A stretch of 51,416 nucleotides of DNA from Arenimonas sp. GDDSR-1. Its GTDB lineage: Bacteria; Pseudomonadota; Gammaproteobacteria; Xanthomonadales; Xanthomonadaceae. Below are positions 1 to 51,416 of this stretch, one piece after another; position 1 is the stretch's first letter; the number at the start of each line of letters is the position of its first letter. The notes beneath the pieces were generated by a model. It was not told where the DNA came from, searched no databases, and saw only the letters and a program-made list of their open reading frames with translations. The stretch spans positions 1 through 51,416 of the forward strand of contig NZ_JAPDUI010000020.1 of NCBI RefSeq assembly GCF_025980345.1, written 5' to 3'. Both the position numbers and the translations under genes were made by a program.

Positions 1-850
1 ACCCGGCCAGATTGCCGGCGCTGTAGTGCGCCTGGTATTGCTGCAGCAAGGCCTCGGCTTCTTCGGCGCTGATTGCTTCCGGCACCGGCGCGGCAACTGG
101 AACCGGTTTCGGCAGCGGCATGGCGGTCGCGGTTTTCAGCGTTGAAGGCGGCGCATGGTTTTGCCGCGCGGCCGGCACTATCGGTTTTTTTTCCGGCGCT
201 GCCACTGTCGCAGCCGGCGCGGCGCGGGACGCCACCGGGGGCGGTGCGGGGCGCGTCTTCGTTGGGCGAATGATCGGCGCGGGCCATGCCGCGGCGGGCA
301 AGGCCTCCACAGTGGCCGATGCCGCCGTCGGTTTGTCGGTAGGCGCCACATACACCGGCGCCTCGGGCAGCAGACTGACCGCCAACAGCAGCAAGGCCCC
401 CGCCAGCAGGAGTCCGAGAAAAACCGGAAAGCGGCTGCGTGCCTGCCCCTGCGGCGGCATGCCGGCCTCGGGCAAGGCCGGAGGCGAAGGCGGCGGATGC
501 TTCAACGCGGTCCAGGCGCTGTTGACGCGCTCGGCCAACACTTGATCATCGGGATTGCGGTCCGGATGCAGCCAGCGGATCAGCAGGCGATGGTGCGTGC
601 GCGCGGTCGTCAGATCGTCGTCGGCGCGCAACCCCAGACAGCGGCGGGCATCGGCGCCGGCATGCAGGCAGACCTGCTGCAGGAATGCGGCCGCGGCGGC
701 ACGCTCCGTTGGCGTGGAAGTACCGTCATCGGTGGCGGTGCGGATCAGCGCCGTCATTTCCGGCGGCAGCGGCGCGCGTTGCAGGCCCGTCAGCAGGTCC
801 GGCTGATCGCGCAACCGCAATGCCTGCTGCAGGGCCGTGGATGCACTCAT
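1..850 (-). CDS. Membrane-anchored J-domain protein of the exopolysaccharide operon (C-terminus off the left edge)
   Basis: The frame is open from an ATG at 850 to the left edge with no stop, giving about 283 visible residues. The ATG overlaps the stop of the upstream wzc-like gene in an ATGA junction, which fixes the start. Residues ~85-117 look like helices II and III of a J domain: the run RLLIRWLHPDRNPDD carries the HPD tripeptide at ~95-97, and ERVNSAWTAL follows. A single hydrophobic segment (~141-161) comes after RSR, suggesting a cytoplasmic N-terminus. It is followed by a Pro/Ala-rich linker, then EAEALLQQYQAHYSAGNLAG at the edge, which resembles the start of an NTF2/SnoaL-like domain. 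J domains stimulate Hsp70 ATPases; a role in assembling or recycling the Wzc/Wza export machine is my inference. No zinc-finger or substrate domain of classical DnaJ is visible. The J-domain call is fairly secure; the C-terminal fold is a guess. Confidence 0.8.
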   Translation of the reverse strand, partial: MSASTALQQALRLRDQPDLLTGLQRAPLPPEMTALIRTATDDGTSTPTERAAAAAFLQQVCLHAGADARRCLGLRADDDLTTARTHHRLLIRWLHPDRNPDDQVLAERVNSAWTALKHPPPSPPALPEAGMPPQGQARSRFPVFLGLLLAGALLLLAVSLLPEAPVYVAPTDKPTAASATVEALPAAAWPAPIIRPTKTRPAPPPVASRAAPAATVAAPEKKPIVPAARQNHAPPSTLKTATAMPLPKPVPVAAPVPEAISAEEAEALLQQYQAHYSAGNLAG

Positions 851-3141
851 CGGGTCAGTTTTTTCGGAGTATTGCCGCCGTAGCTGTAGTAGTTGTAGGC
901 CCCGTAGTCGGCACCATAGCCATAGCCGTAGCCGTAGGCCGCATGCTTGGCTTCGAACTTGTTGATCAGCACGCCGACCAGACGCGCACGCGCCGAGAGC
1001 AGGCGCTTGACCGCGTTGGCGGCGATGACCTTGCGGGTGACTCCGGCCTCGATCACCAGCAGCACGCCTTCCACCCCCGAAGAGAGAATCGGCGCATCGG
1101 CCAGACCCATCACCGGCGGACCGTCGATGATGATCTGGTCGAAATGCTGCAGACCGTGCGCCAGCAACCGGCGCATGTTGTCATCGTGCAGCAGTTCGGC
1201 CGGATTCGGCGGCAGCGGCCCGGTGGTGACCACGCGCAGTCCCGGATAGTCGGTCTCGCGGATGATGGTTTCGAGCGTAGCGGCGCCGGCCAGGTAATTG
1301 CTCAGGCCGATTTCGTTGTCGATGCCCATCTTCTTGTGCATCGAGGGCTTGCGCATGTCGGAGTCGATCAGCAGCACGCGCTTGCCGATCTGGCTGAAGT
1401 TGCGGGCGATGGTGACCGCCGCGGTGGTCTTGCCCTCGCTCGGCGAGGCGCTGGTGATCAGCAGGCTGCGCGGCACGCCGGTGGCGGTGGCGAACTGCAG
1501 CGCGGTGCGCACCGAACGGTAGGCCTCGGCGAAGGCCGAGCGCACATCGGCGGTGACCGCCTCCAGGGTCTGTCCGGCCTTGAGTTTCGGAATCACCCCG
1601 AGCACGGCCAGACTCAGGCGTTTTTCCACGTCCTCGGAATTCTTCAGGGTGTCGTCCATGTATTCCAGCAGCAGCACCAACAGCAGGCCGAGCACCAGCC
1701 CGAGCAACAGCGCCACCGCCAGATTGAGCGGAATGTTCGGGCGGTATTTATTGGCGCTGACCGCCTTGTCGACGATCAGGATGTTGTTCAGGCCGACGCC
1801 GGCGGCTACGCCGATTTCCTTGTAGCGCTGCAGGGTGGCTTCGTACAGCTGGCGGTTGGTATCGACCTCGCGCTTGAAGATGTTGTACTGGATCGAGCGG
1901 CTCTTCAGATCCAGCGCTTCGCCCTTGAGCGAACCGATCTGGGCCACGATCATGTTTTCGTTCTGCTGGGCGGCCTCGTATTCGGCCCGGATGGCCGATT
2001 TGATGGCGGCGATTTCGGCCGCGATCTGCTTGTCGGTTTCGTCGATCTGCGCTTTGAGCTGCAGCATGGCCGGGTAGCCCGGCTTGAACTGGCTGAGCTT
2101 GTTCTGGTAATCGGCCATCAGCTTGGACCGCGATTCCATCAAGGAGCGCACGATCGAATTGCCGCCGGTGGCTCCGAAGGTGACCATGCCGACGCTGGAC
2201 TGCGCCTGCGACCACTGCGACTGGGCGCGGATGCGTTCTTCCTTGGCTTTGGCCAGCGCGGCATTGAGCGCGCCGAGGTTCTGTTCCGGCAGGGTCCCGT
2301 CGGCCTCATCGCCGGAACTGACGATCTGCTCCTTGGCGGCGAAACGCACCAGCTGCGCCTCGGAATCCTCCAGTTTGATTTTCAGCTGCTTGAGCTGGTC
2401 TTCCAGGTAACTCTTGGCGTAACTGGACGTCTCGAAGCGGGTTTCCAGATTGCGGCTCTGGAACGCCTCGGCCAGGCTGTTGGCCGACAGGATGGCAAAT
2501 CCCGGATCGGTGCTGTTGTAGTGGATCTTGACCAGCCGGGTGTTGCGCACCGGTTCGATGGTGTAGCCGCTCTTGAAGGCATCGACGCGGCGCAGGGCCT
2601 TGGCCTTTTCCGCGGCCGGGTCGGTCTTTCCGGGGGGCGCGCCGGCGCCGAACCAGCTTTTGATCTGGCTGGCGGCCGAGGGCTGGAACACGCTTTCGAA
2701 ACGCTTCTGGTTCTGGAATCCGATATCGCTGAGCACGCGCGAGGCCAGTTCGCGGCTCTGCAGCAGCTGGTACTGGGTGTTCAGGTAGTTCGGGTCGTTG
2801 ATGAAACCCGCCATCGGGTTGGCATCGTTGTTGGTGATGTTCATCAGCTCGCGGTCGATCTGCACCGAAGCCGTGGCCCGGTACACCGGGGTGATCATCA
2901 GCGAGGCCACCAGCGCGAACACGAACACGATGCCGACCGTGGCGGCGATGGTCCAGCGCCGTTTCATCAGGATGTGCCACAGGCCCATCAGGTCGATGTT
3001 GAATTCGTCCTGGTCGGCGTTCAGCACATCGGTGCTGAGCACGCCCGGCGCGTACGCCGCCAGCTCGCCGCCGGTGCTGTCGCGGCGGATCGGCAGGGCG
3101 TTGCCGCTGGGGCTGTCGGACGGATCGGAATTCTGCGTCAT
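847..3141 (-). CDS. Wzc-like polysaccharide co-polymerase with C-terminal tyrosine autokinase
   Basis: 764 residues. An N-terminal cytoplasmic tail (~1-60) precedes TM1 (~64-83), a long periplasmic Wzz/GNVR region with coiled-coil-like stretches (~85-475), and TM2 (~480-500, very Leu-rich). The cytoplasmic CpsD/CapB-like kinase has Walker A SPSEGKT (~566-572), Walker A' LLIDSDMRKP (~591-600) and Walker B IIIDGPP (~670-676). The C-terminus holds a cluster of nine tyrosines within ~736-754, the usual autophosphorylation tail of BY-kinases. The family sets polysaccharide chain length and drives export through cycles of phosphorylation at the inner membrane. It lies directly downstream of the Wza-like gene and overlaps the J-domain gene by 4 bases. 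The PHP phosphatase encoded two genes upstream is the likely antagonist. The polysaccharide itself cannot be named. Confidence 0.93.
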   Translation of the reverse strand: MTQNSDPSDSPSGNALPIRRDSTGGELAAYAPGVLSTDVLNADQDEFNIDLMGLWHILMKRRWTIAATVGIVFVFALVASLMITPVYRATASVQIDRELMNITNNDANPMAGFINDPNYLNTQYQLLQSRELASRVLSDIGFQNQKRFESVFQPSAASQIKSWFGAGAPPGKTDPAAEKAKALRRVDAFKSGYTIEPVRNTRLVKIHYNSTDPGFAILSANSLAEAFQSRNLETRFETSSYAKSYLEDQLKQLKIKLEDSEAQLVRFAAKEQIVSSGDEADGTLPEQNLGALNAALAKAKEERIRAQSQWSQAQSSVGMVTFGATGGNSIVRSLMESRSKLMADYQNKLSQFKPGYPAMLQLKAQIDETDKQIAAEIAAIKSAIRAEYEAAQQNENMIVAQIGSLKGEALDLKSRSIQYNIFKREVDTNRQLYEATLQRYKEIGVAAGVGLNNILIVDKAVSANKYRPNIPLNLAVALLLGLVLGLLLVLLLEYMDDTLKNSEDVEKRLSLAVLGVIPKLKAGQTLEAVTADVRSAFAEAYRSVRTALQFATATGVPRSLLITSASPSEGKTTAAVTIARNFSQIGKRVLLIDSDMRKPSMHKKMGIDNEIGLSNYLAGAATLETIIRETDYPGLRVVTTGPLPPNPAELLHDDNMRRLLAHGLQHFDQIIIDGPPVMGLADAPILSSGVEGVLLVIEAGVTRKVIAANAVKRLLSARARLVGVLINKFEAKHAAYGYGYGYGADYGAYNYYSYGGNTPKKLTR

Positions 3142-3168
3142 GCGAAGTCTCGGTGGATGCGGCGCGGA

Positions 3169-3885
3169 TCAGTACAGGATGAAGGCATTCACCAGCGGAA
3201 TGCTTTCCAGGAATTTGCGGTAGGCCCACTTGCGGTTGGACACGCCGACCACGATGATGTCGTCGCCGAAGATCTGCGGATCGGCGGCATCGCCCTTGCG
3301 GATCAGGTTCAGATCGAACTTGGCCGCCATGCGCTGGCCGTTGACGGTGCGGAACACCAGAATCGAATCGAGCTGGGCCAGATTCATGTCGATGCCTTCA
3401 GCCAGGGCGATGGCCTGCAGCAGACTGGTCTTGCCCTTGATCGGGTAGATGCCGGATTTGTTGACCGCGCCCTCGATGGTGACCCGCTGGCTGGTGAATT
3501 CCTTGATGAACACGTTGATCTGCGGATTCTGCAGCAGCGATTTGCCGTAAGACGCCATCAGTTCCTGCTCGAGTTCTTCCACGGTTTTGCCGCCGGCCAG
3601 CACGGTACCGATCAGCGGCAGCGAGATCTGCCCGACGCTGTTGACCCGCACTTCGCGTTTGAGGTCTTCATTGAGGAACACCGACACTTCCAGCAGATCC
3701 TGCGGACCGATACGGTACTCGGTGCTGCCGCTGTACACGCCCTTGATCGAGATATTGTCGGGCAGCGCCAATTCAACCGATTCGGCGACCTTCTTGACCG
3801 GCACCGCCGGCGCGGGATCGGCGGCCGAGGCCAGGCCGGCGGCCAGCAGCAGTGCGGGAATCAGGGATCGGGCAAGTCGTTTCAT
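3169..3885 (-). CDS. Wza/GumB-like polysaccharide export protein
   Basis: 238 residues with a signal peptide (MKRLARSLIPALLLAAGLASA, cleavage expected near residue 21-22). The mature part contains a poly-export domain (~50-135; YRIGPQDLLEVSVF, GQISLPLIGTVLAGGKT) followed by an SLBB-type segment (VTIEGAVNKSGIYPIKG). Known members form the outer-membrane or periplasmic channel through which capsule or exopolysaccharide leaves the cell, working with the Wzc-type co-polymerase encoded just downstream. The length is close to GumB-type proteins and much shorter than E. coli Wza (~380). No lipobox cysteine is present, so acyl anchoring as in Wza is not expected. A gap of 27 bases to the wzc-like start supports one operon. 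Confidence 0.9.
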   Translation of the reverse strand: MKRLARSLIPALLLAAGLASAADPAPAVPVKKVAESVELALPDNISIKGVYSGSTEYRIGPQDLLEVSVFLNEDLKREVRVNSVGQISLPLIGTVLAGGKTVEELEQELMASYGKSLLQNPQINVFIKEFTSQRVTIEGAVNKSGIYPIKGKTSLLQAIALAEGIDMNLAQLDSILVFRTVNGQRMAAKFDLNLIRKGDAADPQIFGDDIIVVGVSNRKWAYRKFLESIPLVNAFILY

Positions 3886-3899
3886 GGGATTCCGTTCAC

Positions 3900-4703
3900 T
3901 CAGTGGGGTTTGCGTCGGAACAGACCGCGCCAGAACGGCCGCTCCGGGCCATCGGCGACCCGGGCCTCCGGCAAGGGCGGCAACAAAGGGGCTGGCACAT
4001 TATCAAGGATGCCTTGGGGTCTTGTCACCACCAGATGCGTGGCCGCTTCGGCGCCCAGGCGGCGGGCGGCGGCGGTGCGGGCTTCGGCCAGCAGGGGCGG
4101 CCGACGGTCGATATGGTGGGCGTCGGTGGCGAGGATGTGGCAGAAGCCCTCGTCGAGGATGCGCTCGGCCCAGTATTTCGGGCGCGGCCCGTAGCGGCCG
4201 GTCAGGCTGCCGGAAGTCAGCTGCATCCAGGCGCCGGAAGCCACCAAGCGCTTGAACACCGGGTAATGCTCCTCGATCCAGGTCAGCCGCTCGGGATGGG
4301 TGACCACCGGCACATAGCCGGCCGCCACCAGGGCGAACACCGATTCTTCCAGGCGTGGCGGCGCCACGTGATGCGGCGGTTCGAACAGGAAATAGCGTGA
4401 ACCGTTGAGGCGCGGAATGCGGTCGGCGCGCAATCCGTCGAGCAGATCGGGGGCCAGATGGGTGTCGGCGCCTTCCACCAGCCGCAGCGGAATGCCGGCT
4501 TCGGCCAGCGCCGTGCGGAACGCGGCGATGGCGGCGCGGATGCCGTCGGCGCTGTTTTCATACAGGCCCGGATAGATGTGCGGCGTGCAGGCGGTGACGG
4601 TGATGCCGTCGTCCACCGCGCAACGCGCCATGGCCAGCGCCACCGCCAGATCCGGCGCACCGTCGTCGATGCCGGGCAGGATATGGCAGTGCAGATCGAT
4701 CAC
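3900..4703 (-). CDS. PHP-family protein tyrosine phosphatase (CpsB/YwqE type)
   Basis: 267 residues that begin with the metal-binding motif DLHCHILPGIDDG. Other PHP metal ligands appear as TPH (~50), GADTHL (~79-84), HPER (~137-140) and ATDAHH (~194-199). CpsB/Wzh/YwqE enzymes are manganese-dependent phosphatases that dephosphorylate the tyrosine tail of the cognate BY-kinase; that kinase is encoded two genes downstream. The start ATG overlaps the manC stop (ATGA at 4700-4703). The C-terminus is Pro/Arg-rich (~240-267) and beyond the catalytic fold. An unrelated PHP hydrolase is possible, but the operon context makes the tyrosine phosphatase role likely. Confidence 0.9.
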   Translation of the reverse strand: MIDLHCHILPGIDDGAPDLAVALAMARCAVDDGITVTACTPHIYPGLYENSADGIRAAIAAFRTALAEAGIPLRLVEGADTHLAPDLLDGLRADRIPRLNGSRYFLFEPPHHVAPPRLEESVFALVAAGYVPVVTHPERLTWIEEHYPVFKRLVASGAWMQLTSGSLTGRYGPRPKYWAERILDEGFCHILATDAHHIDRRPPLLAEARTAAARRLGAEAATHLVVTRPQGILDNVPAPLLPPLPEARVADGPERPFWRGLFRRKPH

Positions 4704-6124
4704 GGGCTCTGGGTGTCCGGTGAACGGCCGTAGACGTCTTCGAAGCGCACGATGTCGTCTTCGCCCAGATAGCCGCCGGACTGCACTTCAATCAGCTCCA
4801 GCGGGATATTGCCGGGATTTTCCAGGCGGTGCACGCTGCCCAGCGGAATATAGGTGCTCTGGTTTTCCGAAAGCATGAACACCTTGTCGTCGCAGGTCAC
4901 CCGCGCGGTACCGCTGACCACGATCCAGTGTTCGGCGCGATGGTGGTGCATCTGCAGACTGAGCGCGGCGCCGGGTTTGACCACGATGCGTTTGACCTGG
5001 AAGCGCGCGCCGGCATCGACCGAATCGTAATTGCCCCAGGGCCGGAACACTTTCCGGTGCCAGGTCGCCTGCGGGCGCTGTTCGGCTTTCAGCCGCGCGA
5101 CTATGTCTTTGACTTCCTGCACGCGGTCCTTGTGCGCGACCAGCACGGCATCGTCGGTGTCGACCACCACGATGTCATCCAATCCCAGCAGGGCCAGCAG
5201 GCGCTTTTCGCCCATGGCCAGGGTGTTGCGGCAATCCAGGGCCAGCACATCGCCGTGATGGGCGTTGCCGTCGCCGTCCTGCTCGGCCACCTGCCAGAGC
5301 GCCTGCCAGGAACCGACATCGCTCCAGCCGACGCGGATCGGCAGCACGAAGCCGGCGCGGGTTTTTTCCATGACCGCATAGTCGATCGAATCCGAGGCCA
5401 TGGCGCTGAATGCATCTTTGTCCAGACGGATGAAGTCGGCATCGCGTTGCGCCTTGGCCACGGCGGTCTCGGCCAATTCCACCATCAAGGGATGGGTCTT
5501 GGCCAATTCGTCGAGATAGACGCGGGCCTTGAACAGGAACATGCCGGAGTTCCAGAAATAATCGCCGGAGGCCACATATGCTTCGGCAGTGGCGATGTCG
5601 GGTTTTTCCACAAAGCGCTCGATGCCGCGCACGCCCTCCCCGGCCTTGGCCTTGATGTAGCCGAAGCCGGTTTCCGGCGCTTCCGGCACGATACCGAAGG
5701 TGACCACGGCGCCGCCTTCTGCGGCCGGCAAGGCTTGAACCACCGCGGCCTGAAAGCCCTCGACATCGGTAATGGCGTGATCGGACGGCATCACCAGCAG
5801 CACCGCCTCGGCATCGGCGCTCAGCGCCTGGAACGCAGCAGCGGCGATGGCCGGCGCGGTATTGCGGCCGACCGGTTCCAGCAACAGTGCGCCGGCGGGC
5901 ACACCGATGGCCTGCAGCTGTTCGGCGACCAGGAAGCGGTGACTTTCGTTGGCGACCACAATCGGGGCCTGCGCCGACAGCCCGCGCAGACGCAATGCGG
6001 TCGCCTGCAGCAAGGAATGTGCGCCGATGACCGGCAGGAATTGTTTGGGGTGCGCTTCGCGCGACAAGGGCCACAAACGGGTGCCGGAGCCCCCGGACAA
6101 TATCACCGGCGTGATCGAATTCAT
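4700..6124 (-). CDS. manC: Mannose-1-phosphate guanylyltransferase / mannose-6-phosphate isomerase
   Basis: 474 residues from ATG 6124; the frame stays open far upstream, but homology begins at MNSITPVILSGGSGTRLWP, so this start was chosen. The N-terminal GT-A nucleotidyltransferase domain shows GGSGTRLWP (~10-18), KQFLP and FVEKP. The C-terminal cupin (type II phosphomannose isomerase) contains QMHHHRAEHWIVVSG. Bifunctional ManC/AlgA-type enzymes make GDP-mannose, a sugar-nucleotide precursor for exopolysaccharide, from fructose-6-phosphate (with a phosphomannomutase not seen here). It is the first gene of the minus-strand polysaccharide operon and is divergent from amgK. GDP-mannose supply suggests a mannose- or fucose-type sugar in the product, but it could also feed LPS synthesis. 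Confidence 0.95.
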   Translation of the reverse strand: MNSITPVILSGGSGTRLWPLSREAHPKQFLPVIGAHSLLQATALRLRGLSAQAPIVVANESHRFLVAEQLQAIGVPAGALLLEPVGRNTAPAIAAAAFQALSADAEAVLLVMPSDHAITDVEGFQAAVVQALPAAEGGAVVTFGIVPEAPETGFGYIKAKAGEGVRGIERFVEKPDIATAEAYVASGDYFWNSGMFLFKARVYLDELAKTHPLMVELAETAVAKAQRDADFIRLDKDAFSAMASDSIDYAVMEKTRAGFVLPIRVGWSDVGSWQALWQVAEQDGDGNAHHGDVLALDCRNTLAMGEKRLLALLGLDDIVVVDTDDAVLVAHKDRVQEVKDIVARLKAEQRPQATWHRKVFRPWGNYDSVDAGARFQVKRIVVKPGAALSLQMHHHRAEHWIVVSGTARVTCDDKVFMLSENQSTYIPLGSVHRLENPGNIPLELIEVQSGGYLGEDDIVRFEDVYGRSPDTQSP

Positions 6125-6208
6125 CGGTACTTCCCTACAGCTTCCAGTATCATGTCTATTAAACCACCATTCCGCCCCTGCTCCCACCTGAGAAATTCCT
6201 AGCCACGC
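6125..6208. promoter_or_regulatory. Divergent intergenic region between manC and amgK
   Basis: This 84-base gap must carry the promoters for the exopolysaccharide operon (leftward) and for amgK-murU (rightward). For the rightward direction TATCAT at 6148-6153 resembles a -10 box, but no convincing -35 lies at the right distance. For the leftward direction a GATACT-like -10 is present without a good -35. I see no hairpin or clear operator. Confidence 0.35.
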
Positions 6209-7210
6209 ATGACTGCCTTCCAACGTCCCGCCCAACGCCTGCTCTGGGCCCAGACCGTCCTCGACGACGCCACGCTGCAGCTGGAAAGCGCGTCGGCCGA
6301 TGCCAGCTTCCGCAGTTACTGGCGCGGCCACAGCGGCGGCCGCACCTGGATCGTGATGGATGCGCCGCCGGACAAGGAAGACACCGGGCCGTGGCTGGCG
6401 ATGGCCAAGCGCCTGACCGATGCCGGATTGAATGCGCCGCTGATCCGCGGCGTGGATGCCGAAAACGGTTTCGTGCTGATGAGCGATCTGGGCACGCGCC
6501 TGTTTCTGCCGGAACTCAATGAACAGACGGTAAACACGCTTTACGGGCAGGCCCTCGATGCCCTGCTGGAGATGCAGACCCGCGTGGCCTGCGACGATCT
6601 TCCGCCCTACGATGAAGCGCGCCTGGTCACCGAGATGGAACTGATGCCGACCTGGCTGTTCGAACGCCACCTGGGTTTCACCCCGAGTTGCGGGCAATGG
6701 GATGTGATCGAAACCGCGTTCCGCGCCCTGGTGACCAGCGCCACGGCGCAGACCCAGGTGTTCGTGCACCGCGATTACCATTCGCGCAATCTGCTGATCG
6801 ATGACTCCGGAAAACCCGGCATCCTCGATTTCCAGGATGCCGTGCGCGGCCCGATGACCTACGATCTGGTGTCGATCCTGCGCGACTGCTACATCGCCTG
6901 GCCGATCGAGCGGGTGGAAACCTGGGTCGAGCATTACCGCGAACGCGCCGAAGCCGCCGGCCTGCGCACCGGCGGTCCGGAACGCTTCCTGCGCGCCTTC
7001 GATCTGATGGGCCTGCAGCGCCACATCAAGGTGCTCGGCATTTTCTGCCGCCTGTATTACCGCGACGGCAAAGCCGGTTACCTCAACGACCTGCCGCTGG
7101 TCTGGCAGTACACCCGCGACATCGGCCGCAAGTATCCGGAAACCGCGGCGCTGATCGATCTGATCGAACAGGCCATCGGCGGCCGCGATCTGCGTCTGCC
7201 GAGCGCCTGA
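6209..7210 (+). CDS. amgK: N-acetylmuramate/N-acetylglucosamine anomeric kinase
   Basis: 333 residues with an aminoglycoside-phosphotransferase fold. The catalytic loop is HRDYHSRNLLID (~189-200), followed by the metal-binding ILDFQDAVRGP. AmgK phosphorylates MurNAc or GlcNAc at the anomeric carbon, so recovered cell-wall sugar can be returned to UDP-MurNAc without de novo MurA/MurB synthesis. The assignment rests mainly on the partner gene: murU starts one base inside this stop codon (TGATG at 7208-7212), the same amgK-murU pairing known from Pseudomonas. On sequence alone it would be a generic APH-family kinase. Confidence 0.9.
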   Translation: MTAFQRPAQRLLWAQTVLDDATLQLESASADASFRSYWRGHSGGRTWIVMDAPPDKEDTGPWLAMAKRLTDAGLNAPLIRGVDAENGFVLMSDLGTRLFLPELNEQTVNTLYGQALDALLEMQTRVACDDLPPYDEARLVTEMELMPTWLFERHLGFTPSCGQWDVIETAFRALVTSATAQTQVFVHRDYHSRNLLIDDSGKPGILDFQDAVRGPMTYDLVSILRDCYIAWPIERVETWVEHYRERAEAAGLRTGGPERFLRAFDLMGLQRHIKVLGIFCRLYYRDGKAGYLNDLPLVWQYTRDIGRKYPETAALIDLIEQAIGGRDLRLPSA

Positions 7211-7917
7211 TGGACGCGCTGATTTTCGCGGCCGGCAAAGGCGAGCGCATGCGCCCGCTGACCGAAACCACGCCCAAGCCCCTGCTCGCCGTGGGCGGCA
7301 AGCGCCTGATCGAATGGCATCTGGAAAAACTGGCCGGCATCGGCGTGCGCCGGGCGGTCATCAACACGTCCTGGCTGGCCGAGTGTTTCGAACCCGCGCT
7401 CGGCGATGGCCGCCGTTGGGGTCTGGAGCTGGTGTATTCGTATGAAGGCCGTGAGCCGCTGGAGACCGGCGGCGGCATGGCCAAGGCCATCGGACAGATG
7501 GACGGCGCGCCGTTTCTGGCGGTGAACGGCGATGTGTTCTGCGACTATGATTTCACCCGACTGCCGCACGCTCCCGCAGGCTTGGCGCATCTGGTCATGG
7601 TCGACAATCCCGGGCACAACCCGAAAGGGGATTTCGCGCTGCAGGCCGATGGCCGTTTGGCCTCCGAAGGCGAATCACGGCTGACCTTCTCCGGCATCGG
7701 CCTCTACCGCCCGGAATTGCTGCTGGATTGCCGAAACGACTGGCAGCAACCCGGCGTGGCGCACCCGCGCTTCAAACTGGCTCCGATCCTGCGCGCCGCC
7801 ATGCATGCCGGAAAAATTACCGGCGAACATCATCGCGGGGCATGGACCGATGTCGGCACCCCGGAACGCTTGGCGGAATTGGATCAAAGCCTGCGCGCGG
7901 ATTCGCGACGCGGCTAA
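7210..7917 (+). CDS. murU: N-acetylmuramate alpha-1-phosphate uridylyltransferase
   Basis: 235 residues, a nucleotidyltransferase with the signature FAAGKGERMRPLT (~6-18), TPKPLL, and NGDVF (~103-107) for metal binding. It converts MurNAc-1-phosphate and UTP to UDP-MurNAc, the step after AmgK, and so forms a fosfomycin-insensitive recycling route around MurA. Family relatives include RmlA/GlmU-type and mannose-1-phosphate guanylyltransferase-like enzymes; the translational overlap with amgK decides the call. Its stop codon overlaps the stop of the convergent hda gene (7914-7917). Confidence 0.9.
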   Translation: MDALIFAAGKGERMRPLTETTPKPLLAVGGKRLIEWHLEKLAGIGVRRAVINTSWLAECFEPALGDGRRWGLELVYSYEGREPLETGGGMAKAIGQMDGAPFLAVNGDVFCDYDFTRLPHAPAGLAHLVMVDNPGHNPKGDFALQADGRLASEGESRLTFSGIGLYRPELLLDCRNDWQQPGVAHPRFKLAPILRAAMHAGKITGEHHRGAWTDVGTPERLAELDQSLRADSRRG

Positions 7918-8606
7918 TCGGCGCTGTTCAACACCGACTTGATGAACGGCACCGTCAGGCGCCGCTGCGCGGCCAGACTGGCGTGATCGAGCCGATCCAG
8001 CAGTTGGCTCAGGGCATGCAGATCGCGGCTGACGCGGCTGAACAGATAATCCAGCACCGCATCGTCCATCTGCAGGCCGCGGCCGGCGGCGCGGCGCTGC
8101 AGCACGCGGCGCTTGCCGTGTTCATCGAGCACCTCGGCGCTCAGCCGCAGGCCCTGCTCCAGGCGCGACACCAGGTCCGGCAGGGTGATGCCGAGCTGGA
8201 CCGGCATGGCATCGGCGGCGAACAGCAGACGCATGCCCTCGGCACCGGCACGATTGTAGAAATGGAACAGGGCTTCTTCGGCGGCGCGGTTGCCGGCCAA
8301 TGCCTGCACATCGTCCAGACACACCAGTGCCAGACCGTTCAAGCCGTCCAGCACATCGCCCAGCATTCCGGACGCACGGGTCAACGGCACATACACCGCA
8401 CTCCGGCCCAGCGCCAGGGCATGGCTGGCGCTGGCACGCAGCAGATGGGTTTTGCCGGCGCCCTGGGCACCGACCAGAAAGATGTGATGTTCGGCTTTGC
8501 CTTCCGCCGCCTGCTCGAACGCGTGCCGGAGCGCGTCCTGGCCGAGAAAATCGATGAAGCGGTGATCGGTGCCGGCCTTGAAGGCCAAGGGCAGCTGCGC
8601 GTTCAC
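7914..8606 (-). CDS. hda: DnaA regulatory inactivator Hda
   Basis: 230 residues from a GTG at 8606 that overlaps the perM stop (GTGA). The frame stays open upstream inside perM, but Hda homology begins at this GTG, where the clamp-binding motif QLPLAF sits at residues 4-9. AAA+ features follow: Walker A GAQGAGKTH (~47-55), Walker B LVCLDDVQAL, and arginine-rich sensor regions toward the C-terminus. Hda, loaded on the DNA-bound beta clamp, stimulates hydrolysis of DnaA-bound ATP and so prevents re-initiation. The conserved neighbourhood perM-hda beside purMN supports the name. It ends convergently with murU, sharing 4 bases. Confidence 0.92.
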   Translation of the reverse strand: MNAQLPLAFKAGTDHRFIDFLGQDALRHAFEQAAEGKAEHHIFLVGAQGAGKTHLLRASASHALALGRSAVYVPLTRASGMLGDVLDGLNGLALVCLDDVQALAGNRAAEEALFHFYNRAGAEGMRLLFAADAMPVQLGITLPDLVSRLEQGLRLSAEVLDEHGKRRVLQRRAAGRGLQMDDAVLDYLFSRVSRDLHALSQLLDRLDHASLAAQRRLTVPFIKSVLNSAD

Positions 8607-9703
8607 ACGTCCGGCCTTGGCGGCGGGTCGGCGCTGGGCGGCGCCGGTTCGGCCGCATACATGCGGCTTTTCAGATAGCGTTCTTCGTAGAGGTACTTGA
8701 ACACCACGTTGAGCACGGCCGAGACCGGCAAGGCCAGCAGAATGCCGAGGAAGCCGAACAGCAGACCGCCGGCCATCAGCACGAAAATCACCATGACCGG
8801 ATTCAAACCGATGCGGTCTCCGACGATGCGCGGGGTCAGGATGAAACTCTCGGTGAACTGGCCGATGCCGTACACCACCCCGACCCAGATCAGATGCTGG
8901 ACATCGCCGAACTGGATGATGCTGGCGATGGCGGCCAGCACGATGCCGACCACGAAACCCATGTACGGCACGAAGTTCAGGGCGCCGGACAGGAAGCCGA
9001 TCAGCAGCGCCGAGTCGATGCCGACCAGCCACAGGCCGCCGGCATACAGCGCGCCCAGACACAGCATGACGCGGAACTGGCCGTCGATGAACCCGCCCAG
9101 CACGCTGTTCGATTCCCGGCTGAGCCGTGCCACGGTGGCCTCATACGGACGCGGAATGGCCTGGTGCAGTTTGGCCAGGATCAGATGCCAGTCGCGCAGG
9201 AAATAGAAGGTGATCAGCGGCACCAGCAGCATGTTCGACAGAAAGCCGAGAATGGCGGCCGAGGACTGGGTCAGATAGGCAATGACATTGGCGGCGGCAT
9301 TGCCGATATCTTTCTTGTAGGGTTCAATCCAGGCTTCGAAATGTTCACGGTCGGAGAAATTGACGACATCGATGCGCAGATGATGCGCCAGCCACGGCAA
9401 GGCCGCTTCGCGCACCCAGACCAGAAAACGCGGCACGCCGTCGACCAGCGACGACAGCTGCATCCACAGCAGCGGAATCAGAATCAGCAGACCGAGGATC
9501 AGGCCGCCGAACAACACCGCCAGCGCCAACAGCACGGCATTGTCATGCTTCAGGCCCCATCGCTCGAAACGACGGACCAAGGGCAGGCCCATCCAGGCCA
9601 GTACCAGCGAGAAGATGAACGGCGACAGGATCGGACTGAGCAGCCAGACCGCGGCACAGAGCAGTGTCAGCAGCAGCGGGAATTGCCATTTCAGCGGAAT
9701 CAT
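8603..9703 (-). CDS. AI-2E family transporter / PerM-like permease
   Basis: 366 residues with multiple hydrophobic segments. There are two pairs at the N-terminus (~8-80), a long soluble segment (~85-150) and a further group of membrane helices (~155-330), the usual AI-2E exporter family layout. The C-terminal tail is charged and Pro-rich. Substrates of PerM proteins are not generally established; some members act as Na+/H+ antiporters or AI-2 exporters. It sits between the DUF2066 gene (6-base gap) and hda (4-base overlap), an arrangement shared with other gammaproteobacteria. Confidence 0.88.
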   Translation of the reverse strand: MIPLKWQFPLLLTLLCAAVWLLSPILSPFIFSLVLAWMGLPLVRRFERWGLKHDNAVLLALAVLFGGLILGLLILIPLLWMQLSSLVDGVPRFLVWVREAALPWLAHHLRIDVVNFSDREHFEAWIEPYKKDIGNAAANVIAYLTQSSAAILGFLSNMLLVPLITFYFLRDWHLILAKLHQAIPRPYEATVARLSRESNSVLGGFIDGQFRVMLCLGALYAGGLWLVGIDSALLIGFLSGALNFVPYMGFVVGIVLAAIASIIQFGDVQHLIWVGVVYGIGQFTESFILTPRIVGDRIGLNPVMVIFVLMAGGLLFGFLGILLALPVSAVLNVVFKYLYEERYLKSRMYAAEPAPPSADPPPRPDV

Positions 9704-9708
9704 CGGCT

Positions 9709-10941
9709 TCAGTTCCGCAACAGATAACGTTCGACGGATTCAGTGCGCGGAACGCCTTCGCCGGCATCGCCGGGAGCCGCCGGCAGCGCGATACTGACCG
9801 CGCCCAGCGGCTGCAGCGTGCTGTTGGTGCGCATCAGACCGCGGAAAGCATTGACGCCGCTGCGCAGATCCACCCGCAGCAGCAGCTTGCCGGGCATCGC
9901 GACGTCGACATCGACCCCGCGCACCGAGGCGTGCGTCTGCAGGAATCCGAGGGCACGCACGTAATCGGCAAGGCTGTTCACGCCGCTGATTTCCATGCGC
10001 ACCACGCCGGCGCGGCCGGCATCCAGAGGCAGGGCATCGCGCTTGGCGAAATAGTCCGCGGTGCGGTCGGCGCCGGTGGCGATGACCTTGCGGGCGTCGG
10101 CCTCGGTGACCGGCCAGCGCGACAGTTCCGCACCGTCCTGCCAGAGCAGCCACCAGGCCGACCAGCCGCTGACCGAGCGGTAAACCTTGCCGATCAGCAT
10201 GGTGGTGTTGCGGTAGCGCGCATTGATCGGTTCCAAGGCCTTGCCATCGAGATTCTGGATGGCCGGCAGCGCCGCCTGATCGGCCGGCGTGCCCTGCGGC
10301 ACCAGAAAGCGGATGCCGCGTTCCAGACCGCGGTCGGCCAGGGATTTGATCACGTTCAATTGCTGCGAGGTCACCAGACGCGGACCGCGGCCGTCATCGA
10401 TGCTGAGCCACAGCATCGGTTTCGGGCGTTCGCCGGTCCAGTAGCGGTATCCGGCGGCGGCGATCAGCGAATCGACCGGATTGGGATCGAAGCTGACCCG
10501 CAGCGAGGCTTTCAGCACCGGGGCACCGCCGACCAGGGTATTGCCCTCGGTATCGGAAGCGGCCTGACTCGCGTTGCTGTTCTGCACCCACTTCGGGGCA
10601 TTGGCCAGCGCACCGCGGATGACCGGATTGCCGCCGGTATCGGTGCGGCCGGTGAGCTGATTGACGACCTGCACCAATGCCCGTGCGTAGGCGGCATTGC
10701 GCGCCGCCTCGCCCTGCGACAGCAGTTCAACGGTGGTGCTGTACAGTTCGGGATTGCGTACCGGACGCTTGCGTTCAACCGGCGCGGCTTCTGCGGTGTC
10801 CGGCGGCATTGCCGACTTGGCGGAGGGCGCGGTTTTGGCGGCAGGCGGTTTGGCCGGCCCCGCGCTCTGCGCGGCAAGCAGGCCGGCACCCGCCATCAGC
10901 AGGGAAAACAGGGCGATACGGGCGAATTGACGGGACATCAT
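9709..10941 (-). CDS. Exported DUF2066-domain protein
   Basis: 410 residues with an N-terminal signal peptide-like stretch (FARIALFSLLMAGAGLLAA). A Pro/Ala/Lys-rich low-complexity segment (~27-60) precedes the conserved DUF2066 region (~65-400). The start MMSRQF was chosen because it places the signal peptide at the N-terminus; the second Met is equally possible. Function is unknown. It is divergent from purM and heads the DUF2066-perM-hda block, so it may be envelope-related, but nothing in the sequence names a reaction. Confidence 0.85.
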   Translation of the reverse strand: MMSRQFARIALFSLLMAGAGLLAAQSAGPAKPPAAKTAPSAKSAMPPDTAEAAPVERKRPVRNPELYSTTVELLSQGEAARNAAYARALVQVVNQLTGRTDTGGNPVIRGALANAPKWVQNSNASQAASDTEGNTLVGGAPVLKASLRVSFDPNPVDSLIAAAGYRYWTGERPKPMLWLSIDDGRGPRLVTSQQLNVIKSLADRGLERGIRFLVPQGTPADQAALPAIQNLDGKALEPINARYRNTTMLIGKVYRSVSGWSAWWLLWQDGAELSRWPVTEADARKVIATGADRTADYFAKRDALPLDAGRAGVVRMEISGVNSLADYVRALGFLQTHASVRGVDVDVAMPGKLLLRVDLRSGVNAFRGLMRTNSTLQPLGAVSIALPAAPGDAGEGVPRTESVERYLLRN

Positions 10942-11030
10942 GGAGGTATCTTGCCTCAGTTTTTCGGGTTTTGCACCGTCTATTATCGCTTAACTGGTAG
11001 AATACGACTTTCTTTTTTCGGAATGATGGC
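10942..11030. promoter_or_regulatory. Divergent region between the DUF2066 gene and purM
   Basis: The 89-base AT-richer gap separates the two divergent operons. TAGAAT at 10998-11003 is a possible -10 for purM, but the nearest good -35 (TTGCAC, 10971-10976) is 21 bases away, which is too far. I see no clear PurR-like palindrome. Confidence 0.3.
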
Positions 11031-12068
11031 GTGACCCCGGAAAACACCCCTCTGAGCTACCGCGACGCCGGCGTTGACATCGATGCCGGCAACACCGTGG
11101 TCGAACGCATCAAACCGCTGGTCAAGAAAACCTTCCGTCCCGAAGTAATGGGCGGGCTGGGCGGCTTCGGCGCGCTGTTCGATCTGTCCGGCCGTTACCG
11201 CGAACCGGTGCTGGTGTCCGGCACCGACGGCGTCGGCACCAAACTGAAATTGGCACAGCAGCTGAACCGCCACGACAGCATCGGCATCGATCTGGTCGCC
11301 ATGTGCGTCAACGACGTGCTGGTGCAGGGCGCCGAGCCGCTGTTCTTCCTCGACTACTTCGCCACCGGCAAACTCGATGTCGAGACCACGGTCGCCGTGG
11401 TCGGCGGCATCGCCAAAGGCTGCGAACTGAGCGGCTGCGCGCTGATCGGCGGCGAAACCGCGGAAATGCCCGACATGTATCCGCCCGGTGAGTATGACCT
11501 GGCCGGCTTCACCGTAGCCGCCGTGGAAAAATCCGAAATCATCGACGGCAGCGACGTGCGCGCCGGCGACATCCTGATCGGCATCGATTCCTCCGGCCCG
11601 CACTCCAATGGCTATTCGCTGGTCCGCAAGATCTATGACCGCGCCGGCCGTCCTGCCGATCTGGATGTGGGCGGCGTGCGCCTGATCGATGCACTGATGG
11701 CACCAACCCAGCTGTACGTCAAACCGATTCTGGCCCTGCTCAAGCAGCACCGCATTCCGGCCATGGCGCACATCACCGGCGGTGGTCTGAGCGAAAACAT
11801 CATCCGCGTCATTCCCGACGGTCTCGGCCTCGACATCGAAGCCAGCACGCTGGTGCTGCCACCGGTGTTCGACTGGCTGCAGCGCGAAGGCAATGTCGCC
11901 GCGCCGGAAATGTGGCGCACCTTCAACTGTGGCGTCGGTTTCGTGCTGGTCGTGCACCCCGAACAGACGGCGGCCGTCGGCAACGCACTCGATGCCTTGG
12001 GCCTGGGCCACAAAACCATCGGCCAGGTGGTGACCCGCAGCGGCGATGAGCGCACCCGCATCGCCTGA
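11031..12068 (+). CDS. purM: Phosphoribosylformylglycinamidine cyclo-ligase (AIR synthetase)
   Basis: 345 residues from GTG 11031; the ATG pair just upstream (11023, 11026) is out of frame or stops at once. Recognisable PurM motifs are [13 protein letters not shown] (~64-76), GGETAEMP (~140-147), [15 protein letters not shown] (~186-200) and HITGGGL. The enzyme closes the imidazole ring of AIR in de novo purine synthesis, using FGAM and ATP, in the cytoplasm. It overlaps purN by 23 bases, so the two consecutive-pathway genes are tightly coupled. Confidence 0.97.
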
Positions 12069-12708
12069 AGTCCGGCCGCTGCGCATCGCGGTGTTCGCTT
12101 CGGGCCGCGGCAGCAATCTGCAGGCCCTGCACCGGGCCATCACGCATGACGCCCTGCCCGCCCAACTGGTTGGTGTGTTCTCCGACAAAGCCGGTTCCGG
12201 CGCCATCGCCTATGCCGAAGCGCAGCACATTGCGCACAGCCACCTCGATCCGAAATCGTTTGCCACGCGCGAAGATTTCGATGCGGCCTTGATGCAGAAA
12301 GCAGCGGCGGTCACGCCCGATCTGATCGTCTGCGCCGGATTCATGCGCATCATCTCGGAAACCGGCATCCGCGCCGCAGCCTGCCCGATGATCAACATCC
12401 ACCCTTCGCTGTTGCCCAAATATCCGGGCCTGCATACCCATGCCCGCGCCCTGGCGGCCGGCGATGCCGAACACGGCGCCAGCGTACACCGGGTCGAGGC
12501 CGTGCTCGACGGCGGCCGGATCCTGAGCCAGGCCAAAATCGCCGTGATGCCCGATGACACGCCCGAACGGCTGGCACAACGGGTGCTTGCCATCGAACAC
12601 CCACTCTTAATCGCGACTGTACGGGCCATCGCCGAGGGTCGCATCACCTTGTCTGAGGGCGCGGACACTCGGGTATCATGGCTCAATCACCGTCTCGAAC
12701 TGGAATGA
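12046..12708 (+). CDS. purN: Phosphoribosylglycinamide formyltransferase
   Basis: 220 residues, a 10-formyltetrahydrofolate-dependent GAR transformylase. [12 protein letters not shown] (~17-28) is the phosphate-binding loop, and the catalytic Asn/His region appears as [17 protein letters not shown] (~113-129). The pattern [10 protein letters not shown] and the downstream Asp complete the active site. It formylates GAR in purine synthesis. Its stop overlaps the next gene's ATG (ATGA at 12705-12708), giving a three-gene coupled unit purM-purN-DUF3108. Confidence 0.96.
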
Positions 12709-13415
12709 CCATGCGCCGTGTTGCCCTCGGTTTGCTGCTGTTGAGCTTCAGTGCCACCGGACTTGCCGACAGTCTGGACGGTTTCGGCTATAAATTACGC
12801 GTGTACCGCAACGGCTCCGGTCTGGGCACCGCCGACATGCAGTACGTGCTCAAGGACGACGGCTTCTCGCAGTTCATCACCCGCACCAACGGCACCGATG
12901 GCGTGGCCAGTCTGGCCGGCGCCGGCGTGACCGAAACCAGCCAGTTGATCCGCCGCAACGGCGAACTGGAACTGGTCAGCAGCCGCATCGACACCAAGGT
13001 GGCCTGGAAGACCAGCACCAAATCCACGGCACTGCAGAAGGGCGCGAAAATCTACGAATATGTCGACGGCAAAGACCGCCGTCAGGTGCCCTATGCGCCC
13101 GGCCTGCTCGATCAGCACAGCCTGACCCTGGCACTTCTGGAAGACCTGCGCGCCGGCAAAGGGCCGCAGTTCGTGTACCGGATCATCAACAAAGGCCGCC
13201 TGGAGACCTATACCTTCAAGCGCGTCGGCGAACAGAAACTGGACACCGCGCTGGGCAAGCTCGATACCGTGCGCATCGACCGCATCCGCGAGAGCAGTGA
13301 TGGCCGCAGTACGCGGATTTATTTCGCCAAATCGCTGGATTACGCGCCGGTGCTGATCCAGGAACTCAACAGCAAGGGCGACAACATCGAGATGCGCATC
13401 CTGTCGGTGCGCTGA
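12705..13415 (+). CDS. Exported DUF3108-domain protein
   Basis: About 236 residues. The frame is open upstream inside purN, but ATG 12705 overlaps the purN stop and places a good signal peptide at the N-terminus (MRRVALGLLLLSFSATGLA, cleavage before DSLDG); ATG 12711 is an alternative. The mature part is beta-rich and matches the DUF3108 pattern of periplasmic proteins of unknown function often found after purN. Features include FVYRIINKGRLETYTFK and a repeated Thr/Arg-rich beta pattern. No catalytic motif is seen. It ends exactly where murA, on the other strand, ends. Confidence 0.85.
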   Translation: MTMRRVALGLLLLSFSATGLADSLDGFGYKLRVYRNGSGLGTADMQYVLKDDGFSQFITRTNGTDGVASLAGAGVTETSQLIRRNGELELVSSRIDTKVAWKTSTKSTALQKGAKIYEYVDGKDRRQVPYAPGLLDQHSLTLALLEDLRAGKGPQFVYRIINKGRLETYTFKRVGEQKLDTALGKLDTVRIDRIRESSDGRSTRIYFAKSLDYAPVLIQELNSKGDNIEMRILSVR

Positions 13416-14917
<1,502 letters not shown>

Positions 14918-14978
14918 CCGCACACGCTCGCATCATAAGTCGTACAATAAGGCGACATGATACCGCTAAAGACGGCCG

Positions 14979-15980
14979 ATGACCCTTCACAGCGCTGAAA
15001 AATTTTCGAGCGATGCCGCCTGGATCACCGCCGGGCGCCGGGTGCTGTCGGTCGAAACCCGGGCCCTGCAGCATCTGGAAAGCCGGCTCGACGCCGCCTT
15101 TGCCGAAGCCTGCCGGCATCTGCTGGCCTGCACCGGGCGTGTGGTCTGCACCGGCATGGGCAAATCCGGCCATATCGCCAACAAAATCGCGGCCACCCTC
15201 GCCTCCACCGGAACCCCCGCGTTCTACGTGCATCCGGGCGAAGCCAGCCACGGCGATTTGGGTATGATCACCGATGCCGATGCGGTGCTGGCCCTGTCCT
15301 ATTCCGGCGAGTCCGATGAAATCAACATGATCATGCCGGTGCTCAAGCGCCAAGGCAACCTCATCATCAGCATGACCGGCCGGCCGCAATCACGCCTGGC
15401 CAGCTTCTCCGATGTGCATCTGGATGTCGCCGTTCCGGAAGAAGCCTGTCCACACGGCCTGGCGCCCACCGCCAGCACCACGGTCAGCCTCGCCCTCGGC
15501 GACGCCCTGGCCGTGGCCTTGCTGGAAGCCCGCGGCTTCAGCTCCGAGGATTTCGCCCGTTCGCATCCGGCCGGTAGCCTTGGCCGCCGCCTGCTGGTGC
15601 GCATCGATGACCTCATGCATCAGGGCAAGGACCTGCCAGCGGTAGGCCCCGATGCCAGCGTGACCGAAGCCCTGCTGGAAATCAGCCAGAAGCGTCTGGG
15701 CATGACCGCCGTGCTCGATGCCGACCGCCGTCTGCTGGGCGTATTCACCGACGGCGACCTGCGCCGTGCGCTCGGCAACGGCCCGATCGATTTCAACAGC
15801 ACCCCGGTTTCGGCCCTGATGGCCCGAAATCCGAAGACCGTGCCGGCCGGCCACCTGGCGGTGGAAGCCGCGCACCTGCTCGAGCAGCACCGCATCAACG
15901 GCCTGCTGGTGCTGGATGCCGAGGGCCGCTGCGTCGGCGCGCTCAACATCCACGATCTGCTGCAGGCACGGGTGGTCTGA
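14979..15980 (+). CDS. kdsD: D-arabinose 5-phosphate isomerase
   Basis: 333 residues. An N-terminal SIS sugar-isomerase domain (~35-180; TGMGKSGHIANKIAATLASTG, SYSGESDE) is followed by two CBS motifs (~205-330). The enzyme interconverts ribulose-5-phosphate and arabinose-5-phosphate, the first step of Kdo synthesis for LPS. Length and domain order match KdsD/KpsF. Its stop shares one base with the kdsC start (TGATG), and kdsD-kdsC-lptCAB-rpoN is the standard gammaproteobacterial order. Confidence 0.95.
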   Translation: MTLHSAEKFSSDAAWITAGRRVLSVETRALQHLESRLDAAFAEACRHLLACTGRVVCTGMGKSGHIANKIAATLASTGTPAFYVHPGEASHGDLGMITDADAVLALSYSGESDEINMIMPVLKRQGNLIISMTGRPQSRLASFSDVHLDVAVPEEACPHGLAPTASTTVSLALGDALAVALLEARGFSSEDFARSHPAGSLGRRLLVRIDDLMHQGKDLPAVGPDASVTEALLEISQKRLGMTAVLDADRRLLGVFTDGDLRRALGNGPIDFNSTPVSALMARNPKTVPAGHLAVEAAHLLEQHRINGLLVLDAEGRCVGALNIHDLLQARVV

Positions 15981-16507
15981 TGGCCAGTGCCGATGCCCGC
16001 GCCAAGAACATCCGTCTGGTCTGCTTCGACGTCGACGGCACCCTGACCGACGGCCGCCTGAGCTTCGACGAACATGGCGCCGAGACCAAATCCTTCCATG
16101 TCCACGACGGCCAGGGCCTGCGCCTGCTCGAGGACTGCGGCATCCGGGTGGCGCTGATAACCGCGCGCAACAGCCGCATCGTGCAGGCCCGCGGCCGCGA
16201 TCTGCGTCTGCAGCACGTGTTCGATGGGGTTACCGACAAACTGGCGGTGGTGAAACAGGTCTGCGCTGCCGAAGGCATCACCCTCGATGAAGTCGCCTAC
16301 ATGGGCGATGACTACCCGGATCTGGCCTGCCTGCAGTTGGTCGGCCTGCCGGCCTGTCCGGCCGATGCGCTGATCCCGATCCAGGCCCATGCCCTGTGGA
16401 CCAGCCGTTTCAACGGCGGCCATGGCGCCGCCCGTGAATTCTGCGATTTCATCCTGTCCATCCAGGGCAAGGACGATGAGCTGCTGCGCCGGTTCGGTGC
16501 GCCGTGA
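15980..16507 (+). CDS. kdsC: 3-deoxy-D-manno-octulosonate 8-phosphate phosphatase
   Basis: 175 residues, a small cap-less HAD phosphatase. Motif I is CFDVDGTLTDG (~15-25) with both catalytic Asp residues, motif II is ALITARNS, and motif III/IV is VAYMGDDYPDL (~107-117). It removes phosphate from Kdo-8-phosphate in the cytoplasm. It is coupled to both neighbours: TGATG with kdsD and GTGA with lptC. Confidence 0.95.
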   Translation: MASADARAKNIRLVCFDVDGTLTDGRLSFDEHGAETKSFHVHDGQGLRLLEDCGIRVALITARNSRIVQARGRDLRLQHVFDGVTDKLAVVKQVCAAEGITLDEVAYMGDDYPDLACLQLVGLPACPADALIPIQAHALWTSRFNGGHGAAREFCDFILSIQGKDDELLRRFGAP

Positions 16508-17061
16508 ATTACCGCAAAGCCACGCTGGCCATGAGCATCGCGGTGGCCGCCCTGGCCATGGTGGTCTGGGACATGCGCGGTGACCGCGACCAGCAGGCGG
16601 AAAAAACCGCACGCTCCGACTACCGCCTGCAGGATTTCAGCATGCACGCCTTCAATGAAGACGGCCGGACCGCCTTTTCGCTGCGATCGCCCCTGCTTGA
16701 ACGCGACCCGGACGGCAAATCGCTGACCATCGCGCAGCCGGTATTCGTGTTTCCCGGCGACGAGGCGGGACAGAACTGGGGTGCGGTCGCCGACAGCGCC
16801 TGGGTCTCCGACCGCGCCCGTGAAATCCGCCTGCAGGACAACGTCCGGGTCACCGGCCCGGTGTCACCGAAGGGCCTGAAAACCGAATTCAGCGCCGCCG
16901 AACTGAGCGTTTTCCCCAAGGAAAACCGGCTGCACAGCAATGGCGTGGTGACCGTCAACCACGGCCGTTCTATACTGAGCGGAACCGGCCTCGAAGCCGA
17001 CATGAAACAACGCCGCGTCCGATTACTCGCCAAGGTCACTGCCCGCTATGCGCCTGAATAA
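16504..17061 (+). CDS. lptC: LPS export system protein LptC
   Basis: 185 residues from a GTG at 16504 that overlaps the kdsC stop. One N-terminal membrane helix (~8-25, LAMSIAVAALAMVVW) anchors a periplasmic beta-jellyroll domain that relays LPS from LptBFG to LptA. The pattern ...VRVTGPVSPKGLKTEFSAAE resembles the LptC/OstA-like fold. The name rests on fold-type sequence plus position between kdsC and lptA. It overlaps lptA by 14 bases. Confidence 0.9.
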   Translation: MNYRKATLAMSIAVAALAMVVWDMRGDRDQQAEKTARSDYRLQDFSMHAFNEDGRTAFSLRSPLLERDPDGKSLTIAQPVFVFPGDEAGQNWGAVADSAWVSDRAREIRLQDNVRVTGPVSPKGLKTEFSAAELSVFPKENRLHSNGVVTVNHGRSILSGTGLEADMKQRRVRLLAKVTARYAPE

Positions 17062-17545
17062 CCTCTTCCCCGCTTTTCTCCTCGCTGCCCTGGTCGCCGG
17101 CACCGCCGATGCCAAAAGCAGCGACCGCAAGCAGCCGATGGACATCAGCGCCGACAACACCGATGCCCTGCTGACCGACACCAGCGAGTCGAGCATCAAC
17201 GGCAACGTGGTGATCAGTCAGGGTACGCTCAAGATCGAAGCCGACAAGGCGGTGATTTCGCGGGTCAAGGGCGATGTGGTGAAGGTGACCCTCAGCGGCG
17301 CGCCCACGCGCATGCAGCAGACCAACGACAACGGCGATGTGATGAAGGCTTCGGCCAAGCAGATTGTGTACCTGATCAGCGGCGAACAGATCCAGCTCAG
17401 CGGCGGCGTCATCATCGACCAGGCCCGCGGCAGCATGCGCGGCGAGTCGATCCGTTACGATCTCAAGACCGGACGCCTGACCGGCGGCGGCAACGGCGGG
17501 CGCGTGCAGATGCGCCTGAATCCCGCCGGCGGGGCCGGCAACTGA
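17048..17545 (+). CDS. lptA: LPS transport periplasmic bridge protein LptA
   Basis: 165 residues with a signal peptide ([17 protein letters not shown], cleavage near residue 22). The mature protein is an OstA-like repeat beta-jellyroll that polymerises into the periplasmic LPS bridge between LptC and LptD. Conserved pieces are QPMDISADN and [18 protein letters not shown]. The C-terminus is Gly/Asn-rich. Its last base is the first base of the lptB ATG. Confidence 0.92.
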
Positions 17546-18264
17546 TGCTCAGCGCACGCGGACTGAAGAAGTCCTACAAACAACGGGCGGTCGTGCATGA
17601 TTTCGGGCTCGACCTGAAGCCGGGCGAAGTGGTCGGTCTGCTCGGCCCGAACGGCGCCGGCAAAACCACCTGCTTCTACATGATCGTCGGCCTGGTCGCC
17701 GCGGATGCCGGCCGCATCGAACTCGACGGCCGCAACATTACCGGCTTGGCCATGCACGAACGTGCCCGCCTTGGTCTGGGCTATCTGCCCCAGGAAGCTT
17801 CGGTGTTCCGCAAGATGTCGGTGTCGGAAAACATCCTGTCGGTGCTCGAACTGCGCGCCGATCTGGATGCCGATGGTCGCGATGCGGCACTGAACGCCCT
17901 GCTCGATGAACTGCAGATCGGCCATGTCGCCACCCAGATGGGCGCCAGTCTTTCCGGCGGCGAACGCCGGCGTGTCGAAATCGCCCGCGCCCTGGCCGCC
18001 AATCCGCGCATGATCCTGCTCGACGAACCCTTCGCCGGCGTCGATCCGATTTCCGTGCTCGACATCCAGACCATCATCCGGCAGCTGAAACAGCGCGGCA
18101 TCGGCGTACTGATCACCGACCACAACGTGCGTGAAACGCTCGGCATCTGCGACCGCGCCTACATCCTGTTCGAAGGCACGGCCTTGGCCGAAGGCGAACC
18201 GGCCTATCTGATGGACCATCCCGACGTCCGCCGCGTCTATCTGGGCGAGCAGTTCAAGCTGTAA
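17545..18264 (+). CDS. lptB: LPS export ABC transporter ATP-binding protein LptB
   Basis: 239 residues with a complete ABC ATPase: Walker [12 protein letters not shown] (~36-46), Q-loop YLPQE, signature [15 protein letters not shown] (~136-150), Walker [13 protein letters not shown] (~156-167) and switch His in TDHN. It powers extraction of LPS from the inner membrane with LptFG (not in this window). It is followed after 7 bases by rpoN, the conserved order. Confidence 0.97.
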
Positions 18265-18271
18265 TCCGCGC

Positions 18272-19657
18272 ATGAAGGCCCGTGCGCAGCTCTCGCCCCG
18301 GCAAAGCACCAAGCTGACTCCGCAGCTGCAGCTCGCGCTCAAACTGCTGCAATGCACGCAGACCGAACTCGAGCAGGAAATCGAAAACGCCCTGGCCGCC
18401 AATCCGATGCTGGAACGCGTCGAGGCCGACACCGAGACCACGGCACTGAATGATGCACCGGCCGAGTTTGCCGGAGAAGGCCCCGACGTTGAAGACGTAC
18501 ACGCGGAGACGGATTTCCCGCATACCGCGGCCCCGGAAGCGGAAGAATCGCTCTGGGACGCCCTGCCCGAACCGAAGACCCTGCGCAGCCATCTCGGCGA
18601 GCAGTTGCAGCTGAGCGCCCTGAGCCGACGCGACTTGGCCATCGGCGAAGCCCTGATCGACAGCCTTGATGAGGACGGTTACTGCCAGGCCGGCGCGGAA
18701 GATCTGCGCACCGCCAGCGCACTGGTACCGCCGGCCAATGATGCCGAAATCGAAGCGGTACGCCATCTGATCCAACGCTTCGACCCGGTCGGCGTCGCCT
18801 CGCGCTCGTTGTCCGAATGCCTGCAGGTGCAGCTGACGCAGATTGCCGCGGATCCGGATCTGCTGACGCTCGCCACCGACATCGCCATGCGCCATCTGGA
18901 TGTTCTGGCCAGAGGCGGCGCGGCCGCGGTGGCCAAGGCCGGCGGCTTCGATCCGCTGCGTACCGCCGAAGCCGTGGCCCTGCTGAAAACCCTGGATCCC
19001 AAACCCGGTGCCCTGTTCCAGCATTCGCGCACCGAGTACGTCGAGCCCGACTTTGCCATCGTGGCCCAACGCAACGGCTGGCAGGTACACAGCCTGCGCG
19101 ATGCCGGCCAGCATCTGCGCCTGAATGCCTATTACCTCAAGCTGACCCGCAACAGCCGGGGCGCCGATGCCGCCCATCTGGCCCAGTATCTGCAGGAAGC
19201 GCGCTGGCTGATTGCCGGCATTGCCTCCCGCCGCGACACCCTGCTGAAAGTGGTGAAGGCGGTGGTCCGCAAACAGACGCCGTTTCTGGATTCCGGGCCC
19301 GCGGCGCTGCAGGCCATGAGCATGCGCGAAATCGCCGAAAGCATCGGCTTGCATGAATCGACGGTATCCCGGGCCTGCAGCGGCAAATGGCTGGCCACGC
19401 CGCACGGCATGCTCGAATTGGGCAGTCTGTTCGGCTCCGGCATCACCGATGATTCGGGAACCGTTCAGGCAGCGGGTGCCGTACAGACCCAGATCGCCGC
19501 CCTGATTGCGGCCGAAACCGCCGGCAAGCCGCTCTCGGATGCCAAGCTCGAACAGCTGTTGACCGACCGCGGCCTTCCGGTGGCGCGCCGGACCATTGCC
19601 AAGTACCGGGAAGCCCTCGGCATACCGCCTTCACATCTCCGGAAAAAACCGCAGTAA
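18272..19657 (+). CDS. rpoN: RNA polymerase sigma-54 factor
   Basis: 461 residues. Region I (~1-50) is Gln/Leu-rich (KLTPQLQLALKLLQCTQTELEQEIE), as needed for activator response, and an acidic region II follows (~55-100). The core-binding domain precedes the -12 recognition HTH (MREIAESIGLHESTVSRACSG, ~350-370) and the RpoN box ARRTIAKYRE near the C-terminus. Sigma-54 requires AAA+ enhancer-binding proteins, none of which lie in this window. It is co-oriented with the lpt genes and hpf. Confidence 0.96.
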   Translation: MKARAQLSPRQSTKLTPQLQLALKLLQCTQTELEQEIENALAANPMLERVEADTETTALNDAPAEFAGEGPDVEDVHAETDFPHTAAPEAEESLWDALPEPKTLRSHLGEQLQLSALSRRDLAIGEALIDSLDEDGYCQAGAEDLRTASALVPPANDAEIEAVRHLIQRFDPVGVASRSLSECLQVQLTQIAADPDLLTLATDIAMRHLDVLARGGAAAVAKAGGFDPLRTAEAVALLKTLDPKPGALFQHSRTEYVEPDFAIVAQRNGWQVHSLRDAGQHLRLNAYYLKLTRNSRGADAAHLAQYLQEARWLIAGIASRRDTLLKVVKAVVRKQTPFLDSGPAALQAMSMREIAESIGLHESTVSRACSGKWLATPHGMLELGSLFGSGITDDSGTVQAAGAVQTQIAALIAAETAGKPLSDAKLEQLLTDRGLPVARRTIAKYREALGIPPSHLRKKPQ

Positions 19658-19722
19658 ACGGCCCTGATGGTTTGATTCTTTTTTAACACCGCCTGTGATA
19701 GCGTGGTGATGAAAACCAAAGA

Positions 19723-19729
19723 AGGAGGT
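19723..19729 (+). promoter_or_regulatory. Very strong Shine-Dalgarno of hpf
   Basis: AGGAGGT lies four bases before the hpf ATG (19734). It is a nearly perfect anti-SD match and the strongest ribosome binding site noticed in the window, fitting an abundant ribosome-associated protein. Confidence 0.75.
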
Positions 19730-19733
19730 CACC

Positions 19734-20060
19734 ATGCAACTGCACATCACCGGACACCAGGTCGACGTCACCCCCGCCATCCGCAGCTACGCGGAAGAAA
19801 AAATGGCCCGCATCGGCAAACACTTCGACCATCATCTCGACATCAAGATGATCCTGTCCGTGGACAAGCTCGAGCAGAAAGCCGAAGCCACGCTGCATAC
19901 GCCCGGCAAGAATCACTTCGCTTTCGCCACCGCGCCCGACATGTACGCCGCCATCGATCTGCTGGCCGACAAACTGGACCGGATGGTGGTCAAGAACAAG
20001 GAAAAAATGAAGGACCATCACCGCGGCGAAAGCGCGGCAAAGATGGAAAAATTTGGCTAG
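19734..20060 (+). CDS. hpf: Short-form ribosome hibernation promoting factor
   Basis: 108 residues, the short HPF/YfiA form without the long-form C-terminal dimerisation domain. The family pattern is visible as MQLHITGHQVDVTPAIRSYA at the N-terminus and APDMYAAIDLLADKLDR (~75-91). It binds the 30S A/P sites and promotes 100S ribosome dimers in stationary phase. It follows rpoN after 76 bases; that gap has no strong promoter that I can defend, so read-through from rpoN is likely. In many relatives ptsN comes next; here hprK follows instead. Confidence 0.93.
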   Translation: MQLHITGHQVDVTPAIRSYAEEKMARIGKHFDHHLDIKMILSVDKLEQKAEATLHTPGKNHFAFATAPDMYAAIDLLADKLDRMVVKNKEKMKDHHRGESAAKMEKFG

Positions 20061-20090
20061 AATGAAGGCAGTTTCCCTTATCGGCTGCCC

Positions 20091-21044
20091 ATGAACACCA
20101 GCATCAGCGCCCGCGAGCTGTTCGACCAGTTGCAGCAGACGCTCGCGTTGCGCTGGCTGGCCGGCAAGTCGGGCAAGGATGTCCGCACCGACCGCAATGA
20201 AGTCACTTCCAAACGGCCCTCATTGGCCGGCTATCTGAATGTCATCCATCCCAACAAAGTGCAGATCCTCGGCCTGGCCGAACTGGCCTGGCTCGATCGG
20301 CTGGATGCGCGCCTGCGCTGGGAGAACATCAGCCGGATCATCGAACAGAACCCACTGGCACTGGTCATCAGCCAGAGCCAGCCCTGCCCGGCCGATCTGC
20401 AGCAGGCCTGCGAAGACGCGCAGGTCGCGCTGTGGGTGTCGGACCGGCGCGGTTTCGAATGCCTGAACCTGCTCCAGCATTTCCTGTCGGTGCGCCTTGC
20501 ACCGCAGACCTCGCTGCACGGCGTGTTCATGGAAATCTTCTCGTTCGGCGTGCTGATCACCGGCGAAGCCGGTGCCGGCAAGAGCGAGCTGGCACTGGAA
20601 CTGATCAGCCGCGGCCACCGCCTGGTGGCCGATGACGCGCCCGAATTCACCCAGATCACGCCCAGCATCCTCGAAGGCAGCTGCCCGCCGCTGCTGCAGG
20701 ACATGATGGAAGTGCGCGGCCTGGGCATCATGAACATCCGCCAGATGTTCGGCGACACCTCGGTGAAGAGCAGCAAATACCTGAAACTCATCATCAACCT
20801 GCTGCACTTCCGGCCCGAACACAACAACGCTGATTTCCGTCTGACCGGCACCGCTTCGACGCAGCGCGTGCTCGACATGGATATTCCGGTGTTCAACCTG
20901 CCGGTAGCGCCCGGCCGCAATCTGGCGGTACTGACCGAAGTGGCGGTGCGTCTGCAGATGCTGCGCCAGCAGGGCAAGGACCCGGCCAACGATTTCATGG
21001 CGCGTCACCAGCAGCTGCTCGACAACACGGATGTATCCTCATGA
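20091..21044 (+). CDS. hprK: HPr kinase/phosphorylase
   Basis: 317 residues. The N-terminal HPrK_N domain (~1-130) is followed by the catalytic domain with SLHGVFMEI (His ~143), Walker A GEAGAGKSE (~158-166), RLVADD (~177-182) and the HprK signature EVRGLGIMNI (~207-216). The C-terminal LPVAPGRNLAVL motif is conserved. All residues expected for kinase and phosphorolysis activity appear present. It phosphorylates a serine on HPr; an HPr gene with that serine lies two genes downstream. It overlaps rapZ by 4 bases (ATGA). Confidence 0.95.
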   Translation: MNTSISARELFDQLQQTLALRWLAGKSGKDVRTDRNEVTSKRPSLAGYLNVIHPNKVQILGLAELAWLDRLDARLRWENISRIIEQNPLALVISQSQPCPADLQQACEDAQVALWVSDRRGFECLNLLQHFLSVRLAPQTSLHGVFMEIFSFGVLITGEAGAGKSELALELISRGHRLVADDAPEFTQITPSILEGSCPPLLQDMMEVRGLGIMNIRQMFGDTSVKSSKYLKLIINLLHFRPEHNNADFRLTGTASTQRVLDMDIPVFNLPVAPGRNLAVLTEVAVRLQMLRQQGKDPANDFMARHQQLLDNTDVSS

Positions 21045-21913
21045 GCGGCATGCCGTCCAGCCTGGTCATCGTCAGCGGTCTGTCGGGCTCCGGCAAGAGC
21101 GTGGCGCTGCGTACGCTGGAAGATCTCGGGTTCTACTGCGTCGACAATCTGCCGGCCAACCTGCTGCCGGACTTGGTGCAGAACATGGCCAGCGACGACC
21201 TGCGCCGGCATCGGGTCGCGGTCGGCATCGATGTCCGCAACCTGACCAACGACCTGCGCCTGATCGGCGACCTGCTGACCCGGGTCAAGGCCCAGGGCTT
21301 CGATACCAAGCTGGTGTTCTTCGACACCGACGATGCGGTGCTGATCAAACGGTTTTCCGAAACCCGCCGCAAACATCCGCTGTCCATGCAGGGCTTGCCG
21401 CTGTCCGACGCCATCGCCGAAGAGCGCCGGCAATTGCAGCCGCTGGTGGCGCTGGCCGATCTGGTGGTCGATACCACGGAACTGAATGTGCACCAGCTGC
21501 GCAAACGCGTGCTCGATGAAGTACAGGGCCATGCCCGCAGCAGCATTTCGATCCTGTTCGAGTCCTTCGCCTACAAACGCGGGGTGCCGCCGGACGCCGA
21601 TTTCGTGTTCGATACGCGCTGCCTGCCGAATCCGCACTGGGTACCCGAGCTCCGACCGCTGTCCGGCAAGGATGCGGCGGTGAAAGCCTATTTCGAGGCC
21701 GACCCGCAGGTCGGTACCTATCTGCGGCAGATCACCGGATTCATCGACACCTGGCTTCCCCGCTTCGAGGCCGAGACCCGCAGCTACCTGACGGTGGCTT
21801 TCGGCTGTACCGGCGGCAAGCACCGCTCGGTCTATCTGGCCGAAAGCCTGGCCCGGCACTGCAGTGCCGGCGGGCATGATAAGGTAATGGTGTACCACAG
21901 GGAATTGGAGTGA
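21041..21913 (+). CDS. rapZ: RNase adapter / nucleotide-binding protein RapZ
   Basis: 290 residues. The N-terminal Walker A is SGLSGSGKS (~11-19), with the family mark DLGFYCVDNLP. The C-terminal domain carries FGCTGGKHRSVYLAE (~250-264), the metabolite-sensing region of RapZ. In E. coli RapZ guides RNase E to GlmZ sRNA and senses glucosamine-6-phosphate, tuning amino-sugar and so envelope supply; whether that holds in this lineage is unknown. The gene sits between hprK and HPr with overlapping junctions. Confidence 0.95.
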   Translation: MSGMPSSLVIVSGLSGSGKSVALRTLEDLGFYCVDNLPANLLPDLVQNMASDDLRRHRVAVGIDVRNLTNDLRLIGDLLTRVKAQGFDTKLVFFDTDDAVLIKRFSETRRKHPLSMQGLPLSDAIAEERRQLQPLVALADLVVDTTELNVHQLRKRVLDEVQGHARSSISILFESFAYKRGVPPDADFVFDTRCLPNPHWVPELRPLSGKDAAVKAYFEADPQVGTYLRQITGFIDTWLPRFEAETRSYLTVAFGCTGGKHRSVYLAESLARHCSAGGHDKVMVYHRELE

Positions 21914-21915
21914 CC

Positions 21916-22179
21916 ATGGCGGAACGTAAACTCCTGGTAAGCGCGGACAACGGACTGCATGCGCAGGCGTCTGCGAAAGTCGTGCAGATCCTCAGCCAGT
22001 TCGGCTGCAACGTCAGCTTCACGCTCGGCAGCCGCGAAGTGAATGCCAAGAGCATCATGGGCGTGATGCTGCTGGCGGCCGGACCGGGCCGCGAAATCAC
22101 CGCGCGTGCCGATGGCGAAGATGCCGATAAGGCGCTGGACGCACTGGAAGCCCTGTTTCTGCGGCGCTTCGAAGATTAA
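21916..22179 (+). CDS. HPr-like phosphocarrier with Arg17 replaced by Gln
   Basis: 87 residues from ATG 21916, five bases after a GGAG; a GTG at 21910 overlapping the rapZ stop is the alternative. The alignment to HPr is gap-free at the key sites. The active-site segment reads GLHAQASAK instead of the usual GLHARPA, so His15 is kept while Arg17 is Gln (codon CAG) and Pro18 is Ala. The regulatory segment NAKSIMGVM retains Ser46, the HprK target. Arg17 normally stabilises phospho-His and contacts EI and EIIA, so PEP-dependent phosphotransfer may be weak. hprK lies two genes upstream, but no ptsI, ptsN or EIIA-Man gene is adjacent. A role mainly as a Ser-phosphorylated regulator, as in Bacillus Crh, is my inference. 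Confidence 0.9.
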   Translation: MAERKLLVSADNGLHAQASAKVVQILSQFGCNVSFTLGSREVNAKSIMGVMLLAAGPGREITARADGEDADKALDALEALFLRRFED

Positions 22180-22191
22180 GCGCTTTCCGTC

Positions 22192-22220
22192 TTTTCACCG
22201 CCGCCGATTGCGCGGATAAT
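22192..22220 (+). promoter_or_regulatory. Predicted sigma-70 promoter for mgtE
   Basis: TTTTCA (22192-22197) and GATAAT (22215-22220) are 17 bases apart. The expected start site (~22227) would give a leader of about 20 bases, which suggests mgtE can be transcribed apart from the rpoN-HPr genes. Confidence 0.45.
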
Positions 22221-22245
22221 ACCCGGATTACCGGGAGGGCACTGC

Positions 22246-23613
22246 ATGGTTGAACACGTCCGCCACACCAAGACGGCGCAGCAGTTGCGCCTGCTCTCCG
22301 ACGCGCTCGATTCGGGCCGTCTGGGACCGGTGCGGCGTCTGGTCAACATCCTGTCGCCGGCCGAAATCGGCAACCTGCTGGAATCCCTGCCCGCCGCCAA
22401 ACGCAACATCGTCTGGGGTCTGGTCGATCCGGAAGATGACGGCGAAGTGCTGGTGCATGTCGGCGAGGATGTGCGCGAAAGTCTGATTGCGGAAATGGAC
22501 CAGGACGAAATCATCGCGGCCGTGGAAGATCTCGACCTCGACGATCTGGCCGACCTGATCGACGATCTGCCGGATACGGTCATCGAAGAAGTGCTCAAGT
22601 CGATGGACCGCGACCACCGTGAACGCCTCGAGCAGGCCCTGTCCTATCCCGAGGACTCGGCCGGCCGACTGATGAACACCGACGTCATCACCGTACGCGC
22701 CGACGTCAACATCGATGTGGTGCTGCGCTATCTTCGCCTGCGCGGCGAAATGCCGGAACACACCGACTACCTGTATGTCGTCTCGCGCCGCAACCAGTAC
22801 ATGGGCCGGATCTCGGTCAGCGACCTGCTGACCAAGGACCCGTCGACCGCGATCAACGAACTGATCGACGACGAACAGCCGGGCATCCCGCTGGAAACGC
22901 CGGACAACGAAGTGGCCACGCAGTTCTCCGACCATGACTGGATCTCGGCGCCGGTAGTGGATGCCAACAACATCCTGCTCGGCCGCATCACCATTGATGA
23001 CGTAGTCGATATCATCCGCGGCCAGGCCGAGCATCAGGCCCTGAGCGCGGTCGGCCTGGACGAGGACGAAGATCTGTTCAGCCCGGTTCCGCGTGCCGCC
23101 AAACGCCGGGCGCTGTGGCTGGGCATCAATCTGGCCACCGCCTTTCTCGCCTCCTGGGTCATCGGCCAGTTCGAAGGCACCCTGCAGAAAATCGTACCGC
23201 TCGCCATCCTGATGCCGATCGTGGCCAGCATGGGCGGCGTGGCCGCCACCCAGACCCTGACCCTGATGGTGCGCGGCATCGCGCTCGGCCAGGTCGGCCT
23301 GGGCAATCTGAAAGCCCTGTTCAACAAGGAAACCCTGGTCGGCTTCATCAACGGCATCGTCTGGGCCCTGGTGGTCGGCGTTATTTCGGCATTGTGGTTC
23401 GAGCCGAAAATCGGCATGGTGATTGCCGCCGCCATGCTGATCAATCTGGTCGTCGCTGCACTGGCCGGCGTGGCCGTGCCTTTGCTGCTCAAACGCATGG
23501 ATATCGATCCGGCACTGGCTGGCGGCGTGGTGGTGACCACCGTCACCGATGTGATGGGCTTCCTGGCCTTCCTCGGCCTGGGCACCTGGATCCTGGTCGG
23601 CAGCCCGGCTTAA
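22246..23613 (+). CDS. mgtE: Magnesium transporter MgtE
   Basis: 455 residues. The acidic N domain (~15-130) contains the repeated DLDLDDLADLIDDLPD pattern. Two CBS domains (~135-260) are followed by five predicted membrane helices (~285-455). MgtE is a Mg2+-gated channel whose N and CBS domains close the pore when cytosolic Mg2+ is high. The ATG at 22246 is preceded by GGGAGGG. Placement directly after the HPr gene, where ptsI-mgtE is expected in Xanthomonads, marks the spot where ptsI appears to be missing. Confidence 0.95.
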   Translation: MVEHVRHTKTAQQLRLLSDALDSGRLGPVRRLVNILSPAEIGNLLESLPAAKRNIVWGLVDPEDDGEVLVHVGEDVRESLIAEMDQDEIIAAVEDLDLDDLADLIDDLPDTVIEEVLKSMDRDHRERLEQALSYPEDSAGRLMNTDVITVRADVNIDVVLRYLRLRGEMPEHTDYLYVVSRRNQYMGRISVSDLLTKDPSTAINELIDDEQPGIPLETPDNEVATQFSDHDWISAPVVDANNILLGRITIDDVVDIIRGQAEHQALSAVGLDEDEDLFSPVPRAAKRRALWLGINLATAFLASWVIGQFEGTLQKIVPLAILMPIVASMGGVAATQTLTLMVRGIALGQVGLGNLKALFNKETLVGFINGIVWALVVGVISALWFEPKIGMVIAAAMLINLVVAALAGVAVPLLLKRMDIDPALAGGVVVTTVTDVMGFLAFLGLGTWILVGSPA

Positions 23614-24780
23614 ATGAGCACCGCGGCCCGCGCACCGGCACAGATTCCCCTGGTTCTTGCCGCACTGACGGTCATGGCCATCATGGCCATGCTAATCAGC
23701 GGGCAGAATGCCGAAGCACCGCTGCTGGCCCTGTTTCTGGTCGGCAGCCTGCTCGGCATCGCCCTGTACCACTCCGTATTCGGATTCACCGCCGCATTCC
23801 GACTGCTTCTGGCCGAACAGCGCAGCGCGGGTTTCCGTGCCCAGATGGTGATGCTGGGCAGCGCCTGCCTGCTGTTTTTTCCGGCACTCGCCGGCGGCAC
23901 CTTGTTCGGCCAGCCGGTGCAGGGTTTCGTGTCGCCGGCAGGTGTTTCGGTAGTCATCGGTTCGTTTCTGTTCGGCATCGGCATGCAACTCGGCGGCGGT
24001 TGCGCATCGGGGACCTTGTTTACCGTCGGCGGCGGCAGTACGCGCATGCTGGTCACGCTTTTGTTTTTCATCCTTGGCGCCATGCTGGGCCTGACCCATC
24101 TGGCCTGGTGGAAAACACTGCCGGCCATGGCACCCGCATCGATGATCGATATGCTGGGTTGGCCGGCCGCCCTGCTGCTCAATCTCGGCGTATTCGCCTT
24201 GGCGTATACCACTGCGGCGCGAATCGAACGCCGACGCCACGGCACGGTACAAAGCATCACCGATCAGGGCAGTGCATCCTGGCTGCGCGGACCCTGGCCG
24301 TTGCTGGCCGGCGCCGCGGCGTTGGCCGTACTCAACTTCGCCACGTTGGCACTGGCAGGGCGTCCTTGGGGCGTTACCTCGGCCTTCGCACTGTGGGGTG
24401 GTTCGGTTCTGCAGGGCTTCGGTGTGCCCGTGGGCAGCTGGTCCGGGTTCGATACGCCGGCCATGCAAACCGCACTGGCCGCCGGTCCCTTGGCCGACAT
24501 CACCTCGGTCATGGATTTCGGTATCGTGCTCGGTGCATTGCTGGCCTCGGGACTGGCCGGAAAATTCCTGCCGGTCTGGCGGATTCCGGCATCGCATCTG
24601 CTGGCCAGCGTTGTCGGTGGCCTGCTGCTCGGCTACGGCTCACGCATCGCTTACGGCTGCAACATCGGGGCGTTCTTCAGCGGCATCGCCTCCGGCAGTG
24701 TGCACGGCTGGGTCTGGATCGTGTTCGCATTGATCGGCAACCGCGCCGGCATCGCGTTGCGACCCATGTTCAAACTCTAG
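23614..24780 (+). CDS. YeeE/YedE-family membrane transporter (TsuA-like)
   Basis: 388 residues and largely hydrophobic, with about ten membrane segments arranged as two related halves. The sulfur-transport signature cysteines are present: GGGCASGTLF (Cys ~130) and YGCNIGAFFSG (Cys ~349). Characterised relatives take up thiosulfate through a cysteine relay and usually partner with a TusA-like protein (YeeD). No TusA-like gene is adjacent, so the substrate is uncertain. It starts directly after the mgtE stop. Confidence 0.85.
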   Translation: MSTAARAPAQIPLVLAALTVMAIMAMLISGQNAEAPLLALFLVGSLLGIALYHSVFGFTAAFRLLLAEQRSAGFRAQMVMLGSACLLFFPALAGGTLFGQPVQGFVSPAGVSVVIGSFLFGIGMQLGGGCASGTLFTVGGGSTRMLVTLLFFILGAMLGLTHLAWWKTLPAMAPASMIDMLGWPAALLLNLGVFALAYTTAARIERRRHGTVQSITDQGSASWLRGPWPLLAGAAALAVLNFATLALAGRPWGVTSAFALWGGSVLQGFGVPVGSWSGFDTPAMQTALAAGPLADITSVMDFGIVLGALLASGLAGKFLPVWRIPASHLLASVVGGLLLGYGSRIAYGCNIGAFFSGIASGSVHGWVWIVFALIGNRAGIALRPMFKL

Positions 24781-24795
24781 CGATCGGATGCTGAC

Positions 24796-25059
24796 ATGAG
24801 CCGCCTGCCGTTGGCTTTGGCAGCCCTGAACGCGTTCACGGCACTGCTTTATGGCCTCGATAAAATCGCGGCGCGAAACGGCCGGCGTCGCATCCCCGAA
24901 AACATTCTGCACCTGCTGGCACTGCTCGGCGGCTGGCCGGGCGCCGCGGTGGCGCAACGGCTGTTCCACCACAAAACCGGAAAACGCGCTTTTCAGCGCA
25001 TGTTCGGGGTGACGGTGCTGCTCAATGCGGCGTTCTGGATCTGGTTCATTCGCCGCTAA
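24796..25059 (+). CDS. DUF1294 membrane protein
   Basis: 87 residues with two hydrophobic segments, N-terminal (~4-22) and C-terminal (~70-85). The central DUF1294 pattern is YGLDKIAARNGRRRIPE and LLGGWPGAAVAQRLFHHKT. Function is unknown; in other bacteria the same domain can be fused to a cold-shock domain, which is absent here. It lies 15 bases after the YeeE/YedE gene and convergent with the META gene. Confidence 0.85.
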   Translation: MSRLPLALAALNAFTALLYGLDKIAARNGRRRIPENILHLLALLGGWPGAAVAQRLFHHKTGKRAFQRMFGVTVLLNAAFWIWFIRR

Positions 25060-25096
25060 AACCACCGGCGTGTTTTACGCTTCAAGCGCAGCGAAA

Positions 25097-25447
25097 TCAT
25101 TGAGCGCGTTTGAACACCAATCGACGACCGTCCGCACCTTGGATTTCCAGTGTCCCGTCCTTCACGCTCATGGCCTTGACGGCATTGAGGGTCTTGAAGA
25201 AATCCTGCTCGGCCTGCATCAGTTCCGGCGGTCCGGCCATCATGGTCGAACCGACCGGTGCGGCAATGATGGCCTCGCCTTCGATTTTCAGTTGGCCGAA
25301 GTAGCGGTTGACCGGGGCCTGACCGGCGAACTTTCCGTCCGGTTGGATTTCAAGGGTCACGCCGCCTTCGCGCATGGCGGTCGGTGCGGGTTGGCCATGC
25401 AGACTGGTCAATTGCCATTTGCCGGATACATCGCTCATCGCCATCAC
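25097..25447 (-). CDS. META/HslJ-domain protein, separated by a frameshift from its lipoprotein signal peptide
   Basis: This frame encodes a complete META domain of about 110 residues: VSGKWQLTSLHG, FAGQAPVNRYFGQ, the conserved STMMAGPPELMQAEQ segment, and a final RLVFKR. META/HslJ proteins are envelope proteins, usually lipoproteins, linked to heat shock, novobiocin resistance or motility; their biochemistry is poorly defined. The first possible start (GTG 25447, or ATG 25444 or 25438) has no ribosome binding site. Immediately upstream, in the frame one base off, lies a well-formed lipoprotein signal peptide with a strong SD. The gene therefore looks interrupted by a one-base insertion (or two-base deletion) near 25430-25448, unless this is a sequencing error. 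Confidence 0.75.
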   Translation of the reverse strand: MMAMSDVSGKWQLTSLHGQPAPTAMREGGVTLEIQPDGKFAGQAPVNRYFGQLKIEGEAIIAAPVGSTMMAGPPELMQAEQDFFKTLNAVKAMSVKDGTLEIQGADGRRLVFKRAQ

Positions 25448-25493
25448 AGGCGGACAGCAAGGTCATCAGAAGCACCAAGATCAATTTGTTCAC
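25350..25493 (-). pseudogene. 5' fragment of the META lipoprotein gene: SD, GTG and lipobox in a shifted frame
   Basis: An AGGAG stands seven bases before GTG 25493. The 47-codon frame begins (M)NKLILVLLMTLLSACDG, with a charged start, a hydrophobic core and an LSAC lipobox. It then runs out of frame into the META coding region and ends at a TGA (25350-25352). The fragment shows what the intact gene would have encoded: an acylated META lipoprotein. Confidence 0.7.
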
Positions 25494-25544
25494 TGCACTT
25501 CTCCTTAGTCGGGGCGGACATGACGACAGTATAAGACAAGGCGC

Positions 25545-26228
25545 TCAGTTGCCCGCACGCTCGACCAGGGTCAAGGCGACTTTATCGCGCAGATAGGTCG
25601 GCTCAATCTGCTCGGGCGGTAATCCCCGTCCGTTTTGGTACGCGAATTCGGTTAACTGCAATAGCGCTTCCGGCTGCGGCAATGCGTCCGCATCAATTCG
25701 CTGCAAGACGGCGGTGAAGGCTGTGGGCAGCAATGCGGCATACGCCCCAAACGCCGAGCCGACGCCAATCCAATCGCCGGCAAACGGCAAGGCGATGTCA
25801 TCCGGCTTGAGCAGACGCTCCGGAACCAGGGCCTCGGCAATGCCCTGGCGCTTCTGGTAATAACCGACATAACACTCGCCCATGCGTGCGTCCATGGCCA
25901 CCGCCATCGGACCGTCATGATCCTGCGCTTGGGCAATCGCGGCCAAGGTCGAAATCGGTACCACCGGAAGATTCAAGGCCAAGGCCATGCCCTGCGCCAA
26001 CGAGACGGCCAAACGCACACCGGTAAAAGCGCCCGGACCGATTCCCACGCCGATGGCCTGCAGTGCGGACTTGCTCAGTCCGGCCTGCGCCAGCAGTTGA
26101 TCGCTCCAGGGCAGCACACAGTCCGTGTGCCGGCGCGGGGTCAGTTCGAAGCGGCCGAAATGCCGGCCGCCGGCCGCAACGCCCACGGCGCAGGCTTCGG
26201 TGCTGGTATCCAGGACAAGAAGATTCAT
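25545..26228 (-). CDS. tsaB: tRNA threonylcarbamoyladenosine biosynthesis protein TsaB
   Basis: 227 residues of the ASKHA fold. The N-terminus MNLLVLDTSTEACAVG and the motif GPGAFTGVRLAVSLAQG (~65-81) are diagnostic. TsaB is an inactive paralogue of TsaD and scaffolds the TsaBDE complex that makes t6A37 in ANN-decoding tRNAs. Its ATG overlaps the yoaA stop (26225-26228), the same yoaA-tsaB neighbourhood as in E. coli. Confidence 0.95.
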   Translation of the reverse strand: MNLLVLDTSTEACAVGVAAGGRHFGRFELTPRRHTDCVLPWSDQLLAQAGLSKSALQAIGVGIGPGAFTGVRLAVSLAQGMALALNLPVVPISTLAAIAQAQDHDGPMAVAMDARMGECYVGYYQKRQGIAEALVPERLLKPDDIALPFAGDWIGVGSAFGAYAALLPTAFTAVLQRIDADALPQPEALLQLTEFAYQNGRGLPPEQIEPTYLRDKVALTLVERAGN

Positions 26229-28171
26229 GCCGGCACTTTAGCAAAAAACTCGCGGACATCGTCGAGTTTTCGGGTGCGTGGAAACGGCGGCAGGGATTGG
26301 ATGAAGGTTCTGCCGTAGTGTTTGTTGACCAAACGGGTATCGCCCATCATCAGTACGCCGCGGTCTTCGAAGGTGCGGATCAGACGGCCGACGCCCTGCT
26401 TGAGCGCAATGACCGCGGAGGGCACCTGCTCTTCCATGAACGGATTGCCGCCGCGCTGGCGCACCGATTCCAGTCGCGCTTCCAGGACCGGGTCATCGGG
26501 GGAAGCGAACGGCAGTTTGTCGATGATGACCACACTCAGGGCATCGCCGGCGACATCCACGCCTTCCCAGAAACTGGCGGCGCCCAGCAGCACGCCGTTG
26601 CCGGAAGTGCGGAAACGTTCGAGCAGTTCCATGCGCGGTGCCGTGCCCTGCACGAACAGCGGCCATGGCCCGCCTTCGAGCAGCTGCGCGGCCTGTTTCA
26701 GGGCGCGGTGCGAGGTGAACAGCAAAAAGGCACGGCCGCCGGACGCTTCCAGTACCGGACGTGCGGCATCGATCAACGCGTTGACGAAATTCGGGCTCGA
26801 CGGTTCCGGCATCGGATTGGGCAGATAGAACAGGCCCTGGTTCTGCCAGTCGAACGGGCTCGGTTGCACCAAGACACGGGGCTCATTCAAGCCGAGTTTT
26901 GCCGCCAGATGATCGACCGAATCATTGACCGCAAGCGTTGCCGAGGTCAGGATCCACGCGGCCTGGCTCTGCTCGCGGTACTGACGCAGCGGCGTCGAGA
27001 CGTCCATCGGCGTGGCGTTGAGGGTGATGCCGCGCTGGCTGAGTTCATACCAACGCACCGCTGCTGCGGGCACATCGGCATCCGCTTCGCGGTTCAGACC
27101 GCCGCACCACACGCACCAGCGCGACAGCAGCGCCTCGGCGCGTGCCGTGCATTGATCCAGCGCCGCCGAAGCACCGGCCTGCAACTGCAGGGCGGCCAGC
27201 AGCTCCTCGGCGGATTCCCGGACATCCTGCAGCGCGGCGAGGATTTTCGGCTGTGCGGCCAGAACCGCAGCCGAGGCCTTTCCGGGAACGGCTTCGCATT
27301 CGGCGCGTAGCTGCTTGATGCGCAGCTCGAGCGCTTTGACCGGCGACGCCAACAACACCGAACTGCCAGTGATTTTGCCCGATTCCAGCTGAACATCCTT
27401 GCCCAGATCGAGCCACTGCCGGGTACTGACCGACTCGCCGAAGAACTGCATGGCGAGTTCTGGGATCTGATGCGCTTCATCGAGAATGAACACCGAGGCG
27501 CCGGGCAGGACTTCGCCGAAGCCTTCCTGCTTGATGGCCAGATCGGCCAGCAGCAGATGGTGGTTGACCACCACGATGTCGGCGCTCTGCGCTTCCTGCC
27601 GCGCTTTGACCAGATGGCACTCGCTCCAGTACGGGCACTCGCTGCCCAGGCAGTTGTCGGCGGTGGAGCTGACCTGCGGCCAGACCGGGCTGTCTTCGGG
27701 AATGCTCGAGAGCTCCGCCAGATCGCCGCGCTTGGTCTTGCCGGCCCATTGCACGATGCGTTGGAAATGCTGCGTCGCTTCACGGCTGGCGAAGGTTTCG
27801 GATTTGGCTTGATCCATCCGGAACAGGCACAGATAGTTGGCCCGCCCTTTCAGCAAGGCGGAATGCACCGGCGTCGACAGGGCCTGTTTGATGCGCGGCA
27901 GATCGCGGTGATAGAGCTGGTCCTGCAGGGCTTTGGTGCCGGTGGAAATGATCACGCGCTTGCCGGACAGCAAAGCCGGCACCAGATAGGCATAGGTTTT
28001 ACCGGTACCGGTTCCGGCTTCGGCAATCAGCACCGCCCGGTCTTCGATGGCCTGCGCGATTTCACGCGACAGCGCCTGTTGGCTTTCACGGAACGCGAAA
28101 CCCTGCAGCCCGCGGGCCAGAAGACCGTCGGCCGAGAGCGCCACGGCGCACTGTTCCGTCCATTCCGACAT
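26225..28171 (-). CDS. yoaA: ATP-dependent DNA helicase of the DinG/YoaA family
   Basis: 648 residues from ATG 28171, which shares one base with the upstream TAA; the longer open frame was rejected because homology begins at MSEWTEQ. It is an XPD-like SF2 helicase: Walker A AEAGTGTGKTYAYL (~49-62), and four cysteines for a 4Fe-4S cluster (YLCLF near 120, then CLGSECPYWSEC near 170-181). The DEAH box is ILDEAHQIPE and motif VI lies in QGVGRLIRT. Length and adjacency to tsaB favour YoaA over DinG. YoaA acts with HolC at stalled forks; that role is carried over from E. coli. Confidence 0.92.
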   Translation of the reverse strand: MSEWTEQCAVALSADGLLARGLQGFAFRESQQALSREIAQAIEDRAVLIAEAGTGTGKTYAYLVPALLSGKRVIISTGTKALQDQLYHRDLPRIKQALSTPVHSALLKGRANYLCLFRMDQAKSETFASREATQHFQRIVQWAGKTKRGDLAELSSIPEDSPVWPQVSSTADNCLGSECPYWSECHLVKARQEAQSADIVVVNHHLLLADLAIKQEGFGEVLPGASVFILDEAHQIPELAMQFFGESVSTRQWLDLGKDVQLESGKITGSSVLLASPVKALELRIKQLRAECEAVPGKASAAVLAAQPKILAALQDVRESAEELLAALQLQAGASAALDQCTARAEALLSRWCVWCGGLNREADADVPAAAVRWYELSQRGITLNATPMDVSTPLRQYREQSQAAWILTSATLAVNDSVDHLAAKLGLNEPRVLVQPSPFDWQNQGLFYLPNPMPEPSSPNFVNALIDAARPVLEASGGRAFLLFTSHRALKQAAQLLEGGPWPLFVQGTAPRMELLERFRTSGNGVLLGAASFWEGVDVAGDALSVVIIDKLPFASPDDPVLEARLESVRQRGGNPFMEEQVPSAVIALKQGVGRLIRTFEDRGVLMMGDTRLVNKHYGRTFIQSLPPFPRTRKLDDVREFFAKVPA

Positions 28172-28677
28172 TACAGGCGCGCCGGAGGAACGAGCGTGCA
28201 CTCGTTGAGGTTCTTGGCCAGCTGCGGCGGCGGCAGACTCCGGCCCTGCGCCATCCGGGCGTAATGCAGGGTCAGCCAGTTGCGCCGGCACAGACTGCCG
28301 AGCTTGGCGCCGGAATCGAAGGAACGTTGCGCGTATTGCTCGGCCAGCATCCAATGTTGATTGCGGATGGCCAGTTCGGCACGGCTCTGCAACACCTGCG
28401 GATCGGACGGATTCATCTGAAGGGCCTGGTCCAACAGCTTTTCCGCCAGCGCGTAGTCGCCGCCGGCTTCGGCTGCCAGGGCATCGGTGTGCAGATCGAC
28501 GATGGCCTCGTCGGCCAGGGCCTGGAATACGACCTCGTTGCCGACTTCCGGCTGGGCACGGATTTTATCGAGCATCTGCTCCGGACTGAGGTCGCTGGCC
28601 GGCACGGTGGTCGTTTCCGTCCGGCTGCAGGCGGCAAGCACCAGTGCCAGCCCCAGCATCGTCGCAAGCCGCTTCAT
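28171..28677 (-). CDS. Predicted lipoprotein with TPR-like helices
   Basis: 168 residues from ATG 28677, which overlaps the mrcB stop (ATGA). The signal peptide MKRLATMLGLALVLAACS has a clear lipobox (LAAC), so residue 17 should be acylated. The rest is helical with a TPR-like unit (YALAEKLLDQALQMNPSDPQVL and a second WMLAEQYAQRSFD repeat). Its place directly after PBP1b suggests an outer-membrane or periplasmic partner of peptidoglycan synthesis, similar in position (not in sequence) to PBP activators; that link is inference. Confidence 0.82.
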   Translation of the reverse strand: MKRLATMLGLALVLAACSRTETTTVPASDLSPEQMLDKIRAQPEVGNEVVFQALADEAIVDLHTDALAAEAGGDYALAEKLLDQALQMNPSDPQVLQSRAELAIRNQHWMLAEQYAQRSFDSGAKLGSLCRRNWLTLHYARMAQGRSLPPPQLAKNLNECTLVPPARL

Positions 28678-31046
28678 GGCCGGTTCCGGACGTCCGGTGC
28701 GGGCGGCGTTTCCTCGGCGGGCGGCTGCTTGTCGCCAGTGAACCAATCGAGCCACGAGCCCGATTCCGCTTCGGCGGCAGGGCGTTCGCCGCAGGACACA
28801 TTGTCGGCGGGCAGATAACCGGCGATGAACACCGCGCGGCGCGCGCCCGGACAGTAATCTTCGGTGGTGGCGAAACGCGATGCATCCAGATAGGCCCATT
28901 CCAGACCCTCGCCGGAGATGCGCAGGGGCCGGCTCGGCAAACGATTGAACAACTGGGCCCAGACCCGCATGGCACCGGTGGCGCCGAACAGTCCGGTCGG
29001 TTCGTTCTTGTCGTTGCCGACCCAGATCACCGCCAGATGATCGCCGGTGTAGCCGGCATACCAGCTGTCCCGCGAGTCGTTGCTGGTGCCGGTTTTGCCG
29101 GCCGACTGCAAGTCGCCCAGACCTTCCGAAAGCAAAGCGCGTGCGGTACCGGAGGTGACCGTCTGCTGCAGTCCGAAAGCCAGCAGGCGTGCGGCCATGG
29201 CATCGCCGCTCTGCGCTTTGACCGGCTCTTTTTCGTATTTGCTGAGCGCCTTGCCCTGCGGATCCAGGACCGCACGCACCGACTGCAGCGGTTGCACGCG
29301 GCCGCCGGAGGCGAGGAACTGGTACATCTGCGACATGGTATAAACCGACAGATCAACCGAACCGAGCAGCAGCGAAGGACGTGCCTTGATCTTTTCACCG
29401 GTCAGGGCGTGGGTCAATTCTGCCACGCGCTCCGGACCGACCTGCATGCCCAGACGCACCGTGGCCTGGTTGTAGGAATTGGCCAGCGCCGACGACAGCG
29501 TGACCGTGCCATGGCTTTTGCGGTCGGAATTCTTCGGTTCCCAGATCTTGCCGTCTTCGGTATTTACCGCGACCGGGGCGTCGCTGATCCAGCTCGACAG
29601 TGACCAGTCATCCGGGCGGGCCAGCGCCAGCATGAACACGAAGGGTTTGATCAGCGAGCCGATCGGGCGCTTGGCGTCCACGGCGCGGTTGAAGCCGGGC
29701 GCGCTGACATTGCGGTTGCCGACGGCGGCGACGATATTGCCGGTGGCGGCTTCGGTGACGATGGCGCCGGCCTGCAGTTCGGGCCCCTTGTCACGCTGCA
29801 CGCGCGACAAGGTTCCGGTGACCGCTTTTTCCAGATAGGTCTGCGCCGACGGCGACAAGGTGGTCAACACGGTCAGACCCTGCCCGCTCAAATCATCGTT
29901 GTCGTAGTCTTTGGCCAGCTGCCGGCGCACGATATCGAGGAAGGCCGGCGCGCGGTTGCGGGCCAGTATGGGTTTCGCCACCACGCCCAAGGGGGCGGCC
30001 TTGGCTTTTTCGGCCTGCTCGGGCGTGAGCAGTCCGGCTTCGACGAACTCGTGGATGACAATGGCGCGGCGCTTGAGCGCGCGCTCCGGATGCTTGCGCG
30101 GATCCCAGTAATACGGGCCCTGCACCAGACCGATCAGCAAGGCGATTTCGTGGTCCTGCAGCTGCGAGACATCGCGGCCGAACCAGAAATCGGCACCGGC
30201 GGCGATGCCGTGAATGGATTGGTCGCCGACCTGGCCCAGATAGACCTGGTTGAGGTAGGCCTCGAGAATGGTTTTCTTGTCGAAGCGCGCTTCGATGATC
30301 AGCGCATACAGCGCTTCCTTGACCTTGCGCGTGATGGTTTTGGTATTGCTGAGAAACAGGCTGCGCACCAATTGCTGGGTCAGGGTGGAGGCGCCCTGCT
30401 CGAATCCGACTTCGCGGATATTGACATAGATGGCGCGCGCCACGCCCATCGGATCGATGCCGATGTGATTCTGGAAATTGCGGTCTTCGACCGCCTGCAG
30501 GCCCTCGACCAGCAGTTTCGGAACCCGGTCGATTTTGACCAGACGCCGCTCTTCGGTGTTGTTGCCGTAAAGCGTGGCGATGCGGACCGGATCGACCTTG
30601 GCCGACGCCAGACCACGCCGGGTTTCGGCATCCCGCACGACCGCCACGCGGCCGGAGACCAGCAGTACCTCGAGATGCCGCGACGGTACCTTGCCGTTGA
30701 CATCGAAGAATTCACGGGTGGTCAGCCGGAATCGCCCGCCATTCCGGCCGTAACTTCCGACCAGCGCACCGCGGCCGTCATCCTTGTAACCGCCGGCCTG
30801 GAGTTCGAGCTCGAAGCTGCTGCCATCGAGCGGCAGCCCCGGTTTGAGCACCAGCGGCCGTGCAAAGACTTTGGTCGGAACCTGCCAGTTGAGCTGGGCA
30901 AACTGGTCGCGGACCTGTTTGTCCAGGTACCAGATGTAGGGAACGCCGATGCCGATGCCGAGACCGACCGCAAGGAACAGCAGCCGCCACACCCCGCGTT
31001 TGAGCATGGATCCGTTGGGTGCCGCTTCGTTGTCGGTTGTATTCAC
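28674..31046 (-). CDS. mrcB: Penicillin-binding protein 1B (bifunctional glycosyltransferase/transpeptidase)
   Basis: 790 residues. A short cytoplasmic tail and one TM (~18-38) precede a UB2H-like domain (~55-150). The GT51 glycosyltransferase has the catalytic Glu in VEDRNF (~186-191) and GASTLTQQLVR (~218-228). The transpeptidase domain carries SLIK (Ser ~464), SYN (~524-526) and KTGTS (~651-655). The start is a GTG at 31046; Met14 is an alternative. It polymerises and cross-links peptidoglycan at the inner membrane. It lies 58 bases downstream of relA, with no visible terminator between. Confidence 0.94.
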   Translation of the reverse strand: MNTTDNEAAPNGSMLKRGVWRLLFLAVGLGIGIGVPYIWYLDKQVRDQFAQLNWQVPTKVFARPLVLKPGLPLDGSSFELELQAGGYKDDGRGALVGSYGRNGGRFRLTTREFFDVNGKVPSRHLEVLLVSGRVAVVRDAETRRGLASAKVDPVRIATLYGNNTEERRLVKIDRVPKLLVEGLQAVEDRNFQNHIGIDPMGVARAIYVNIREVGFEQGASTLTQQLVRSLFLSNTKTITRKVKEALYALIIEARFDKKTILEAYLNQVYLGQVGDQSIHGIAAGADFWFGRDVSQLQDHEIALLIGLVQGPYYWDPRKHPERALKRRAIVIHEFVEAGLLTPEQAEKAKAAPLGVVAKPILARNRAPAFLDIVRRQLAKDYDNDDLSGQGLTVLTTLSPSAQTYLEKAVTGTLSRVQRDKGPELQAGAIVTEAATGNIVAAVGNRNVSAPGFNRAVDAKRPIGSLIKPFVFMLALARPDDWSLSSWISDAPVAVNTEDGKIWEPKNSDRKSHGTVTLSSALANSYNQATVRLGMQVGPERVAELTHALTGEKIKARPSLLLGSVDLSVYTMSQMYQFLASGGRVQPLQSVRAVLDPQGKALSKYEKEPVKAQSGDAMAARLLAFGLQQTVTSGTARALLSEGLGDLQSAGKTGTSNDSRDSWYAGYTGDHLAVIWVGNDKNEPTGLFGATGAMRVWAQLFNRLPSRPLRISGEGLEWAYLDASRFATTEDYCPGARRAVFIAGYLPADNVSCGERPAAEAESGSWLDWFTGDKQPPAEETPPAPDVRNRP

Positions 31047-31104
31047 GGGAGTTCTATGGCCGGGTTCGGATCATTTTATCAGGTGGCGACAGCGCGCGTG
31101 CGCC

Positions 31105-33204
31105 TCAGAAGCGCCGGACTTCCAACACGCCGGGAACGGCATCCAGCTTACCCAGAAGCGCGCTGAGCTGTCCGAAATCGGCGACCTTGAGGTTCATTTT
31201 CAATTCAGCCATCGGACCGCCCTGCGACAAGGTGTTGACCCCGGCGATGTTGACGTTGGCCTGCGCGATCAGATTGGTCAGGTCCTTGAGCAGCCATTTG
31301 CGGTCATAGGCGCGGATCAGGATGGACACCTCGTAGCGGCCGTCTTCGCGGCTACCCCAGTTGACCGGCAGTTCCCGTTCCGGATGCTGGGCGATCAGGT
31401 AGGCCGCACTGGCACAGTTGGACCGGTGGATGCTGACCCCCTTGCCTTTGGTCAGGTAACCGACGATGGCGTCTCCGGGCACCGGCTGGCAGCAGCGCGC
31501 GAGCTGCATGAGCAGGTTGCCGACGCCTTCCACGGTCATGTCGCTGCGCCCGGTCTCCTTGCGCGGCGCGGGAGCCCTGCGCACCGGCGCGGCCTCAGCC
31601 GCCGGCTGCAGGTGTTCATGCAGGGCGCGGGTGATCAGGCTGGGGCTGATATCGCCAAGCGCCAGCGCGATGCACAGCTCGTCGCGGTCGGGCAGCTTGA
31701 ACTTCTCGAGTGCCGGTTTGAGATCGGCCTGCATCAGGGCAACGCGACGCAACTCCTTTTCCAGCAGCTCGCGGCCGTCTTCAAGGTTGCGCTGGCGGTC
31801 GAGCCGGAAGAAATAGGCGCGCACTTTATCGCGCGAGCGCGAGCTGGCCAGATAGCCGTTGGCCGCCAGCAGCCAGTCGCGTTTGGGCGCACCGGTCTTG
31901 CCGGTCATGATTTCGACGCGGTCGCCGGAACTGGGCTGGAATTCCAGCGGCACGATGCGCCCGTTGACTTTGGCGCCGCGGCAGCGGTGACCGACATCGG
32001 TATGCACGTGATAGGCGAAATCAAGCACGGTGCCTGCCGCCGGCAGATCGATGACCTCGCCTTTCGGCGTCAGCAGGTATTTGCGGTCCTCGACCAGTTC
32101 GGTGCCGAGTCCGGCCATCAGCACGGTATCGTCGGCGCCGCGGCTGTTCTCCAGCAGCTGGCGCATCTGCGCGATTTTCTTTTCGAACTCGCCCTGCGCC
32201 TTGCCGCCTTCCTTGTAGCGCCAGTGCGCGGCCACGCCCATCTCGGCATGTTCGTGCATTTTCCGGGTCCGGATCTGCACTTCCAGACCCAAGCCCTCGG
32301 GGCCGATGACCGCGGTATGCAGGCTTTGGTAATTGTTGCTCTTCGGCTGCGCGATATAATCGTCGAATTCGCCGGGAATCGGGGTCCACAGCTGGTGCAC
32401 CAGGCCCAGCACGCTGTAGCAAGCGGCGACATCGTCGACCAGCACGCGGATGGCACGGATGTCGTACAGCCCTTCGAAGTCCAGATTCTTGCGCTGCATC
32501 TTTTTCCAGATGCTGGTGATGTGCTTGGGCCGGCCGGCGACATCGGCGTCGATGCCGGCCTGGGCCAGCGCCGCGCGGATCTGCTGCGCGGCCTGCTCGA
32601 TGTAGCGTTCGCGCAATCCGCGTTTTTCCTGCAGCTGCCGTGCGATGGCCTGGTACTGCTCCGGCTTCATGATCCGGAATGCCAGATCCTCCAGCTCCCA
32701 TTTCAGCTGCCAGATGCCCAGACGGTTGGCCAGCGGCGCATGGATGTCGGCGGTCAGGTGCGCCAACGCCAGGCGCTCCGGTTCCGGCCAGGACACCGCC
32801 TTGCGCATCTGCACCAGCTGCCAGGCCAGCAGCACGATCAACACGCGCAGATCCAGAATAATCGCCAGCAAAAGACGGCGCAGTCCCTCGGCATTGCCGC
32901 TGCGTCCGTGCTGGCGGTAGATGTCCCAGACCTTGCGCGAGGCGGTCAGGCCGTCCAGCAGCCGGAGCTGCTCGGGCTTGAGGCTGAACTGTTCCGACTG
33001 CAGTGCCGGTGCCAGATAGACGGCGGCCGCCAGCAGCATGTCGGCATCGGCGGACAATCCCGACAGCACCTCCCAGAGCGCCAGCAGGTCTTCCTGGCCG
33101 GCGGCATCCAGATTCAGGGCGGCACTTGCCGCCACCGCCGCGAATTCCGGCTTCTGTTGCCAGGCGGCAAGTCGTTGGGACAGGTTGGCGGCGGCTTTGG
33201 GCAC
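31105..33204 (-). CDS. relA: RelA-type (p)ppGpp synthetase
   Basis: 699 residues from GTG 33204. The N-terminal hydrolase region lacks the HDxxED metal motif (~40-150), so hydrolysis is not expected. The synthetase domain has GRPKHITSIWKKM (~225-237) and the RelA-type EFDDY (~279-283), followed by NNYQSLHT. A TGS domain (LLTPKGEVIDLPAAGTVLDF), a ZFD/RIS region and a C-terminal ACT domain complete the ribosome-associated layout. It makes the stringent-response alarmone on uncharged-tRNA signals. It is slightly shorter than E. coli RelA (744). A separate SpoT-like hydrolase is expected elsewhere. Confidence 0.94.
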   Translation of the reverse strand: MPKAAANLSQRLAAWQQKPEFAAVAASAALNLDAAGQEDLLALWEVLSGLSADADMLLAAAVYLAPALQSEQFSLKPEQLRLLDGLTASRKVWDIYRQHGRSGNAEGLRRLLLAIILDLRVLIVLLAWQLVQMRKAVSWPEPERLALAHLTADIHAPLANRLGIWQLKWELEDLAFRIMKPEQYQAIARQLQEKRGLRERYIEQAAQQIRAALAQAGIDADVAGRPKHITSIWKKMQRKNLDFEGLYDIRAIRVLVDDVAACYSVLGLVHQLWTPIPGEFDDYIAQPKSNNYQSLHTAVIGPEGLGLEVQIRTRKMHEHAEMGVAAHWRYKEGGKAQGEFEKKIAQMRQLLENSRGADDTVLMAGLGTELVEDRKYLLTPKGEVIDLPAAGTVLDFAYHVHTDVGHRCRGAKVNGRIVPLEFQPSSGDRVEIMTGKTGAPKRDWLLAANGYLASSRSRDKVRAYFFRLDRQRNLEDGRELLEKELRRVALMQADLKPALEKFKLPDRDELCIALALGDISPSLITRALHEHLQPAAEAAPVRRAPAPRKETGRSDMTVEGVGNLLMQLARCCQPVPGDAIVGYLTKGKGVSIHRSNCASAAYLIAQHPERELPVNWGSREDGRYEVSILIRAYDRKWLLKDLTNLIAQANVNIAGVNTLSQGGPMAELKMNLKVADFGQLSALLGKLDAVPGVLEVRRF

Positions 33205-33217
33205 GGGGGTCCGGAAA

Positions 33218-33245
33218 AATACATTACACTAGGACAGTATGACAA
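33218..33245 (-). promoter_or_regulatory. Possible relA promoter in the divergent gap
   Basis: On the minus strand TTGTCA (33245-33240) and TGTATT (33223-33218) are separated by 16 bases, about 14 bases before the relA GTG. The 57-base gap 33205-33261 also has to hold the promoter of the small rightward gene. Confidence 0.35.
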
Positions 33246-33261
33246 AAATCCGGGGGCCGGC

Positions 33262-33720
33262 ATGAAACCTTTTCTTCTTTTTACCCTGCTTCTTTTCCCG
33301 CTCGGCAATGCCCTTGCGCAGCAGACCGATGCCGCCTCCCTGCGCGAACGCATGGGCGCGGAGCAGTTCAAAGCCGCCGGGCTGGACAAACTCAGCGCCG
33401 ACGAGCTGAAGCAGCTCGACAACTGGATTGCCGGGGTCAAGACCGTCGTGGTTGAAAAGGTCGTTGAAAAACAGGTCGAAAAACCGGCCGAGGATTTCTC
33501 GGACATCAACAGCGCATTGGTCGGCGAGTTCCGCGGCTGGCGCGGCTACACCGAATTCACTCTGGCCAACGGCCAGGTCTGGATGCAGGCGGCGTCCGGC
33601 GAACTGTACACCAGCAAGCTGACCAACCCGAAAGTGCGCATCGTGCACAGCTACATGTCGGGCTGGAAGCTTCAGGTCGAAGGCTACAACAGCTGGGTCA
33701 AGGTCCGCCGCATCAAGTAA
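33262..33720 (+). CDS. Small exported protein of unknown function with a C-terminal beta/SH3-like domain
   Basis: 152 residues from ATG 33262. The signal peptide MKPFLLFTLLLFPLGNALA is followed by a conserved-looking amphipathic segment (LRERMGAEQFKAAGLDKLSA, ~27-46) and a Val/Glu/Lys-rich linker. The beta-rich tail is rich in aromatic residues (FRGWRGYTEF, QVWMQAA, WKLQVEGYNSWVKV). I recognise the pattern as one seen in Xanthomonad hypothetical proteins but cannot name it. It is the only plus-strand gene between 25.1 and 39.7 kb, divergent from relA, and its last 8 bases overlap the end of hrpA on the other strand. Confidence 0.85.
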   Translation: MKPFLLFTLLLFPLGNALAQQTDAASLRERMGAEQFKAAGLDKLSADELKQLDNWIAGVKTVVVEKVVEKQVEKPAEDFSDINSALVGEFRGWRGYTEFTLANGQVWMQAASGELYTSKLTNPKVRIVHSYMSGWKLQVEGYNSWVKVRRIK

Positions 33721-36700
33721 GCAGGTCCATCTGGCGGGAAAGATGCTTGCGGGAAACCGCGCCCTTGAGTGCCAGTTCCTGCGCGAAAATCTGCACATTC
33801 AGTTCTTCGACGTCCTGACGGAACCGTCGGCTTTCGGCCGTATCCGCAGATCGGACCAGCATCCTGAGCACCGCATCGTTGAACGGCTTGGCCTCGAGCA
33901 GACGCGCCTGGTCCTTGACCGGATCCAGCAGTGCCCGTTCCAGACGAAGCTGCAGGGCTTTCAGATACCGGGGCAGTTGCTTCAGAAACGCCGCCGGATG
34001 CGCCGCAAGAAAGCCCGGGAACACCAAGCGCTCCAGATGCGCTTTGATATCGGCCAGATTGCCGCTGGCCCAGCCCATCAGTTCGGGTTTGAGCTGCGCG
34101 CGGATGCGCGCGGTGGTGGCCATGCAGTCCTGCAGGAGCGTCAGCACACTCATGCTCTCGCCGAACAAGGCCGCGGCAAGGGTCTTGGCCACCGCATCGA
34201 ATTCGGCGCGGCTGCGGATTTCGGCATAATCGCCCTGCATCAGGGCATTGCAGGCGGCCTGCACGCAATCGGCGCGCAGGCGTTCAGCCGATTCCAGCGT
34301 GGCATACAGCAGCCCGAGACGCGGATCGACCGGCAACTGCTTGGCCGCGGACTTGCGTTTGTCGCGCAGGCTTTCCATCAGGAAGTGACGGACCGCCGCC
34401 GAGTGCAGGCGCTGCGCTTCGGGCCGTGACGCCACGGCGCGCAGATGCACGGCGCCGTCTTCCAGCACCAAGGCCGGATAAGCGGTCAGGCCTTCGGCGG
34501 TGGTCAATTCCGCGGCAATGGCCTGGTCCGGAAAGCCGGCCAAGGCGGCATCGCCAAAGCCCTGCCCGGCCTGTTCGGAAAAGGCCCGCTCGGCCAGCGC
34601 CGAATAGCGCTGCTGCAATTCCGCCAGATTGCGGGACTGGGCCAGAACCTGTCCGTTGCGGTCGGCCAGACGCAGATTGATCTGCAGGTGCGGCTCCAGA
34701 ACGGCTTCCTTGAAATCCAAGGCCGTCACCGGGGCGCCGGTGCTGCGGGTCAGGAAGCGGGCCAACGCCCCTTCGAATGCATCGGCATCGGGTTCGGGAA
34801 ACGCCTGGGAAAATGCACGGGCGAAATCCGGCGCCGGCACATAATTGCGCCGGAGCGTCTTGGGCAGTGCGCGGATCAAAGCCGCCGCCTTTTCCTCGAT
34901 CAGTCCGGGCACCAGCCAGCTCAGACGCGATTCGTCCAAGGCATTCAACAGATGGATCGGCACATCCAGGGTGACGCCGTCATCGGCCTGACCCGGCGCA
35001 AAGGCATAATGCAAAGCCAGACGGTTGCTGCCGAGCACGAAATAGTCGGGAAACAAGGCGATGCCGCTCTGCTCGGCCAGCATCAGATCGCTGCTTCGCC
35101 AGAGCAGACCCTGCTTTTTCGCCTCCGGCAAGGCGCGGAACCACTTGTCGAGCGACTCCGAGGAACAGATTTCCGGCGGTATCCGGTCCAGATACCAGCG
35201 CTCCTGCCAGTGCTCATCGACCACCAGTCCGCTGCGGCGCTGCTTGGCTTCCTCGTCATGCGCTTTGGCCAGCGTCTGCAGATTGCGCGACACGAATCCC
35301 GCACGCGTGTTGATTTCACCGGTCAGCAGCGCCTGACGGATGAAAATACCGCGTGCCTCCTCGGGAAACAGGCCGCCGTAGTGCACGGGTTTTTTGGCCA
35401 CCAGCAACAGGCCGAGCAGACTGATCTGGCAATGACCGACCACCCGGCCCTGTCGGCGCGACCAATGCGGATCATGGTAAGTGCGGGTCAGCAGATGCGG
35501 GCATTCCTCGACCAGCCAATCCGGTTCGATGCGCGCCGCCATCAATCCCCAGACTTTCTGGGTATCCAGCAGATTGCCGACCAGACACCAGGACGGCGGC
35601 TGTTTGGCCAGCGGTGATGCCGGAAACAGGTTGAACCGGCGCTGGCGCGGCGCATCGAAGCCGCCTTTGTCATTGCGGTGGCCCACCTGGGTCGGCAGAC
35701 CGGCCAGCAGCGCGCGGTGGATCAGCCGGTAATGCTGGGACGCGGCTTTGGCATCAGCGGACTGGGCCAACAGTTTCGACTCGATGGCATCCCAGGCAGT
35801 CAACGGCCATTGCAGTTCCTGGCAGCTGATCAGCAGCTGCCGATGCAGTTCCCGCCATTCGCGCATGCGCAGATACGACAGGAAATGGCGCTCGCACCAT
35901 TTGCGCAGCTGGCTCTGGCTCAGGTCCTCGTGCGCCGTCCGGTAGGCCCGCCAGAGATGGATGACACCGAGGAATTCCGATGCGGCATCCTGGAACAGGC
36001 GGTGCGCATTATCCGCCGCCTCCTTGGCATCGGCCGGCCGTTCGCGCGGATCTGCAATGCCCATGAAAGCGGCGATGACGGTCATTTCATGCAGTACGTC
36101 ATGGCCGTTGGCGGCGACCAGCATCCGCGCCAGCTTGACGTCCACCGGCAGGCGCGCCATCTGTCGGCCGATGGCGGTCAACTGGCGCTGGCCGTCGATG
36201 GCACCGAGTTCGGTCAGGTTCTGCCAGCCGTCGTTGATGGCGCGCGCATCCGGCATGTCGATGAACGGGAATTTCTCGAGCGCGCCCAGACGCAGATGCA
36301 GCATGCGCAGGATGACGCCGGCCAGCGAAGCCCGGCGGATTTCCGGATCGGTGAATTGCGGACGTTGATTGAAATCGTCTTCGCTGTACAGCCGGTAGCA
36401 GATGCCCGATGAAATCCGGCCGCAGCGGCCCTTGCGCTGGTTGGCGCTGGCCTGCGAAATCGGTTCGATCTGCAGCCGGTCCATTTTCTGGCGCGGCGAA
36501 TACCGCTTGACCCGGGCCAGGCCCGGATCGATGACATAGCGGATGCGCGGTACCGTCAGCGAGGTTTCCGCGACGTTGGTGGCCAGCACGATGCGTCGGC
36601 CGCGGTCGGGATGGAACACGCGGTCCTGGTCCTTGGCCGATAGCCGCGCATACAGGGGCAGCACGTCGGTGGCCCGGTATTTCCGGCGCGACAGGGCCAG

Positions 36701-37600
36701 ATGCGTTTCACGGATTTCGCGCTCGCCGGGCAGGAACACGAGGATGTCGCCGAGACCGTCCTGCGCGGTGATTTCATCGACGGTGACCGCGATCTTCTCG
36801 GGCAGCGTCAGGTCATCGGCGCGTTCGCGGGTGCCGGCCCGGTCTCCGGTACTCTGGAAGTCCCGGTAGCGGACTTCCACCGGATAGCTGCGCCCTTCCA
36901 CTTCCAGCACCGGCGCATCGGCGAAATGTGCGGCGAAACGCGCGGTATCGATGGTGGCCGAGGTGATGACGATCTTGAGATCGCGGCGGCGGGCGGAAAG
37001 TGTTTTCAGATAACCGAGCAGGAAATCGATATTGAGGCTGCGCTCATGCGCCTCGTCGATGATCAGGGTGTCGTAACGCGACAGCCAGGGATCGCTCTGG
37101 ATCTCGGCCAGCAGAATGCCGTCGGTCATGAACTTCAGGTAAGTGCGTTCGCCGACCTGCTCGTTGAATCGCACCTGGAACCCGACCGCGCCGCCGACCG
37201 CGGTCTGCAGCTCCTCGGCCACGCGGTTGGCCACGGCCCGCGCGGCGATCCGGCGCGGCTGGGTGCAACCGATCATGCCGGCGATGCCGCGCCCCGCGCT
37301 CAGGCAGATTTTCGGAATCTGGGTGGTCTTGCCCGATCCGGTTTCACCGGCCACCACCACGACCGGGTGATCGCTGATCAGCCGGCGGAGCCGATCGGCA
37401 TACTGTCCGACCGGCAGGCTTTCATCGACCCGGGCTTCGGGCAGTCCGGATGCGCGGGCAGCGAAGGCCGCGCGGCTGTCGGACAGCGCGGCGGCAAGCC
37501 GCTGCGCCGCATCCGCATCGCCCGGTTGGCGCTTGGCGGCGGCCTGCAGCCGGTACAGCCGGCCTTGATCCTGGCTGAGGGTTTCGGGGAATGCGGACAT
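33713..37600 (-). CDS. hrpA: ATP-dependent RNA helicase HrpA
   Basis: 1295 residues, full length for HrpA. The DEAH-box core has Walker A GETGSGKTTQIPK (~86-98), TQPRRIAARAVANRVAEEL, DEAHERSLN (motif II), SATI (motif III) and QRKGRCGRI (motif VI). HA2/winged-helix, OB-fold and the long HrpA C-terminal domain (~700-1295, Ala/Leu/Gln-rich) follow. HrpA is involved in mRNA processing in E. coli and in rescue of stalled or collided ribosomes. It ends tail-to-tail over the small exported-protein gene. Confidence 0.94.
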   Translation of the reverse strand: MSAFPETLSQDQGRLYRLQAAAKRQPGDADAAQRLAAALSDSRAAFAARASGLPEARVDESLPVGQYADRLRRLISDHPVVVVAGETGSGKTTQIPKICLSAGRGIAGMIGCTQPRRIAARAVANRVAEELQTAVGGAVGFQVRFNEQVGERTYLKFMTDGILLAEIQSDPWLSRYDTLIIDEAHERSLNIDFLLGYLKTLSARRRDLKIVITSATIDTARFAAHFADAPVLEVEGRSYPVEVRYRDFQSTGDRAGTRERADDLTLPEKIAVTVDEITAQDGLGDILVFLPGEREIRETHLALSRRKYRATDVLPLYARLSAKDQDRVFHPDRGRRIVLATNVAETSLTVPRIRYVIDPGLARVKRYSPRQKMDRLQIEPISQASANQRKGRCGRISSGICYRLYSEDDFNQRPQFTDPEIRRASLAGVILRMLHLRLGALEKFPFIDMPDARAINDGWQNLTELGAIDGQRQLTAIGRQMARLPVDVKLARMLVAANGHDVLHEMTVIAAFMGIADPRERPADAKEAADNAHRLFQDAASEFLGVIHLWRAYRTAHEDLSQSQLRKWCERHFLSYLRMREWRELHRQLLISCQELQWPLTAWDAIESKLLAQSADAKAASQHYRLIHRALLAGLPTQVGHRNDKGGFDAPRQRRFNLFPASPLAKQPPSWCLVGNLLDTQKVWGLMAARIEPDWLVEECPHLLTRTYHDPHWSRRQGRVVGHCQISLLGLLLVAKKPVHYGGLFPEEARGIFIRQALLTGEINTRAGFVSRNLQTLAKAHDEEAKQRRSGLVVDEHWQERWYLDRIPPEICSSESLDKWFRALPEAKKQGLLWRSSDLMLAEQSGIALFPDYFVLGSNRLALHYAFAPGQADDGVTLDVPIHLLNALDESRLSWLVPGLIEEKAAALIRALPKTLRRNYVPAPDFARAFSQAFPEPDADAFEGALARFLTRSTGAPVTALDFKEAVLEPHLQINLRLADRNGQVLAQSRNLAELQQRYSALAERAFSEQAGQGFGDAALAGFPDQAIAAELTTAEGLTAYPALVLEDGAVHLRAVASRPEAQRLHSAAVRHFLMESLRDKRKSAAKQLPVDPRLGLLYATLESAERLRADCVQAACNALMQGDYAEIRSRAEFDAVAKTLAAALFGESMSVLTLLQDCMATTARIRAQLKPELMGWASGNLADIKAHLERLVFPGFLAAHPAAFLKQLPRYLKALQLRLERALLDPVKDQARLLEAKPFNDAVLRMLVRSADTAESRRFRQDVEELNVQIFAQELALKGAVSRKHLSRQMDLLT

Positions 37601-37624
37601 GCCGCCATTTTATCGGATTGCCCT

Positions 37625-37654
37625 GAAGAAAAACGGCGCCTTGCGGCGCCGTTT
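37625..37654 (-). terminator. Intrinsic terminator after the S9 peptidase gene
   Basis: Read on the minus strand, a perfect 10-bp stem (AAACGGCGCC with GGCGCCGTTT, 37631-37654) closes a 4-base loop and is followed by a T-rich run (TTTTTCTTC). It starts 3 bases after the peptidase stop, leaving hrpA, further downstream, to its own promoter. Confidence 0.85.
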
Positions 37655-37657
37655 CGT

Positions 37658-39592
37658 TTACTTGACCGGTTTCAGCGGACTGGCCGTCACCGTGCCTTCC
37701 TTCAGATTCTTCTCGAAGAAGGCCAGCAGGCGGTTGGCGAAGTCAATCTGGTTTTCCTTGAGCACGTTGCCGTGACCCTCACCCGGATAGATCTTGAGCT
37801 CGACCGGCGTGCCGACTTTCTGCAGCGCGGCATGCATCATCTTGCTCTGTTCCGGCGGACAGGTGGTGTCCTTCTCGCCGGCAAAAAGCAGGACCGGTAT
37901 TTTGATGTTGCCGGCCAGACGCGCCGGTGAGAACTGCGCCACATCATCCTGGGCGACATCGCCGAAGAACGCCTTGGCCGGATTCATGCCGCCGCCGCCG
38001 TTGGTGGAATAGTTCAACTGCGTCGGAAGATCGTAGGTGCCGACATTGCCGACCGCGCAGCGGTACAGCATCGGCTCCTTGGCCGCTCCCATCAACGCGG
38101 CGTAACCGCCGTAACTGGCGCCGTAGATGCAGATGCGGTCCGGATCGGCGATGCCCTGGCTGATGGCCCAGCGGGTGGCATCGGTCAGATCGTCCTGCAT
38201 GGCCTTGCCCCACTGGCGGTAGCCCTTTTCGCGGAACTCCTTGCCGTAGTTGCCGGAGCCTCTGAAATTGACCTGCATGACCGCATAACCGCGGCTGGCC
38301 AGCATCTGCACTTCCGGATTGTAGCCCCAGCTGTCGTAAGGACCGAACGGGCCGCCGTGCGGATTGACGATCAGCGGCAGATTCTTGCCGGTCGAACCTT
38401 TCGGCAGGGTCACGAACACTTCGATGTCGAGGCCATCCCGGGCTTTGAACTTCATCGGATCCATCAACGACAGTTTGCCGGAGTCGATCCAGGAAGCCCG
38501 TGATACCAGATGTTCGGCTTTCTGCGTGGTGTTGTCGAACAGGTAATATTCACCGGGAACGGTATCGGATTCGACCACGTAGATGATTTTGTTGCCGTCG
38601 CGGGTGGCGGATACCGGATACACGTCGGTGTCCGGAAAGGAGGCCTGCAGCTTGATCAGGTTGCGGGCGAACGGATTGGCCTTGTCGATGAATTCGTAGC
38701 GCGGGAATCCGTCTTCAAAACGGATGGCGTAGACGCTGTCATCCACCGGCGACGACATCACTACGCCCGGGTCGACATTGTCATCGCGGGCGATCTGTTT
38801 CTTCTCGCCGGTCTTGAAGCTGTAGGTGAATACCGCGCTCGGGCCGGATTTCTGGCTCAGCGTGTAATACAGCACGCTGTTGTCGGCGGAAAATGCCTTG
38901 AACTCGAAATCCTGCTCGGTGGCTTTCTGGTCATGAATCACGACCCATTCGGCGTCTTCGCTGGCCCGGGCATAGACCTTCGATTCCTTGTAGGACTTGG
39001 CATTGATGAACAAACGGACCTTGGCCGCATTGTCGGTCACGAATTCACCGTAACCTTCTTTCGGCGGCTTCTTGAAGGTGGGCAGGATATCGCCGTTTTC
39101 GACGTTCATGCGCCCGTAGGTGCTGGAACCGGTATCGGAGGCGTACTGGACCAGCACGTACTTGTCATCGTCCTTGAGCGTATCGAGGATCTGCGCGTAA
39201 TAGCCGCGTCCGTAAGCGGTGCCCACGCCCGAACCGTCGGCGTTCATCGCATACCAGGCGCCTGTCCACGACGGACGGGCATTGGCGCCTTCGCGCACCG
39301 AGGACGTGAACAGCAGGCGCTTGTTGCTGACCCAATAGAATTCCCCGATGTACGCCTTCTCCTGGGGCTTGAACGAACCGGTGATCTGCTTGCTGGCCAG
39401 ATCCATCACCACCAAGGCCGTCAACTTCTCGAACGGCACTGTTGCGGCCAGATAACGGCCGTCGGGGGAAATCTTGACATCACGGAAACTGGAGCGTTTC
39501 CAGAAATCTTCAACCGGAATCGGCTGTGCCGCGGCCGGCAGCATCGCCGCCAGAAGCAGCATTGCCGTGAACATACGTTTGAACCCCATCAT
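37658..39592 (-). CDS. Exported S9-family (prolyl oligopeptidase-like) peptidase
   Basis: 644 residues with a signal peptide (MFTAMLLLAAMLPAAA). An N-terminal beta-propeller (~25-370) with SPDGRYLAA-type repeats is followed by an alpha/beta-hydrolase domain. The catalytic triad is visible: Ser in GASYGGYAAL, Asp in GEKDTTCPPEQ, His in YPGEGHGNV. The oxyanion-region motif NPHGGPFGPYDSWGYNPE is conserved. Xanthomonads carry many such periplasmic dipeptidyl or acylaminoacyl peptidases; the substrate cannot be told. It is a single-gene unit with its own terminator and is divergent from the Dps-like gene. Confidence 0.92.
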   Translation of the reverse strand: MMGFKRMFTAMLLLAAMLPAAAQPIPVEDFWKRSSFRDVKISPDGRYLAATVPFEKLTALVVMDLASKQITGSFKPQEKAYIGEFYWVSNKRLLFTSSVREGANARPSWTGAWYAMNADGSGVGTAYGRGYYAQILDTLKDDDKYVLVQYASDTGSSTYGRMNVENGDILPTFKKPPKEGYGEFVTDNAAKVRLFINAKSYKESKVYARASEDAEWVVIHDQKATEQDFEFKAFSADNSVLYYTLSQKSGPSAVFTYSFKTGEKKQIARDDNVDPGVVMSSPVDDSVYAIRFEDGFPRYEFIDKANPFARNLIKLQASFPDTDVYPVSATRDGNKIIYVVESDTVPGEYYLFDNTTQKAEHLVSRASWIDSGKLSLMDPMKFKARDGLDIEVFVTLPKGSTGKNLPLIVNPHGGPFGPYDSWGYNPEVQMLASRGYAVMQVNFRGSGNYGKEFREKGYRQWGKAMQDDLTDATRWAISQGIADPDRICIYGASYGGYAALMGAAKEPMLYRCAVGNVGTYDLPTQLNYSTNGGGGMNPAKAFFGDVAQDDVAQFSPARLAGNIKIPVLLFAGEKDTTCPPEQSKMMHAALQKVGTPVELKIYPGEGHGNVLKENQIDFANRLLAFFEKNLKEGTVTASPLKPVK

Positions 39593-39749
39593 CGTTTCCC
39601 CGTCGAACCTGATTAAAACGCTACTTTAATGGCTTGCCGGCACTAAAACAATATATGGACGGCCGATTCCGGAACGAATACAGGCAACTTCACAGACTGC
39701 AGACATCGGCATACACTGGCCGTATCACCCGCCACTAATGGAGGCCGCC
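39593..39749. promoter_or_regulatory. Divergent control region between the S9 peptidase and dps-like genes
   Basis: The longest gene-free gap in the window (157 bases), AT-richer than its surroundings. For the rightward gene TTCACA (39689-39694) and TACACT (39712-39717) stand exactly 17 bases apart, about 33 bases before the ATG, with GGAGG close to it. Near the peptidase end a small inverted repeat, ATTAAA/TTTAAT (39612-39617 and 39625-39630), may be an operator or chance. Confidence 0.55.
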
Positions 39750-40217
39750 ATGAAAATCGACATCGGTATTTCCGCCAAGGACCGCAAACACATCGCCCAG
39801 GGACTTTCACACCTGCTGGCGGACAGCTATACGCTGTACCTGAAAACCCATAATTTCCATTGGAACGTGACCGGCAGCATGTTCAACACCCTGCACACCA
39901 TGTTCATGGCGCAATACAACGAACTGTGGCTTTCGCTTGACGAAATCGCCGAACGCATCCGCGCTCTGGACCATTTCGCGCCCGGCTCCGGCGCCCAATA
40001 CGCCAAGCTTTCCAGCATCAAGGAAGAAACCGGCATTCCGGCCTGGAAAGAGATGGTCGGGCAACTGGTCGATGGCCATGAAATCTGTGCCAGAACCGCG
40101 CGTGAAGCGTTCCGGCGCGCCGATGAAGCCAATGACCAGCCCACCGCCGATCTGGCCACCACCCGCATGCAGGCGCACGAGAAAACCGCCTGGATGCTGC
40201 GCTCCTTGCTGAAATAA
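39750..40217 (+). CDS. dps: Dps-like ferritin (DNA-binding protein from starved cells)
   Basis: 155 residues from ATG 39750, which lies five bases after GGAGG; ATG 39738 would overlap the SD and was rejected. The Dps ferroxidase pattern is present: [11 protein letters not shown] (His residues), followed by [15 protein letters not shown] (Asp/Glu). Family members form 12-mers that oxidise Fe2+ with H2O2 and store iron, protecting DNA. The N-terminus is short and only weakly basic, so DNA binding is uncertain. It stands alone with its own promoter, as expected for an OxyR- or stationary-phase-controlled gene, though no OxyR site was identified. Confidence 0.92.
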
Positions 40218-40280
40218 GTCCTGCCGTCAGAGCATTGCGGGGGCGGGCGGCTGGATTTTCCAGCGCATTTTTCAGCGGCC

Positions 40281-40314
40281 ACAAAAAAGGCACTTAGCCG
40301 AAGCATAAGCGCCT
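40281..40314 (-). terminator. Intrinsic terminator after the tRNA-Lys pair
   Basis: On the minus strand a 9-bp stem (AGGCGCTTA at 40314-40306 with TAAGTGCCT at 40296-40288, one G-U pair) continues into a short GC-closed TTCG loop and is followed by TTTTTT. It lies 9 bases after the CCA end of the second tRNA and probably ends the whole queC/tRNA transcript. Confidence 0.85.
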
Positions 40315-40322
40315 GATTTAAT

Positions 40323-40398
40323 TGGTGGGTCGTGAAGGATTCGAACCTTCGACCAAAAGATTAAGAGTCTTCTGCTCTACCAGCTGAGCTAACGACCC
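40323..40398 (-). tRNA. tRNA-Lys (anticodon CTT)
   Basis: The 76-base cloverleaf with encoded CCA begins GGGTCGTTAGCTC, pairs with the CGACCC acceptor end, and has the T-loop GGTTCGAATCC. The anticodon loop CTCTTAA gives CTT (AAG codons). It differs from the upstream copy by three bases in all: the wobble base and two changes in the D-loop. Confidence 0.95.
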
Positions 40399-40415
40399 GT
40401 CAGCGCCGTTCGAAA

Positions 40416-40491
40416 TGGTGGGTCGTGAAGGATTCGAACCTTCGACCAAAAGATTAAAAGTCTTCTGCTCTACCGACTGAGCTAACGACCC
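40416..40491 (-). tRNA. tRNA-Lys (anticodon TTT)
   Basis: The 76-base cloverleaf with encoded CCA has anticodon loop CTTTTAA, anticodon TTT, which reads AAA and AAG. It is transcribed first of the pair, 17 bases before the CTT copy. The near-identity of the two genes indicates a tandem duplication with anticodon change. Confidence 0.95.
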
Positions 40492-40506
40492 ATCGAACGG
40501 ACGGTC

Positions 40507-40524
40507 ATTATAACCAAATTGGTT
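40507..40524 (-). promoter_or_regulatory. -10 element of the tRNA-Lys promoter beside a 13-base palindrome
   Basis: On the minus strand TATAAT (40512-40507) lies 15 bases before the mature tRNA 5' end. A palindrome AACCAAATTGGTT (40512-40524) abuts it on the upstream side. No good -35 is seen, as it would fall inside the queC 3' end. Confidence 0.5.
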
Positions 40525-41196
40525 TCAATGTGCCACATACCGGGTGCTGTCCGGCACGCCCGCAGACAGGAAGCCTTCAGCGCGCAGCCTGCAGGCATCG
40601 CATTTTCCGCACGCCAGACCGGCCGCGTCGGCCTGATAGCAGGACACGGTCTGCGCGAAATCCACGCCGAGACGCACGCCCTCGCGGACGATGTCGGCCT
40701 TGCTCAGCGCAATGATCGGCGTCCGGATGCGCAGGGTCTTGCCCTCGATGCCGGCCTGGGTGGCCAGATTGGCCATGGCCTCGAACGCCTTGATGTACTC
40801 GGGCCGGCAATCGGGGTACCCGGAATAGTCCACGGCGTTGACCCCGCAGAACACGTCATGGGCACCCAGCACCTCGGCCCAGGACAGCGCCACCGACAGC
40901 ATGATGGTGTTGCGGGCCGGCACGTAAGTGACCGGAATGCCGCTGGTCGGCGACTCGGGAACGGCGATATCGGCGGTCAGCGCCGATCCGCCGAAGCTGC
41001 GCAGATCGACCCGGACTTCCTTGTGCGCGGCGGCACCGAGCATGGCGCAGACCCGGTCCGCGGCCTGCAGTTCCGATTCGTGCCGCTGGCCGTAATTGAC
41101 GCTGAGGGCATAGCACGCGAAGCCTTCGGCGCGCGCAATGGCCAGCGTGACCGCCGAATCCATGCCGCCCGAGACCAGCACCACCGCTTTTTTCAT
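40525..41196 (-). CDS. queC: 7-cyano-7-deazaguanine synthase
   Basis: 223 residues from ATG 41196, which overlaps the queE stop (ATGA); the longer open frame was rejected. The N-type ATP pyrophosphatase motif is [11 protein letters not shown] (~6-16) and the C-terminal zinc site is CxxxxxxxxCGKCDAC (~192-207). QueC turns CDG into preQ0 using ammonia and ATP, on the queuosine tRNA-modification path, directly after the QueE step. queE-queC downstream of the tol-pal genes is a common gammaproteobacterial order. Confidence 0.96.
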
Positions 41197-41861
41197 CGCC
41201 CCTGCTCCTCGCCCCACAGTTGTTTGTGCAATTGCATCTGGAAGCGCACCGGCAGGCGGTCGGCGACGATCCAGTCGGCCAGTTCGCGCGGCGTGACCTG
41301 GGCATAGCTGGGCGAAAACAGCACCTCGCAGCACTCGTTCAGGCGGCGCGCGGCAAGTTCGGCTTTGGCCCATTCGTAATCCGCGCGCGAGCAGATGACG
41401 AATTTGAGCTGGTCATGCGGCGTCAGGTGCGCGATGTTGCTCCACAGGTTCTGGCCGGACTCGCCGGAATCCGGGGTCTTGATGTCGACCACGCGGGATA
41501 CGCGGGGATTGACCGGGCCGATGTCGATGGCGCCGGAGGTTTCCAGCGATACCGAGAATCCGGCGGACAACAGCGCATCCAGAAGCAGGATGCAGCGTTT
41601 CTGCGCCAGCGGCTCGCCGCCGGTCACGCACACATTCGGCACGCCGAAAGCGCTGACCTTGGCCACGATGTCCTCGATATCCGACCACTCGCCGCCGTAA
41701 AAGGCATAGGCGGTATCACAGTAGGTGCAACGCAGCGGACAGCCGGTCAGGCGCACGAACACCGTCGGCAGTCCGGCACTGCGGGCCTCTCCCTGCAAGG
41801 ACAGGAAGATTTCGGTCAGTTTCAGGCGCGGCGCCGTGCCCGCCGCGGCCTCACTGGCCAA
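41193..41861 (-). CDS. queE: 7-carboxy-7-deazaguanine synthase (radical SAM)
   Basis: 222 residues from a rare TTG start at 41861; no ATG or GTG precedes the first conserved block ([11 protein letters not shown]). The radical-SAM cluster is CPLRCTYC (Cx3Cx2C, ~41-48), followed by VTGGEPL for SAM binding. It makes CDG from CPH4. The 5' end overlaps cpoB by 11 bases, consistent with translational coupling that could compensate for the weak start codon. Confidence 0.94.
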
Positions 41862-42603
41862 GACTCAACCCGCGCAGGCGGCTGCGCGCCATGTCGGCCA
41901 CCGGGTGCTCCGGATAAAGGGCGATCACGCGTTCCAGCTGCTGCTTGCCCTGCGCCGTGTTTTTCAGTTCGAGGTGGCAGTACGCCGATTTCAGCAGGGC
42001 ATCCGGAGCTTTTCCGGAATCGGAGAAGCGCTCAAGCAGGATGCCGAAGCTCTTCAGCGCCAGCTCGTAACTGGCCGTCGCGTAATAGCTTTCACCCAGC
42101 CAATACCAGGCATTGGGCGCCAGACGGCTGTCCGGGTAACTCTGCAGAAAACTCTGGAACTGTCCCGCGGCGGCAACGGCATCGCCTTGCTTGATCAGGC
42201 TGTTGTACGCAGCCTGGTAGTCGGCATTCTCACCGGCCGCCGCCGGTGCGGGCTTGGCCGCGGGCGCCGGTTTGACCGGAACGGGCGCAGCCGCGACCGG
42301 TTTGGCGCCTCCGCCTTCCAGGGCACTGACCCGCGAGTCCATGTCGATGTATTGCTCGCGGTTGCGCTGACGCGCCTGCTCCAGATCATTCTGCAACTGC
42401 TCGATGATGGCGCGAAGTGCGCGGATTTCATCCTGCATCTGCGTGGTGCGGTTGAGCAGCTCCATGTTGGCCTGGCCGGCGCCCTGGGTCTGCGTCGCCG
42501 CCTGGCTCTCCAGTGCCGAAACACGGTCCGCCAGGCTGGCGCGCTGCGCCTGTACCGGCAGGGCGGTCAACAACAGCAACAGGGTTCCGAAGGGCAGGCG
42601 CAT
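41851..42603 (-). CDS. cpoB: Tol-Pal system coordinator CpoB (YbgF)
   Basis: 250 residues. After a signal peptide (LLLLLTALPVQAQ) comes a coiled-coil trimerisation region (~25-95; LLNRTTQMQDEIRALRAIIEQ), a Pro/Ala/Lys-rich linker (~98-122) and three TPR units (~126-245). CpoB links Tol action with PBP1b-mediated cell-wall synthesis in the periplasm; PBP1b (mrcB) is also encoded in this window. It lies 3 bases after pal. Confidence 0.94.
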   Translation of the reverse strand: MRLPFGTLLLLLTALPVQAQRASLADRVSALESQAATQTQGAGQANMELLNRTTQMQDEIRALRAIIEQLQNDLEQARQRNREQYIDMDSRVSALEGGGAKPVAAAPVPVKPAPAAKPAPAAAGENADYQAAYNSLIKQGDAVAAAGQFQSFLQSYPDSRLAPNAWYWLGESYYATASYELALKSFGILLERFSDSGKAPDALLKSAYCHLELKNTAQGKQQLERVIALYPEHPVADMARSRLRGLSLGQ

Positions 42604-42606
42604 GGC

Positions 42607-43137
42607 TTATTTCACGCTGTAACTGATTTCGACGCGGCGGTTCTGCGACCAGCAGGACTCGTCGCTGTCGAGGCAGACCGGACGCTCTTCGCCGGAACTG
42701 ACCACTTCGATGCGGCCGGTATCGGCGGCATTGGCACTGAATGCGGCATTGACGCCGTTGCCGCGGCGTTCGCCGAGGGCCATGTTGTATTCACGGGTGC
42801 CGCGCTCGTCGGCATGCCCTTCCAGACGCATGCGGGCCGACGGGCGGTCGCGCAGGTACTTGGCGTGGCAGGCGATGATGGCCTGGTATTCCGGCTTCAG
42901 CATGTCCTGGTCATAGTCGAAATAAACCACCCGCTGACGCAGACAGGTATTGCTGTCCAGATCGGCCGGGCCGAACGCGCCTTCTTCGGCAATGGCGCTG
43001 CCTTGGTCGCCGGCGTTGCTTTGGCCGGCGGTGTTGCTGCCGGCATTCGGATCGGCGGGCTCTTCCTTGACTTTCTTGTTACAGGCCGACAGCAGCACGG
43101 CCGTCAGCAGTAAGGCGATTTTCAGTTGCGTTTTCAT
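42607..43137 (-). CDS. pal: Peptidoglycan-associated lipoprotein Pal
   Basis: 176 residues from ATG 43137; upstream open frame rejected because the signal peptide starts here. Lipoprotein signal LLLTAVLLSACNK (Cys ~19). An Asp/Asn/Gly-rich linker is followed by the OmpA-like domain (VYFDYDQDMLKPEYQ, LEGHADERGTREYN, NRRVEISY), with the DAP-binding Asp and Arg residues present. Three cysteines lie in the mature domain (NTCLRQ and the CLDSDESC pair near the C-terminus); the pair may form a disulfide. Pal ties the outer membrane to peptidoglycan. Confidence 0.95.
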   Translation of the reverse strand: MKTQLKIALLLTAVLLSACNKKVKEEPADPNAGSNTAGQSNAGDQGSAIAEEGAFGPADLDSNTCLRQRVVYFDYDQDMLKPEYQAIIACHAKYLRDRPSARMRLEGHADERGTREYNMALGERRGNGVNAAFSANAADTGRIEVVSSGEERPVCLDSDESCWSQNRRVEISYSVK

Positions 43138-43174
43138 GGGAACCTCGGGTTGGCACGGAAAGGGGAAACGGGAA

Positions 43175-44479
43175 TCAACGGTAGGGCGACCAGGCCGGCT
43201 CGCGGACATCGCCATCGGACAGCACCAGGCGCTGGCGCACGCGGCCGTCGGCGGACACCGCATACAGCACGCCGCGGCGGCCCTGCTTGGTGGCGTAGAG
43301 AATCATGCTGGCGTTCGGGGCGAAACTGGGCGACTCGTCCAGATTGCCCGGCGAGATGGTCTGCCAGCGCCCGCTGCCGCCGAAGCTGCGGTCAAGCACG
43401 GCGATGCGGTACACATTGCCGGCACCTTGGGCCATGGCGATCTTCTTGCCGTCGAACGACACCGTCGCCCGCGCATTGTACTCGCCGGAGAAGCTGACCC
43501 GCTTGGCTTCGCCGCCGGCGGCGGAAACCTGATAGATCTGCGGCTTGCCGCCGCGGTCGGAAGTGAACAGCAGGGACTGGCCGTCCGGCATCCAGACCGC
43601 TTCGGTGTCGATGCCGAAATGGGTGGTGACCTGTTTCAGCGAACGGCTGGCGATGTCCATGATGTAGATTTCCGGATTTCCGGATTTCGACAGGGTCAGC
43701 GCCAATTTGGTTCCGTCCGGCGAAAACGCCGGGGCGCCGTTGATGCCTTTGGCGCTGGACACCGGGTCGGTGGCGCCGACGCCGGTGGCAAGCTCGACGA
43801 TGTACACCGCGGAACTGCCCTTCTGGAAACTGACGTAGGCGATGCGCTTGCCGTCCGGACTCCAGGCCGGCGACAGCAGCGGCTCGCGCGACCGGACCAG
43901 GGTCTGCGGATTGAATCCGTCGGAATCGGCCACCATCAGGCGGTACTCGATGCCCTGGCCGAGACCGGTAGCGGTCACATAGGCGATGCGGGTATCGAAG
44001 GCCCCGCGCACGCCGAGGATTTTTTCATAGATCTGGTCGGCGACCTGATGCGCGGCGCGGCGCACATTGCTGGCGCGTGCCGGCATGCTCAGCGATAGCA
44101 GCGACTGCTGTTTGGCGACATCCATCAATTCGTACTGGATGCTGAAATTGCCGTCGGCGCCGTCGATGACGCGGCCGACCACCAGGAAATCCTGTTTCAG
44201 CTTTTTCCACTCGGCGAAGCGGACATCGGCACCGCGCAAGGGCTTTTCGGTAATGGCCGCTTCGTCCAGCGATTTGAACTGGCCGGACTGGTTCAGGTCA
44301 TCGCGGATGACCTTGGCCACATCGTGTGCCGGCGCGGTCTTTCCGCCCTGATAGGGCATCGGCACGATGGCGATCGACAATGCCGATTCGTTGCCGACCA
44401 CCACACCCGCATCCAGTGCCTGCGCCATCGCAAGATGCGGTAGCCATGCCAGCAGGCAGGCGATCAGGATTTTTCTCAT
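43175..44479 (-). CDS. tolB: Tol-Pal system periplasmic protein TolB
   Basis: 434 residues with a signal peptide (LIACLLAWLPHLAMAQA). The N-terminal domain (~25-165) is followed by a six-bladed beta-propeller with repeated WSPDGKRIAYVS / FSPDGTKLALT motifs. TolB shuttles between Pal and the TolQRA machine to mobilise Pal at the division site. Gene order tolA-tolB-pal is standard; its start overlaps the tolA stop by 4 bases. Confidence 0.96.
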   Translation of the reverse strand: MRKILIACLLAWLPHLAMAQALDAGVVVGNESALSIAIVPMPYQGGKTAPAHDVAKVIRDDLNQSGQFKSLDEAAITEKPLRGADVRFAEWKKLKQDFLVVGRVIDGADGNFSIQYELMDVAKQQSLLSLSMPARASNVRRAAHQVADQIYEKILGVRGAFDTRIAYVTATGLGQGIEYRLMVADSDGFNPQTLVRSREPLLSPAWSPDGKRIAYVSFQKGSSAVYIVELATGVGATDPVSSAKGINGAPAFSPDGTKLALTLSKSGNPEIYIMDIASRSLKQVTTHFGIDTEAVWMPDGQSLLFTSDRGGKPQIYQVSAAGGEAKRVSFSGEYNARATVSFDGKKIAMAQGAGNVYRIAVLDRSFGGSGRWQTISPGNLDESPSFAPNASMILYATKQGRRGVLYAVSADGRVRQRLVLSDGDVREPAWSPYR

Positions 44480-45360
44480 TGGCAGACCTCATCGGGATAA
44501 CAGAAAGTTAGGCTTACTTTACGCTGAAATACGCTTTCAAAGCCAGCGTAGGGCATGGGTGTCTTGTACAGGGCGCGCTCGATCGATTCACGGCCCTGCC
44601 CGTCCAGAGCGCAGGCGCGGAAGGCGACATCGATCACTTCGCCGCCGCGGATCTGGGTGAACTCGACCTGGCAGCGGGTCTGCGGCGGAATCTGAACGGT
44701 ATTCCAGTTCGCGCGCGCCGTGGCATTGATGGCGGACAGATATTTGGCGGTTGCCGAATTGGCGGTTGCGCCGCTGCCGGAGGTCTTCTGCGGGTTCTTC
44801 TCGGCCGTTTTGCCGCCGCTGCCCGCGGCCAACGCGTCCAGCTTCTGGGCTTCGATTTCCTCCTGCAGAAGCGCGCGTTGCCGTTTGACGTCGGCCAGCT
44901 GCTGTTTGATCAGGCGCTGTCGGTTTTCCTCGGCCGAATCTTTCTTGATGTCGTCGGTCAATTCAACCTGGCCCTGCTTCTGTTTCAGTTTCTGTTCCTC
45001 GGTGGCATCGCTGGGCTGCAGGGCGTTGCGGTTGACTTCTTCCTGCACGCTCTGGTCGGGGCGGTCGACCCAGTCCTGGGCCGTCTCCTGCAGCGGATCG
45101 GTACTGGTCTGCGGCCGCGGCTCCGGCTTCGGCTGCACTTGGCTGGCACTGGCCAATTCCGCGGCCCGGATGGCTTTTTTCGCACGGGCCATGTCTTCGG
45201 CGGAAATCGACAGCGTGGCGGCGACCGGTTCGCCCTGACTGGCCTGCTCCTGCTGCGGAAAGACCCAGACCGAGGCCAGCCAGACCAGCCCAATGAAGCC
45301 GGCGTGCAGCGCCACCGTGTAAAGCAATGCCTGCCAATTCTGCTGCGGAAGCTGCGCCAT
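44476..45360 (-). CDS. tolA: Tol-Pal system protein TolA
   Basis: 294 residues, shorter than E. coli TolA (421). One N-terminal TM (~10-32) with the SHLS-like helix region (LHAGFIGLVW) is followed by a charged helical domain II (~55-195, Glu/Lys/Gln-rich). The C-terminal domain III (~205-294) contains the conserved cysteine pairs (RCQVEF, RACALDG, FCYPDEVC). TolA is the pmf-driven arm reaching TolB and Pal. The shorter domain II would span less of the periplasm. Confidence 0.94.
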   Translation of the reverse strand: MAQLPQQNWQALLYTVALHAGFIGLVWLASVWVFPQQEQASQGEPVAATLSISAEDMARAKKAIRAAELASASQVQPKPEPRPQTSTDPLQETAQDWVDRPDQSVQEEVNRNALQPSDATEEQKLKQKQGQVELTDDIKKDSAEENRQRLIKQQLADVKRQRALLQEEIEAQKLDALAAGSGGKTAEKNPQKTSGSGATANSATAKYLSAINATARANWNTVQIPPQTRCQVEFTQIRGGEVIDVAFRACALDGQGRESIERALYKTPMPYAGFESVFQRKVSLTFCYPDEVCQ

Positions 45361-45363
45361 CGC

Positions 45364-45798
<435 letters not shown>

Positions 45799-45809
45799 CG
45801 GCTCAATCC

Positions 45810-46553
45810 TCAGTGACGGTCGGGATTGGTCTGGCGCTGCAGGATGGATGAAAACTCTTCGGCGAAGCTTTCATAACGCACCGAGATGCGTTCGGAACGC
45901 GAAGAATAGCGGTTGTAGGCCCAGACTGCCGGAATGGCGGCGAACAGTCCCATGGCGGTGGCGATCAGCGCTTCGGAAATGCCCGGCGCCACCGACGCGA
46001 TGGTGGCCTGTTTGTTGTTGGCCAGGCCATGGAACGAAACCATGATGCCGAACACGGTGCCGACCAGTCCCACGTAAGGCGCGGTCGAACCGACGTTGGC
46101 CAGCAGCTCGAGATTGTGCTCGAGCGCATCCACTTCACGGGCCAGTGTGGCGCGCATGGCGCGCTGGGCACCCTCGACCTGGGTCCGGGCATCGACCGCG
46201 ACCTGCTGCAGACGCAGACGCAGGAACTCGCGGTAGCCGGCTTCGAAGATCGCTTCCAGGCCGGAAACGCCACGGCTCTGGTCGGTCGCCTCGCGGTAAA
46301 GCTGGTTGAGATCGGTGCCGGACCAGAAGCGGTCCTCGAAATGATTGGCTTCCAGGGTGGCGGCGCGGAACACGCGCGATTTTCCGAAGATGATGAACCA
46401 GCTGAGCACCGAAGCGGCGACCAGCAGCAGCATCACGATCTGGACCGGCAGACTGGCATGCAGGATCAGCTGTAGATAGTTCAGTCCGCCGGCATCGGTA
46501 TCGGCGGCAACGCCCTGGGCCACGGCAGTGATGGTTTGAATGGCTGAACTCAT
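45810..46553 (-). CDS. tolQ: Tol-Pal system protein TolQ
   Basis: 247 residues from ATG 46553, which overlaps the ybgC stop (ATGA). MotA/TolQ/ExbB family: TM1 (~32-52, VMLLLVAASVLSWFIIFGKS), a large cytoplasmic loop, then TM2 and TM3 (~145-215) with the conserved GLVGTVFGIM and SEALIATAMGLFAAIPAVWAYN regions. It is the pentameric stator subunit that pairs with TolR. Confidence 0.96.
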   Translation of the reverse strand: MSSAIQTITAVAQGVAADTDAGGLNYLQLILHASLPVQIVMLLLVAASVLSWFIIFGKSRVFRAATLEANHFEDRFWSGTDLNQLYREATDQSRGVSGLEAIFEAGYREFLRLRLQQVAVDARTQVEGAQRAMRATLAREVDALEHNLELLANVGSTAPYVGLVGTVFGIMVSFHGLANNKQATIASVAPGISEALIATAMGLFAAIPAVWAYNRYSSRSERISVRYESFAEEFSSILQRQTNPDRH

Positions 46554-46960
46554 GCACGAACTCCGTCTTGTATCAGGCTGAGCAGGGGCTCGGGAATGCC
46601 CCTGGGTTTGAATCGGGATGCCGACAGGCAGGCGATCTGCGCGCTGCCGGTGAGCAGAAGCGTTTCGCCCCGCCATAGCCCGTGCTGGACGGTGAAGCTG
46701 GCACGACGGCATTCCGAAAGTGTAATGCGTACGCTCAGCAAATCATCCAGTTTGGCCGGCAACAGGAAATCAATATTCATATTCCGTACAGCAAAAACCA
46801 TGTCAATGGCGTCACTCATGTGGCCCTGTTCATAGCCGCAGCTGCGCAGCCATTCGGTCCGCGCCCGCTCGAGAAAATGCAGATAGCGGGCGTGATAGAC
46901 CACGCCGCCGGCATCGGTATCCTCCCAGTAAACCCGTACCGGCCACTCGAACGCGCTCAC
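46550..46960 (-). CDS. ybgC: Tol-Pal-associated acyl-CoA thioesterase YbgC
   Basis: 136 residues from a GTG at 46960 that overlaps the ruvB stop (GTGA). Hot-dog fold of the 4-hydroxybenzoyl-CoA thioesterase type, with the catalytic-Asp motif [29 protein letters not shown] interrupted by no gap (~11-39). It hydrolyses short-chain or phospholipid-linked acyl-CoA/ACP thioesters; its exact tie to Tol-Pal is unclear although synteny is strongly conserved. Confidence 0.93.
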
Positions 46961-47985
46961 GAGAACAGATCCGGATCGGTTTTTCCGCCGGGCATGCTCA
47001 ACCCGAAGTGGCGGTAGGCTTTGGCGGTCGCCATGCGTCCGCGAGCGGTGCGCATGATGAAGCCCTGCTGGATCAGGAACGGTTCGACCACGTCTTCGAG
47101 CGTGCCGCGCTCCTCGCTGAGTGCCGCCGCCAGGGACTCGACGCCGACCGGGCCGCCGTCGAAATTTTCCATGATCATTTTCAGCAGGCGCCGGTCGGAA
47201 TCATCGAAACCTTCCGGATCCACTTTCAGCATGGCCATGGCGGCCACCGCCAGCTCGGCATCGATGCGGCCGTCGCCCTTGACCTGCGCGTAATCGCGCA
47301 CGCGCCGCAGCAGCCGGTTGGCGATGCGCGGCGTACCGCGCGAACGGCAGGCGATTTCACGCGCTCCTCCGGCGTCGCAGGCAATCGACAGGATGCCGGC
47401 CGAACGCGTGACGATGCGGCAGAGTTCCTCGACCGAATAGAATTCCAGACGCTGCACGATGCCGAAACGATCGCGCAGCGGCCCGGTCAGCAGGCCGGCG
47501 CGGGTGGTGGCGCCGATCAGGGTGAACGGCGGCAGATCGAGTTTGATCGAGCGCGCGGCCGGGCCTTCGCCGATCATGATGTCGATCTGGAAATCCTCCA
47601 TGGCCGGATACAGCACTTCCTCGATGACCGGCGACAGGCGGTGGATTTCATCGATGAACAGCACGTCATGCGGCTGCAGGTTGGTCAGGATCGCGGCCAA
47701 GTCGCCGGCGCGTTCGATGACCGGACCGGAAGTCTGCCTGAGCGAGACGCCCATCTCATTGGCGATGACATGGCTGAGCGTGGTCTTGCCGAGTCCCGGA
47801 GGCCCGAAAATCAGCACGTGATCCAAGGCCTCGCCCCGCTTCCGCGAGGCTTCGATGTAGATCTTCATCTGCTCGCGCACCGCCGCCTGACCCAGATATT
47901 CATCCAGTTTCTTGGGCCGGATGCTGGTCTCAATCAGCTCATCATCGCCCTCGGCGGCACCGCTGACTACCCGCGTCTCGTCCAT
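46957..47985 (-). CDS. ruvB: Holliday junction branch-migration helicase RuvB
   Basis: 342 residues. AAA+ motor with Walker [13 protein letters not shown] (~61-72), Walker [13 protein letters not shown] (~109-120), sensor I GATTRAG and arginine finger GPLRDRFG. The C-terminal winged helix carries YRHFGL. RuvB hexamers drive branch migration on RuvA-bound junctions. Here it is separated from ruvA by kup. Confidence 0.97.
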
Positions 47986-48013
47986 TCACACGCCCCTGCA
48001 GTTCTTCCTTGTC

Positions 48014-49900
48014 CTAAATTACCACTTTCGTGCCCAGTTCGACCAAACGCTCGCCGGGAATGCCGAAGAATTCGGTGGCCGGCGTCGCGTTCCGGGACAT
48101 GAACAGGAACAGCTTGTCGCGCCAGAGCACCATGCCCTGGTCGGCTTTGGCGGTCAACGCCTCGCGGCTGGCGAAATAGGTGGTGTCCATGGTGTCGAAA
48201 TCGAGCCCGGCTTTCTTCAGCGTGGCCAGCGCTTTCGGCACGTCCGGGTCTTCCATGAATCCGAAGCGCAGGGTGCAGCGCGTGAAGCCGTTGCCGAGGT
48301 CGCTGATCGAATAGCGTTCGTCGTCATCGGCGCGCGGCACGCTCAGGGTATCGACGCTGAGCAGGATGTTGTGCGCGTGCAGGACCTTGTTGTGCTTGAG
48401 GTTGTGCAGCATCGAGGGCGGCAGGTAATCGTTCGACGGGGTCATGAAAATCGCGGTGCCGGGCACGCGCAGCGGCGGCTCGACCATGATGCTCTTGATG
48501 AAGTGCTCGATGCGCAGGCTGTCACGGTTGACCTGGGCGCGTACCAGGTCGCGGCCATGGCGCCAGGTTCGCATGATGGTGAACACGACGATGCCCAGCA
48601 GCACCGGAACCCAGGCGCCGTGCAGGAATTTGATGGCGTTGGCCGAGAACAGGGCGATGTCGATGACCAGGTAGCTGACGCCCAGCACCCAGATGATCCA
48701 GGATTTGACGCGCCAGCCCTGCGACGCCAGGATGATCATAAGCACGGTGTCGATCAGCATGCTGCCGGTCACCGAAACGCCGTAGGCGGCGGCCATCGCC
48801 GAGGAGCTCTGGAAGCCCAGCACCAGGCCGATGACGGTGATGAACAGGATGTAGTTGACCCACGGCACGTAGATCTGGCCGATGGTGTGCGCCGATGTAT
48901 GCTTGAGCTGCAGCCTCGGCAGATAGCCGAGCTGCATGGCCTGGCGCGCCAGCGAGAACGCGCCCGAAATGACCGCCTGCGAGGCGATGACGGTGGCGAA
49001 CGTGGCCAGAATGATCATCGGAATCAACAGCATTTCCGGCACCAGGTTGTAGAACGGGTTGTTGACCGCGGACGGGTCGGCGAGCACCAGCGAGCCCTGC
49101 CCGAAATAGTTGAGCACCAGTGACGGCAGCACGATGTACAGCCAGGCGTTGCGGATCGGCATGCGCCCGAAATGGCCCATGTCGGCGTACAAGGCCTCGC
49201 CGCCGGTGACGCACAGAACCACCGCGCCCAGCACCAGCCAGGCGGCCTTGCCGTTGATCATGAAGAAATTGACGGCGTGCAGGGGGTTCAGCGCCTGCAG
49301 AACGACCGGGTTCTCGATGATCTGCATCAGCCCGAGGATCGCGATGCAGAAGAACCAGACGGTGGTGATCGGCCCGAACACTTTGCCGACCTTCTCGGTG
49401 CCGTAGCGCTGGAATGAAAACAGCGCGGCCAGGACCACCAGCACCACCGGGATGATGTATTTATGCAGCTTGGGCGTCAACAGCTCCAGACCTTCGACCG
49501 CCGACAGCACGGACATGGCGGGCGTAATCACCGCATCGCCGAAGAAGAACGCGGTACCGAGGATGCCCAGGATGCCGACGGCATAGGTCAGCGGCGAGGC
49601 GATCGGCAGCGCCCGGTTGACCACCGACATCAGCGACAGGATGCCGCCCTCGCCGCGGTTGTCGGCGCGGGTGATGATCATCACGTATTTCACGGTAACC
49701 ACCAGGATCATCGCCCAGAACACCAGCGACAGGATGCCGAGGATATTGGCCTGGTTGGCGGCCAATCCGTAATGTTCGCCGAACGCTTCTTTCAGCGTGT
49801 ACAGCGGGCTGGTGCCGATATCGCCGAATACCACGCCGATGGCGCCGAACATCAAGGCGTTTTTGGAGGCTTTCGTTCCGGCATGCGCGTGTGCGGACAT
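48014..49900 (-). CDS. kup: Kup-family potassium uptake transporter
   Basis: 628 residues. Twelve predicted membrane helices fill ~15-445, with the family start GVVFGDIGTSPLYTLKE (~21-37) and GNADNRGEGG-like ADNRGEGGILSLM. A cytoplasmic C-terminal domain follows (~450-628). Kup/HAK/KUP proteins are K+:H+ symporters useful at low pH or low K+. The gene lies inside the ruv cluster, 2 bases after the ruvA region's end reading outward and 28 bases before ruvB, all on the same strand. Confidence 0.95.
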   Translation of the reverse strand: MSAHAHAGTKASKNALMFGAIGVVFGDIGTSPLYTLKEAFGEHYGLAANQANILGILSLVFWAMILVVTVKYVMIITRADNRGEGGILSLMSVVNRALPIASPLTYAVGILGILGTAFFFGDAVITPAMSVLSAVEGLELLTPKLHKYIIPVVLVVLAALFSFQRYGTEKVGKVFGPITTVWFFCIAILGLMQIIENPVVLQALNPLHAVNFFMINGKAAWLVLGAVVLCVTGGEALYADMGHFGRMPIRNAWLYIVLPSLVLNYFGQGSLVLADPSAVNNPFYNLVPEMLLIPMIILATFATVIASQAVISGAFSLARQAMQLGYLPRLQLKHTSAHTIGQIYVPWVNYILFITVIGLVLGFQSSSAMAAAYGVSVTGSMLIDTVLMIILASQGWRVKSWIIWVLGVSYLVIDIALFSANAIKFLHGAWVPVLLGIVVFTIMRTWRHGRDLVRAQVNRDSLRIEHFIKSIMVEPPLRVPGTAIFMTPSNDYLPPSMLHNLKHNKVLHAHNILLSVDTLSVPRADDDERYSISDLGNGFTRCTLRFGFMEDPDVPKALATLKKAGLDFDTMDTTYFASREALTAKADQGMVLWRDKLFLFMSRNATPATEFFGIPGERLVELGTKVVI

Positions 49901-49901
49901 G

Positions 49902-50492
49902 TCATCCCCTGAATGCGGTTTTCAGCGCCATCCGGATCAGGTCCTCGGCGCTGTCTTTGGGTTGTGCGTCTTTCAGCATACGGGAAACCTCGGCCGGCTT
50001 GTAACCCAGCTGCTGCAGCGCGATGCCGGCTTCGGTAACGGCGTCGGCCGGCATGCCGCCCCGGCTTCCGGCACCCGGCGCCGAGACCATGGCCTGGCTG
50101 CGCTCGCGCAGCTCGACGATCATGCGCTCGGCGGTCTTCTTGCCGATGCCGGGGATTTTGGTCAGCGCGGCGATGTCGCCGGCCTGCAGCATATGCGCGA
50201 ATTCATCGACGCCGCTGCCGGATAGCACGGCCAGCGCGATTTTGGCGCCGATGCCGGATACCTTCTGGACATCGCGGAACAGCCGGCGCTCGGCCTCGGT
50301 CGCGAACCCGTACAGGGCCACGGCATCCTCGCGGACGGCGTAATGGGTCACCAGCGTCAGCGCTTCCCCGATTGCCGGCAGGTCGTAATAGGTCGACATC
50401 GGCACTTCCAGCTCGTAGCCGACGCCGCCGACTTCTAGCACGATCCAGGGCGCATGCTTGCTGACCAGCGTTCCGCGCAGACGACCGATCAT
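49902..50492 (-). CDS. ruvA: Holliday junction DNA-binding protein RuvA
   Basis: 196 residues from ATG 50492, which overlaps the ruvC stop (ATGA); the longer open frame is out of homology. Domain I OB fold (~1-64; [21 protein letters not shown]), domain II with two helix-hairpin-helix motifs ([31 protein letters not shown]) and a C-terminal domain III (~150-196) that contacts RuvB. It ends one base before the kup start codon's strand neighbour at 49900. Confidence 0.96.
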
Positions 50493-51013
50493 TTCCGGCT
50501 CCAGACCTGACGCGCCGGTATGCCGATGCGGCCGGCCGTGGCGCGCACATGCGCATGGGTGACCGCGACCGCCAGCGCATCGGCGGCGTCGGCCTGGATC
50601 TTTCCGTTCAGATTGAGAAGCAAAGCCATCATGTATTGTACCTGCTGCTTGTCGGCGCCGCCCTTGCCGACCACCGCCAGCTTCACTTCCTTGGCGGCGT
50701 ATTCGTGGATCGGCAGATCGCGCAGCACCGCCGCGCACATCGCCGCGCCACGGGCCTGACCGAGTTTCAGCGCGGAATCGGGGTTGCGCGCCATGAACAC
50801 CTTTTCAATCGCCACTTCCTGCGGTGCGAAGCGGGTGATCAAGGCATCCAGCTCGTCGAGCAGGACTTTCAGCCGTAGCGCGAAATTCTCGGCGACCAGC
50901 AGCCTGATCGGCTGGTGGTGGACGTGGACAATCCGTCCCGAGGCATCGACATCGATGATGCCGACGCCGGTGCGCTGCGACCCCGGATCAATGCCGAGAA
51001 TGCGGATGCTCAC
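50489..51013 (-). CDS. ruvC: Crossover junction endodeoxyribonuclease RuvC
   Basis: 174 residues from GTG 51013. RNase H-like resolvase with the catalytic Asp in [13 protein letters not shown] (~Asp7), Glu in VAIEKVF (~Glu70), and the C-terminal Asp pair in [16 protein letters not shown] (~138-153). It cuts Holliday junctions symmetrically, completing the RuvAB pathway encoded alongside. It is 3 bases after yebC. Confidence 0.96.
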
Positions 51014-51016
51014 GTA

Positions 51017-51416
51017 TCAGGAATCGAGTTCGGCGTTGGAATACACGTTTTGCACGTCGTCGAGGTCTTCCAGCATGTCGAGCAGCTTGATCACCTGCTC
51101 GGCTACCTCGCCGCCGACTTTCACGTCGTTGTCGGCGCGGTAGGTCACACCCGCTTCCTCGGACTTCAGGCCGGCCGCGGCCATGGCCCGATTCACGGCC
51201 TCGAAGGCCTCGGGTGCGGTGATGACGTCGATTGCACCGTCCTCGGGATAGACCACCACATCGTCGGCGCCGGCCTCGATCGCGGCTTCGGTAATGGCAT
51301 CTTCATCGCAGCCGGCGGCGAAGCTGATCACCCCGCATTTGCGGAACATGAACGCGACCGAGCCGTCGGTGCCTAAATTGCCGCCGTGCTTGCTGAAGGC
51401 ATGCCGGACATCGCCG
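51017..51416 (-). CDS. yebC: YebC/PmpR-family regulator (N-terminus off the right edge)
   Basis: About 132 C-terminal residues are visible, with the frame open to the right edge. The diagnostic motif [14 protein letters not shown] begins about seven residues from the edge, followed by EAGADDV and the typical acidic tail ([13 protein letters not shown]). Full-length proteins are about 240-250 residues, so roughly 110 are missing. YebC proteins are described as transcriptional regulators and, more recently, as translation factors for proline-rich stretches. yebC-ruvC is the conserved order. Confidence 0.94.

Follow-up and report, generated by a model that had tools for sequence, protein, structure and literature searches.

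Profile searches and gene order indicate that one clade of Arenimonas has probably lost the PEP-driven arm of the PTS, with HPr surviving as a dedicated substrate of the kinase/phosphorylase HprK. The window analysed here is the whole stretch of 51,416 nucleotides from Arenimonas sp. GDDSR-1 (contig NZ_JAPDUI010000020.1). Across the whole assembly of this genome (G000), profile searches found one HPr (PF00381) and one HprK.

Gene order at the HPr locus

The window locus has the gene order rpoN-hpf-hprK-rapZ-HPr-mgtE (Table 1). The hprK, rapZ and HPr genes are intact open reading frames, that of HPr spanning 21910–22179. The hprK stop and the rapZ start overlap (ATGA), and HPr starts two bases beyond the rapZ stop, at a junction that in many relatives is the site of EIIA-Man (tblastn gene order). 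As an earlier note on this DNA had stated, hpf lies directly before hprK, and HPr directly before mgtE. There is no room for ptsN or ptsI at these junctions, because they measure only 30 bp and 66 bp, respectively. The fuller order that the note gave for xanthomonads, with ptsN, EIIA-Man and ptsI in place, proved right in substance, both in the loci of relatives (tblastn) and in the excerpt of PMC2405797. A promoter and terminator scan returned one site of each kind, a count similar to or below that in shuffled sequences.

The ATG at 21916, preceded by GGAG at 21907–21910, is a better start for HPr than the start of the open reading frame at 21910. A start codon stands at the equivalent place in all nine HPrs from genomes without Enzyme I (EI) in alignment A1 (ATG in eight, and a Val codon read as the start in G017). 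With this start, the HPr numbering is exact: H15, Q17 and S46.

Table 1. Features of the HPr locus in the window
Feature	Position	Strand	Evidence
rpoN (sigma-54), upstream in the locus	18272..19657	+	NCBIfam TIGR02395, 382.8 bits (cut-off 277)
hpf, ribosome hibernation factor	19734..20060	+	TIGR00741, 94.7 bits (cut-off 40.9)
hpf/hprK junction, 30 bp; site of ptsN (EIIA-Ntr) in EI-bearing relatives	20061..20090	.	tblastn gene order; genome without PF00359 match
hprK, HPr(Ser) kinase/phosphorylase, full length	20091..21044	+	TIGR00679, 321 bits (cut-off 240); PDB 1ko7, E 1.1e-49
HprK GEAGAGKS, taken to be the P-loop	20562..20585	+	such a P-loop, with small changes, in 11/11 EI-less HprKs
HprK segment RGHRLVADD	20610..20636	+	identical in 11/11 EI-less HprKs
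HprK segment EVRGLG, presumably the signature segment	20709..20726	+	identical in 11/11 EI-less HprKs
rapZ	21041..21913	+	NF003828, 354.9 bits (cut-off 244)
GGAG, likely ribosome-binding site for HPr	21907..21910	+	sequence; inference
ptsH, HPr, 87 aa	21916..22179	+	PF00381, 87 bits (cut-off 23); TIGR01003, 87.4 (cut-off 47.9)
His15 codon CAT	21958..21960	+	sequence, alignments
Codon CAG for residue 17 (Gln, where EI-bearing relatives have Arg)	21964..21966	+	sequence, alignments
Ser46 codon AGC	22051..22053	+	sequence, alignment
HPr/mgtE junction, 66 bp; site of ptsI in several EI-bearing relatives	22180..22245	.	gene order; genome without PF05524 match
mgtE, magnesium transporter	22246..23613	+	TIGR00400, 288.7 bits (cut-off 232.75)

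Loss of the PEP-dependent arm

EI was not found in the window genome, with zero matches to PF05524, which we take to be the HPr-binding part of EI, in an assembly that is 91% complete and comprises 89 contigs. PtsN-type EIIA (PF00359) and mannose-type EIIA (PF03610) also gave zero matches; the EIIA searches covered these two families. The sole match to PF02896, considered as a hidden EI, is a PEP synthase (1247 bits, cut-off 598). Of a PEP-dependent PTS relay, neither EI nor an EIIA acceptor of either family searched was found in this genome, and no second HPr was found. The earlier note had proposed loss of the PEP arm, and had named these components, if encoded elsewhere in the genome, as evidence against it; the proposal is well supported by profile searches of this genome and of independent relatives.

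The same EI profile detected EI in 15 of the 27 Arenimonas genomes and found none in the remaining 12. Among the latter is A. maotaiensis (G006, rated 100% complete), which is also without matches to PF00359 and PF03610. Assembly incompleteness was rejected as the cause, because as many as 12 genus genomes lack EI, A. maotaiensis with its 100% rating among them. It is extremely improbable that EI is present but was missed, either in unassembled sequence or as a protein too divergent for the profile. The state of the window assembly would allow for it, but EI was also not found in seven genus genomes rated 97–100% complete (G001, G005, G006, G008, G009, G017 and G042; contamination of G009 is 9%), the profile evidently detects EI elsewhere in the genus, and the locus is closed up where relatives carry ptsN and ptsI.

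PtsN-type EIIA (PF00359) was found in none of the 11 EI-less genus genomes searched. Short PtsN matches near hpf in EI-less loci were rejected as PtsN, as they do not extend beyond the first 89 residues of the stop-to-stop query, precede the EIIA part and overlap hpf. EIIA-Man was present in only two EI-less genomes, G008 and G009. In G009 a Tyr replaces the putative active His, while G008 keeps the His.

On the tree, which includes 20 of the 27 Arenimonas genomes (all but G011, G014, G015, G018, G019, G022 and G023; G010, which is too short, is absent from a second tree), the EI-less genomes form one clade. Thus, the loss of EI and the loss of Arg17 from HPr (see below) count as one event, and their link rests on one co-occurrence. 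After the loss of EI, EIIA-Man was lost at least three times.

HPr without EI was found only in G000 and G008, both Arenimonas, in an order sample of 397 genomes, and only in G000 in a phylum sample of 396 genomes. In a further sample of 194 genomes from one family (alphaproteobacterial, as far as the class can be inferred), taken in search of small genomes like those of Bartonella, HPr was found in 189. Nineteen genomes were re-searched for EI: the Arenimonas genomes G042 and G016 had none, and in the other 17, the 13 with HPr were all EI-positive and the four without HPr all EI-negative. As a second independent EI-less HPr was not found in the sampled genomes, the link between Arg17 and EI stays at one event.

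Residue 17 and constraint on HPr

The window HPr belongs to its family by its PF00381 score and by His15, and is missing the Arg17 that lies beside His15, having Gln17 instead. This replacement, with His15 and Ser46 intact, had been described in the earlier note and was confirmed. Ala18, which the note also listed as a deviation, turned out to be ordinary: the best 80 of 460 relatives' loci comprise 76 with GLHARA and 4 with GLHAQA.

Arg17 was present in all 161 HPrs from EI-bearing genomes (27/27, 76/76 and 58/58, in sets that may overlap; all 58 loci of the last set were read by tblastn). HPr was found in 10 of the 12 EI-less genus genomes, where residue 17 is Gln in nine and His in one, and all ten have His15 and Ser46. 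Eight HPr columns, including residue 17, separate EI-less from EI-bearing genomes within the genus; against all 27 EI-bearing HPrs, full separation remains at just two of them, residue 17 and residue 87 at the C terminus. Arg17 is reported to be among the HPr residues with the most EI contacts (excerpt of PMC8509676), and every mutation of this residue reportedly impairs phosphate transfer between EI and HPr (excerpt of PMC5320558).

The segment around Ser46 (residues 40–58) was invariant at 19 of 19 positions across nine EI-less HPrs. Outside it, EI-less HPr is looser than EI-bearing Arenimonas HPr: 10 compared to 12 of 13 positions are invariant in residues 13–25, and 1 compared to 8 of 12 in residues 1–12. 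The EI-less clade is, however, the deeper of the two, with a tree length of 1.57 substitutions per site compared to 0.85. HPr dN/dS was 0.10–0.20 in 10 EI-less pairs, which are non-independent.

These data make it very unlikely that HPr and HprK are functionless leftovers of the PTS on their way out. Such decay would be consistent with the disappearance of EI, PtsN and, repeatedly, EIIA-Man, with the small size (1.7–2.2 Mb) of five EI-less genomes (G000, G001, G006, G007 and G024) and, allowing for the depth of the clade, with the looser parts of HPr. However, wherever the locus of an EI-less genome is assembled (10 of 10), it retains HPr as well as HprK, over the full tree length of the clade, and both the dN/dS values and the invariant Ser46 segment argue against decay. 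HprK itself scores above its TIGR00679 cut-off, and its motifs, described as intact in the earlier note, recur in 11 of 11 EI-less HprKs. Two features of an HprK/HPr(Ser46) switch, the HprK motifs and a Ser46 in a conserved segment, are present.

The retention of His15 could mean that an unrecognised donor still phosphorylates it, so that HPr would still serve as a phosphocarrier, with a different chemistry at residue 17. The PEP synthase encoded in the genome has a PEP-binding domain in common with EI. We consider this quite unlikely, as PF05524 is absent from G000 and its 11 EI-less genus mates, a PtsN-type acceptor was found in none of the 11 searched, EIIA-Man is either missing or, with the exception of G008, altered at its putative active His, and mutation of Arg17 is reported to impair transfer from EI to HPr. 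Recognition by HprK or by a target may explain why His15 is retained.

The HprK–HPr serine branch

The best reading is that HPr probably acts as a serine switch controlled by HprK, as suggested by the constraint on HPr and HprK and by genetics in Xanthomonas (PMC6916182), a related bacterium with the gene set common to EI-bearing Arenimonas. There, in the phenotypes tested, HprK acts via PtsH in a way that requires Ser46 but neither PtsI nor His15. In X. campestris, an hprK mutant that also lacks ptsI or ptsN is similar to one lacking hprK alone (data not shown in that paper), and deletion of ptsH abolishes the hprK phenotype. In an hprK-ptsH mutant, H15A HPr behaves as wild-type HPr, while S46A HPr does not. 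As the S46A test was done without HprK, it supports the importance of residue 46, and not of its phosphorylation. Xanthomonas differs from the window genome in keeping EI and both EIIAs, none of which was found in the latter (two EIIA families searched), and Xanthomonas loci (among the best 80 of 460 relatives) have Arg17, and EI beside HPr, in contrast to Gln17 in the window HPr. Since the Xanthomonas HprK–HPr path needs Ser46, and not EI or His15, we infer that this is the branch that survives.

In this reading, EI and EIIA-Ntr were lost, and EIIA-Man later and repeatedly. Without EI, Arg17 would be unneeded for phosphotransfer, and therefore free to change, although the two losses could have occurred in either order. 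HprK would add phosphate to Ser46 and remove it as the energy and metabolite levels of the cell change, and binding to one or more targets would depend on which form HPr is in. The active form may be unphosphorylated HPr, restrained by HprK, as the Xanthomonas genetics (PMC6916182) suggests. Against the switch, all 10 EI-less HPrs retain His15, which an HPr freed from His phosphorylation would not have to do. The looser sequence of HPr outside residues 40–58, in a clade that is also deeper, points the same way.

The note had named RapZ, RpoN or envelope functions as possible targets. Among these, RapZ is a candidate, favoured only by the close packing of hprK, rapZ and ptsH. That HPr is a dedicated RapZ partner, such that the hprK-rapZ-ptsH unit ties energy sensing by HprK to amino-sugar or envelope supply, is unlikely. 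There is a parallel in Bacillus, where crh is reported to share an operon with the rapZ homologue yvcJ (excerpt of PMC6171935). However, the neighbourhood is inherited, as EI-bearing relatives too have rapZ near ptsH, and RapZ diverges faster than HprK (74% compared to 87% identity between G000 and G006). Chances are about even for the more far-reaching proposal that the lineage's only HPr has changed from a phosphate carrier into nothing but a serine switch, with the relay to and from His15 lost, Arg17 replaced on the branch of EI loss, and a RapZ-coupled HprK–HPr pair that senses energy independently. If true, this would be a natural dissection, in which the serine branch of HPr is selectable on its own in Proteobacteria.

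What HprK and HPr do in Gram-negative bacteria is hard to disentangle and little understood, since PEP- and ATP-driven phosphorylation converge on one small protein. Arenimonas provides a natural experiment, with species that have the full set, those with HPr, HprK and EIIA-Man (G008 and G009), and those with HPr and HprK alone, in which any remaining regulation must run through serine phosphorylation. That EI and Arg17 disappeared together, albeit as one event, fits the view that phosphotransfer, rather than HprK, is what preserves Arg17. The persistence of His15 raises the question of a further role for this residue.

Comparison with known systems

The PTS-Ntr (EI-Ntr, NPr and EIIA-Ntr) is comparable as a regulatory, non-transport PTS with a link to rpoN, but neither the EI N-terminal domain nor a PtsN-type EIIA was found in the window genome. 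In Bartonella and Ureaplasma urealyticum, ptsH without ptsI has been reported (excerpt of PMC2405797), as in the window genome, though the labels bhenafhe and bquiafhe in the Bartonella figure look like an EIIA-HPr-EI fusion, and a fused EI may be present.

The earlier note had also proposed convergence with Crh, which in Bacillus and its relatives resembles HPr and is phosphorylated by the kinase at Ser46, but lacks the catalytic His15 (excerpt of PMC9631020). The likeness holds for how the protein would work and fails in detail, as Crh has lost His15, whereas the window HPr has retained His15 and lost Arg17. Moreover, Crh coexists with a working HPr, whereas the window protein is no paralogue beside a complete HPr but the only HPr found in G000. 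PDB chains of Crh match the window HPr with an E-value of 1.6e-11.

Loss of the PEP arm

No PEP arm (Enzyme I, EI, together with the EIIAs) was found in Arenimonas sp. GDDSR-1; its HPr and HprK are both retained under constraint, and Arg17 of HPr has been lost. Profile searches of the assembly (2.04 Mb, 89 contigs, 91% complete) found one HPr and one HprK, and gave no match to the EI N-terminal domain, to a PtsN-type EIIA or to a mannose-type EIIA (EIIA-Man). The earlier note's proposal that the PEP arm had been lost is well supported, and no second HPr was found. The sole PEP-utilising C-terminal domain in the genome was considered as EI and rejected: it is that of PEP synthase, which scores 1247 bits (cut-off 598).

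Features of the HPr locus in the window
Gene	Position	Strand	Basis
lptB (presumed)	17545-18264	+	ORF
rpoN	18272-19657	+	curated profile
hpf	19734-20060	+	curated profile
hprK	20091-21044	+	curated profile
rapZ	21041-21913	+	curated profile
HPr (ptsH)	21910 or 21916 to 22179	+	curated profile
mgtE	22246-23613	+	curated profile

In the window, the end of hprK overlaps the start of rapZ by four bases, and HPr comes directly after rapZ. We favour ATG 21916 as the HPr start because GGAG precedes it at 21907-21910. A start codon stands at this position in all nine aligned HPrs from EI-less genomes, those lacking a match to PF05524 (eight have ATG, and genome G017 has a Val codon taken as the start). 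This start gives an 87-residue protein that carries His15, Gln17 and Ser46. Ala18, which had been taken as a second deviation beside Gln17, is ordinary: among the best 80 of 460 confirmed related loci, 76 read GLHARA and four GLHAQA. After mgtE, an ORF at 23614-24780 resembles YedE/TsuA-type membrane proteins (134 bits, under the curated cut-off of 350).

Arg17 and EI in Arenimonas and beyond

EI is present in 15 of 27 Arenimonas genomes, and HPr was seen in ten of the 12 that are EI-less. Of the other two, one (G014, 74% complete) yielded neither HPr nor HprK, and in the second (G016, 81% complete) the contig stops just past hprK. HPr and HprK occur together in all ten assembled EI-less loci. 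Profile search found no PtsN-type EIIA in 11 EI-less genomes; the twelfth, G042, was examined at the locus only. In several EI-bearing Arenimonas (stretches L121, L122, L124; L120), an EIIA-Man-HPr-EI block runs opposite in direction to rpoN-hpf-ptsN-hprK-rapZ.

His15 and Ser46 are present in all ten EI-less HPrs. Nine of these have Gln at residue 17 and one has His (G009, an assembly with 9% contamination); all 15 EI-bearing members have Arg17. Arg17 was found in 27/27 HPrs of EI-bearing genomes in a sample of relatives, in 76/76 loci with EI on the same stretch (among the best 80 of 460 relatives) and in 58/58 HPrs of a wider sample with EI in every genome; these sets may overlap, and the last, for which mostly the better-scoring of the matches listed were chosen, favours the consensus. 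Eight columns split nine EI-less from 14 EI-bearing Arenimonas HPrs, and against all 27 EI-bearing HPrs only residue 17 and C-terminal residue 87 remain distinct.

HPr without EI is rare in our order and phylum samples, in which the two listings were matched by eye with consistent totals. Among 397 genomes of the order, 360 have HPr and 358 EI, the HPr-only genomes being that of the window and G008, both Arenimonas. HPr and EI both occur in 353 of 396 genomes of the phylum; the exceptions were the window's genome (HPr only) and G447 (EI only, a weak match). Two genomes from other families of the order, G029 and G031, show the opposite path to the EI-less Arenimonas: HPr and EI were not found by genome profile searches. 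There PtsN adjoins RapZ (L125 5612-7500, L126 6301-7600), and hprK had no match within these stretches. One record titled Bacillus subtilis SK7B5 (L173, JAHREJ010000005.1) carries an HPr-EI locus as in Stenotrophomonas and relatives, and is probably mislabelled or mixed.

PMC2405797 records ptsH without ptsI for Bartonella and Ureaplasma. In a literature search mostly of non-subscription journals, none of the matches listed concerned HPr in Arenimonas or HPr losing Arg17 along with EI.

Losses on the tree

A tree was built from five neighbouring proteins and covers 20 Arenimonas genomes out of the 27, plus seven outgroups. All 11 EI-less genomes included in it fall in one clade, with ultrafast bootstrap values of 98 (unrooted), 97 (re-rooted) and 99 (without HprK). 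The losses of EI, PtsN and Arg17 therefore map to one stem. The His17 codon of G009 is one base off a Gln codon, and G009 is placed among Gln relatives. EIIA-Man was found in G008 and G009 only among EI-less genomes, which on this tree, allowing losses only, requires at least three later EIIA-Man losses. At the putative active His, which we take to be the phospho-acceptor, G008 has His and G009 an aligned Tyr; the G009 protein (L115 6168-6560) matches PF03610 with 38.9 bits.

Constraint on HPr and HprK

Pairwise dN/dS for HPr ranged from 0.10 to 0.20 across ten EI-less pairs and from 0.03 to 0.33 across six EI-bearing ones; for HprK the ranges were 0.01-0.23 and 0.12-0.27, respectively. The pairs are non-independent, some dS values are near or above 1, and segments are as aligned by tblastn. 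The HprK P-loop, RGHRLVADD and EVRGLG are kept in 11/11 EI-less proteins. Around Ser46 (residues 40-58), 19/19 columns are invariant in nine EI-less HPrs and 18/19 in 14 EI-bearing Arenimonas HPrs. Elsewhere HPr is looser in the EI-less set (1/12 versus 8/12 invariant columns in residues 1-12, 10/13 versus 12/13 in 13-25, 2/14 versus 6/14 in 26-39 and 4/29 versus 10/29 in 59-87), which counts against constraint, but the EI-less clade is also deeper (tree length 1.57 versus 0.85 substitutions per site).

A probable surviving HprK-HPr branch

We infer that the part surviving in the EI-less clade is the HprK-HPr(Ser46) branch. According to PMC6916182, the hprK phenotype of Xanthomonas campestris disappears when ptsH is removed but persists without ptsI or without either ptsN (for which that paper shows no data); H15A HPr behaves like the wild type and S46A HPr does not. 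Since that Ser46 test lacked HprK, it shows that residue 46 matters, not its phosphorylation. PMC5320558 reports that Arg17 mutations impair transfer with EI, and PMC8509676 that Arg17 is among the HPr residues richest in EI contacts.

RapZ is a candidate target of this branch from gene coupling, and PMC6171935 places Bacillus crh in one operon with the rapZ homologue yvcJ, but gene neighbours are inherited and are no proof. Crh is described in PMC9631020 as a serine-only HPr relative that has lost His15. The EI-less clade retains His15 despite the loss of its known donor and of most acceptors, which is the strongest argument against a pure serine switch. HprK or a target may recognise HPr through His15, or there may be another phosphate donor for it.

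Divergence of RpoN

Within the EI-less clade RpoN (18272-19657 in the window; L112, L113) has changed much more quickly than the proteins encoded beside it. Between the window's genome and Arenimonas maotaiensis CGMCC 1.12726 (G006), RpoN is 54% identical, LptB 91% and HprK 87%, and pairwise RpoN dN/dS reaches 0.49 in the clade. The rpoN of genome G024 (L117 7871-9250) is matched by tblastn in two pieces with starts mutually out of frame, perhaps a frameshift or an assembly error.
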